Source: Candidatus Hydrogenedentota bacterium
Lineage (GTDB): Bacteria > Hydrogenedentota > Hydrogenedentia > Hydrogenedentales > CAITNO01
Assembly (NCBI GenBank): GCA_022706235.1
Contig: JAKJCY010000022.1
Location: forward strand, 1 to 36,972
Direction of reading: 5' to 3'
DNA: 36,972 nucleotides
The notes beneath the pieces are model-generated. The model saw only the letters and a list, made by a program, of their open reading frames with translations, was not told the origin of the DNA and did no database searches. Position 1 is the first letter of the stretch; each line of letters starts with the position of its first letter. Below, one piece after another: positions 1-36,972 of this stretch. The position numbers and the translations under genes were made by a program.

Positions 1-324
1 TTGACGCCTCAACAGAGGGTGTAAAACGGCATAACTCCATCAAATAGAATAAGTTGTGCCTTAAGTTAGTGCCATTCTAGTCTGTCCCTGAATTACCGTC
101 CCTGAATTACCCTAAAGGCAAACCATAGTTGTTGGGTGATGCCTCATCCCACGCCGCGAACGTTCGACTCGTGGAAAGTGACTGAACCGACTGGAACAGG
201 GGGACGTCTTCCGTCAGAATGGATGGGCGCAATCAATCAGAATACGCACGCCGCAAAATGATGCGTTTATTTCTTCCAAAAAACGATTTTTTATTGCTAA
301 AATATCAATAATTTAATTATACTT

Positions 325-407
325 GTCATTGCGAACAAAGTGAAGCAATCCCGTTTGCAGCAGGCGTGTTTTTACGCCGAGTTCGCTTCGCTGCGCTCGC
401 GATGACG
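325..407. repeat. Imperfect inverted repeat, tcattgcga type
   Basis: The left arm at about 325-351 (tgtcattgcgaac...) and the right arm at about 379-407 (...gctcgcgatgacggg) are imperfect reverse complements, roughly 20 of 27 positions. Similar tcattgcga...gaagcaatc sequences occur as dispersed intergenic repeats in many environmental bacterial genomes, so this is probably a REP/MITE-like unit and not a gene. Confidence 0.5.
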
Positions 408-434
408 GGGTAACGAGATTACCTTTTTCCCTCG

Positions 435-455
435 TTCCCAAATTCCATTTGGGAA
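435..455. repeat. Short palindrome, 8-bp arms
   Basis: The arms ttcccaaa (435-442) and tttgggaa (448-455) are perfect reverse complements around a 5-base loop. The same core recurs at 556-580 and as a half-site at 681-693. Confidence 0.6.
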
Positions 456-555
456 TGCTGTTGTCGGCGAAGTTCCACTTCGCAACTTTAGGTGCGTGCC
501 GGAATACACCAGACGTACCAGCGCGAAAAAGGAAATCGAATTTCAAGAGAGATTG

Positions 556-580
556 CGTTCCCAAATGAAATTTGGGAACG
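556..580. repeat. Short palindrome, 11-bp arms
   Basis: The arms cgttcccaaat (556-566) and atttgggaacg (570-580) are perfect reverse complements with a 3-base loop. This is the strongest copy of the local gttcccaaa family. A half-site atttgggaacgag lies at 681-693. Confidence 0.65.
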
Positions 581-835
581 AGTCTGCACGCCCGCAGGCC
601 GCCCATACTACGAGAAAACGATGGATCATATATCCTGTAAAATGAATAAGATAAAGACGTTTTCTTGGGAAAACAATGGAATTTGGGAACGAGTTGCCAT
701 GAGCCTATGGCTCACCCGGAAACCACGAAAATATCATAGGAATTTTCGAAGTAGACACTTTTTGTTTTTGATAATGGTATTTCGTAACGAAGGTCCTGAT
801 TCAGCACGCAGGAACCTCAAGGAGCGCATAAAGTA

Positions 836-1270
836 ATGTCTGCAGGCGACCATATTATAGTGAAACGGATGGGGGGCGCGTATCAGCATCATGGGATTGA
901 CATGGGCGACGGCACGGTTATCCATTTTTCCGGAGAACCACTGCATCAGGTGGAAGCCAAGGTGTGCCGGGTACCCATGGAAGCATTTCTCCAGGGCGGC
1001 CAGAAGGGGATTTTGCGTTATTCGGAAGGCGTCGACGTGCTGCCCGTTGAAGAAACACTTCACCTGGCAGAGGAACACTTAGATAAAACCGGTTACAGTC
1101 TATTCCGAAATAATTGTGAACATTTCGCCACCTATTGCAAGACGGGCAAAAAGTCCAGCCTGCAAGTGAAACGATATGTCCGTGTTGGCGTTACCATTGC
1201 CGCAGTGGGACTTGTGGCGGCTGAAACCTATATCAAGAATAAACGCAAAAAGGACCTGAAACGCACCTAA
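836..1270 (+). CDS. LRAT/H-rev107-like (NlpC/P60 superfamily) protein with C-terminal membrane helix
   Basis: This 144-residue protein has the permuted papain-like LRAT layout. A His follows a Tyr (YQHHG, likely catalytic H18), a second His sits in VIHFSG (H30), and the nucleophile Cys is in the signature NNCEHFA (C94). Residues about 117-130 form one hydrophobic segment followed by a lysine-rich tail, so it is probably a tail-anchored inner-membrane protein facing the cytoplasm. LRAT-fold enzymes are thiol acyltransferases or phospholipases in eukaryotes; bacterial substrates are mostly unknown. An aaggagcg ribosome site lies about 11 bases before the ATG. The putrescine genes start 42 bases downstream, so it may be co-transcribed with them, though no functional link is obvious. 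Confidence 0.75.
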   Translation: MSAGDHIIVKRMGGAYQHHGIDMGDGTVIHFSGEPLHQVEAKVCRVPMEAFLQGGQKGILRYSEGVDVLPVEETLHLAEEHLDKTGYSLFRNNCEHFATYCKTGKKSSLQVKRYVRVGVTIAAVGLVAAETYIKNKRKKDLKRT

Positions 1271-1312
1271 GTTTAGTTGCTCCCGCACGAGCCTTGACCG
1301 AAGGAATGTACC

Positions 1313-2215
1313 GTGATGGTAAACTCAATATCCTCTCACAAATTCACGCTTGCCCTGGTACAGATGTCCATGGACGAAGACGTGGAAACCAACATCAACC
1401 ACGCCATTGGATGGTGTGAAAAGGCCGTACGTCAAAGCGCCCAGGTCATCTGTCTCCCTGAACTGTTTGCCTCCCGATACTTTTGTCAACGGGAAGACAC
1501 CGGCCGGTTCCAGTATGCGGAAAGCGCTGACGGGCCCTTGATGAAACGGTTTGCCCGATTTTCAGAGGAAAATGCGGTCGTGATGATTGTGCCGTTTTTC
1601 GAACGGCGCGGTCCGGGGGTCTATCACAACAGCGTCATGGTCATCAATGCGGACGGAAACCCGCTGGGCTTGTATCGGAAGATGCATATTCCGGATGATC
1701 CCGCCTACTATGAAAAATATTATTTCGCTCCGGGCGATCTGGGATTCAAAGCCTTCGACACACACTACGGCAGGATTGCACCGCTGATTTGCTGGGACCA
1801 ATGGTACCCTGAAGCGGCCCGGGTCGCGGCACTACGCGGTGCCGGGACACTTCTGTACCCCACAGCCATAGGATGGCATCCTCATGAAAAAGACGCCTTC
1901 GGTGAGGTACAGTTGGACGCCTGGCGAACAGTACAGCGGGGCCATGCCATCGCCAACGGCGTTTATCTTGGCGCCGCCAACCGGGTTGGTTTTGAACCGG
2001 AAGAGCACCAGGCCGGCATACAGTTCTGGGGTTCCTCCTTCATCTGCGGCCCCCAGGGAGAACTTCTAGCGGAGTCCTCTTCTGACGGGGAAGAACTGCT
2101 TCTGGCGGAAATCGACCCGGAACATCTTGAAACCATACGGCAGAACTGGCCTTTCCTGAGAGACCGCCGGATAGAAGCGTACGAAGGGATACAACACCGC
2201 TTTTTGGATAGGTGA
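1313..2215 (+). CDS. aguB: N-carbamoylputrescine amidase
   Basis: This 300-residue nitrilase-superfamily amidase hydrolyses N-carbamoylputrescine to putrescine, CO2 and ammonia, the last step of the agmatine route. The catalytic triad is visible: E50 in LPELF, K123 in RKMHIPDD and C160 in LICWDQWYPEAAR. The CWDQWYPE and KMHIPDDP motifs are typical of the plant/bacterial AguB subgroup. The start is a GTG immediately followed by ATG, with aagga about 8 bases upstream. The agmatine deiminase gene begins 15 bases downstream, which strongly supports the assignment. Confidence 0.93.
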   Translation: MMVNSISSHKFTLALVQMSMDEDVETNINHAIGWCEKAVRQSAQVICLPELFASRYFCQREDTGRFQYAESADGPLMKRFARFSEENAVVMIVPFFERRGPGVYHNSVMVINADGNPLGLYRKMHIPDDPAYYEKYYFAPGDLGFKAFDTHYGRIAPLICWDQWYPEAARVAALRGAGTLLYPTAIGWHPHEKDAFGEVQLDAWRTVQRGHAIANGVYLGAANRVGFEPEEHQAGIQFWGSSFICGPQGELLAESSSDGEELLLAEIDPEHLETIRQNWPFLRDRRIEAYEGIQHRFLDR

Positions 2216-2230
2216 GATACAAACATCGAT

Positions 2231-3301
2231 ATGCCAAAACCAAAACTTTCAACAACAACTCAAGGGGCACGGCTTCCCGCCGAATGGGAACCTCACCGGG
2301 CGACGCATCTTGCCTTTCCCTTCAACAAACAGGACTGGCCGGGCAAGTTTATCCCGGTTCTCTGGGCGTTTGTTGAGATTATCCGACATCTGGCGCCCCA
2401 CGAAAAAATACATTTGGCTGTTGAAGGCGATGCTGCCCGCCGTCGGGCGGAGCGCATGTGTAAAGATGCGGGTATCGATACCGGGGTACTGGAATTTCAT
2501 GTCGCGCCCCTGGACCGCGGCTGGATGCGAGACATCTCCCCCTTTTTCATCAAGGGTCCGCGCGGCAGATTGTCCGCCGTTAAATTCCGGTTTAACGGCT
2601 GGGCAAAATATGATAATCACACCCGGGATGAACGGTGGCCCGGTGAAATTGCCGGGGCCTTGAAGCTCCCCCTGCATCCTGCCATTCATAAGGGCCGCCC
2701 GGTCGTCCTGGAGGGGGGGGGCGTGGACACGAACGGTTGCGGTGACTTGCTCACAACGGAAGAATGCCTTTTAGAGAATACCTGCCAAGTCCGAAATCCG
2801 GGGTTTTCCAGGCAAGACTATGAGGCGGTGTTCAGGAAGTATCTGGGCATCCGAAACGTGCTCTGGCTGGGCGCGGGCATCACGGGAGATGACACGCACG
2901 GCCACATCGATGATATTTGCCGTTTCGTAACTCCCACAACCGTCGTTCTATGCCGTGAAACCAATCCAAAAGATATTAACTACCCTGTGCTGGAAGAAAA
3001 CCGGGAACGCCTTGAAGACATACGCCTTCACGGCGGACAACCGCTCACGGTCATTGACCTGCCCATGCCTTCTCCCCTCTTCTTCCGCGGTTTCCGTTTG
3101 CCGGCCAGTTATGCCAATTTTTATATCGCCAATAATACCGTCCTTGTTCCGACATTTAACGATGCAAAGGACTACCAGGCCCTCGGAATACTGACGGAAT
3201 TGTTTCCCGACCGGCACGTGGCGGGAATCCACGCCGTAGACCTGGTATGGGGGTTTGGCACGCTGCACTGCCTGTCGCACGAGGAGCCTTTGACACCCTG
3301 A
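2231..3301 (+). CDS. aguA: Agmatine deiminase
   Basis: This 356-residue member of the peptidyl-arginine-deiminase-like guanidino-modifying family converts agmatine to N-carbamoylputrescine. Visible motifs are WMRDISP (98-104), the EGGG substrate loop (161-164), HGHIDD (223-228) and the C-terminal nucleophile C347 in GFGTLHCLSH. Length is normal for the family. It follows aguB by 15 bases, so both steps from agmatine to putrescine are encoded together. No arginine decarboxylase is present in the window, so agmatine must come from a gene elsewhere or from outside. Confidence 0.93.
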   Translation: MPKPKLSTTTQGARLPAEWEPHRATHLAFPFNKQDWPGKFIPVLWAFVEIIRHLAPHEKIHLAVEGDAARRRAERMCKDAGIDTGVLEFHVAPLDRGWMRDISPFFIKGPRGRLSAVKFRFNGWAKYDNHTRDERWPGEIAGALKLPLHPAIHKGRPVVLEGGGVDTNGCGDLLTTEECLLENTCQVRNPGFSRQDYEAVFRKYLGIRNVLWLGAGITGDDTHGHIDDICRFVTPTTVVLCRETNPKDINYPVLEENRERLEDIRLHGGQPLTVIDLPMPSPLFFRGFRLPASYANFYIANNTVLVPTFNDAKDYQALGILTELFPDRHVAGIHAVDLVWGFGTLHCLSHEEPLTP

Positions 3302-3394
3302 CGGGGAAGGACGTACCGACTGTTTTATTTATAGTGATCTTGAGTGCGGGCAGCGCCCGCGCTGAAACGCCCGTATGAGAAAGAAGTTTTTCCT

Positions 3395-5533
3395 ATGAAG
3401 ACCATCAACCTGATTTTCGGCTGTCATGCCCACCAACCGGTCGGCAACTTTGACTTTGTTTTTGAACGGGCCTACCGGGAATGTTACCGCCCTTTTCTCG
3501 ATGTATTGGAGCACTTTCCGGGCGTCCAGGTTACCATGCATTTTACTGGTCCGCTCCTGGACTGGTTTGAACACGCCGCCCCGGATTTTCTGGACCGTCT
3601 CGCGGCATTGGTAAGCAGTGGACAGATAGAAATGATGGGCGGCGGCTATTATGAACCGCTTCTATGCGCCATCCCGGAACGGGACGCCCTGCGACAGATT
3701 GAACGGATGCACCTCTATTGCGAGAAACGATTCGGCGCAAAGGTACGGGGCATGTGGCTGACGGAACGTGTCTGGGAACCGCAGATGGCGCATATTCTGG
3801 CCAAATCCGGCATCGAATATACCCCGCTGGATGACGCGCATTTTCTCTGCTCCGGCCTGGAGCCAGAACAGATGTTCGGCTATTACATGACCGAAGACGA
3901 GGGCTTTACCGTGAAAGTCTTTCCCATACTGGAGCGGTTACGCTATTTGGTTCCATTCCACCAGGTAGAGGAAACCATAACCTGGCTGAATGACCAAGCC
4001 ACGGAGTCGGGAACACGATGTGCGGTGCTTCACGACGATTACGAAAAATTCGGGGTGTGGCCGGGAACAAACAAGAGCGTCTATAAAGAAGGATGGCTGG
4101 AGCATTTTTTTCAGGCGTTGACCGAAAACAAGGACTGGCTGCACAGCGTTACCTATTCGCAATACCTGGACGCCAATACCGCCCTTGGCCGCACCTACAT
4201 CCCTTGCGCGTCTTATGATGAAATGATGACCTGGGCCCTGCCGACGGCCATGCAACGGGAACTCGTGCGGGCCCGGGAAAAACTCCGCCAATCGCCCGAT
4301 TTGCACCAGAGGTGTGCCCGATTCATGCGAGGAGGATTCTGGCGGAGTTTTCTATCTAAATATGAGGAATCCAACAACATCCAGAAGCGGATGCTGCGCA
4401 CCAGCACACGCCTGGACCGGCTGCGCCGTGAAATGCCTGCGTCTGAAATGCTTGACGAGGCCGAAAAGATGCTGCACCAAGGCCAATGTAACTGCGCCTA
4501 TTGGCATGGTGTTTTCGGCGGCCTCTATCTGAATCACCTGCGCACCGCACTGTATGAAAAGATTATTGCATCAGACGCACTTATGGACGCAGTAGAAGTC
4601 CGTGACACGGCGCAAAGCCGTTTTGTAGCGGTGGACTTTGATGCGGACGGAAACTTGGAGGGCATACTTGAAAATGACCATATCGCGCTATTCTTCAAGC
4701 CCTCTGATGGGGGCACCCTGTTTGAATTTGACTACAAGCCACAACCCTTTAATTTTGGGAATGTACTTACACGTCGGGAAGAAGTATACCACGACCAGCT
4801 TCGCCACGGCGGCGTTCTGGTGGGAGAGGAATCCGGGGGCGACCTGAGCATACACGATCTTGTTAAAGCCAAAGAAAAAGACTTGGATAAACTGCTTGTT
4901 TACGATCCCTGGCGCCGCGTTTCCCTGCGTGACCGTTTTATCGCGAACACCGCCTCTGCGGACTCTTTATGGAGCGGTCTGGAACCGGAACTGGGCTCTT
5001 TCGCCAGGCATCCATACACCATGTCCGGAAAAGACGGCCAGATTTCCCTGGAAGCATACGGTACTATTGCCGGCACGGCAGGAGGACTACTGCATCTCCA
5101 GAAAAACGTGAAGTTGCCGCGTGGAGAATCCTGTTTTGATGTAACCTATACTATCCATTTTGACTGCGCGCTCCCATCTGATATACTTTTCGGGGTAGAA
5201 CTGGCCGTTAATTTCCTTACGGGGAATGCGCCCGACCGTTACCTTTGGTCTGAGCACATCAAGGTGGATGATGGAAGATTGGGCGTACGTGGAGAACTGC
5301 CGGCGACAAAGCACCTTGCGGCAAGGGACGACTGGCAACGTCTCGAACTTGCGTTTTCTTTTTTGCCTCCGGCCCGAGTGTTCCGGTTCCCCTTGGATAC
5401 GGTCAGCCAATCTGAAGATGGACAGGAACGCGTGCATCAGGGATGCATCTTGCTGCCCTGCTGGAACCTTCCTGGAGACGGAAAAGAATTCACTATCGAT
5501 TTTCGCGTAATGGCATCCAGATTGATTGATTAA
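3395..5533 (+). CDS. GH57 4-alpha-glucanotransferase / alpha-amylase
   Basis: This 712-residue glycoside hydrolase family 57 enzyme has an N-terminal (beta/alpha)7 barrel beginning with the family signature FGCHAHQPVGNF. The nucleophile is E124 in WLTERVWEP, and the acid/base is D214 or D215 in LHDDYEKFGVWPG. These positions nearly coincide with Glu123/Asp214 of the Thermococcus litoralis glucanotransferase. The C-terminal half resembles the DUF1925/DUF1926 beta-sandwich of that subgroup. I chose the ATG at 3395, which has a purine-rich agaaagaag upstream, over a GTG in frame at 3344. No signal peptide is seen, so it likely acts on cytoplasmic glycogen or maltodextrin. Amylase and transferase activities cannot be separated by sequence alone. 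Confidence 0.88.
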   Translation: MKTINLIFGCHAHQPVGNFDFVFERAYRECYRPFLDVLEHFPGVQVTMHFTGPLLDWFEHAAPDFLDRLAALVSSGQIEMMGGGYYEPLLCAIPERDALRQIERMHLYCEKRFGAKVRGMWLTERVWEPQMAHILAKSGIEYTPLDDAHFLCSGLEPEQMFGYYMTEDEGFTVKVFPILERLRYLVPFHQVEETITWLNDQATESGTRCAVLHDDYEKFGVWPGTNKSVYKEGWLEHFFQALTENKDWLHSVTYSQYLDANTALGRTYIPCASYDEMMTWALPTAMQRELVRAREKLRQSPDLHQRCARFMRGGFWRSFLSKYEESNNIQKRMLRTSTRLDRLRREMPASEMLDEAEKMLHQGQCNCAYWHGVFGGLYLNHLRTALYEKIIASDALMDAVEVRDTAQSRFVAVDFDADGNLEGILENDHIALFFKPSDGGTLFEFDYKPQPFNFGNVLTRREEVYHDQLRHGGVLVGEESGGDLSIHDLVKAKEKDLDKLLVYDPWRRVSLRDRFIANTASADSLWSGLEPELGSFARHPYTMSGKDGQISLEAYGTIAGTAGGLLHLQKNVKLPRGESCFDVTYTIHFDCALPSDILFGVELAVNFLTGNAPDRYLWSEHIKVDDGRLGVRGELPATKHLAARDDWQRLELAFSFLPPARVFRFPLDTVSQSEDGQERVHQGCILLPCWNLPGDGKEFTIDFRVMASRLID

Positions 5534-5640
5534 CTATTTCTCACATTGAATCAAGGTATGATTAGAACTGTAATTTTTTTTCGTGATTATCCCAACCCCT
5601 AAGACACGATCATTATTGGACAGGTAAGGGTGCATGTATT

Positions 5641-5913
5641 ATGTATGATGTCAGTGGAGACGTAGTAGTCAATAACGCTTTGGGCATTCATGCACGCCCA
5701 GCGGCAGCACTTGCACGGCGCGCCTCTGAGTTTGAAAGTGATATATATATACGCTATGACGACAACCTTGTGAATGCCAAGAGCATTATGGGGTTGCTTA
5801 CGCTTGGCGCCGCGCACGGGACCAGACTGGTGATTCATTGTAAAGGTCCGGACGCATCGGGAGCCCTTGCGGCAATCAAGCAAATATTTGAATCCGGTTT
5901 TGGCGAACCCTAA
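5641..5913 (+). CDS. HPr family phosphocarrier protein
   Basis: This 90-residue phosphocarrier accepts a phosphate from enzyme I. The phospho-His is H17 in ALGIHARPAA, and a regulatory-type Ser is at 48 in AKSIMGLL, equivalent to HPr Ser46 and the target of HPr kinase where that enzyme exists. It is the first gene of a three-gene phosphotransfer cluster, and the fusion gene begins 24 bases downstream. No EIIA, EIIB or EIIC gene is nearby, which points to a regulatory (PTS-Ntr-like) or incomplete system and not to a dedicated sugar transporter. Confidence 0.93.
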   Translation: MYDVSGDVVVNNALGIHARPAAALARRASEFESDIYIRYDDNLVNAKSIMGLLTLGAAHGTRLVIHCKGPDASGALAAIKQIFESGFGEP

Positions 5914-5937
5914 ACGTAACCGTGACAGGAGCATCTC

Positions 5938-6915
5938 TTGGAAAGACACCTGAAAGGCACTGGTATCTCCCAAAAAAGCGTTTCGGGAGAAGTATTTGTA
6001 TTTTCACACTACCATCGTAATGGCAGCATTTCCCGCTATTCCATTTCCGATGTGGAAAACGAGTTGCGACGTCTGAATGAAGCCATCGAAGCCACACGCA
6101 AGGACTTGACCTCCATCTACAATCAGATGCATGTAGACGGATACAAGGCTCATGCGGATATCGTTCGCACCCATCTGATGATACTGGATGATGAATCTTT
6201 TTACAACGAAGTGGTTATTTCCCTCGAACAAAAACGTTACAACATAGAGCACGTTCTTGATATCCGCGCCAAACAGTATATACAAATGCTGGAGCCGATT
6301 GATGATCCCAGATTCAGGGAGCGAACCGAGGACCTTCTCATAGTCATTGACCACATTTTGCGCCACTTGAAACCTGCATCAGGCGACGTAACTCCTGCCG
6401 CCTCCGCTAAGATAATCGTGGCCCGCAACCTTTCACCCTCGGACCTGGCCTTCCCGGCCCTGGAAAACGCCGCCGGCCTGATAACGGAAGCGGGGGGAAT
6501 GGCCTGTTGCCCGTCCGTTATGGCACATGCCCTTGAAATACCCGCCGTAATAGACGTGGCGGATATCGTGGAGCAGGTGACCGACGGTGCCAACGCCGTA
6601 CTTGACTGTGTCAAGGGCCTCGTCATTCTGGATCCTGAACCACAAACCATTTTGCGATACCATGAGGAGGCGAGGGACGAAGTTGAAATCAAGGATCCCT
6701 TGGGACTGCATGTTCGGCCATCCTCGCAACTGGCCGAGTGCGCGTCAAAATTCAAATGCGAGATTTCCATAAATAACAACGGGCACCAGGTAAACGGAAA
6801 AAGCCTCTTAGGAATACTAAGTTTAAATGCACCCTTTGAAAGCCGCCTTGAAGTAATCTGCAAGGGGTCTGACGCGTCGGCAGCGTTGAAAGCAATCAAG
6901 GAAGTTCCCCTGTAA
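5938..6915 (+). CDS. Degenerate enzyme I N-terminal half fused to an HPr domain
   Basis: This 325-residue protein matches the downstream enzyme I through residue about 240 (shared LNEAIEATR, IDDPRFRERT, ALEIPAV), then switches to an HPr domain (about 248-325) in place of the PEP-binding barrel. The HPr part keeps its phospho-His (H258, GLHVRP) and regulatory Ser (S289, KSLLG). In the enzyme I part the active segment SVTSHSAILAR has become GMACCPSVMAH, so the phospho-His is replaced by C191. With no barrel and no His it should be unable to take phosphate from PEP. It may be a scaffold, decoy or regulatory HPr. The start is TTG with AGGAG six bases upstream. The frame is intact over its full length, which argues against simple decay. 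Confidence 0.85.
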   Translation: MERHLKGTGISQKSVSGEVFVFSHYHRNGSISRYSISDVENELRRLNEAIEATRKDLTSIYNQMHVDGYKAHADIVRTHLMILDDESFYNEVVISLEQKRYNIEHVLDIRAKQYIQMLEPIDDPRFRERTEDLLIVIDHILRHLKPASGDVTPAASAKIIVARNLSPSDLAFPALENAAGLITEAGGMACCPSVMAHALEIPAVIDVADIVEQVTDGANAVLDCVKGLVILDPEPQTILRYHEEARDEVEIKDPLGLHVRPSSQLAECASKFKCEISINNNGHQVNGKSLLGILSLNAPFESRLEVICKGSDASAALKAIKEVPL

Positions 6916-7034
6916 ACCGCACGTGTATCTTCCTGTGATGAAAAGGCCGCTGCCAGACAGCAGGGCCTTGATACCGGATAATTCAAACGCTTGTGTGCAT
7001 CATACTATTATCTTAAACAACCGGAGATGGTTTA

Positions 7035-8810
7035 TTGGAAACATACCTACAAGGGATCGGCGTATCGCCGGGAATTGCACTGGCGGCGGCACTAAGGTTT
7101 TCCCATGACGCGTATGATGTGCCGCAGTATACCATTACGGATCTGGCCGCGGAACAAAGACGCCTCAATGAGGCGATCGAGGCGACACGCAGCGACTTAA
7201 ACTCCATTTACAACCATACCGTCGAAGGCCTGGGTAAAACGCATGCGGAAATATTCCGCGCCCACATAATGATTCTGGATGATGTTGCGCTTCGTGAAGA
7301 TATCGCACATCAACTTGAGATAGAGCAACATAATGTCGAATTTATCCTCCATAATCTCGCCAAACGCTATGTTCAGGCCATGAGCCAAATAGATGATCCG
7401 CGTTTCCGTGAGAGGACGGCGGATATGTTGGATGTCGTTGATCGTCTTCTGCGCCATCTTCTCGCAGCCGAGCGCCCCAACTTGCGCCACTTGGAACGCA
7501 CCAGCGTTATCATTGCTCGAGACCTGACCCCGTCGGACACGGCCTCGATGGATATTACCAAAGCCATCGGGCTCGCGGTGGAGGCGGGCAGCGTTACCAG
7601 CCATTCAGCCATTCTGGCGCGTGCCTTGGAAATCCCGGCGGTAGTCGGCATTCCGAATGTGTTTGAAACCGTTCCCGCCGGCGCGACCGTCATCGTTGAC
7701 GGCACCGCAGGACAGATCATTATTAATCCAGAGGCGGCGACTATAGCCCGCTATGAGAAGGCGCGGCAGACGCTGGCATTGCGACAAAGAAAACTGCTTC
7801 AAACCAGCGCCAAAGGACCTGCATTAACCTCCGATGGCGTGGAAGTGGAACTCTGTGCCAATATTGAGCTGCCTTTTGAAATTGAACACAGCCTGCGGGT
7901 AAACGCCCACGGAATAGGCCTGTATCGAACCGAGTATCTGTTCATCAACCGGGATACCCTTCCCAATGAAGAAGAGCAATATGAGGCTTATGCCCATGTG
8001 GTACGCTCTCTTGCCCCCCTGCCCGTCACTCTGCGCACCATTGATATCGGCGGTGACAAATTTATCGCTCACCTTCAGATGCTGAAAGAAGACAATCCAC
8101 AACTGGGCTGGCGCGCGGTCCGCTTCTGCCTGGCCCGGCCCGATATTTTCAAGACCCAGCTTCGGGCCATGTTGCGAGCCAGCATCCACGGTAATTTGCG
8201 AATCATGTTTCCCATGATTAGCGGTATTGAAGAGCTCCGTCAGGTAAAAACCATCGTAAATGAGGTGCGCCACGAGTTGGACCAGAAAAACATCGAGTAC
8301 AATCCAACCATTCAAATCGGGTCAATGATTGAAGTGCCGTCCGCGGTAGCCCTTGCCGACCTCCTGGCTGAGGAATGCGACTTCTTCAGCCTCGGCACGA
8401 ATGATCTGATCCAATACTTACTGGCGGTTGACCGGGTAAATGAAAAGATTGCCCATTTATATCAACCCACCCATCCTGCGGTTTTGCGTATGATTCATAC
8501 CGCAGCAGAAGCGGCACGGGCAGCGGGCATCTCCTGCAGCATTTGCGGGGAAATGGCCGGTGATCCGTTATATACGGAATTGCTGCTGGGTTTGGGTATC
8601 TCTTCCTTGAGCATGGCTCCCGTCTCCATTCCGCTGGTACGCTCCGGCATCAGCCGGATTTCCTTCAAAGACGCCCAGGCCTTTGCCGTGCAAGTGCTGC
8701 AAATGCACACGGCAACCGAGATAAAAGAACTTATCACGCAGCGGTATCAATTACGGGAAGAGGCGGGCGAAAACGGATCTGACGCTTGCGTTAACCCGAT
8801 TCTTGAATAG
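7035..8810 (+). CDS. ptsI: Phosphoenolpyruvate-protein phosphotransferase (PTS enzyme I)
   Basis: This 591-residue full-length enzyme I transfers phosphate from PEP to HPr. In order it shows the HPr-binding helical domain, the phospho-His H190 in VTSHSAILARALEIPAV, the barrel arginine in GIGLYRTEYLF (R298), E433 in GSMIEVPSA, N456/D457 in SLGTNDLIQY and the catalytic C504 in CGEMAGD. All catalytic residues are present, in contrast to the degenerate paralogue just upstream. The start is TTG at 7035 with ggag about eight bases before it. The 119-base gap after the fusion gene may contain a separate promoter. It is the only enzyme I in the window able to charge the two HPr domains. Confidence 0.95.
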   Translation: METYLQGIGVSPGIALAAALRFSHDAYDVPQYTITDLAAEQRRLNEAIEATRSDLNSIYNHTVEGLGKTHAEIFRAHIMILDDVALREDIAHQLEIEQHNVEFILHNLAKRYVQAMSQIDDPRFRERTADMLDVVDRLLRHLLAAERPNLRHLERTSVIIARDLTPSDTASMDITKAIGLAVEAGSVTSHSAILARALEIPAVVGIPNVFETVPAGATVIVDGTAGQIIINPEAATIARYEKARQTLALRQRKLLQTSAKGPALTSDGVEVELCANIELPFEIEHSLRVNAHGIGLYRTEYLFINRDTLPNEEEQYEAYAHVVRSLAPLPVTLRTIDIGGDKFIAHLQMLKEDNPQLGWRAVRFCLARPDIFKTQLRAMLRASIHGNLRIMFPMISGIEELRQVKTIVNEVRHELDQKNIEYNPTIQIGSMIEVPSAVALADLLAEECDFFSLGTNDLIQYLLAVDRVNEKIAHLYQPTHPAVLRMIHTAAEAARAAGISCSICGEMAGDPLYTELLLGLGISSLSMAPVSIPLVRSGISRISFKDAQAFAVQVLQMHTATEIKELITQRYQLREEAGENGSDACVNPILE

Positions 8811-8833
8811 CAACTCCCGGATATATATGCGCG

Positions 8834-9988
8834 ATGGTCAAACGTATTTCCATATTGGGTTCCACCGGCAGTATTGGTAGAAATACTCTTGATGTAATCA
8901 GGAGAAACCCGCAAGCGTTTAAAGTCGAAGCCCTCGCGGCTCGCGGCAACGCCGGGTTGCTTCGTGAACAAATCCTTGAATTTCGTCCAGCTCTGGCCGC
9001 GCTTCATCACGTGGAAGCCGCAGAAGCGCTGCGGGATTCCAATCCAGGCTGCGCTATTTTTTCCGGCATCGAAGGTCTTAAAGAGGTGGCTGCCCACCCT
9101 GCGGATTTGGTGGTAAACGCCCTGGTCGGCGCGGTTGGGCTCAATCCTCTTCTGGCCGCAATAAACGCCGGAAACCATGTGGCCATCGCGAACAAAGAGC
9201 CCCTGGTAATGGCGGGCAGGTATATCCTTGAGAAGGCGCGCCGCGCCGGTATAAGCGTGTTGCCCATAGACAGTGAACACAGCGCTATTTTTCAATGTAT
9301 GCAGGGTAATCGCAGGGAGGATGTGCGATGTGTCCATCTTACGGCTTCGGGCGGGCCGTTTTACGATAAAAGCCCGGAGGAATTGCACCACATCACCCCT
9401 GAGCAAGCCATGCGCCATCCGACATGGGACATGGGCAATAAAATCAGCGTGGACTCCGCAACGCTCATGAACAAGGGACTGGAAATAATTGAAGCAATGT
9501 GGTTGTTTGGTCTACGATCAGACCAGATTCAGGTTGTCATACATCCTCAAAGCATCGTACATAGCATGGTCGAGTTTAATGATGGAAGCCTGATCGCCCA
9601 GCTCGGGAGAACCGACATGCGTCTGCCGATAGCGTATGCGCTTGGTTTTCCGGAACGGCTACCCGCACCATGCGATATGCGGCTTGACGTGACATCGTTA
9701 ACGAAACTAAGCTTCAGTACGCCGAATGATAGCGCTTTCCCGTGTTTGCGGCTGGCACGCAGGGCGGCTCAAGCCGGGGGCACGGCCCCGGCAGTCCTGA
9801 ACGGTGCTAACGAGATAGCTGTGGAGCTGTTTTGCGCGGGGAAAATTGCCTTTAACACAATCGCCGAGATTGTCGACCAAACCCTGGAACGCTGCGATAT
9901 CTCTTCCGAATATAGATTGGACGCGATACTCGAAGCGGACCGAACCGCCCGGGAATGCGCCCGGGCTATTGCCCGAACCATGGAATAA
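8834..9988 (+). CDS. dxr: 1-deoxy-D-xylulose 5-phosphate reductoisomerase
   Basis: This 384-residue enzyme makes 2-C-methyl-D-erythritol 4-phosphate with NADPH in the MEP isoprenoid pathway. The nucleotide loop is GSTGSIGRNTLDV (9-21). Metal ligands D146 and E148 lie in IDSEHSAIFQC, and E217 in MNKGLEIIEA. Substrate motifs ANKEPLV, SGGPF and HPTWDMG are intact. The gap to enzyme I is 23 bases and to rseP 6 bases, so a dxr-rseP pair is likely co-transcribed, an arrangement common in bacteria. Confidence 0.96.
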   Translation: MVKRISILGSTGSIGRNTLDVIRRNPQAFKVEALAARGNAGLLREQILEFRPALAALHHVEAAEALRDSNPGCAIFSGIEGLKEVAAHPADLVVNALVGAVGLNPLLAAINAGNHVAIANKEPLVMAGRYILEKARRAGISVLPIDSEHSAIFQCMQGNRREDVRCVHLTASGGPFYDKSPEELHHITPEQAMRHPTWDMGNKISVDSATLMNKGLEIIEAMWLFGLRSDQIQVVIHPQSIVHSMVEFNDGSLIAQLGRTDMRLPIAYALGFPERLPAPCDMRLDVTSLTKLSFSTPNDSAFPCLRLARRAAQAGGTAPAVLNGANEIAVELFCAGKIAFNTIAEIVDQTLERCDISSEYRLDAILEADRTARECARAIARTME

Positions 9989-9994
9989 CCGCCA

Positions 9995-11677
9995 ATGCTA
10001 ATTAATATTCTTGTTTTTGTTGTGGTTTTAAGCCTCCTGATTTTTTTTCATGAATTGGGACATTTTCTCGCGGCAAAAGCTTTTGGTATTTATGTAAAAC
10101 GGTTCAGTATTGGAATGCCGCCCCGATTGTTCGGGTTTCAATGGGGAGAAACGGATTACTGTGTCGGGGCGTTGCCCTTGGGCGGTTTTGTGATGATGGC
10201 TGGGCAGGAAGACGTTCCGCTGACGGATGAGGAACGGGAGGACCAATACGGGGGCATCCCTGAAGAACGCTGGTTTAACAAAAAACCCGTATTGCAGCGA
10301 ATGGGGGTTTTGCTGGCCGGCCCTTTCATGAACCTGGTTCTTGCCGTGTTGTTGTATGCCATAGTGGGCCTTGTCGGCAGTTATGTCCCGGAGTGGGAAG
10401 TGGAAGCGCGCGTGGGCGACATAGAAGAAAACGCGCCCGTGCTGGAAGCGCCGCTGTATTTTGCGGGCAAAGACCAGACGTTTCATGAGGACACTAAACC
10501 AGAGGCCATCGGCTGGCAGATAGGGGACCGTATTCTGAGCGTCAACGGCCGTGAAATCAGTAATATGACAGACTTGGCCATTGCCGCCGTTTTAGGGGGC
10601 GACAACAAGTCCCATGAAATACTGCTCGAGCGCACCGACCATTCGGGGGCCACGGCGCAGTATCTTTCCCGCGTCACACCACGAGTTCTGGATGAAACAG
10701 GGCATGCACGCTTCGGCGTTGGACCTTATGAAACCGCCCTGGTCCAGAAGGTTTTGCCGGGCAGTCCCGCCGAAGCGTCCGGATTTCAGGAAGGCGACAT
10801 CATACAAGAGGTTGACGGCAAGCCGGTATCCTTGTCCGCCTTCATCAAATACGTCGAAGACACCGGAGAAAATCAGGAAATATCCGTAACCATTCAGCGG
10901 GCAGGAAAGCCCCTTGACATCAAGGCGTTTCCAAAAACCATCGGCAGAGTCAGAGATATATCTTTCGGCAATCCAGAAGATGAAAACGGCCAGGCGTCCA
11001 TTCTGGGGATTACGGAAGCGGTTTCAGAGCGAACACAGCTGAAACCGGGCGATGTTCTTCTGGAGGCCAACGGCAAGCCGGTAACAGCAAAGAAATTGCA
11101 GCAGATTGAGGAATCGGAACCCGGCACGACCATCGAACTTTCCGTATTGCGCCCGGCAAAACTCTTCGGGCTCATTCACGAAGAACAGCGTTTCAAAGCA
11201 TCGGTGGAGGTAGCCGCAGTGCGCGCCATTGGCGTGGCGCTACACCCCAGGTCAGTTTTGCAGCGGGTCCCCCCTTCCCGTATTATTCAACACGCCTCCT
11301 ACCAGAGTTATCTTGCGGTGGAGCGCACCGTACAAACGATTGTCGGCCTGTTTCAGAGAACCGTTAGTCCCAAGGACCTCGGCGGACCACTGATGATTTA
11401 TGAAGTAACGACAAAAGCGGCGAGAGCCGGACTGGACTGGCTTTTCAAAATCACGGCATTTATCAGCGTCAATTTGTTTATACTTAACCTGTTACCCCTG
11501 CCTGCGCTTGACGGTGGGCAGGTGGTGATGAATGCCTTGGAAGCCGTTCGGGGCAAGCCGTTAAATACCAAATTTCTTGAGCGCCTGCAACAGGTCGGCA
11601 TTTTGTTGCTGATTGCGTTGATGCTCTATGTCACCTATAATGACATAGAGCGCAAGATACTTGACCTGTTTTTCTAA
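9995..11677 (+). CDS. rseP: RseP-type site-2 intramembrane zinc protease with three apparent PDZ domains
   Basis: This 560-residue multi-spanning metalloprotease carries HELGH at 19-23 in the first membrane helix and the third zinc ligand D506 in LPLPALDGG near the C-terminus. Family members cleave membrane-bound anti-sigma factors and signal-peptide remnants. The periplasmic insert is large: PDZ-like segments appear around residues 170-215 (IGDRILSVNGREI), 245-300 (GDIIQEVDGKPV) and 345-385 (GDVLLEANGKPV). The Escherichia coli protein has two PDZ domains and about 450 residues, so this one is extended. The ECF sigma factor at 18897-19529 could be under its indirect control, but no anti-sigma gene is visible. 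Confidence 0.93.
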   Translation: MLINILVFVVVLSLLIFFHELGHFLAAKAFGIYVKRFSIGMPPRLFGFQWGETDYCVGALPLGGFVMMAGQEDVPLTDEEREDQYGGIPEERWFNKKPVLQRMGVLLAGPFMNLVLAVLLYAIVGLVGSYVPEWEVEARVGDIEENAPVLEAPLYFAGKDQTFHEDTKPEAIGWQIGDRILSVNGREISNMTDLAIAAVLGGDNKSHEILLERTDHSGATAQYLSRVTPRVLDETGHARFGVGPYETALVQKVLPGSPAEASGFQEGDIIQEVDGKPVSLSAFIKYVEDTGENQEISVTIQRAGKPLDIKAFPKTIGRVRDISFGNPEDENGQASILGITEAVSERTQLKPGDVLLEANGKPVTAKKLQQIEESEPGTTIELSVLRPAKLFGLIHEEQRFKASVEVAAVRAIGVALHPRSVLQRVPPSRIIQHASYQSYLAVERTVQTIVGLFQRTVSPKDLGGPLMIYEVTTKAARAGLDWLFKITAFISVNLFILNLLPLPALDGGQVVMNALEAVRGKPLNTKFLERLQQVGILLLIALMLYVTYNDIERKILDLFF

Positions 11678-11776
11678 CCTGCATCGTGTATAATCAGCCG
11701 TGGCGGGGTATTGAGTTCGTCGTCATATCCTATAGTGTAAAACCATATACAAAAGCGGAGTAGAACAGAATTCCAT

Positions 11777-13087
11777 ATGCAGTTCATCACGTGCAAATTT
11801 GGCGGGTCTTCCCTTGCGGACGCGTCTTGTATTCGCAATGCCGTATCCATCATCAAATCGAATACCTCGCGGAGGTATATTGTCCCTTCGGCGCCGGGGA
11901 AACGCCATGGGGAGGACAAAAAAATCACCGATTTGCTTTATGCCTGGCATGGGATGGCGAGGCAGGGACTGGATGCGTCCGAACCGCGAAACATCATTGA
12001 AGAACGTTTCGGGAGCCTTGCCCATGAGTTGGGGGTCACCTTTGATATTCGCGCCTGCCTGGACGAAATTGCCCAGTGCGCCGGCCGGGACAAAACGCCG
12101 GATTACATGGCTTCCCGTGGGGAATACCTCAACGGAAGGCTCCTCGCGGAAGTACTGGAAGCCGTTTTTGTCGACCCCGCCGAGTGCATCCTGTTCAAGG
12201 AGAACGGAAAACTTGATCCCGACACTTATGAACGCCTGGGCGCCAGACTGACCGGGCCGGGTTATTTCGTCATTCCCGGGTTTTATGGCGCACTACCAGA
12301 TGGAACGATCCAGACTTTTTCGCGCGGGGGTAGCGATGTTACCGGCGCGATTGTCGCGCGCGCATCGAAATCCTGCCTGTATGAAAATTGGACGGATGTA
12401 TCCGGGTTCTGCATGGCGGATCCCCGCATTGTTGCGGATGCGAAGCGGATTGAAGAAGTCACCTACCGGGAGTTGCGCGAGTTATCCTATATGGGAGCGA
12501 CCGTACTGCACGATGAAGCCATATTTCCGGTTCAAGAGCCCGGGATTCCCATTCAGATACTGAATACACGGGACCCGAAAAACCCGGGAACAATGATTGT
12601 CCAGAAGCGCACCGCGACCTCCCCGGTTTGTGGAATTGCAGGACGCGGCGGCTTCTCCATGTTCAATATTGAAAAAACACTCATGAACAAAGAGCATGGT
12701 TTTGGCCGCAAGCTGTTGTCTATTTTTGAAGAAATGGGCGTAAGCTGGGAACATATGCCCTCAGGCATCGACACAGTTTCGGTCATCGTTCATGACAATG
12801 AACTGGGCAACAAGGGCCCGGTCATAATGGAACAAATTGAACGTCAGCTTTCACCAAACGAACTCAGTCTTACTTCCGGACTGGCCATTATTGCAACGGT
12901 CGGCCAAGGCATGAACCATCACATCGGGGTTGCCGCCCGCCTTACCGGCGCCATGGCCCAGACCGGTATCAACCTCCGTGTTATCGACCAGGGTTCTTCG
13001 GAAATGAACATCATTATCGGTGTGGAGGACCGGGACCTGGAAAAAGCCGTCCGGGCAATCTATCAAGCCTTCATTGACTGGAAATAA
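11777..13087 (+). CDS. lysC: Aspartate kinase (monofunctional)
   Basis: This 436-residue enzyme phosphorylates aspartate at the head of Lys/Thr/Met biosynthesis. Visible are the substrate loop KFGGSSLAD (7-15), ASRGEYLNGRLLA, the TFSRGGSDVTGA nucleotide/aspartate motif, DPRIV and LSYMGATVLHDEA. A C-terminal regulatory tail from about residue 295 fits paired ACT domains (SVIVHDNEL; AIIATVGQGM). Length and the ACT tail suggest feedback inhibition, typically by lysine or threonine. The best ggag match is 16 bases before the ATG, so initiation may be weak or the leader regulated. There is no fused homoserine dehydrogenase. Confidence 0.93.
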   Translation: MQFITCKFGGSSLADASCIRNAVSIIKSNTSRRYIVPSAPGKRHGEDKKITDLLYAWHGMARQGLDASEPRNIIEERFGSLAHELGVTFDIRACLDEIAQCAGRDKTPDYMASRGEYLNGRLLAEVLEAVFVDPAECILFKENGKLDPDTYERLGARLTGPGYFVIPGFYGALPDGTIQTFSRGGSDVTGAIVARASKSCLYENWTDVSGFCMADPRIVADAKRIEEVTYRELRELSYMGATVLHDEAIFPVQEPGIPIQILNTRDPKNPGTMIVQKRTATSPVCGIAGRGGFSMFNIEKTLMNKEHGFGRKLLSIFEEMGVSWEHMPSGIDTVSVIVHDNELGNKGPVIMEQIERQLSPNELSLTSGLAIIATVGQGMNHHIGVAARLTGAMAQTGINLRVIDQGSSEMNIIIGVEDRDLEKAVRAIYQAFIDWK

Positions 13088-13333
13088 TTGCCTTATTGCC
13101 TTTCTGGAAAGGACCTGAAAGTATGGAGGCGGATTTCATCCTGCCATATATACCGAACGCATGCAAGCGTATTTTCCGGATTATTTCAGCACATCAGCGG
13201 CATGCCACGACATATTGCCCATCCCGTCCTGCGGAGGCACCCATAACAGGCGGGAAAACCCCTCAGGCCTTTTTGCCGCAGAAAGAGACCCTGATCCCTG
13301 CAGGCGCAGCTGGCGCTTCTTTTCGGAACCTCC

Positions 13334-14107
13334 ATGAATAACGACTCCGGACATAAAGAATCAGCGGAACAGGAAAGATGGTATGCGGCTGCGTTCGGTT
13401 CGCTGTATCCCATCCTGTATGCGCATCGTACCATTGAAGCCGCCGCCCCCGAGGCGAGATTTGCCTGCGCATCGGTCGCGCTCCAAAGGGAAGAACGCGC
13501 GCTTGACCTGTGTTGCGGCACAGGCAGACATCTGGCCACCCTGGAAGAAACGGGCGCCACCCTTACCGGGATCGATTATTCGGCCGAATTACTTCTTATG
13601 GCAAGGGATCGCTTGAAACCATCCACCCGGCTGGTGCGCGCGGACATGCGGCGCTTACCCTTTAACACCGCTTTTGATGTCGTCTTCAGTTTCTTCACCA
13701 GCTTTGGTTACTTCTATGAGGATGCGGACAATTTAGCGACGGCGGGCGAGATTGCCCGCGTATTGACCATGGGCGGCCGTTTTTTCATGGATTATCTTAA
13801 TCCCCTGAGCCTGGAACGCACCCTTAAGAAAGAAACGGTGCGTTCAGTGAATGAATACACATTTGTAGAAACACGGTGGATTGATTTTGACAGGCGTCGT
13901 GTCAACAAACAGGTCGAAGTGAACAAGGACAACCAGCACATTGAGACAATTCATGAATCGGTGCGCTTGTATACCTTCGAAGAATTGGCGACGTTGCTCC
14001 ACCAGGCGGGCTTGCGGGTTTTCACCTGTCAAGGAGATTATCATGGCGCCCCCTACGGCCTGGACAGCCCGCGGATGATTATAAGCGGCGTCAAAGCAAA
14101 GCCATGA
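13334..14107 (+). CDS. Class I SAM-dependent methyltransferase, possible bacillithiol N-methyltransferase
   Basis: This 257-residue Rossmann methyltransferase has motif I ALDLCCGTGRHLATL (56-70), the acidic adenosine contact D81 in LTGIDYSAELL, D104 in VRADMRRLPF and a post-motif FDVVFSFFTSFGYF. The C-terminal half is mixed alpha/beta, typical of small-molecule methyltransferases. Its stop overlaps the bshC start in an ATGA junction, and bshB follows, so the three are translationally coupled. Because Chlorobiaceae convert bacillithiol to N-methyl-bacillithiol with a SAM methyltransferase, this gene is a candidate for the same step; that link is inference from context. The 246 bases between aspartate kinase and this gene show no gene. 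Confidence 0.8.
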   Translation: MNNDSGHKESAEQERWYAAAFGSLYPILYAHRTIEAAAPEARFACASVALQREERALDLCCGTGRHLATLEETGATLTGIDYSAELLLMARDRLKPSTRLVRADMRRLPFNTAFDVVFSFFTSFGYFYEDADNLATAGEIARVLTMGGRFFMDYLNPLSLERTLKKETVRSVNEYTFVETRWIDFDRRRVNKQVEVNKDNQHIETIHESVRLYTFEELATLLHQAGLRVFTCQGDYHGAPYGLDSPRMIISGVKAKP

Positions 14108-15666
14108 ACACTATCTCACAGGCCTACAAGGACGGGATATCCTCCATTCGGGCCCAATTCGATACCCCGCCGGAACTACTGCTTTCCGGACCCTCCCCGG
14201 ACCGCATGTGGACGCCAAGTCTTGCCGGGGCCATCCATTCCTTTCAAAAAGAACTCGGCGCCGAAAAAAGCCCCTTGACGGGAACGGAGCCCGTAATTAT
14301 CACCGGACAGCAACCCGGAATGTTTACCGGGCCGCTGTATACGATTCTGAAAGCCATAACGACAATCCAGGCGGCAGAGGCGCTCGGGCGACAGGGAAAG
14401 CCCTGTATTCCCCTTTTCTGGGTTGCCGGTGATGATCATGACTTTGACGAAGTACGAACCACTCATTTCCTCGACCGCCGTTGCCAAATCCGCTCGCTCA
14501 CCTATGAAGCGCATGAACCTTATGCCAATACAAGCGATATCCCCATGTACCGCATGCCGTTATCGGACAAGGTGCATGAATTGATAGACACGGCATCATC
14601 ATCCTGCTGGAACTCTGAACTCACTGCAGGCGTGGTGTCGTTTCTGCACGATTCGCTGGATGACGCACGTTCCCTCTCCCATTGGTTTTGTCTAATCATG
14701 GCACGCCTGTTCTCACGCACAGACTTAAGGCTTTTTCAACCGTCCATTGAAGCCGCCCGCAAGGCTTCCATCCCTGTTTTGCGCAAGGAAATTGAGAACC
14801 CGCTGCATAGCACCCGCCTGCTTATCCAAGAGGGGGAAAAACTTGTTTTACTGGGATTCAAGGCGCCGATTCAGCGCAACGCCGATGCATGCAATTTCTT
14901 CATTGAAGTCGAAGGGCACCGCCGCAATGTCACTTATCAACAGGGGAAGTACCTGGTCCGTGGCTGCGGCCTGTCCTATACCGTGGATGAAATGCATGCG
15001 TTGCTGGATGCCTCACCCGAGCGGTTCTCGCCCAATGTTGCCTTGAGGCCCGTGGTGCAGCAACTCCTGTTCGCCCCTGTGGCTTATGTGGGCGGCCCCG
15101 GCGAAATTGACTATTGGGCGCAGTTGAAGCCGCTCTTTTCGTTTTTCGAACTGCCCATGCCAATCGTCTATCCGCGCTTGCGTGCGGTCATAAGTACAGT
15201 CAAACTAAACCGCCTTTTAGGGTATTACAACATCACCAAAGACGACCTTGCGGCGCAGTCAGACTTGTTGACACGGTTCTTACACCGGGGTCGGGACTTG
15301 GATCTTTCCAGAACCTTCATGGAGGATCGCGCCCATGTCGAAGAGGCCATGAACATAATGGTATCCAGATTAACGGCCCCAACCGCCTCCGAGTCGCTCA
15401 AAAAAGCGGCGAAGGCTTGCCGCCGCCATGGACAATTTCACCTGGACAAACTGGAACGGGCACTACTGTATGCGGATAAGGAGCGTCGAACGACAGCGGA
15501 ATCCCGCCTGCAACGCCTGACTAACGCGTTCTATCCCTTCAATCTGCCCCAGGAACGTGTTTTTTGCATATTCTCATTTCTTTTTCGACATGGCTGGCCG
15601 CTGATAGAACACATGATTCATGAGTTCGATTTCAGCAGCGACACGATGCAGGAGTTGGAATTGTGA
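14104..15666 (+). CDS. bshC: Bacillithiol biosynthesis cysteine-adding enzyme
   Basis: This 520-residue protein has the BshC hallmarks: IITGQQPGMFTGPLYTILK near residues 63-80, PLFWVAGDDHDFDEV around 103-118, and YVGGPGEIDYWAQLKPLF around 325-342. It is proposed to join cysteine to glucosaminyl-malate, completing bacillithiol. The C-terminal third looks helical, as expected for the family coiled coil. It overlaps the upstream methyltransferase (ATGA) and the downstream deacetylase (GTGA), so one mRNA carries all three. The first-step glycosyltransferase bshA is not in the window. Confidence 0.93.
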   Translation: MNTISQAYKDGISSIRAQFDTPPELLLSGPSPDRMWTPSLAGAIHSFQKELGAEKSPLTGTEPVIITGQQPGMFTGPLYTILKAITTIQAAEALGRQGKPCIPLFWVAGDDHDFDEVRTTHFLDRRCQIRSLTYEAHEPYANTSDIPMYRMPLSDKVHELIDTASSSCWNSELTAGVVSFLHDSLDDARSLSHWFCLIMARLFSRTDLRLFQPSIEAARKASIPVLRKEIENPLHSTRLLIQEGEKLVLLGFKAPIQRNADACNFFIEVEGHRRNVTYQQGKYLVRGCGLSYTVDEMHALLDASPERFSPNVALRPVVQQLLFAPVAYVGGPGEIDYWAQLKPLFSFFELPMPIVYPRLRAVISTVKLNRLLGYYNITKDDLAAQSDLLTRFLHRGRDLDLSRTFMEDRAHVEEAMNIMVSRLTAPTASESLKKAAKACRRHGQFHLDKLERALLYADKERRTTAESRLQRLTNAFYPFNLPQERVFCIFSFLFRHGWPLIEHMIHEFDFSSDTMQELEL

Positions 15667-16382
15667 CGGACGATACGACACTAATGGACGTTCTTGCGAT
15701 TGGCGCGCATCCCGACGATGCGGAATTGGGTTGCGGCGGCATCCTGGCCAAACTCGCCCGCCGGGGGAACAGGGTTGCCCTTCTTGACTTGACAAAAGGT
15801 GAACTGGGCAGCCGCGGTGATGCGGTCCAGCGCCTGGAAGAAGCCCAATGCGCCATGGAAACGCTGGGCATTTCGGTGCGGGATAACGTCGGCCTTCCTG
15901 ACGGCAGTCTTGCAAATACCCCCGAACAGCAGCGTCAGATCATCCCCTTCATACGCAAATACAGGCCAAAGGTTCTGATCGCGCTGATGGCGCCGGACCG
16001 GCATCCCGACCATTCCGCGGCCCACGCCCTGAGCAGGGATGCCAATTTTTATTCCGGCTTAAGCCGAGTTGAAACAGGCCAGGAATCTTTCCGCGCCCCG
16101 CATATTTACTATTTTCATCCCTACACCGAGTATGCCGGAACACCCTCTTGTGTCGTTGATGTTTCGGAGACCTTCGACGTAAAGCTTCGTGCGTTGCAAG
16201 CCTATAGATCGCAATTTCATAATCCCGGGTACAAGGGTCCTGCAACGTTTATTTCCACACAGGAATTTTGGGACGGTATAGAGGTCCGGGCGCGTTTCTG
16301 GGGAAACCGCATCGGGGTGAAATTTGGGGAACCCCTTTATCACGACGGCCCGCTGCCGTTGGACATTTTACCCGGTTTATGA
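15663..16382 (+). CDS. bshB1: LmbE/PIG-L family deacetylase, bacillithiol BshB type
   Basis: This 239-residue zinc deacetylase removes acetate from N-acetylglucosaminyl-malate. The zinc ligands H16 and D19 are in GAHPDDAELGCGG and H117 in RHPDHSAAH; the LTKGELGSRGD loop (43-53) is characteristic of the BshB1 group. The GTG start overlaps the bshC stop, with aggag about nine bases upstream. Gene context makes bacillithiol the likely pathway over mycothiol or lipid PIG-L substrates. It converges on the dGTPase-like gene with only 13 bases between the stop codons. Confidence 0.93.
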   Translation: MTDDTTLMDVLAIGAHPDDAELGCGGILAKLARRGNRVALLDLTKGELGSRGDAVQRLEEAQCAMETLGISVRDNVGLPDGSLANTPEQQRQIIPFIRKYRPKVLIALMAPDRHPDHSAAHALSRDANFYSGLSRVETGQESFRAPHIYYFHPYTEYAGTPSCVVDVSETFDVKLRALQAYRSQFHNPGYKGPATFISTQEFWDGIEVRARFWGNRIGVKFGEPLYHDGPLPLDILPGL

Positions 16383-16395
16383 GCGGCGGCATTCT

Positions 16396-17412
16396 TCAGG
16401 TCCATTGCCGGGGCAGCAACAGCTGCCGATGAAGCCGCATGGCATACTCATCGGTCATGCCGGCGACAAAATCCACCGTCCTGCGATCCAGTGAATCTTC
16501 CCGCCCGCGCTCCTCAATGACTCCATCGGGATATTCCAGTAAATACAAGTACAAGTCCCTCACCATGCCGCGTGCCTTGCGTATTTCCTGCTCAATGACC
16601 TCGCAAGGATATACCTGCCGGTACAGAAAATCCCTTAGAATACGCATGGCACCACAAATCTCCGAAAGAATGCCAATCCCGCTGTCAGTGCTTCCCTCGA
16701 GCACCCCCACGACCATGCTTCCAATACGTTCCGAATGGGTGCTCCCCAGAATGCGAACAGCATCACCAGGCAAAGATGCATCATTAATGACGCCTGCACG
16801 CAAAGCATCATCCACGTCATGATTGATATAGGCGATGGCGTCGGCAATGCTTACAATCAGACTTTCCCTGGTCATGTCCGGCACGGGCTGGCCGTATATC
16901 AAGGCTTTTCCTCTGGAATGATTCAGGATGCCCTCGCGGACTTCCGCGGTAAGATTCAGCCCATCCGCGTTATGACGTTTTTCCAGTACATCCACCACGC
17001 GCAGGCTTTGCTCATAATGTTTGAAACCGGGGGCGTACAGTTCGTTCAAAACCGTTTCGCCGGCGTGACCAAAAGGCGTATGCCCCAAGTCATGACCCAA
17101 GGATATCGCCTCAACCAGGTCCTCATTTAAGAACAACGCCCGCGCCATGGTCCTGGCGATTTGGGACACCTCCAGCGTGTGGGTCAATCGTGTTCGATAG
17201 TGGTCACCTTCAGGAGCTAGAAACACCTGTGTCTTGCGTTTGAGCCTGCGAAATGCCTTGGTGTGGAGAATTCGGTCCCGGTCCCGCTGGAACGCTGTAC
17301 GATAGGGATCTTCTTCTTCGTCGGAGGCCCTGCCTTTACTCTCACGGACCTTCACTGCGGATGAAGAAAGCAGCGCGTATTCCCGCTCTTCGAGTTGCTC
17401 GCGTATCAACAT
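16396..17412 (-). CDS. dgt: dGTPase-like deoxynucleotide triphosphohydrolase (HD domain)
   Basis: This 338-residue HD-superfamily phosphohydrolase is expected to split dNTPs into nucleoside and triphosphate. Metal and catalytic residues include H78 in RLTHTLEVSQIA, the HD pair H107-D108 in GHDLGHTPFGHAGE and the distal Asp in VSIADAIAYINHD. The PYRTAFQRDRDRILHTKAFRRL block is typical of the shorter Dgt subgroup. I prefer the ATG at 17412 because the protein then starts like its relatives (IREQLEEREYALL); an in-frame GTG at 17451 would add 13 residues. It is transcribed toward bshB. Confidence 0.9.
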   Translation of the reverse strand: MLIREQLEEREYALLSSSAVKVRESKGRASDEEEDPYRTAFQRDRDRILHTKAFRRLKRKTQVFLAPEGDHYRTRLTHTLEVSQIARTMARALFLNEDLVEAISLGHDLGHTPFGHAGETVLNELYAPGFKHYEQSLRVVDVLEKRHNADGLNLTAEVREGILNHSRGKALIYGQPVPDMTRESLIVSIADAIAYINHDVDDALRAGVINDASLPGDAVRILGSTHSERIGSMVVGVLEGSTDSGIGILSEICGAMRILRDFLYRQVYPCEVIEQEIRKARGMVRDLYLYLLEYPDGVIEERGREDSLDRRTVDFVAGMTDEYAMRLHRQLLLPRQWT

Positions 17413-17571
17413 AATCGCCTGCCCAAAACCGGATGCACCTGAATTGTGCACAAAAACGGAATAAACCTTTCCGGGGCCTCATTTGAAACGGGGACCGGTC
17501 CTCTACCATTCTGAGAAAGTACAAGGGGCATTATAAACTTGTTCTGCTGTCAACCGTCGTTCTTAAGTCGC

Positions 17572-17660
17572 AGAGACTGTCTCAAACCGCATCCGCTCAG
17601 CGTTCTGAAAACCGCTGATGAATTACATGCCTGGCGTTAAACGGTTTTGAGACAGCCTCT
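17572..17660. repeat. Inverted repeat with nested hairpin upstream of the dgt gene
   Basis: The arm agagactgtctcaaaccg (17572-17589) pairs with cggttttgagacagcctct (17642-17660) with one mismatch and one extra base. Between them lies a smaller hairpin (tcagcg 17597-17602, cgctga 17613-17618). No T-run follows either side. It lies between the leuB stop and the dgt start, so it could be a small mobile repeat or an RNA structure. Confidence 0.5.
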
Positions 17661-17687
17661 TGCACTTGGAAGGGAAATCTAAAAACA

Positions 17688-18767
17688 TTAACTCTGGGCC
17701 ACCCGGTTCGCAATCCAATCGCCGATGCCGGTCGTCGTCATTCCGGCATCCTTGATATCTTTGGCCGAAAGGCCTTTGATCACGCCGGCGTTCAGGAAAT
17801 CGACACAAGCCTGCTCAATGGCGGCAGCGGCTTTGTCTTCGCCCAAGTGTTCCAGCAACATCTGCCCGGCGAAAATACACGCCAGCGGGTTGATTACATT
17901 CAAACCGGTGTATTTTGGCGCGCTGCCGCCGATAGGCTCAAACATGGAAACACCGCTAGGATTGATATTGCCGCCGGCGGCGATGCCCATCCCGCCCTGT
18001 ATCATGGCGCCCAAGTCGGTGATAATATCGCCGAACATGTTGCCTGTGACGATGACATCGAACCATTCCGGGTTCTTGACCATCCACATGGTTGTGGCGT
18101 CCACATGAGCATAGTCCCGCTTGATATCCGCGAATTCCGCCTGTCCCATCTCATGAAAAGCGCGTTCCCAAAGTCCGTAGACATAGGTCAGCACATTGGT
18201 CTTACCGCACAGGGTCAAGGCCTTGCGTTTATCACGCTTGCGGGTGTACTCAAAAGCATATCGCAAGCATCGGTCCACTTCGTTGCGGGTGTATACCATA
18301 TTCTGAATGGCAACCTCATAGGGTGTTCCCTGGCGCTGCACCCCGCCTACACCGGTATACAGGCCGGCCGAGTTCTCTCGAATAACCACAAAGTCAATTT
18401 CCTCGGGCCCTTTGTTTTTCAAAGGCGTTTCCACACCCGGGTATAATTTGACCGGACGGAGATTGATGTATTGGTCCAGCTCGAAGCGAATGCGCAGCAG
18501 GATGCCTTTTTCTAAAATCCCAGGGGCCACATCCGGATGTCCGATGGCACCCAGAAAAAGTGCATCACATTTGGCCAGTTCCGGTATCGCCGAATCGGGA
18601 AGTATTTCTCCGGTTCGTTTATAGCGTTCACCGCCAAAATCGTAGTGCTCCGTGTCAAAGGTAATGCCGAATTTCGCCGCAGCGGCGCCCATCACCTTAA
18701 GACCTTCCTCCAAAACTTCGGGGCCTGTTCCATCTCCCGGCAGTAACCCTATTTTATATTTCGTCAT
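17688..18767 (-). CDS. leuB: 3-isopropylmalate dehydrogenase (isocitrate/isopropylmalate dehydrogenase family)
   Basis: This 359-residue NAD-dependent oxidative decarboxylase begins MTKYKIGLLPGDGTGPEV. The substrate and metal motifs are LRIRFELDQYINLRPVKLYPG, VIRENSAGLYTG, KTNVLT, NMFGDIITDLGA (metal-binding Asp pair) and FEPIGGSAPKYTG. The pattern is close to actinobacterial-type LeuB, but tartrate/D-malate dehydrogenases share much of it, so leucine synthesis is likely and not proven. I chose the ATG at 18767 because aggagaa lies about nine bases upstream; a longer frame to 18806 lacks this. leuA and leuCD are not nearby. Confidence 0.75.
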   Translation of the reverse strand: MTKYKIGLLPGDGTGPEVLEEGLKVMGAAAAKFGITFDTEHYDFGGERYKRTGEILPDSAIPELAKCDALFLGAIGHPDVAPGILEKGILLRIRFELDQYINLRPVKLYPGVETPLKNKGPEEIDFVVIRENSAGLYTGVGGVQRQGTPYEVAIQNMVYTRNEVDRCLRYAFEYTRKRDKRKALTLCGKTNVLTYVYGLWERAFHEMGQAEFADIKRDYAHVDATTMWMVKNPEWFDVIVTGNMFGDIITDLGAMIQGGMGIAAGGNINPSGVSMFEPIGGSAPKYTGLNVINPLACIFAGQMLLEHLGEDKAAAAIEQACVDFLNAGVIKGLSAKDIKDAGMTTTGIGDWIANRVAQS

Positions 18768-18896
18768 TGATTGCTTCTCCTGCGCTGTTCTAAGTGTTGT
18801 TTTCATCCATATACAAAAAAATAAGTACGGCTTGTTCCGGCATTATTGAGGTTTTGTCACCAAAAAACAATCTGATGCCGTAAACTTGGCCGGACC

Positions 18897-19529
18897 CTAA
18901 ACGTGACCGATACCCGCGCCCTTTTCCCGGGCGTACCCTTCCAAGGCATCCCGCAACAGTTTACGCCCCCGGTATAACCGCGACATGACAGTTCCCAAAG
19001 GACATTTCATGACCTCGGCGATTTCCTTGTACGACATGTCCTCCAAGTCGGCCATAATAACGGCCTCGCGAAAATCCTCAGGCAACTCTTCCACCGCTTT
19101 CCGAACAGGATCATCCACCAGTTCAAGCAGTTCTTCGCGGCCTCCCTTTGGCGCTTCAAAGGGAATTCCTCCATCCATCATCAACTCAGGCGCAACCTCA
19201 ATTCCCGTAAGTTCCACCTCAATGGGCCGCCTTGCCTTTCTGCGATATTCATTAATGAACGTATTTCTTAAAATGGTAAGCAACCATGCCTTGATATAGG
19301 TGCCCTCTTTGAACTTATCGTGGAATCTAAGCGCCTTAACAAAGGTATTTTGCGTTAAATCTTCAGCATCTGCCGGATTCCGTGTGAGACGCAACGCAAC
19401 GGCGTACAGGAGGTCAATATGCTCCAGTACGGAATCTTCAAATGCTTTTGAACGTTTCAGTGATGAAGTTGCCAAAAAAGTGTTACCCTGACTTCGTCCG
19501 ATTTTTTGAGTATCCCGCGGATACAACAT
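18897..19529 (-). CDS. ECF-family RNA polymerase sigma factor
   Basis: This protein of about 210 residues has sigma region 2 (LLYAVALRLTRNPADAEDLTQNTFVKALRFHDKFKEGT, with KAWLLTILRNTFINEYRR) and region 4 (LPEDFREAVIMADLEDMSYKEIAEVMKCPLGTVMSRLYRGRKLLRDAL) separated by an acidic linker. It resembles the RpoE/SigR-type ECF group. The start is uncertain: the first ATG is at 19529 and a GTG at 19541 is also in frame, while family members often begin nearer to KAFEDSV. A sigma-70-like promoter lies just upstream (19557-19586). No anti-sigma gene is adjacent. Confidence 0.9.
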   Translation of the reverse strand: MLYPRDTQKIGRSQGNTFLATSSLKRSKAFEDSVLEHIDLLYAVALRLTRNPADAEDLTQNTFVKALRFHDKFKEGTYIKAWLLTILRNTFINEYRRKARRPIEVELTGIEVAPELMMDGGIPFEAPKGGREELLELVDDPVRKAVEELPEDFREAVIMADLEDMSYKEIAEVMKCPLGTVMSRLYRGRKLLRDALEGYAREKGAGIGHV

Positions 19530-19556
19530 CCAGTGAATCACGGATATTGCATGCTT

Positions 19557-19586
19557 ATCTTATCAAGAAATTGGAGAAACAGTCAA
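19557..19586 (-). promoter_or_regulatory. Predicted sigma-70-type promoter of the ECF sigma gene
   Basis: On the minus strand TTGACT (19586-19581) and TAAGAT (19562-19557) are separated by 18 bases. Transcription would start near 19550, leaving a very short leader if the GTG at 19541 or the ATG at 19529 is used. Confidence 0.5.
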
Positions 19587-19630
19587 CTCTAGACAATAAC
19601 TAATTTAAAATAAGTGGATAAAGATGCTTA

Positions 19631-20458
19631 TCATTTCAAGGTGTTCAACGCCAGGCATCCGACGGCAAAAAGTAACAGCAGGGTATTCCCCGCCATCGCG
19701 TTGGTTGAATTTCCATTAAAACCGGAATTTAGGGACTTTTGGGTGCTTTGACAACAACCGGTCTGCACCTCGGATTCTTCTTCGCCTTCCGCCCCGTTTT
19801 CCCCTTCAACTTCGCCCTCCCGCGAGATTTCTCCTTCCATTTCCGGTTCTCCTTCCGCCGATGCTTCACCTTCGCCTTCGCCGTTGAGTTCCCCCTCTAC
19901 TTCAACGGGAGTCTCTCCTTCTGTCTCACCCTCCCGGGGCTGGGAGTCAGCGGATTCTACCACGGATTCCACAACTGCGGATTGATTTACCCCACCAACA
20001 GAAAAATAATACAGGGCACTCCCCGTAATTCTCAAGGGGGCCTTGGTTTCCCCGACTGGTTTGATGATGTACTGAAATTCTATTGGAAATTCAGGCACAT
20101 TAATCCAGCAAAATTCCAGAAAACCTGTCTTGCCTGCCTCTGGGTAGATGGGTGGTTTTTCTCCCCTGATGGAACCCACATCCACGAAGTACCAATCTTC
20201 CGGGATTGATTCAGTAAATCCAAGCGAACCGAAGACATCATTACATTTGGATTCGGCATGAATAACCACCGTCAAAGACTCTCCGGGCGTGTACTTTCCC
20301 GCCGGAATCGTCCTATCTACATGAACACAAGGTTCATCCTCCCCCCCATCAAGTATGGTCTCAGCCGCAACGATACTATCCATGCCCGGTACAATCAGAC
20401 ACCCAACCATAATGGCAACGATTCCACTCAGCAGAATCTGGTATTTAATGTTTTGCAT
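19631..20458 (-). CDS. Secreted protein with Glu-Gly-Glu linker and C-terminal membrane segment
   Basis: This 275-residue protein has no recognised function. Residues 1-31 form a signal peptide ending near SIVAAE. Residues about 40-165 look like one beta-rich domain, comparable to DUF11/cohesin-like surface folds (AGKYTPGESLTVVIHAESKC). Then follows an acidic low-complexity stretch of EGE/EVEGE repeats (about 170-230), a Cys-Cys pair (TGCCQS), a polar spacer, and a final hydrophobic helix (NTLLLLFAVGCLALNTLK). The signal peptide, domain, acidic linker, Cys-containing patch and terminal helix together suggest a cell-surface protein with a C-terminal sorting or anchoring signal. The same linker type appears in the gene at 31361-33037. 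Confidence 0.75.
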   Translation of the reverse strand: MQNIKYQILLSGIVAIMVGCLIVPGMDSIVAAETILDGGEDEPCVHVDRTIPAGKYTPGESLTVVIHAESKCNDVFGSLGFTESIPEDWYFVDVGSIRGEKPPIYPEAGKTGFLEFCWINVPEFPIEFQYIIKPVGETKAPLRITGSALYYFSVGGVNQSAVVESVVESADSQPREGETEGETPVEVEGELNGEGEGEASAEGEPEMEGEISREGEVEGENGAEGEEESEVQTGCCQSTQKSLNSGFNGNSTNAMAGNTLLLLFAVGCLALNTLK

Positions 20459-20696
20459 AGTATTTTTTCGCCTATAGATACTGTAACCAAACCGCCTGTC
20501 GCATCCTGCGGAGATGGAGTCAACCGCCAGAGAAACTCACGCCGCCAGAAAGCGTCACGCACCTTCCTGCAGGCCTGATTTCAAGACGTGTTCCTCATCG
20601 CAAACCGTTCACCGGTCCCTAATCCTTGCATAAGCAAAGGTGTGCACCTGACGATCGAAGAACACCCGTTTCCTATTATATCCTATTCAGGGACAT

Positions 20697-21698
20697 CTAA
20701 CGGTTATTTTCTCCCCCGGAATCGCACTGCAACGGGGACACCAGCGTGCGCAACGCCATCAAAGCTTCCTGGAAATCTTGAGGAGGTTCGGCAAAAAAGG
20801 TCATTTTTTGACCGGTATAGGGGTGTTCAAACCCAAGCAATTCCGCATGCAAGGCTTGCCCCGTGAGGCGTTGAAGGGCGTCAAGAACCTCCCGGGCGAC
20901 ATTCCAGGACTGGTACCGGGTTTCACCGTAAACGGGGTCCCCCAGGATGGGATGTCCGGCGAAACGTAAATGTACCCGAATTTGATGGGTCCGCCCTGTT
21001 TCCAGGCGAAGCCGCACAAAACAAGCAACGCCGAACCGCTCCAAGGTTTCGAAATGGGTGACGGCATCCCGGGCGTTTATACCCGTGACGGCCATTCGGG
21101 ACGGTTCCACAAGGCTTCTGCCCAGGCTGGCGTTGATGCATCCAAACTGTTCCTTAAACTCACCCCGGGCCAGGGCGACATACCGACGGTCGAAAGCGTG
21201 CTCGGCCGCCTGACGCGCCAGATGACCGTAGGCGCGCTGCGTTTTGGCGGCCACCATCACTCCCGAAGTATCCCGATCCAGCCGGTGCACGATTCCAGGC
21301 CGCTTGACATCACCGCCGCTATGCTGATAGCCGGCACAGTGATGCAACAGGGCGTTGACCAGGGTGCCTGTTTCATGTCCCGGGGCGGGATGCACCACCA
21401 TACCGGCCTCTTTATTGACCACGACAAGGGCTTCATCCTCATAGAGAATTTCAATGGGGATGTTTTCCGGCGTGGGTTCAGCGGGTACCGGGTCCGGCAG
21501 TTCGATGCGGATATCCTCCCCGACGGACACCCCATAGGCGGGTTTCGTACAAACTCCCGCTTTTGCGGTAACAGAGCCATTTTTGATGATCTTCTTTAAA
21601 AAAGAACGAGAGGCATCTTCAACGGCACCCGCGAGGTAACTATCCAGTCGCAGCCCTTCTTCCTCGGGCTGCACTATAAAATGCATGGTGATTGACAT
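20697..21698 (-). CDS. rluD: RluD-type 23S rRNA pseudouridine synthase
   Basis: This 333-residue RluA-family synthase has an N-terminal S4 RNA-binding domain (about 15-65, RLDSYLAG...SFLKKIIKNGSV) and a catalytic domain with D141 in the signature HRLDRDTSGVMVAAKT. Further family motifs are GRTHQIRVHLRFAGHPILGDPVYG and HAELLGFEHP. RluD-type enzymes modify helix 69 of 23S rRNA; RluA and RluC relatives are similar, so the exact target is inferred. The start at 21698 has only a weak ggaact upstream; an alternative ATG is four codons in. Confidence 0.88.
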   Translation of the reverse strand: MSITMHFIVQPEEEGLRLDSYLAGAVEDASRSFLKKIIKNGSVTAKAGVCTKPAYGVSVGEDIRIELPDPVPAEPTPENIPIEILYEDEALVVVNKEAGMVVHPAPGHETGTLVNALLHHCAGYQHSGGDVKRPGIVHRLDRDTSGVMVAAKTQRAYGHLARQAAEHAFDRRYVALARGEFKEQFGCINASLGRSLVEPSRMAVTGINARDAVTHFETLERFGVACFVRLRLETGRTHQIRVHLRFAGHPILGDPVYGETRYQSWNVAREVLDALQRLTGQALHAELLGFEHPYTGQKMTFFAEPPQDFQEALMALRTLVSPLQCDSGGENNR

Positions 21699-21792
21699 AG
21701 TTCCAAATGGGCCCTATCGTATTTGGCTTCAATTCACATATCAGATGCGGTGTCTTTACCCGTGTTCAAGACAACGAATGCAGACCGTATTC

Positions 21793-23181
21793 CTATTTTT
21801 CAGGGGTACTGTATTTGAAAATATTGATACCCCGCCACACTTCACTGTAAAAGCGATGGAAGAGCACCGCACTTAGGAGGATAATAAATATCATGGCGCC
21901 GCACCAGGCACCGATAGCGCCTCCGTTCAAGATGATACCGAAAAGCAGGGCAAGGGGCAGAAACAAGACATAGGACATGATAATGGTCATGAACATCATC
22001 CATCTGGTGTCGCCCGCCCCCCGTAACGCTCCCGTAGAAATGATATTGACAGCGTCAAAGGCCTGAAAGAAGGCTGAAAGAATAAGAATTTTATGCCCCA
22101 ACCCGGCAACGTCCGCTTCGGTCTTGAACACAAGTAAGATGATCTTATCGCCGAACAAGGCAAAAATACCTCCCATGGCCATCATGTAGCCTATGGCAAT
22201 CCGCATGGCGGTATAGGTGCGCGCTTTTGCGCGCGCCACCTCGCCACGCCCAAGCCATTGCCCGACAATCGCGGCGACGCCATGGTTCAACCCCACGGCA
22301 GGCATGAAACAGACATGCATAAAACCGAGTGCGATGGCGTTGGCTGCCAGTTGAACCGCCCCAAAATAGCCCACAATAAAGGAGACGAAAATCCACCAGT
22401 TGGCGACGTCAAAGAACATGGTCATGGCCGCCGGCAGGCCAATACGGAAAATCTCCCGAATCCGGTTCCAGTCAAAGGGCCAGGAACCGCGTGTTTGGTA
22501 TTCGGAATCAAACCGGCGGCTGAAAAAGAGAACGGAAAGGAAAGCTGCCTGGAAAAAGGTCGATATCACGGTCGCCAACGCAGCGCCGGTCACCTCCATC
22601 CTCGGGAACCCGAACTTGCCGAAAATCAACAGGTAATTAAAAATCAGGTTCAGGGCATTGCCGAAAATGGCGGCATACATGGGAATGCGGGACCGGTTGA
22701 TTGCCTGAAAAAATCCCGCCATGGCCGTGCCGACTCCGATAAAAACATATCCGGCCAGACGGGTGCGGAAATAGGACAGTTCAAGGCGGGTCACCTCGGG
22801 ACTGTGGCGCATGGCGGCAAACAAAGGCTCGGAAAGAGGCCATAAGACAAGGGCGAACAAAATGCCCAGAAGCGACAAGTACATCCCCTGCCAGCAATAG
22901 CGCGCGCAAAGATGTTTTTCGCCGCGACCGTAACACTGGGCGACAAACGTGGTGACCACGCTGATGATGCCCATGTACAAAGTACTTAACGTATAGGACC
23001 CGATGCCCGCGCTCCCCACGGCGGCGAGTGCGTCCGTGCTGACATAGGAAACCATCGCCTTATCGAAGAACTCCATCACGGTGAAAGAGAGCATACCCAG
23101 GATAATGGGGCCGGACATGCACATGACTTCACGTGCGCCGGTCCAAGGGGTTTCTTCATGAAGGGGAGGATACTTAGACAT
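21793..23181 (-). CDS. MATE-family multidrug/cation antiporter
   Basis: This 462-residue integral membrane protein has about twelve hydrophobic helices in two related halves, with the MATE pattern of ISVVTTFVAQCYGRGE in the first half and GLNHGVAAIVGQWLGRGE in the equivalent place of the second. It is expected to export cationic compounds using a Na+ or H+ gradient; the substrate cannot be read from sequence. It starts at the ATG at 23181 without a clear ribosome site. It is divergent from nadA and 94 bases from rluD. Confidence 0.88.
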   Translation of the reverse strand: MSKYPPLHEETPWTGAREVMCMSGPIILGMLSFTVMEFFDKAMVSYVSTDALAAVGSAGIGSYTLSTLYMGIISVVTTFVAQCYGRGEKHLCARYCWQGMYLSLLGILFALVLWPLSEPLFAAMRHSPEVTRLELSYFRTRLAGYVFIGVGTAMAGFFQAINRSRIPMYAAIFGNALNLIFNYLLIFGKFGFPRMEVTGAALATVISTFFQAAFLSVLFFSRRFDSEYQTRGSWPFDWNRIREIFRIGLPAAMTMFFDVANWWIFVSFIVGYFGAVQLAANAIALGFMHVCFMPAVGLNHGVAAIVGQWLGRGEVARAKARTYTAMRIAIGYMMAMGGIFALFGDKIILLVFKTEADVAGLGHKILILSAFFQAFDAVNIISTGALRGAGDTRWMMFMTIIMSYVLFLPLALLFGIILNGGAIGAWCGAMIFIILLSAVLFHRFYSEVWRGINIFKYSTPEK

Positions 23182-23503
23182 AGGGTTTCAAGGCTTTATA
23201 TCGGGGATAATTACGCAGGTTTACGCAACCGGGAGTATATCACATCACTGATCAAAACCAACTGTCGCCCAACTATTCCCGGTAAGTCTGGGACCAATAA
23301 ACGCGCGGCTCCAAAAGGAGCCCGGGACCTGACGGGGATATGGCTTGTGTCTTGGCTGCCCGGCAGTATGAAACCTTCTCCCATTAATGGTACCCGGCAG
23401 GCCCGGTTGAACTTCTCCGGGCGGACTGCTACAATACATCTCGGTGTATCGTAAGAGGTGTACACATTTTTTTGCCCACCCCATAAAAGGAATCTGAGTT
23501 CCC
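23182..23503. other. Divergent intergenic region between the MATE gene and nadA
   Basis: This 322-base gap separates two divergent genes. It contains a 6-bp hairpin (GGCTCC 23307-23312, GGAGCC 23317-23322, loop AAAA) and the nadA promoter listed separately. No small gene was recognised. Confidence 0.6.
23407..23435 (+). promoter_or_regulatory. nadA: Predicted sigma-70-type promoter of nadA
   Basis: TTGAAC (23407-23412) and TACAAT (23430-23435) are separated by exactly 17 bases, close to the vegetative consensus. Transcription should begin near 23442, giving a leader of about 60 bases before the nadA ATG. Confidence 0.6.
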
Positions 23504-24580
23504 ATGCCAGACGAGAAAACACTTTCACCTATAGCGACCCTCGATGAAACCCGTCAGTTCATGCGCAGGCGTTTGCACGGCATTGTGCCCGAATCGGATA
23601 TCGACGCGAAGGCGCAGACGGTCCAGGCCATCAATCAATTGAAACGAGAGAAGAATGCCGTCATTCTGGGGCATAACTACATGGAACCGGCCTTGTACTC
23701 AACCGTGACCGATCATGTGGGCGATTCCCTGCAACTGTCTGTAATTGCGGCGCGGACGGACGCGGATATCATTGTCTTTTGTGGCGTATGGTTCATGGGC
23801 GAAACGGCTAAGATTCTCAATCCCCAAAAGACCGTGCTGGTCCCGTCAAAAGAGGCCGGCTGTTCCCTGGCGGAAGGTATCACCGCCGATGATATCCGGA
23901 CGCTAAAAAAACGGTTTCCCGAGGCAGTGGTGGTCTCTTACGTCAACACCTACGCCGATGCCAAAACGGAATCGGATTACTGCTGCACTTCCGGCAATGC
24001 GGACAAGGTGCTGAGCACGTTGATAGCCGCAGGCCACCGCAGGATCCTTTTTCTGCCGGACCGCTATCTTGCGGCGAATACGGCGGCAAAAATGGGGATT
24101 CCTTTTCTGCCTTCGGAAGCCGAAGCCAGCGCCTTTGAAGCGGTTCCCGGCGATCAACCGCTGGTGATAGGGTGGCATGGCACGTGTGAAGTCCACGAAT
24201 TGTTCACACCTGAACAGGTGGATGCCATCCGCAGCGAACACCCGGAAACCGTAATTCTGGCGCACCCCGAATGTCCGCCGGAGGTCATGGCCAAAGTGGA
24301 CATTTCCGGAAGCACCAAGGCCATGGTGGACTATATCCGTGATGTGGAAGCACCGTCCTATACCCTCCTCACGGAAACCGCCATGAGCGATAATCTTGCC
24401 GTTGAATTTCCCCATCGCAACATCCTGCGCCTTACCAATCTTCGCTGCAAACATATGAACTATATTACCCTTGAAGACACCCTCGAGGGGCTTCAAAAAC
24501 TGCAGTACAAGGTGGAACTCGCCCCGGAGGTAATCGAAAAAGCCCTCCTGCCCATCCAGCGCATGATTGCGATTCGGTAG
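23504..24580 (+). CDS. nadA: Quinolinate synthase
   Basis: This 358-residue 4Fe-4S enzyme condenses iminoaspartate with dihydroxyacetone phosphate to make quinolinate for NAD synthesis. The likely cluster cysteines, by comparison with the Thermotoga-type enzyme, are C120 (EAGCSLAEG), C228 (HGTCEVHE) and C315 (LRCKHMNYITLE). Other motifs are ILGHNYMEPAL, VGDSLQLS, FMGETAKILNP, CTSGNA and HPECPPEV. It begins at the ATG at 23504 with aagga upstream. nadB and nadC are not adjacent. It converges on the SGNH hydrolase gene with 26 bases between the stops. Confidence 0.95.
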   Translation: MPDEKTLSPIATLDETRQFMRRRLHGIVPESDIDAKAQTVQAINQLKREKNAVILGHNYMEPALYSTVTDHVGDSLQLSVIAARTDADIIVFCGVWFMGETAKILNPQKTVLVPSKEAGCSLAEGITADDIRTLKKRFPEAVVVSYVNTYADAKTESDYCCTSGNADKVLSTLIAAGHRRILFLPDRYLAANTAAKMGIPFLPSEAEASAFEAVPGDQPLVIGWHGTCEVHELFTPEQVDAIRSEHPETVILAHPECPPEVMAKVDISGSTKAMVDYIRDVEAPSYTLLTETAMSDNLAVEFPHRNILRLTNLRCKHMNYITLEDTLEGLQKLQYKVELAPEVIEKALLPIQRMIAIR

Positions 24581-24606
24581 GCGGACCGGTTTTCAGTTCA
24601 CCCGCC

Positions 24607-26151
24607 TCAGGGTACATCCTTCCCGGGGGAGTGAAGCCAGCCCTGTTTTTCCAGGTAATCGGTAATCAGGTCGGCAAAGATATCGGTCTTCAGTGCCAGT
24701 CCCTGCGGGGTCATATGGCAAATGTCGAAGAAATGGTCGGGCCCCGCATGAAACTGTTCCGCCACGGGGAACCAGGGAACCCCTTCCTTTTGGGCAATGT
24801 CCCTGCCTGTTTGATTGAAAACATCCGTAACGCGGCAATACGCCCTGAAATTAATCAATCCCTGGCCGTGCCAGACATCCCGCATATTGATATCGTAGTA
24901 ATTTTTAGCGCGCATGTCATACCAGTGCAAGGTCGGATAGGCGAAACTGCACCAGGCCATCTCCACCCCGTGCTTCCGGGCGGCATGGCGCATGGCCAGC
25001 AGGTTGCGATAAGTGGTGTCCCGCATATAGCCGCTCAGTTCCTCCGCCCCGGGCAGCAGATGGAAGCCGAAATAACGCTTTAAGATAAAGGAACGGCGCG
25101 CCCACTTTTTCCATCCGGGCACGGATTCCAACCAGAACTGGGAATGCAGGTGCGTGGTATCATTGACGCCCCCATAAAACAGAATCAGGTCGGGCTGCAA
25201 GGCAAGAAAATCCGCGAAACGCCGCCGCATGTTATACGTGTTGGTTCCACAGGTTCCGGCATTGATAACCTCGATTTGCCCTTCACTAAAACGTTCCGCC
25301 AGTTTCCGTTCCACAATTTTTGGATACGTGGCGTCCGTCGTGTTCCCTTCCTCGGTGGTGGAACCGCCTATACACACAATCCTGTAAACACCCTCCGGCT
25401 TGGGCATCGCAATGGCATGGTCCCGAAACCCGAATTCGTTGGTCTGTAAGAGTGTATTATCGGGAACGCTCCAATTTTTCTTATACCTGTAAAACATGAT
25501 TTCCCAAGGCGAGTCCGGACCGGGCACCTCGCCGTAATGAAGCGCCTCCAGAGGCATCTGATCATTGATGTCCTGGGCAACGACCTCAAAGCGTTTGGCC
25601 CCGGCGTCCTCCATCTTTTTCAGGCTGACCGCATAATGGACCGGCGTACCCAAGGTCAGGGTACATCGCGCTTCCAAGTACTCCTCGTCATCGCGGACCG
25701 CCTGCAGGAGTTTGCCCCACACGGCATCGGCCTGCAAACCGTGCATATGGCGCAGCAGGTCCTGCTCAATCAGGGGTTCGCCGCAGGACTCCAGCAGGTG
25801 TCCCTCCTTGTCGAACAGGGCCCGCATTTTCCCCTGAAACACCATCTCCAAAACATCGCCGGGAATTGTGATGGCGGCCGCGTCCAAAATGGATTCCTTT
25901 CCTTCCCAGAGGACCGAGGCTTCCTGCCGCCCGATGAACGGATTGGCCTTCACATCCTGCTCTTCTGCCGGCGCCATTCCGTACACCTTCAAGTTCTGCT
26001 GGTAATTATAATCTTGATAGGCTCGCTCCGCGATAAAACTTCTGCCGGCTTCCACGGACTCCAGGGCCAGCCAGAGGACAAACAGCCATTCCAGCGCAAT
26101 CAGAACGCGCATTACCGGATGCCGCCGGGATTTGGCAGGATGATCTTCCAT
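24607..26151 (-). CDS. Membrane-anchored SGNH/GDSL-family hydrolase
   Basis: This 514-residue protein has one N-terminal membrane helix (about 14-32), a periplasmic region of about 200 residues without a recognised domain, and a C-terminal SGNH domain. The catalytic Ser is S264 in CIGGSTTEEGN, followed by the block II Gly in INAGTCG, N330 in YGGVND, and the Asp/His pair D476 and H479 in FFDICHMTPQG. SGNH enzymes are usually esterases or acetylesterases acting on carbohydrate or lipid esters; the substrate here is unknown. The ATG at 26151 has aaggg eight bases upstream and gives a normal membrane signal, so it is preferred to a frame extending to 26274. Confidence 0.82.
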   Translation of the reverse strand: MEDHPAKSRRHPVMRVLIALEWLFVLWLALESVEAGRSFIAERAYQDYNYQQNLKVYGMAPAEEQDVKANPFIGRQEASVLWEGKESILDAAAITIPGDVLEMVFQGKMRALFDKEGHLLESCGEPLIEQDLLRHMHGLQADAVWGKLLQAVRDDEEYLEARCTLTLGTPVHYAVSLKKMEDAGAKRFEVVAQDINDQMPLEALHYGEVPGPDSPWEIMFYRYKKNWSVPDNTLLQTNEFGFRDHAIAMPKPEGVYRIVCIGGSTTEEGNTTDATYPKIVERKLAERFSEGQIEVINAGTCGTNTYNMRRRFADFLALQPDLILFYGGVNDTTHLHSQFWLESVPGWKKWARRSFILKRYFGFHLLPGAEELSGYMRDTTYRNLLAMRHAARKHGVEMAWCSFAYPTLHWYDMRAKNYYDINMRDVWHGQGLINFRAYCRVTDVFNQTGRDIAQKEGVPWFPVAEQFHAGPDHFFDICHMTPQGLALKTDIFADLITDYLEKQGWLHSPGKDVP

Positions 26152-26428
26152 TCGATTTCCCTTCTGCTTATAAACGCGACTCATCATACCTGTTCTATGG
26201 CGGTTCATTCCAACGAATCGCCCTTTCCCACACGCTCCTGATGATTCAATACAGTATAAAAGAGCCTGGCACAAAGTGAGATAGAAACGGTATTTAAAAG
26301 CAACACCGGCATTGCCCGAAAACGAAAGAAAGACATAAAATAAAATGGCGACGTCTCTTAGGATTTGTGTACAATCTGCTTAATGAACAGCCGTATTTTG
26401 TACCGCTATGAAAGGATCTCCGCCTGTA

Positions 26429-27619
26429 ATGCCTTTTTTAAGCCAGAAGCGCCTGGACGCAGAAATAGGCGCGCTAATCCCCGAAATAACGGCCTTACGC
26501 CACACGCTGCACCGCCATCCTGATATCCGGTACGAGGAGCATTGGACTTCCGACTGCATTGCCGGATACCTGGCACAGGCGGGAATTCACGTGAGACGGG
26601 GGTATGCGGGAGGAACGGGGCTGGTGGGAGAGATCGGTCCGGACGACGGTCCCATTATCGCGCTGCGCGCCGACATGGACGGTCTCGAACTCCAGGAAAT
26701 AACCGGGCTGACCTATGCGTCCGAAATTCCCGGGCACATGCACGCCTGCGGGCATGACGGCCACATGGCGATGTTGTGCGGGGCGGCGGTTGTCCTCGCG
26801 CGACACGCGGAAAAACTGCGCTGCAGAGTCCGGTTTATCTTCCAGCCTGGCGAGGAGATGGGGGCAGGCGGCGCTCTCATGGTGAAGGAGGGCGTACTGG
26901 ACGGGGTCGCGGCGGTATTCGGCATGCATGGCTGGCCGGAATTCCCCGAGGGCACCATCGCCTTGAAGCCGGGGTATGCCATGGCCGGGGCGGACTGGTT
27001 CTCCATCACGGTCCAAGGCAAGGGCTGCCATGCCGCCGCGCCTGATTCCGGCATAGACCCCATTGTAGCAGCGGCCCATGTGGTGCTCAGTCTGCAAAGC
27101 ATTGTCAGCCGGGAACTGAACCCCTGTGAACCCGCCGTAGTTTCGGTGGGCCGCCTGTCGGCCGGAACCGCCACGAATATCATCCCGGACCGGGCGGAAC
27201 TCTGCGGCACGATACGGACGCTCTCCCCCGAAATGCAGGAAAAAGCGCGCGCGGCGGTCACCCGCATCGCCCACGGAACAGCGGCCGCTTATGGCGCCAA
27301 GGCGTCCGTATCCTTTGATTCGAATAGTTATGCGCCTCTCTATAACGATCCGGACATGTGCGCCTATGCGAAACAGGCCGTCCAGGCCGCGCTCGGCAAC
27401 CATGCCTTCCGGGAAGTGGATTCCCCTTCCATGGCCGCAGAGGACTTCGCCTTTTATCTCAGGCAGGTGGCTGGTGCCTTTCTCTGGCTGGGCATCCGTC
27501 GCCCCGGCGGGGATCCCCCCCCGCTCCACAGCCCGCGCTTCGATTTTAATGATGCCGTCCTGCCCGCAGGCATACAGGTATGGATCAGCCTTGCCGGTGC
27601 CTTTCCGAAAACGGACTGA
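26429..27619 (+). CDS. M20-family amidohydrolase (N-acyl-amino-acid / hippurate hydrolase type)
   Basis: This 396-residue zinc aminoacylase-like enzyme has metal ligands C107 and H109 in MHACGHDGHM, E142/E143 in FQPGEEMGAGG, a His in VFGMHGWPEFP and a C-terminal His in PPLHSPRFDFND. The central lid/dimerisation domain is recognisable (GKGCHAAAPDSGIDPIVAA). The family cleaves N-acyl or N-acetyl groups from amino acids, hippurate or indole conjugates; the substrate cannot be decided. I chose the ATG at 26429 (aaagga 12 bases upstream); the ATG at 26408 lacks a ribosome site. A possible minus-10 TACAAT lies at 26370-26375. The stop is 18 bases from the convergent isomerase gene. Confidence 0.88.
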   Translation: MPFLSQKRLDAEIGALIPEITALRHTLHRHPDIRYEEHWTSDCIAGYLAQAGIHVRRGYAGGTGLVGEIGPDDGPIIALRADMDGLELQEITGLTYASEIPGHMHACGHDGHMAMLCGAAVVLARHAEKLRCRVRFIFQPGEEMGAGGALMVKEGVLDGVAAVFGMHGWPEFPEGTIALKPGYAMAGADWFSITVQGKGCHAAAPDSGIDPIVAAAHVVLSLQSIVSRELNPCEPAVVSVGRLSAGTATNIIPDRAELCGTIRTLSPEMQEKARAAVTRIAHGTAAAYGAKASVSFDSNSYAPLYNDPDMCAYAKQAVQAALGNHAFREVDSPSMAAEDFAFYLRQVAGAFLWLGIRRPGGDPPPLHSPRFDFNDAVLPAGIQVWISLAGAFPKTD

Positions 27620-27637
27620 CCCGACACTACAGGGCGG

Positions 27638-28492
27638 TTATGCCGAGGCTTCTTTCATGGCGGCGGTCAAGGCGGCGATACCTTCGGCGATATCGGCAAC
27701 GCGGTTATCTCCCGCTTCGCGCTCGAATATATAGCCCCCTTCAAAATCAGCCTCGGCCAGAACACGGACAAACGCCACCCAATCCACTTCACCCGTGCCT
27801 ACAATGACTTCCTCGCCCCATTGTCCCTTGACCTGCGTCCTTTTGGCATCCTTGACATGCACCTGCCGCACATGAGGGGCCAACAGGAACAGCGCTTCAA
27901 TGGGATCGTCCATGTCATAGAGAATCATATTGGCCGGATCGAAATTGACCGCAACATTGTGGGCACCCCGGTTTTTCATCTCGCCGAGAAATGCCAGCAG
28001 CGTTTGCGCGGTCTCCTGGCCCGTTTCAAGATACAGCGATACGCCCCGTTCCCCGAACACTTCGGCAAGGGTGGCGACACGCCCGCTCAGTTTGTCGAAA
28101 TCGGGGTCAGCGGGGTCATGGGGCAGAAAACCCGCATGTACGTTTACACCTTTCAGACCCATCATTCGGGCTGTGTCGGCCGACGCCTTTGCCAATTCCA
28201 GATTTTCCTCCCAGTGTTCATCGGGAACAATGCCGCCGGTCTTACGAATGGTATCCGGCGTGGTGTAGTCTTCGCCCACCGTGGAAAACATGCCGGACAC
28301 AATACGGATCCCCGATTCGGCCAGGATCTCCTGCACCCCGTCCCAGGCGCCCGGGTCATCCCGATGCGGGGTAAGGCCCATTTGCACCTTCTTGAGCCCG
28401 AGGGCGTTGACCTTTTCCGCCAAATTAAGCGGTCCGGTAGCCTGAAGGGACCAACTGCACACACCAATCTGCTCTTCGGTTTGTATTTTCAT
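27638..28492 (-). CDS. Sugar phosphate isomerase/epimerase-like TIM barrel
   Basis: This 284-residue xylose-isomerase-like (AP endonuclease 2) fold has putative metal ligands E156 (LYLETGQE), D185 (VNFDPANM), H212 (VHVKDAKR) and E258 (YIFEREAG). The family includes sugar epimerases, inosose isomerases and hydroxypyruvate isomerases; nothing in the sequence settles the substrate. The ATG at 28492 is preceded by aaaggag. It may share an operon with the sialidase-like gene upstream (178 bases away), which would fit carbohydrate use. Confidence 0.85.
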   Translation of the reverse strand: MKIQTEEQIGVCSWSLQATGPLNLAEKVNALGLKKVQMGLTPHRDDPGAWDGVQEILAESGIRIVSGMFSTVGEDYTTPDTIRKTGGIVPDEHWEENLELAKASADTARMMGLKGVNVHAGFLPHDPADPDFDKLSGRVATLAEVFGERGVSLYLETGQETAQTLLAFLGEMKNRGAHNVAVNFDPANMILYDMDDPIEALFLLAPHVRQVHVKDAKRTQVKGQWGEEVIVGTGEVDWVAFVRVLAEADFEGGYIFEREAGDNRVADIAEGIAALTAAMKEASA

Positions 28493-28552
28493 TCGTGTAG
28501 TTCTCCTTTACCTGCGATACCGTCCGATACGTGCCGGACATAATCGAGCGCA

Positions 28553-28576
28553 TCCCATGGGAGACATTCCATGGGA
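28553..28576. repeat. Palindrome upstream of the isomerase gene
   Basis: TCCCATGG (28553-28560) and CCATGGGA (28569-28576) are perfect 8-bp inverted arms around an 8-base loop. They lie 61 bases upstream of the isomerase start and downstream of the sialidase-like stop. This could be an operator or an mRNA hairpin; no T-run supports a terminator. Confidence 0.45.
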
Positions 28577-28670
28577 CCGCCCCTGATTCCTTGAAAGATT
28601 CAGTGTACTAAAATAAGCCGGAGAACGCAACTCTTCTTCTTTTCAACACCGGAGGTATATTTTCCGGCTT

Positions 28671-29852
28671 TTACTTTAGCGAGGCTAACGGAATGACCGC
28701 CATTTCGGCGCTGTTCAGGTTCTTTCCCCGACCACCGTCGTTCGAATACGCCACATATAAAAATCCTTTATGTTCCACAGCATAGGGATAAGACAGGGCT
28801 GCCCCAATCACCGATTCGCCGGGGATGCCGTGTGCAACGGCATCACGTATGCAAAACAGTCGTGAAAGATAGTTTTCGCCCGGTCGGCTGACGGCAAGGG
28901 TCAGCGGATGCCGCACGCGGCCATGGTCACGCACCAGCGTACCGACTACGTAGCGTTGCCCGGTGCTTAATTGTCCGGCATAGGCCTTGGTACCGGGCAT
29001 GGGAAGATTGGATCGTTGCACAGGGTACCACGTGCATCCGAAATCGAGGCTGGTCGATACGAGGGCGTGATCAAGGGTACCCCCGGCGCGGACGATAGCG
29101 GTGAGTTCTTCTGGCGCTGTGATGAGAGTCGTTTCTCCCCAGATATCCAAGTGGTCATCCGGCACGGGTATGGCAACTGTGTCCCACCGGGTAAAATCAT
29201 TTCCCCGGCTTATCGCTACCACAGGATAGGCGTGGCCCGGACCGTCAGGGATCCGGGCGCCCGCCATGATCCAATTGCCATTTTCCATGGGTACTGGCCG
29301 GTCGCACGGCCAGAAACCGTCAGCAACAACCCCTGTCGACTCCCAGGTAATATCACTATCCTCTTGGGACAGAGGCGCTTTAATAAGCCGGAAAGCCTCG
29401 GTTTTGAGATCTGCATAAGCCGCCCCAAACCGGGCGAGGAACGCCCATAAGATGCCTTTGTGCGATAGAAATACCCCATGACTTCGGGCTTCGCTACCCA
29501 CGTTCGGCGCCAGCATCCATACGGGACTCCAGGTGACACCGCCGTCCAGGCTGTGACGCCCCTGCGCCACTTCTGTGGGCGTATTCTCGTCGGATTTGTT
29601 GTGCCCCCAGAAACTGAACAACATATCGTTGTGCCAGGCCAGGGCGAGTCCGTGCAACCAGTTGTACCCGTCCACTTCCGGCTCCCGTTTCTTGATGACG
29701 GAGAAGCGCACGCCTTGCAGCAGGGGAGTCTCAGAAGCTGCAGGCACAAGTGTCGCAGGTTCCCACAACGGGAACGCCGCAGTTTCCTCAGCGGTAACCT
29801 CAGCCAACAGGCCGGAACTTATGAAGCACCCCGCAATAAGTAAACGAATCAT
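28671..29852 (-). CDS. Secreted sialidase-like (BNR/Asp-box) protein
   Basis: This 393-residue protein has a signal peptide (residues 1-21, MIRLLIAGCFISSGLLAEVTA) and a six-bladed-propeller pattern. Asp-box motifs are SLDGGVTWSP and STSLDFGCTWYP, with degenerate ones near FTRWDTVAIP. The sialidase superfamily includes true sialidases and many exo-glycosidases or binding proteins; the catalytic Arg triad, Tyr and Glu were not assigned confidently, so activity is uncertain. The ATG at 29852 gives a proper signal peptide and has agagg upstream; the frame extends further to 29957 without one. Confidence 0.75.
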   Translation of the reverse strand: MIRLLIAGCFISSGLLAEVTAEETAAFPLWEPATLVPAASETPLLQGVRFSVIKKREPEVDGYNWLHGLALAWHNDMLFSFWGHNKSDENTPTEVAQGRHSLDGGVTWSPVWMLAPNVGSEARSHGVFLSHKGILWAFLARFGAAYADLKTEAFRLIKAPLSQEDSDITWESTGVVADGFWPCDRPVPMENGNWIMAGARIPDGPGHAYPVVAISRGNDFTRWDTVAIPVPDDHLDIWGETTLITAPEELTAIVRAGGTLDHALVSTSLDFGCTWYPVQRSNLPMPGTKAYAGQLSTGQRYVVGTLVRDHGRVRHPLTLAVSRPGENYLSRLFCIRDAVAHGIPGESVIGAALSYPYAVEHKGFLYVAYSNDGGRGKNLNSAEMAVIPLASLK

Positions 29853-30239
29853 GACGCCTCTATCTTGTTTTGTATGTATCTTGAACACCATAGCCGGAAA
29901 CAAAATATCATAAACATAAAAGAATGCTGTAATAAAGAATGGACAAGTCATTGACAAATCGGTACAGGCATTGCTTCACATTGGCCCATCTGTTTTCGCG
30001 AGGCGTTTAAAGCCATTTCGCTGACAATTAGTTGTGAATTTGAAATTTGGTTGTCTTTGTAGGGTAGGTGGAGTGAAACCATGCATTGTTCGCCCGAGGC
30101 ACTTTATTTTCTTAGATCAAAAAATATTGTCGAAAACAAAGAGATGCCAGAATGCAACCCACCGTCACTTTGTATGAATCGCGGGATGGTGGGTTGCGCT
30201 TAAACCTTGAGTAACTTGGGACATACCCCTTTTTTTTCG
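29853..30239. other. Intergenic region with one hairpin
   Basis: This 387-base stretch lies between the sialidase-like gene and the truncated toxin. Apart from the inverted repeat at 30154-30197 and an A/T-rich block near 30115-30140, I see no gene or motif. A T-run (30231-30237) directly abuts the toxin remnant. Confidence 0.55.
30154..30197. repeat. Inverted repeat next to the truncated toxin gene
   Basis: gcaacccaccgtc (30154-30166) and gatggtgggttgc (30185-30197) pair over 12 of 13 positions around an 18-base loop. Similar tggtgggttgcgc elements occur as dispersed repeats in other bacterial genomes. It lies 42 bases beyond the abrupt end of the VapC-like frame. Confidence 0.55.
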
Positions 30240-30461
30240 TCATAACCAGGCACTCAGTCCATGATTTATGGTTTCGCTCCACCCACCCTTCCGTTCTGCG
30301 ACGAGAAGCACGTTACCCACTTCCAGAGGCCATATCGCTGGAACAACCGCTTCACTTTCTTCAAGACACTCCAAGACGGCATCGGTATAGTGACTGGTCT
30401 CATCCTCGAAACACCAAGCCATAACCACGGAATTGTCCACGTCGAACCGTGTCGGCGTCAT
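30240..30461 (-). pseudogene. Truncated VapC-like PIN-domain toxin
   Basis: The first 55 or so residues match the start of VapC-type ribonucleases: DVDNSVVMAWCFEDE with the first acidic metal ligand, and VVPAIWPLEVGNVLLVAERKGG with the conserved Glu. The usual second half of the PIN domain, with its further Asp ligands, is absent. The frame ends after 73 residues with an unrelated tail, against about 130-140 for intact relatives. Its start overlaps the antitoxin stop by four bases, so the original operon layout is preserved. It is probably an inactive toxin remnant cut by a deletion or a repeat insertion. Confidence 0.75.
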
Positions 30462-30697
30462 CGGCGCCCCTCCTCAATCATCTCCCGTATCGACAGGCTG
30501 CCCATGCGCTTTCCGGTTCGGAATTGTTTGAGGGCGGCAATGACATTGGCCGCAGGCTTCCTCTTCGAGGAACGTATAGGTTCCAAAGTGGCTACGGGAA
30601 CACCATGTTTTTCAATGGTGAATCGTTCTCCCTTGGCCACGCGCTCAAGCAGTTTAGACAGGTGTGTTTTAGCTTCAAAGGCGCCCGCACTAGGCAT
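30458..30697 (-). CDS. Phd/YefM-type antitoxin
   Basis: This 79-residue antitoxin has the N-terminal Phd/YefM DNA-binding fold (GAFEAKTHLSKLLERVAKGERFTIEKHGVPVATLEP) and a C-terminal toxin-binding tail (GSLSIREMIEEGRR). Such proteins neutralise a partner RNase and repress their own operon. The partner, overlapping by ATGA, is a truncated VapC-like gene, so the antitoxin may now have no toxin to bind here. Confidence 0.88.
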   Translation of the reverse strand: MPSAGAFEAKTHLSKLLERVAKGERFTIEKHGVPVATLEPIRSSKRKPAANVIAALKQFRTGKRMGSLSIREMIEEGRR

Positions 30698-30905
30698 GTT
30701 GTGTATCCTTTCATCTGGTTGAAGACTAGTTTATTTTATGTTGTCTAAAAAGTCAATAATTTGGGTGAGAAGGTGGCGGGTGCCGATACGATTTCGAGGC
30801 GAACTGTAACCGCGATGGGGCTTTGGGGCATACCGGTACCAGTCCCCGTTTTCGTTCCGACAGTTGTCTATTTATTATTGCTCCCCTATCCTACCTGTCG
30901 AGGAA

Positions 30906-30958
30906 TCTTTCTCGCTACGGTGTGATTCTAAATCCTTCCAATCCCCAGGGAGGCAGCA
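30906..30958. repeat. 53-bp direct repeat, left copy (detached glycosidase 3' end)
   Basis: This matches 33392-33444 at 52 of 53 positions. The right copy contains the last 14 codons plus stop of the glycosidase-like gene and 9 downstream bases. The left copy has no gene attached, so it is a duplicated fragment. The near identity suggests a recent event. The two copies bracket the FGE-fold gene in direct orientation. Confidence 0.9.
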
Positions 30959-30987
30959 AACCATAAACAAGAAGTAAAAACTAGAGC

Positions 30988-31071
30988 AAAAATGGGACTG
31001 CCTCCGGCGCCCGCATTGGCTGGGGGCGTTGCAGGCAATCTTGGACCGCGGCGGAGGCTGTCCCGCTTTTT
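30988..31071. repeat. Palindromic element, left copy
   Basis: The left arm starts at 30988 (aaaaatgggactgcctccgg...) and the right arm spans about 31047-31071 (...ggcggaggctgtccc). It is about 90% identical over some 87 bases to the element at 33300-33382, including the loop (ttggctgggggcgttgc). The arms carry a few mismatches compared with the better-preserved right copy. Confidence 0.85.
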
Positions 31072-31093
31072 GCGGGCGTAGCGCACAGGACCG

Positions 31094-31216
31094 AAAAAAT
31101 TGGGAACAGTTCCCGCCGCGGGTGGGTTGGTGTTTATCAGTCTATACCCATGTCTGTGGTAGAGGCGTTTTCTCGGGGCCTTTTTGTATGGGGCGGCGGA
31201 AACAGTCCCATTTTTT
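31094..31216. repeat. Second, diverged palindromic element
   Basis: The arm 31094-31119 (aaaaaattgggaacagttcc...) pairs imperfectly with 31193-31216 (gcggcggaaacagtccca...) across a 73-base loop. The left arm contains its own palindrome gggaacagttccc. The right end cagtcccattttttcttggg resembles the edge of the 33300-33382 element, so they appear to be one family. Confidence 0.65.
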
Positions 31217-31360
31217 CTTGGGCGTATCGGGCAAGCAGGAAAATAAGGTTATGTTTTGCCACGGCAAAATATATATGATACGTTATAATGCAATATGTTC
31301 GAGTGAAACATGAATCGAAGGAACGACAAGAACACAGAAATCAGAACGGAGGAATGTGAG

Positions 31361-33037
31361 ATGCTTAAGGAATCTGTGCGTTTGAGTAACGGGTGTGTGG
31401 CGCTGGCGGGGTTGCTGGCGATGGTAGTGTTGGGCGCCGGTATGGCGCGGGCGGAAGTGCTGCCGGAAGGCAAATGGTATTATGAAGGCGAGATCCCATA
31501 CGAAGGGGAACTCCCGCCTGAGGGCGAGGGGGAACCGCCGTTTCAAAGTCACCCGGCGGACGCCAATGGAGATGGCCGGATGACGATGAGTGAGGCGATT
31601 GGGTATCTGGCGTGCTGGCAGCAGGGGAGCTGTCTCATGTCCTATGCCATCCGCGCGGCGTATCTGTGGCAGAACGGGGAGGGGTACACTTATGATGCTT
31701 CTTTGGATCCGCCGATGTGTTGGGAATTACCGGCGCCTGCGGAGGGAGAAGTGATGTATTCGCTCATGCTGGGACTGGGCGCGGTGAACCCGGAGTATAT
31801 TCATGGCAGTATTACGCCCGCTCCGGAACCGGACGAGATGTGTCTGCCGCTCGAGGGTCAGCCCTGGTGCGGGCTATACCCGGAGGGGACGGAGGTATGG
31901 TTGACGCCTGTGCCGGATGCGGGCTATGCCTTTGACCACTGGACGGGCGATCTGAGCGGGAATCAAGTGCCCGCGCTAGTCGTGATGAACGACGATAAAC
32001 ATGTCATTGCCGAATTCGTTGCTCTCGCCGAGGGGGAAGGCGAGATTCCCGTGGAAGGCGAGCCGGTGGTGGTTCCCGGGGAACTGGTGGACGTGCCCGC
32101 GGGCACGTTCCAGATGGGCGACCCGTGGAATGAAGGAGGGGAGGAGGAGAGACCGGTGCATGCGGTAACGTTGGACGCGTACTGGATTGGCAAGTACGAA
32201 GTGACGAATCAGGAATATGCGGACGTCTTGAACTGGGCCCACGGGCGGGGCTACCTGACCAATTCCGGTGGCGGCGCATATACGGGCGGGTTGATTTATG
32301 CCTATAACCGGGCCATCGCGGACACGGAAACCAGTTCTAGTTATTCCCAACTCACGTACAGCGGCGGTGTGTTTGGCGTGCGTAGCCGCGCGGGGCATGG
32401 CGGGGTGCTGTATTCCATGGCGGATCATCCCGTAGTCTGGGTTAGTTGGTATGGCGCGGTGTGTTACTGCAACTGGCTGAGTGAGCAGCAGGGGCTGCAG
32501 GCCTGTTATGATACGGCGACCTGGACGCGGTACGAACCGGTGCGCATTGGCTACCGGCTGCCCACGGAGGCCGAGTGGGAGCGCGCGGCGGCGTGGGACG
32601 GCAGCCGGCACTGGCGCTACGGCATGACGAGTGATACGATTGACAATACCCGCGCGAACTATTGTGAAAGTGGTTACGCGAACCCGCTGAGGTTGACGGG
32701 TTATCCTTATACGTCGCCGGTGGGCTGGTATAATGGAGTGAACCCGGCACGGGTAAGCGCCCCGGGCACGTTGACGGTGAACGCGACGAGTCCGGTGGGC
32801 GCGTATGACATGAGCGGCAACGTGTGGGAGTGGTGCCACGACTGGTATGACCAAACCTATTATGCGGGCGGCGCGATGACGAATCCGCTGGGGCCGTCCG
32901 CCGGTTCGTCTCGTGTGCTGCGGGGCGGCTCCTGGGTCGACTCCGTCTGGCTCACCCGCTCGGCCGACCGCAGCTGGAGCGGTCCGGACAGCAGGTACAT
33001 CATGGTCGAGTTCCGCGTCGCGGTTTCGTCCCGCTAG
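31361..33037 (+). CDS. Secreted FGE-sulfatase/C-type-lectin-fold protein with DGR-like variable C-terminus
   Basis: This 558-residue protein has a signal peptide (1-31), a Glu-Gly-Glu linker (about 42-58), an EF-hand/dockerin-like calcium loop DANGDGRMTMSE (67-78), an InlB-type B-repeat (GTEVWLTPVPDAGYAFDHWTGD, about 176-218), a second EGE linker (224-235), then a formylglycine-generating-enzyme-fold domain (240-558: VPAGTFQMGD, YEVTNQEYADVLNW, RLPTEAEWERAA, YDMSGNVWEWCHDWY, RVLRGGSW...). Most such proteins are non-catalytic C-type-lectin-fold ligand binders. Codons 32936-33010 look like the variable region of a DGR (see findings). The ATG at 31361 has ggagg seven bases upstream; an in-frame ATG at 31310 lacks a site and would bury the signal peptide. 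Confidence 0.88.
   Translation: MLKESVRLSNGCVALAGLLAMVVLGAGMARAEVLPEGKWYYEGEIPYEGELPPEGEGEPPFQSHPADANGDGRMTMSEAIGYLACWQQGSCLMSYAIRAAYLWQNGEGYTYDASLDPPMCWELPAPAEGEVMYSLMLGLGAVNPEYIHGSITPAPEPDEMCLPLEGQPWCGLYPEGTEVWLTPVPDAGYAFDHWTGDLSGNQVPALVVMNDDKHVIAEFVALAEGEGEIPVEGEPVVVPGELVDVPAGTFQMGDPWNEGGEEERPVHAVTLDAYWIGKYEVTNQEYADVLNWAHGRGYLTNSGGGAYTGGLIYAYNRAIADTETSSSYSQLTYSGGVFGVRSRAGHGGVLYSMADHPVVWVSWYGAVCYCNWLSEQQGLQACYDTATWTRYEPVRIGYRLPTEAEWERAAAWDGSRHWRYGMTSDTIDNTRANYCESGYANPLRLTGYPYTSPVGWYNGVNPARVSAPGTLTVNATSPVGAYDMSGNVWEWCHDWYDQTYYAGGAMTNPLGPSAGSSRVLRGGSWVDSVWLTRSADRSWSGPDSRYIMVEFRVAVSSR
32936..33010 (+). other. Candidate DGR variable region
   Basis: After the conserved VLRGGSW and before FRVA, 25 codons hold residues at the places where related template-derived proteins carry Asn runs. 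Seventeen of the 25 codons end in C (for example GTC, GAC, TCC, CTC, AGC, TAC), against 7 of the 25 codons ending at the TCC just before. No Asn codon remains. This is what adenine mutagenesis of AAC codons would leave. No template repeat or reverse transcriptase is in the window. Confidence 0.55.
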
Positions 33038-33041
33038 ACTC

Positions 33042-33058
33042 CCGAACCCGGGTTTCGG
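33042..33058 (+). repeat. Hairpin just past the FGE-fold gene stop
   Basis: The stem CCGAACCC / GGGTTTCGG (with one bulged T) contains the perfect palindrome AACCCGGGTT at 33045-33054. It starts five bases after the stop codon. In phage BPP-1 the variable region is likewise followed closely by a hairpin needed for homing; the position here is suggestive only. It could equally be a rho-independent-like structure without a T-run. Confidence 0.45.
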
Positions 33059-33299
33059 TCTTTACCGCCGGTGAACGCCGAAAGCGGCGCGCGGCCCGAA
33101 AGGGCGTTACGGGAGACTACAGGCCGGTTCCCGCGCCGTGCGCCCGTATGAAATGCGCACGGACAAATACAGAACCGGGCCCGGGCGGCCTGGTAGCGTA
33201 ATGCGAAGGGCCGCCTGGGCTTTTGCGAAAGCGAGATGCAACATGTCCCGAAGTGACTTCGCCGGTAATCGCACTTTTTCTTGATAGCAAACAAGGAGC

Positions 33300-33382
33300 A
33301 AAAATGGGACTGCCTCCGGCGCGCGTGTTGGCTGGGGGCGTTGCGGGTAATCTTGGAGCGCGCCGGAGGCTGTCCCATTTTT
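33300..33382. repeat. Palindromic element, right copy
   Basis: The left arm (33300-33323, aaaaatgggactgcctccgg...) and right arm (33359-33382) are reverse complements at 23 of 24 positions around a 35-base loop. It begins 262 bases after the FGE-fold gene and ends 9 bases before the 53-bp repeat. The arms with A/T ends and a fixed loop suggest a MITE- or REP-like mobile palindrome, which could also act as a bidirectional terminator between the convergent genes. Confidence 0.85.
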
Positions 33383-33391
33383 TCTTGGGAG

Positions 33392-33444
33392 TCTTTCTCG
33401 CTACGGTGTGATTCTAAATCCTTCCAATCCCCAGGGCGGCAGCA
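33392..33444. repeat. 53-bp direct repeat, right copy (true glycosidase 3' end)
   Basis: This covers the last 14 codons and stop of the glycosidase-like gene plus 9 bases beyond. It is 52 of 53 identical to 30906-30958. The intervening 2,433 bases contain the FGE-fold gene and palindromes. Confidence 0.9.
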
Positions 33445-35371
33445 TACTGGTTGACATACAGTCCAGAATGGTTCCTTCCGCGTGTTCGGCCCCTGTTTCC
33501 GCGTTGATGCGGGTCAATTGATATTCCCCGGACATGCCGAGCGCCTCCGGGTCCAGGGTGAGCGTTGCGGTCACAGGAAACGTACCAAGATTGGCGACGA
33601 TAACCAGCCAGGCATCCGCCGTCCGGTAGACGACACCCTGCACATTTGGGTCGGATGCCTTCAGTACAACACGGTTCTGACCGGGAAGATTAAAGGCTTC
33701 CGCCTTTTCAACATCCATATAGGACAACAATCTCCAGTAAGGCATTATGAATGCGTACTCCGGCCCATCCGCTTCCAGGGAGAAGGTATATCCTTCGCCG
33801 TGTTCCGCCTTCATGCCCATCACCAGGTGCGGGTAAACGCCCCAGGCGGCCATTTTGGCCGTGCCTTCCGCGTTACGATACGCGGGCAGGTCGAGCGTCC
33901 AGGGCATACACACGCTACCGCCCAACATGCCCTTGTAGCCGGCCTCGACGATATCGGAAAACATTAACCGGTCGCTGCCCGTTTCGCCGGGGAGATAAGC
34001 GTCAAAACACAAGTTGGCCAGAATGCCTGAATTGAACGAGCCCTGGTGGCCGATGAGAAATCCTTTCTCTCCGACCAAATCCCGCAGGCGCCGGGTAAAC
34101 ATAAAATAGTCCTTTGCGGGAACATGGGTGCCGTTCGGGCTGTAATGGGTATCGCCAAGGATTATTTCCGGATCGTATTGGCTTTCATGCCATGAGACCG
34201 CTGTGGGCCCGTGCCAGTCCACGTAGAGTCCATCCCAATCCCGTCGGCAATAGGTTTCAAAGAATCCCGAATCGAGTGCGTACGGTTCGATGCCGCGCAT
34301 GTACAGTCCCATCCGCAGCCCCTTCTGATGCGCATAGGCCAGGGCCTTTACCATCTCCTCATGATTCCGGGCTTCCCGGTAGTCGGCGTGGGGGTTGCCG
34401 TTGCTGCCGCGCTGACGCATCCATTCCATGTGGAGAATGAGCATGGTGGCGTTTGCCTCAACCATTTTGTCTATCTGTGCTTCTGTTGGATACCAGTGTT
34501 CCAGGTCCAGCCAGTTCACCCAATGGAAGACCCGCTGTCCCACTGCGTTGCTTCTCGGAGGTCCGCTAACGGCGGTCCCACACCCGAGGGCGAACGCATT
34601 CCTGTATTCAAAAGGGCCTTTCAGTGTAGTGCTGTTCGTTCCCAGTCGCCAGCAAAACCTGCCTTCACCCTCCTTTTGAAACAGCGCATTGCCAGACAAA
34701 GGTCGTTTATGCTCCACAAAGACTTCCACCTCGTTGGTGAAGCTTTTAGCCGTGTTGGCACCGAAGGCAACCCGGGCGGAAGGAAAACCGTTCCCCTGCT
34801 TGGCGACATTTTCATCACGAAACCGGACAAAGTGCCGCAGGGTTTCGTTCACATCGAAATGAAGGGCAATCTCGCCCGAAGCCTCCGCGCCGACTGGAAG
34901 AGTCAATAGGACGTTTACAAAAACGGCGCCCTCCGGACAGATGAGATATTCAAGCCGAACCCGCCAGGGAAATACCGTTCCGTCTTCGGCGCGAGGCGCG
35001 GCCTCCACCGAACACTGAATATCCCCACCGGTTTCCCGTAGTCCATGGAGGGATGCACTTGTGTCCAGGGCAAGGCGATATTCTTTCCCGCCGTCTTGCA
35101 GAGACAAGGCAGGAAAACCCCGGTCCGGTCCCGGAAATAGTTCGTGCCACAGACTGCCGTCATAAAGTTGGATCTCGGAGACCGTTCCTCCGTACTGTCC
35201 GTCCACAATCATCCGGAAATGGTCTCCAAAAATCCTGGCTGAGGACGCTGTCTTTTCCAAAGTCAATCCGGCGCCGCATGGCACAGCACGCAGGAGGACA
35301 ATAAAGGCAAGTAACATTCCGCCGTACGGGAACCGCCTGTCCGACGGCCGGTGTTTCCGTTTGGGGCTCAT
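33401..35371 (-). CDS. Secreted glycosidase-like protein (TIM barrel, DUF6259-like)
   Basis: This 656-residue protein has a signal peptide (about 16-35, YGGMLLAFIVLLRAVPCGAG), an N-terminal beta-sandwich resembling the first domain of GH31/GH36-clan enzymes (about 36-270), a TIM barrel (about 290-560, with EWMRQRG, RMGLYMRGIEPY, DWDGLYVDWHGP and LIGHQGSFNSGI), and a small C-terminal beta-domain. I could not assign catalytic residues; the Asp in YVDWHGP at a strand end is a candidate. The exact family is uncertain. It overlaps the alpha-galactosidase stop by ATGA, so the two are translationally coupled and likely act on the same glycan. Its 3' end is duplicated at 30906-30958. Confidence 0.72.
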   Translation of the reverse strand: MSPKRKHRPSDRRFPYGGMLLAFIVLLRAVPCGAGLTLEKTASSARIFGDHFRMIVDGQYGGTVSEIQLYDGSLWHELFPGPDRGFPALSLQDGGKEYRLALDTSASLHGLRETGGDIQCSVEAAPRAEDGTVFPWRVRLEYLICPEGAVFVNVLLTLPVGAEASGEIALHFDVNETLRHFVRFRDENVAKQGNGFPSARVAFGANTAKSFTNEVEVFVEHKRPLSGNALFQKEGEGRFCWRLGTNSTTLKGPFEYRNAFALGCGTAVSGPPRSNAVGQRVFHWVNWLDLEHWYPTEAQIDKMVEANATMLILHMEWMRQRGSNGNPHADYREARNHEEMVKALAYAHQKGLRMGLYMRGIEPYALDSGFFETYCRRDWDGLYVDWHGPTAVSWHESQYDPEIILGDTHYSPNGTHVPAKDYFMFTRRLRDLVGEKGFLIGHQGSFNSGILANLCFDAYLPGETGSDRLMFSDIVEAGYKGMLGGSVCMPWTLDLPAYRNAEGTAKMAAWGVYPHLVMGMKAEHGEGYTFSLEADGPEYAFIMPYWRLLSYMDVEKAEAFNLPGQNRVVLKASDPNVQGVVYRTADAWLVIVANLGTFPVTATLTLDPEALGMSGEYQLTRINAETGAEHAEGTILDCMSTSMLPPWGLEGFRITP

Positions 35372-36972
35372 GCCCCCGCTTTCTTATAAAGGTATACCAG
35401 GGCGCAGGGCCGAGCGGAAGGGGCAACCTGCAATCCCGGTTCCATCAGGTCGCGTCCCAATGCGGTGACGGGAGTCTCTTCGTCAATGTTCTGGACGCTG
35501 TAGGAAGCGTCTGGATCGAGCCCCTGAAGCGGCAACCGGGCGGAGTCGTAGATACTGCCCTCGCGCCGGAATACCTGGACCATGCCTTCACCCGTTTCCG
35601 GACGGTCAAACTGCCAGGCCATCCAGACGCCGTTGTTCGTGCTGTACGGAGTCAGGGGATAATAGTCGCCCATGAAGTTCGGCGCGTAGCGCTGCCAGTC
35701 CGCCAGTTGACGGCGCATCAAGTCATAATCGAGGCTCTTGTCGCGCATGTCCCAGTGGCAGGTGAATTCCGGTGCCGCATTGCTCCGGAAATCGTAGTTA
35801 TCTATGACCTTGACGCCCGTACCCGAAAAGGGAATCCAGAAACTGATGCCGTAGGTGTGGCATTGGGTGGCAATAGGGTCAAAGGGAAAATCCGTACGCC
35901 ACAGCGGCACCGCGCGGCGCAGGGTTTCCAGGTCGTTACGGCGACCGCCGGAAGCGCAGGTATCAATGAGCAGGTCAGGGTGGCGGCGACGCAGTTCGTC
36001 CCAGTAGTGGAACAGGCCGACTATATGCTTGTTCTCGGTTATTCCCTGCCGGTCCGGCGCGTCGTTGGCGCGCCAGGCGTCCAACGGGTCCATGTTGAAA
36101 TCCTGGCGATACAGGTCAATGCCCTCCTCGGTCAGTAGCTTGTCAACATGGTCAACGAGCCAGTGCAGGGCTTCCGGGTTGCCGAGATTAAGCAGGCCGC
36201 CCCCATTACCGCCGAGAATCCATTCGGGATGCGTATTGGAAAGCCATGTGTCCGCGGCGACCCGTTCGGGTTCAAACCACACGATAATATCAATATCCCG
36301 CTCATGGGCATAGTCGCTTACCGCGCGCAGTCCACGGGGGAAACGCGTCTTGTCCACTTCCCACGTGCCTGTCTTGGGCCAGGAACCGTCACAGGGATAC
36401 CACCCGGCGTCCATCCACCAGTAGTCAATGTGTAGGTTTTCTTCCAGGTAACGATCGATGAAATACATCTGCTTTTCTTCATCGGCATTAATCATTTCGC
36501 CATATTGCGCGGAGGTGTCCGCCGTAACAAAGGGCTTGACCTCCCGGCCGCCCGGGCGCGGCAGGTTATGGGCAATCATCCACCGGCGCCAGAGGTTTTG
36601 CGCGCGTATCCAGTCGCCCTTCCAGAATTGAAGGGCGACCAGGGGAGTGCGGATCTCCTCTCCGGGGTGGAGAAGGAAGCGGGTCAGTTCCTGGCCTGCC
36701 TGAATCTGCAGTTTCTTGGCGTTGTCACGGGTAAACGACGCCGCCCACTGGCCCGGCCATCCGAGGGCGACAATGAGGCCGTCGGCACAGGTGGATTCCA
36801 CGTTGAAATAGCACAGGTCACTGCTGGTGGCGCGTCCACGCGCGCCGGCGATGGTTTTGGTCATTCCGCTGATCAGGGACGTTTCAAGGGGCTCATAGTC
36901 ATTGACCTGGCAGGGACTTCCCACAAAATGATGGAGCAGGAACTCCCCCCGGTCGCCTCGTTCCAACCGGAT
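35368..36972 (-). CDS. GH36 alpha-galactosidase (5' end outside the window)
   Basis: This is a partial gene; the frame stays open to the window edge, leaving about 534 residues. The barrel shows WWMDAGWYP, the nucleophile Asp in DLYRQDFNMDP and the acid/base Asp in CASGGRRNDLETL, both diagnostic of glycoside hydrolase family 36. The C-terminal beta-domain ends with SARPCALVYLYKK. It removes terminal alpha-linked galactose from oligosaccharides or glycans. The missing N-terminal supersandwich presumably lies beyond 36972, so a signal peptide cannot be judged. The stop overlaps the start of the secreted glycosidase-like gene. Confidence 0.9.
   Translation of the reverse strand: MRLERGDRGEFLLHHFVGSPCQVNDYEPLETSLISGMTKTIAGARGRATSSDLCYFNVESTCADGLIVALGWPGQWAASFTRDNAKKLQIQAGQELTRFLLHPGEEIRTPLVALQFWKGDWIRAQNLWRRWMIAHNLPRPGGREVKPFVTADTSAQYGEMINADEEKQMYFIDRYLEENLHIDYWWMDAGWYPCDGSWPKTGTWEVDKTRFPRGLRAVSDYAHERDIDIIVWFEPERVAADTWLSNTHPEWILGGNGGGLLNLGNPEALHWLVDHVDKLLTEEGIDLYRQDFNMDPLDAWRANDAPDRQGITENKHIVGLFHYWDELRRRHPDLLIDTCASGGRRNDLETLRRAVPLWRTDFPFDPIATQCHTYGISFWIPFSGTGVKVIDNYDFRSNAAPEFTCHWDMRDKSLDYDLMRRQLADWQRYAPNFMGDYYPLTPYSTNNGVWMAWQFDRPETGEGMVQVFRREGSIYDSARLPLQGLDPDASYSVQNIDEETPVTALGRDLMEPGLQVAPSARPCALVYLYKKAGA

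Follow-up and report, generated by a model that had tools for sequence, protein, structure and literature searches.

The window analyzed here is the whole 36,972-nucleotide stretch that constitutes contig C144 of G000, a draft Candidatus Hydrogenedentota MAG of 545 contigs (88% complete, 6% contaminated). It contains a gene of the FGE-sulfatase family, whose 3' end had been proposed in a preliminary description to be the target of a diversity-generating retroelement (DGR) served in trans from elsewhere in the genome. The locus raises the question of whether this end is a DGR variable repeat, which kind of template wrote it, and whether it is still being rewritten.

The coordinates in the preliminary description were correct (Table 1). 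The protein displays a hydrophobic segment at the N-terminus, linkers rich in EGE and, at the C-terminus, an FGE-sulfatase (C-type-lectin-like) domain with the variable repeat at its end. The Pfam FGE-sulfatase family was matched at residues 258–571 of 575 (E = 2e-52). With a signal peptide judged by eye only, this FGE/C-type-lectin-fold protein is probably secreted. After the sequence RVLRGGSY, the solved FGEs carry RVLRGGSYLCHDSYCNRYR, whose cysteines we take to be the catalytic ones, while the window protein carries RVLRGGSWVDSVWLTR; the cysteines of true FGEs were absent from it at the aligned positions, and it does not qualify as a catalytic FGE. TvpA (PDB 2y3c) was matched by residues 496–571 (E = 3e-14), and from the TvpA/FGE-fold relatives we infer a binding role, with the repeat located in the ligand-binding tip. 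The AlphaFold model of the protein (mean pLDDT 46.7) was too poor for mapping the variable residues.

The codon pattern that had drawn attention to this gene was reproduced. The 25 codons between VLRGGSW and FRVA (positions 32936–33010) contain no Asn, and 17 of them end in C, compared with 7 in the preceding 25 codons. At least 17 C-ending codons were found in 10 of the 551 sliding 25-codon windows of the gene, the first at codon index 536, and all 10 fall at the C-terminal variable stretch. The absence of Asn alone was a weak sign and not unusual, with 203 of the 551 windows lacking this residue.

The gene itself sits between direct repeats (30902–31071 and 33296–33447). One is a hairpin-bearing repeat of 88 bases (90%), the other a copy, 60 bases long (95%), of the end of the neighboring gene 33401–35371, and their order is swapped between the two sides. 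These dispersed repeats were considered as a possible mobility mechanism; no clear target-site duplication was found.

When positions 32850–33100 were used as a query against the G000 genome, similar places were found on contigs C534 and C111. Contig C534 carries a complete DGR, with an FGE target (577 aa), an Avd protein (129 aa), an RT (343 aa) and then the template, all on one strand. The Avd protein was matched by NCBIfam DivGenRetAVD with 82.2 bits (cut-off 80) and by Pfam bAvd with 54.6 (cut-off 40). The best solved relative of the RT was PDB 8ub7 (E = 3.3e-60), presumably the RT of BPP-1, and its closest named relative, 90% identical, was found in a Candidatus Hydrogenedentota MAG. The motifs IGNQTSQ and YVDD of this RT (protein P0002) place it in the DGR clade, the hallmark of which is (I/V/L)GxxxSQ together with YxDD (PMC3521204). 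The template repeat (RGGSWNNNNRNTRSANRNRNNPDNRNNNNGFR) is Asn-rich and encodes RVLRGGSWNNNNRNTRSANRNRNNPDNRNNNNGFRVA. In the cis pair, 15 of the 33 template adenines were changed in the target repeat and none of the 66 other bases, as is characteristic of a DGR. Hence, the AAC-rich template, the RT and the avd gene that had been expected elsewhere in the genome were all located on this contig. A group II intron RT on C222 was ruled out as the mutator by its QGxxxSP motif. Further Avd/IVP-like matches are present on other contigs, and one avd gene adjoins the C534 RT.

Some additional features of the C534 cassette were recorded. In its cis repeat (L014, about 9345–9450, minus strand), which is Asp-rich, all 15 changed adenines had become G and none T or C; A-to-G changes accounted for 97 of 228 when the window and 12 other repeats were pooled, and the chance of the all-G pattern was about 3e-6. 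A HigB-like toxin and helix-turn-helix antitoxin-like pair (L014, 5718–6334, minus strand) is situated shortly downstream of the DGR template and falls in a stretch missing from the sister genome G006: at 1448–1486 of G006:C226 (L088), which corresponds to L014 5608–11551, the flanking genes are present and the DGR cassette is absent. A related cassette of G006, 85% identical, is found on a different contig and next to another FGE target, which suggests that the DGR cassette is mobile and switches targets.

The window repeat was then compared with the C534 template over 99 bases in register. Differences were observed at 22 of the 33 adenines (10 to G, 10 to T and 2 to C) and at 3 of the 66 other bases (Fisher p = 5e-11), so that 63 non-adenine positions and 11 adenines were identical. 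The differences are thus adenine-biased, although not perfectly confined to adenines, and the cis repeats of C534 and G006:C255 have no non-adenine difference at all. A genome-wide pattern in which each core template adenine was left free and up to three mismatches were allowed was found in only three places in G000, namely the template, the cis target and the window. The G006:C255 template was rejected as the writer of the window repeat, with 8 non-adenine differences against 3 for the C534 template. The homologue on C111 showed 6 non-adenine differences from the G006-type template against 11 from the C534 template, and can be read as an older, decayed target. Of 13 loci, named or related, for which a pair was taken forward, 12 yielded adenine-specific template/repeat pairs in the same type of scan, and G006:C7 yielded a similar pair; the method therefore works. 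Together with the Pfam match, the adenine-specific differences confirm the proposal that this FGE-fold gene ends in a DGR variable repeat. We consider it almost certain that this stretch was written by a DGR, and very likely that its template was of the C534 type. The repeat has been diversified at least once in the past.

Table 1. Coordinates of the features of the target locus in the window.
Feature	Positions	Strand	Basis
Target gene	31310–33037	+	ORF and translation, 575 aa
DGR variable repeat	32907–33037	+	Repeat starts at about 32907; gapless core 32918–33016 compared base by base
Stop codon TAG (AAG in both templates), meeting point of target-type and template-type sequence	33035–33037	+	Alignment of three target-flank repeats, the window and two templates
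Template-type 3' flank (structured, spacer-like), replacing the target-type flank and hairpin	33038–33224	+	Identity to the C534 template flank; shared fold

The 3' flank of the window gene did not correspond to that of a target. The variable repeats of C534, C111 and G006:C255 share a target-type flank, TAG-YCGGATC..., and in the cis targets of C534 and C255 a hairpin with an 11-bp stem, GCAAGGGGGGA-4 nt-TCCCCCCTTGC, lies 3' of the stop codon. A GC-rich hairpin was also present 3' of the variable repeat in several other related loci. In the two templates, the sequence AAG-ACTCCCGAACCCGGG was observed, and the window reads TAG-ACTCCCGAACCCGGG. The template-like sequence continues beyond the stop codon to about 33224: the window flank and the C534 template flank are identical at 169 of 187 bases (90%), with a 25-base deletion near 33086. 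No hairpin stem of at least 7 bp was found in the window flank, which thus does not present the IMH-plus-hairpin arrangement of a target-type 3' site. When the window flank and the two template flanks were folded together, 6 of 67 pairs were compensated on both sides (three sequences only). Because this fold, with its compensated pairs, is shared with the template flanks, the window flank is probably a DGR spacer element. At a number of positions where the window flank departs from that of C534, pairing is preserved, and this points to a working sister template, and not C534 itself, as the source of the window flank.

In BPP-1, a recipient must have an IMH where the repeat ends, with a hairpin downstream (PMC3240598). 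The window gene has neither the family hairpin nor the target-type flank, and is therefore without what homing needs in the Bordetella model. With no target-type 3' site, it was filed as a former, orphaned target and not as a working recipient. Part of the IMH of the window/C534 family may lie upstream of the stop codon, in a portion that is largely preserved in the window. Since the hairpin and the target-type flank are missing, the reading that we favor, with some reserve, is that the window gene is an orphaned binder whose sequence is frozen.

Under the proposed course of events, the steps of which are taken from the Bordetella model, template RNA of the type found on C534 would have been copied by the SQ-motif RT with Avd, with errors opposite adenines, and the cDNA would have replaced the 3' end of the target gene (mutagenic retrohoming). 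Later, or in the same event, recombination between the variable repeat and a template repeat would have joined the target body to the template 3' flank, with loss of the target-type flank. The simplest route would be the collapse of a sister cassette (target-avd-RT-template), in which avd and the RT would have been lost. Non-adenine divergence amounts to 3/66 in the repeat and 18/187 in the flank, values that are compatible with a single event (p = 0.30) and smaller than the roughly 19% of the gene body, which shares 81% DNA identity with the cis target of C534 across 1.7 kb; recombination within a sister cassette is favored by this compatibility. The DNA upstream of the window gene was not collinear with the C534 cassette, except for a dispersed repeat, and the in-place collapse of the whole cassette is therefore unproven; the transfer of a repeat-plus-spacer piece would look the same as such a collapse.

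A second, more decayed fusion was found on G006:C349, where an FGE gene ends in TAG-ACTCCTGAATC, followed by the terminal hairpin of the spacer. This fusion supports recombination between variable and template repeats, and it may share an origin with the window case. The same contig (L076) contains, at 943–2970, one open frame encoding a pair of FGE domains, both of which have a repeat-like end; the second terminates in TAG, with template-type flank after it.

The only other copy of the locus, on G006:C272 (L074), was compared with positions 29469–34276 of the window. The two differ at 6 of 4808 bases (99.9% identity); the six SNPs all lie at 29667–30678, none was found in the last 3.6 kb (30679–34276), and the repeat is identical. 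G000 and G006 were treated as different species, and the neighboring syntenic contigs of G006 are 82% and 97% identical, against 99.9% for the 4.8-kb C272, which may have been exchanged recently or misbinned. The identical copy fits a frozen repeat, but also an exchanged or misbinned contig, and was set aside as a proof of inactivity for being weak. Present diversification of the window repeat in trans appears doubtful. The template-type flank, the missing target-type flank and hairpin, the three non-adenine differences and the identical sister copy leave the claim that the repeat is now served in trans unsupported.

Three other explanations were weighed. The window gene could be an active remote target, still rewritten in trans by the C534 RT, Avd and template, for which the target-type flank would be unneeded. 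The same genome does hold a complete, intact-looking DGR, nearly all non-adenine bases of the repeat match its template, and trans activity on remote targets has been reported in Thiohalocapsa PB-PSB1 (PMC10907252). Nevertheless, non-adenine differences do occur in the window repeat and not in the cis repeats, the flank and hairpin of a target are missing, and the two copies seen show no variation, so that we regard continuing activity as unlikely. A much less probable explanation is that a transcript of the window repeat and its spacer serves the C534 RT and Avd as a template, so that the diversified sequence spreads to other targets. The direct joining of the repeat to a spacer-like element that has kept its pairing despite about 10% divergence would agree with this; the window gene would then be both product and template, and its repeat a heritable donor and not a dead end. 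However, the wildcard pattern found only the template, the cis target and the window, and so no target in the genome with a copy of the window repeat; moreover, the spacer has suffered the 25-base deletion, and the pairing may have been kept in the sister template before the fusion.

Ordinary paralogy, in which a divergent FGE-family gene would have a C-terminus that is merely DGR-like, has in its favor the ten FGE-family matches to the window protein in G000 and the conservation of LRGGSW and GFR as motifs of the FGE fold. Simple descent would, however, spread the differences over all bases and not concentrate them at adenines, and the flank is template-derived. This explanation is already contradicted by the wildcard-pattern and adenine-count results, and its probability is negligible.

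An orphaned target can be set beside several known systems. The Treponema denticola DGR has the same kind of FGE/C-type-lectin-like variable protein, TvpA, and several targets, some of them remote. The available sections of the report on T. denticola SP32 describe a remote gene by its fit to the template of another strain. The authors regard this gene as a remnant of a lost DGR, and in these sections a joint between target and template flank is unmentioned (PMC4891356). With Bordetella phage BPP-1 (Mtd, Avd, bRT), the family shares adenine-specific rewriting, Avd, a template followed by a structured spacer, and a hairpin downstream of the cis target. The gene order is target-avd-RT-template in C534, whereas in BPP-1 the template lies between avd and the RT; also unlike BPP-1, the window target is on another contig and has no hairpin. 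In Thiohalocapsa PB-PSB1, too, a genome has several targets, among them remote ones that are diversified in trans, and repeats and transposons have reshaped the loci (PMC10907252). Its trans targets match the template at all non-adenine sites, in contrast to the window repeat, with its three differences and template-type flank.

Additionally, contig C29 of G000 (L107, about 4000–4250, minus strand) carries another Asn-rich template (RGGNWNNNAQNCRSANRNNNWPDNRNNNIGFR), which differs from that of C534 and has spacer-like sequence in its flank. No RT was found beside it in the short stretch before the contig end. Contig C60 (L108) ends inside a flank near-identical to that of the C29 template. G000 may contain a further, unassembled DGR of the G006:C7/C35 type.

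In the literature searched, from which most subscription papers fell outside the scope, no mention was found of DGRs together with Hydrogenedentes or Hydrogenedentota. Starting from one window, a remote DGR target was recognized and linked to its template within a draft genome that is fragmented; targets of this kind escape surveys restricted to the neighborhood of the RT (PMC8144416). The new point is the 3' flank, that is, a target gene running into a template-type flank. If the orphaning is true, the type of 3' flank would be a simple sequence test to separate active from frozen targets, and recombination between repeats, rather like the formation of solo LTRs, would let DGRs fix one binder and shed the mutator.
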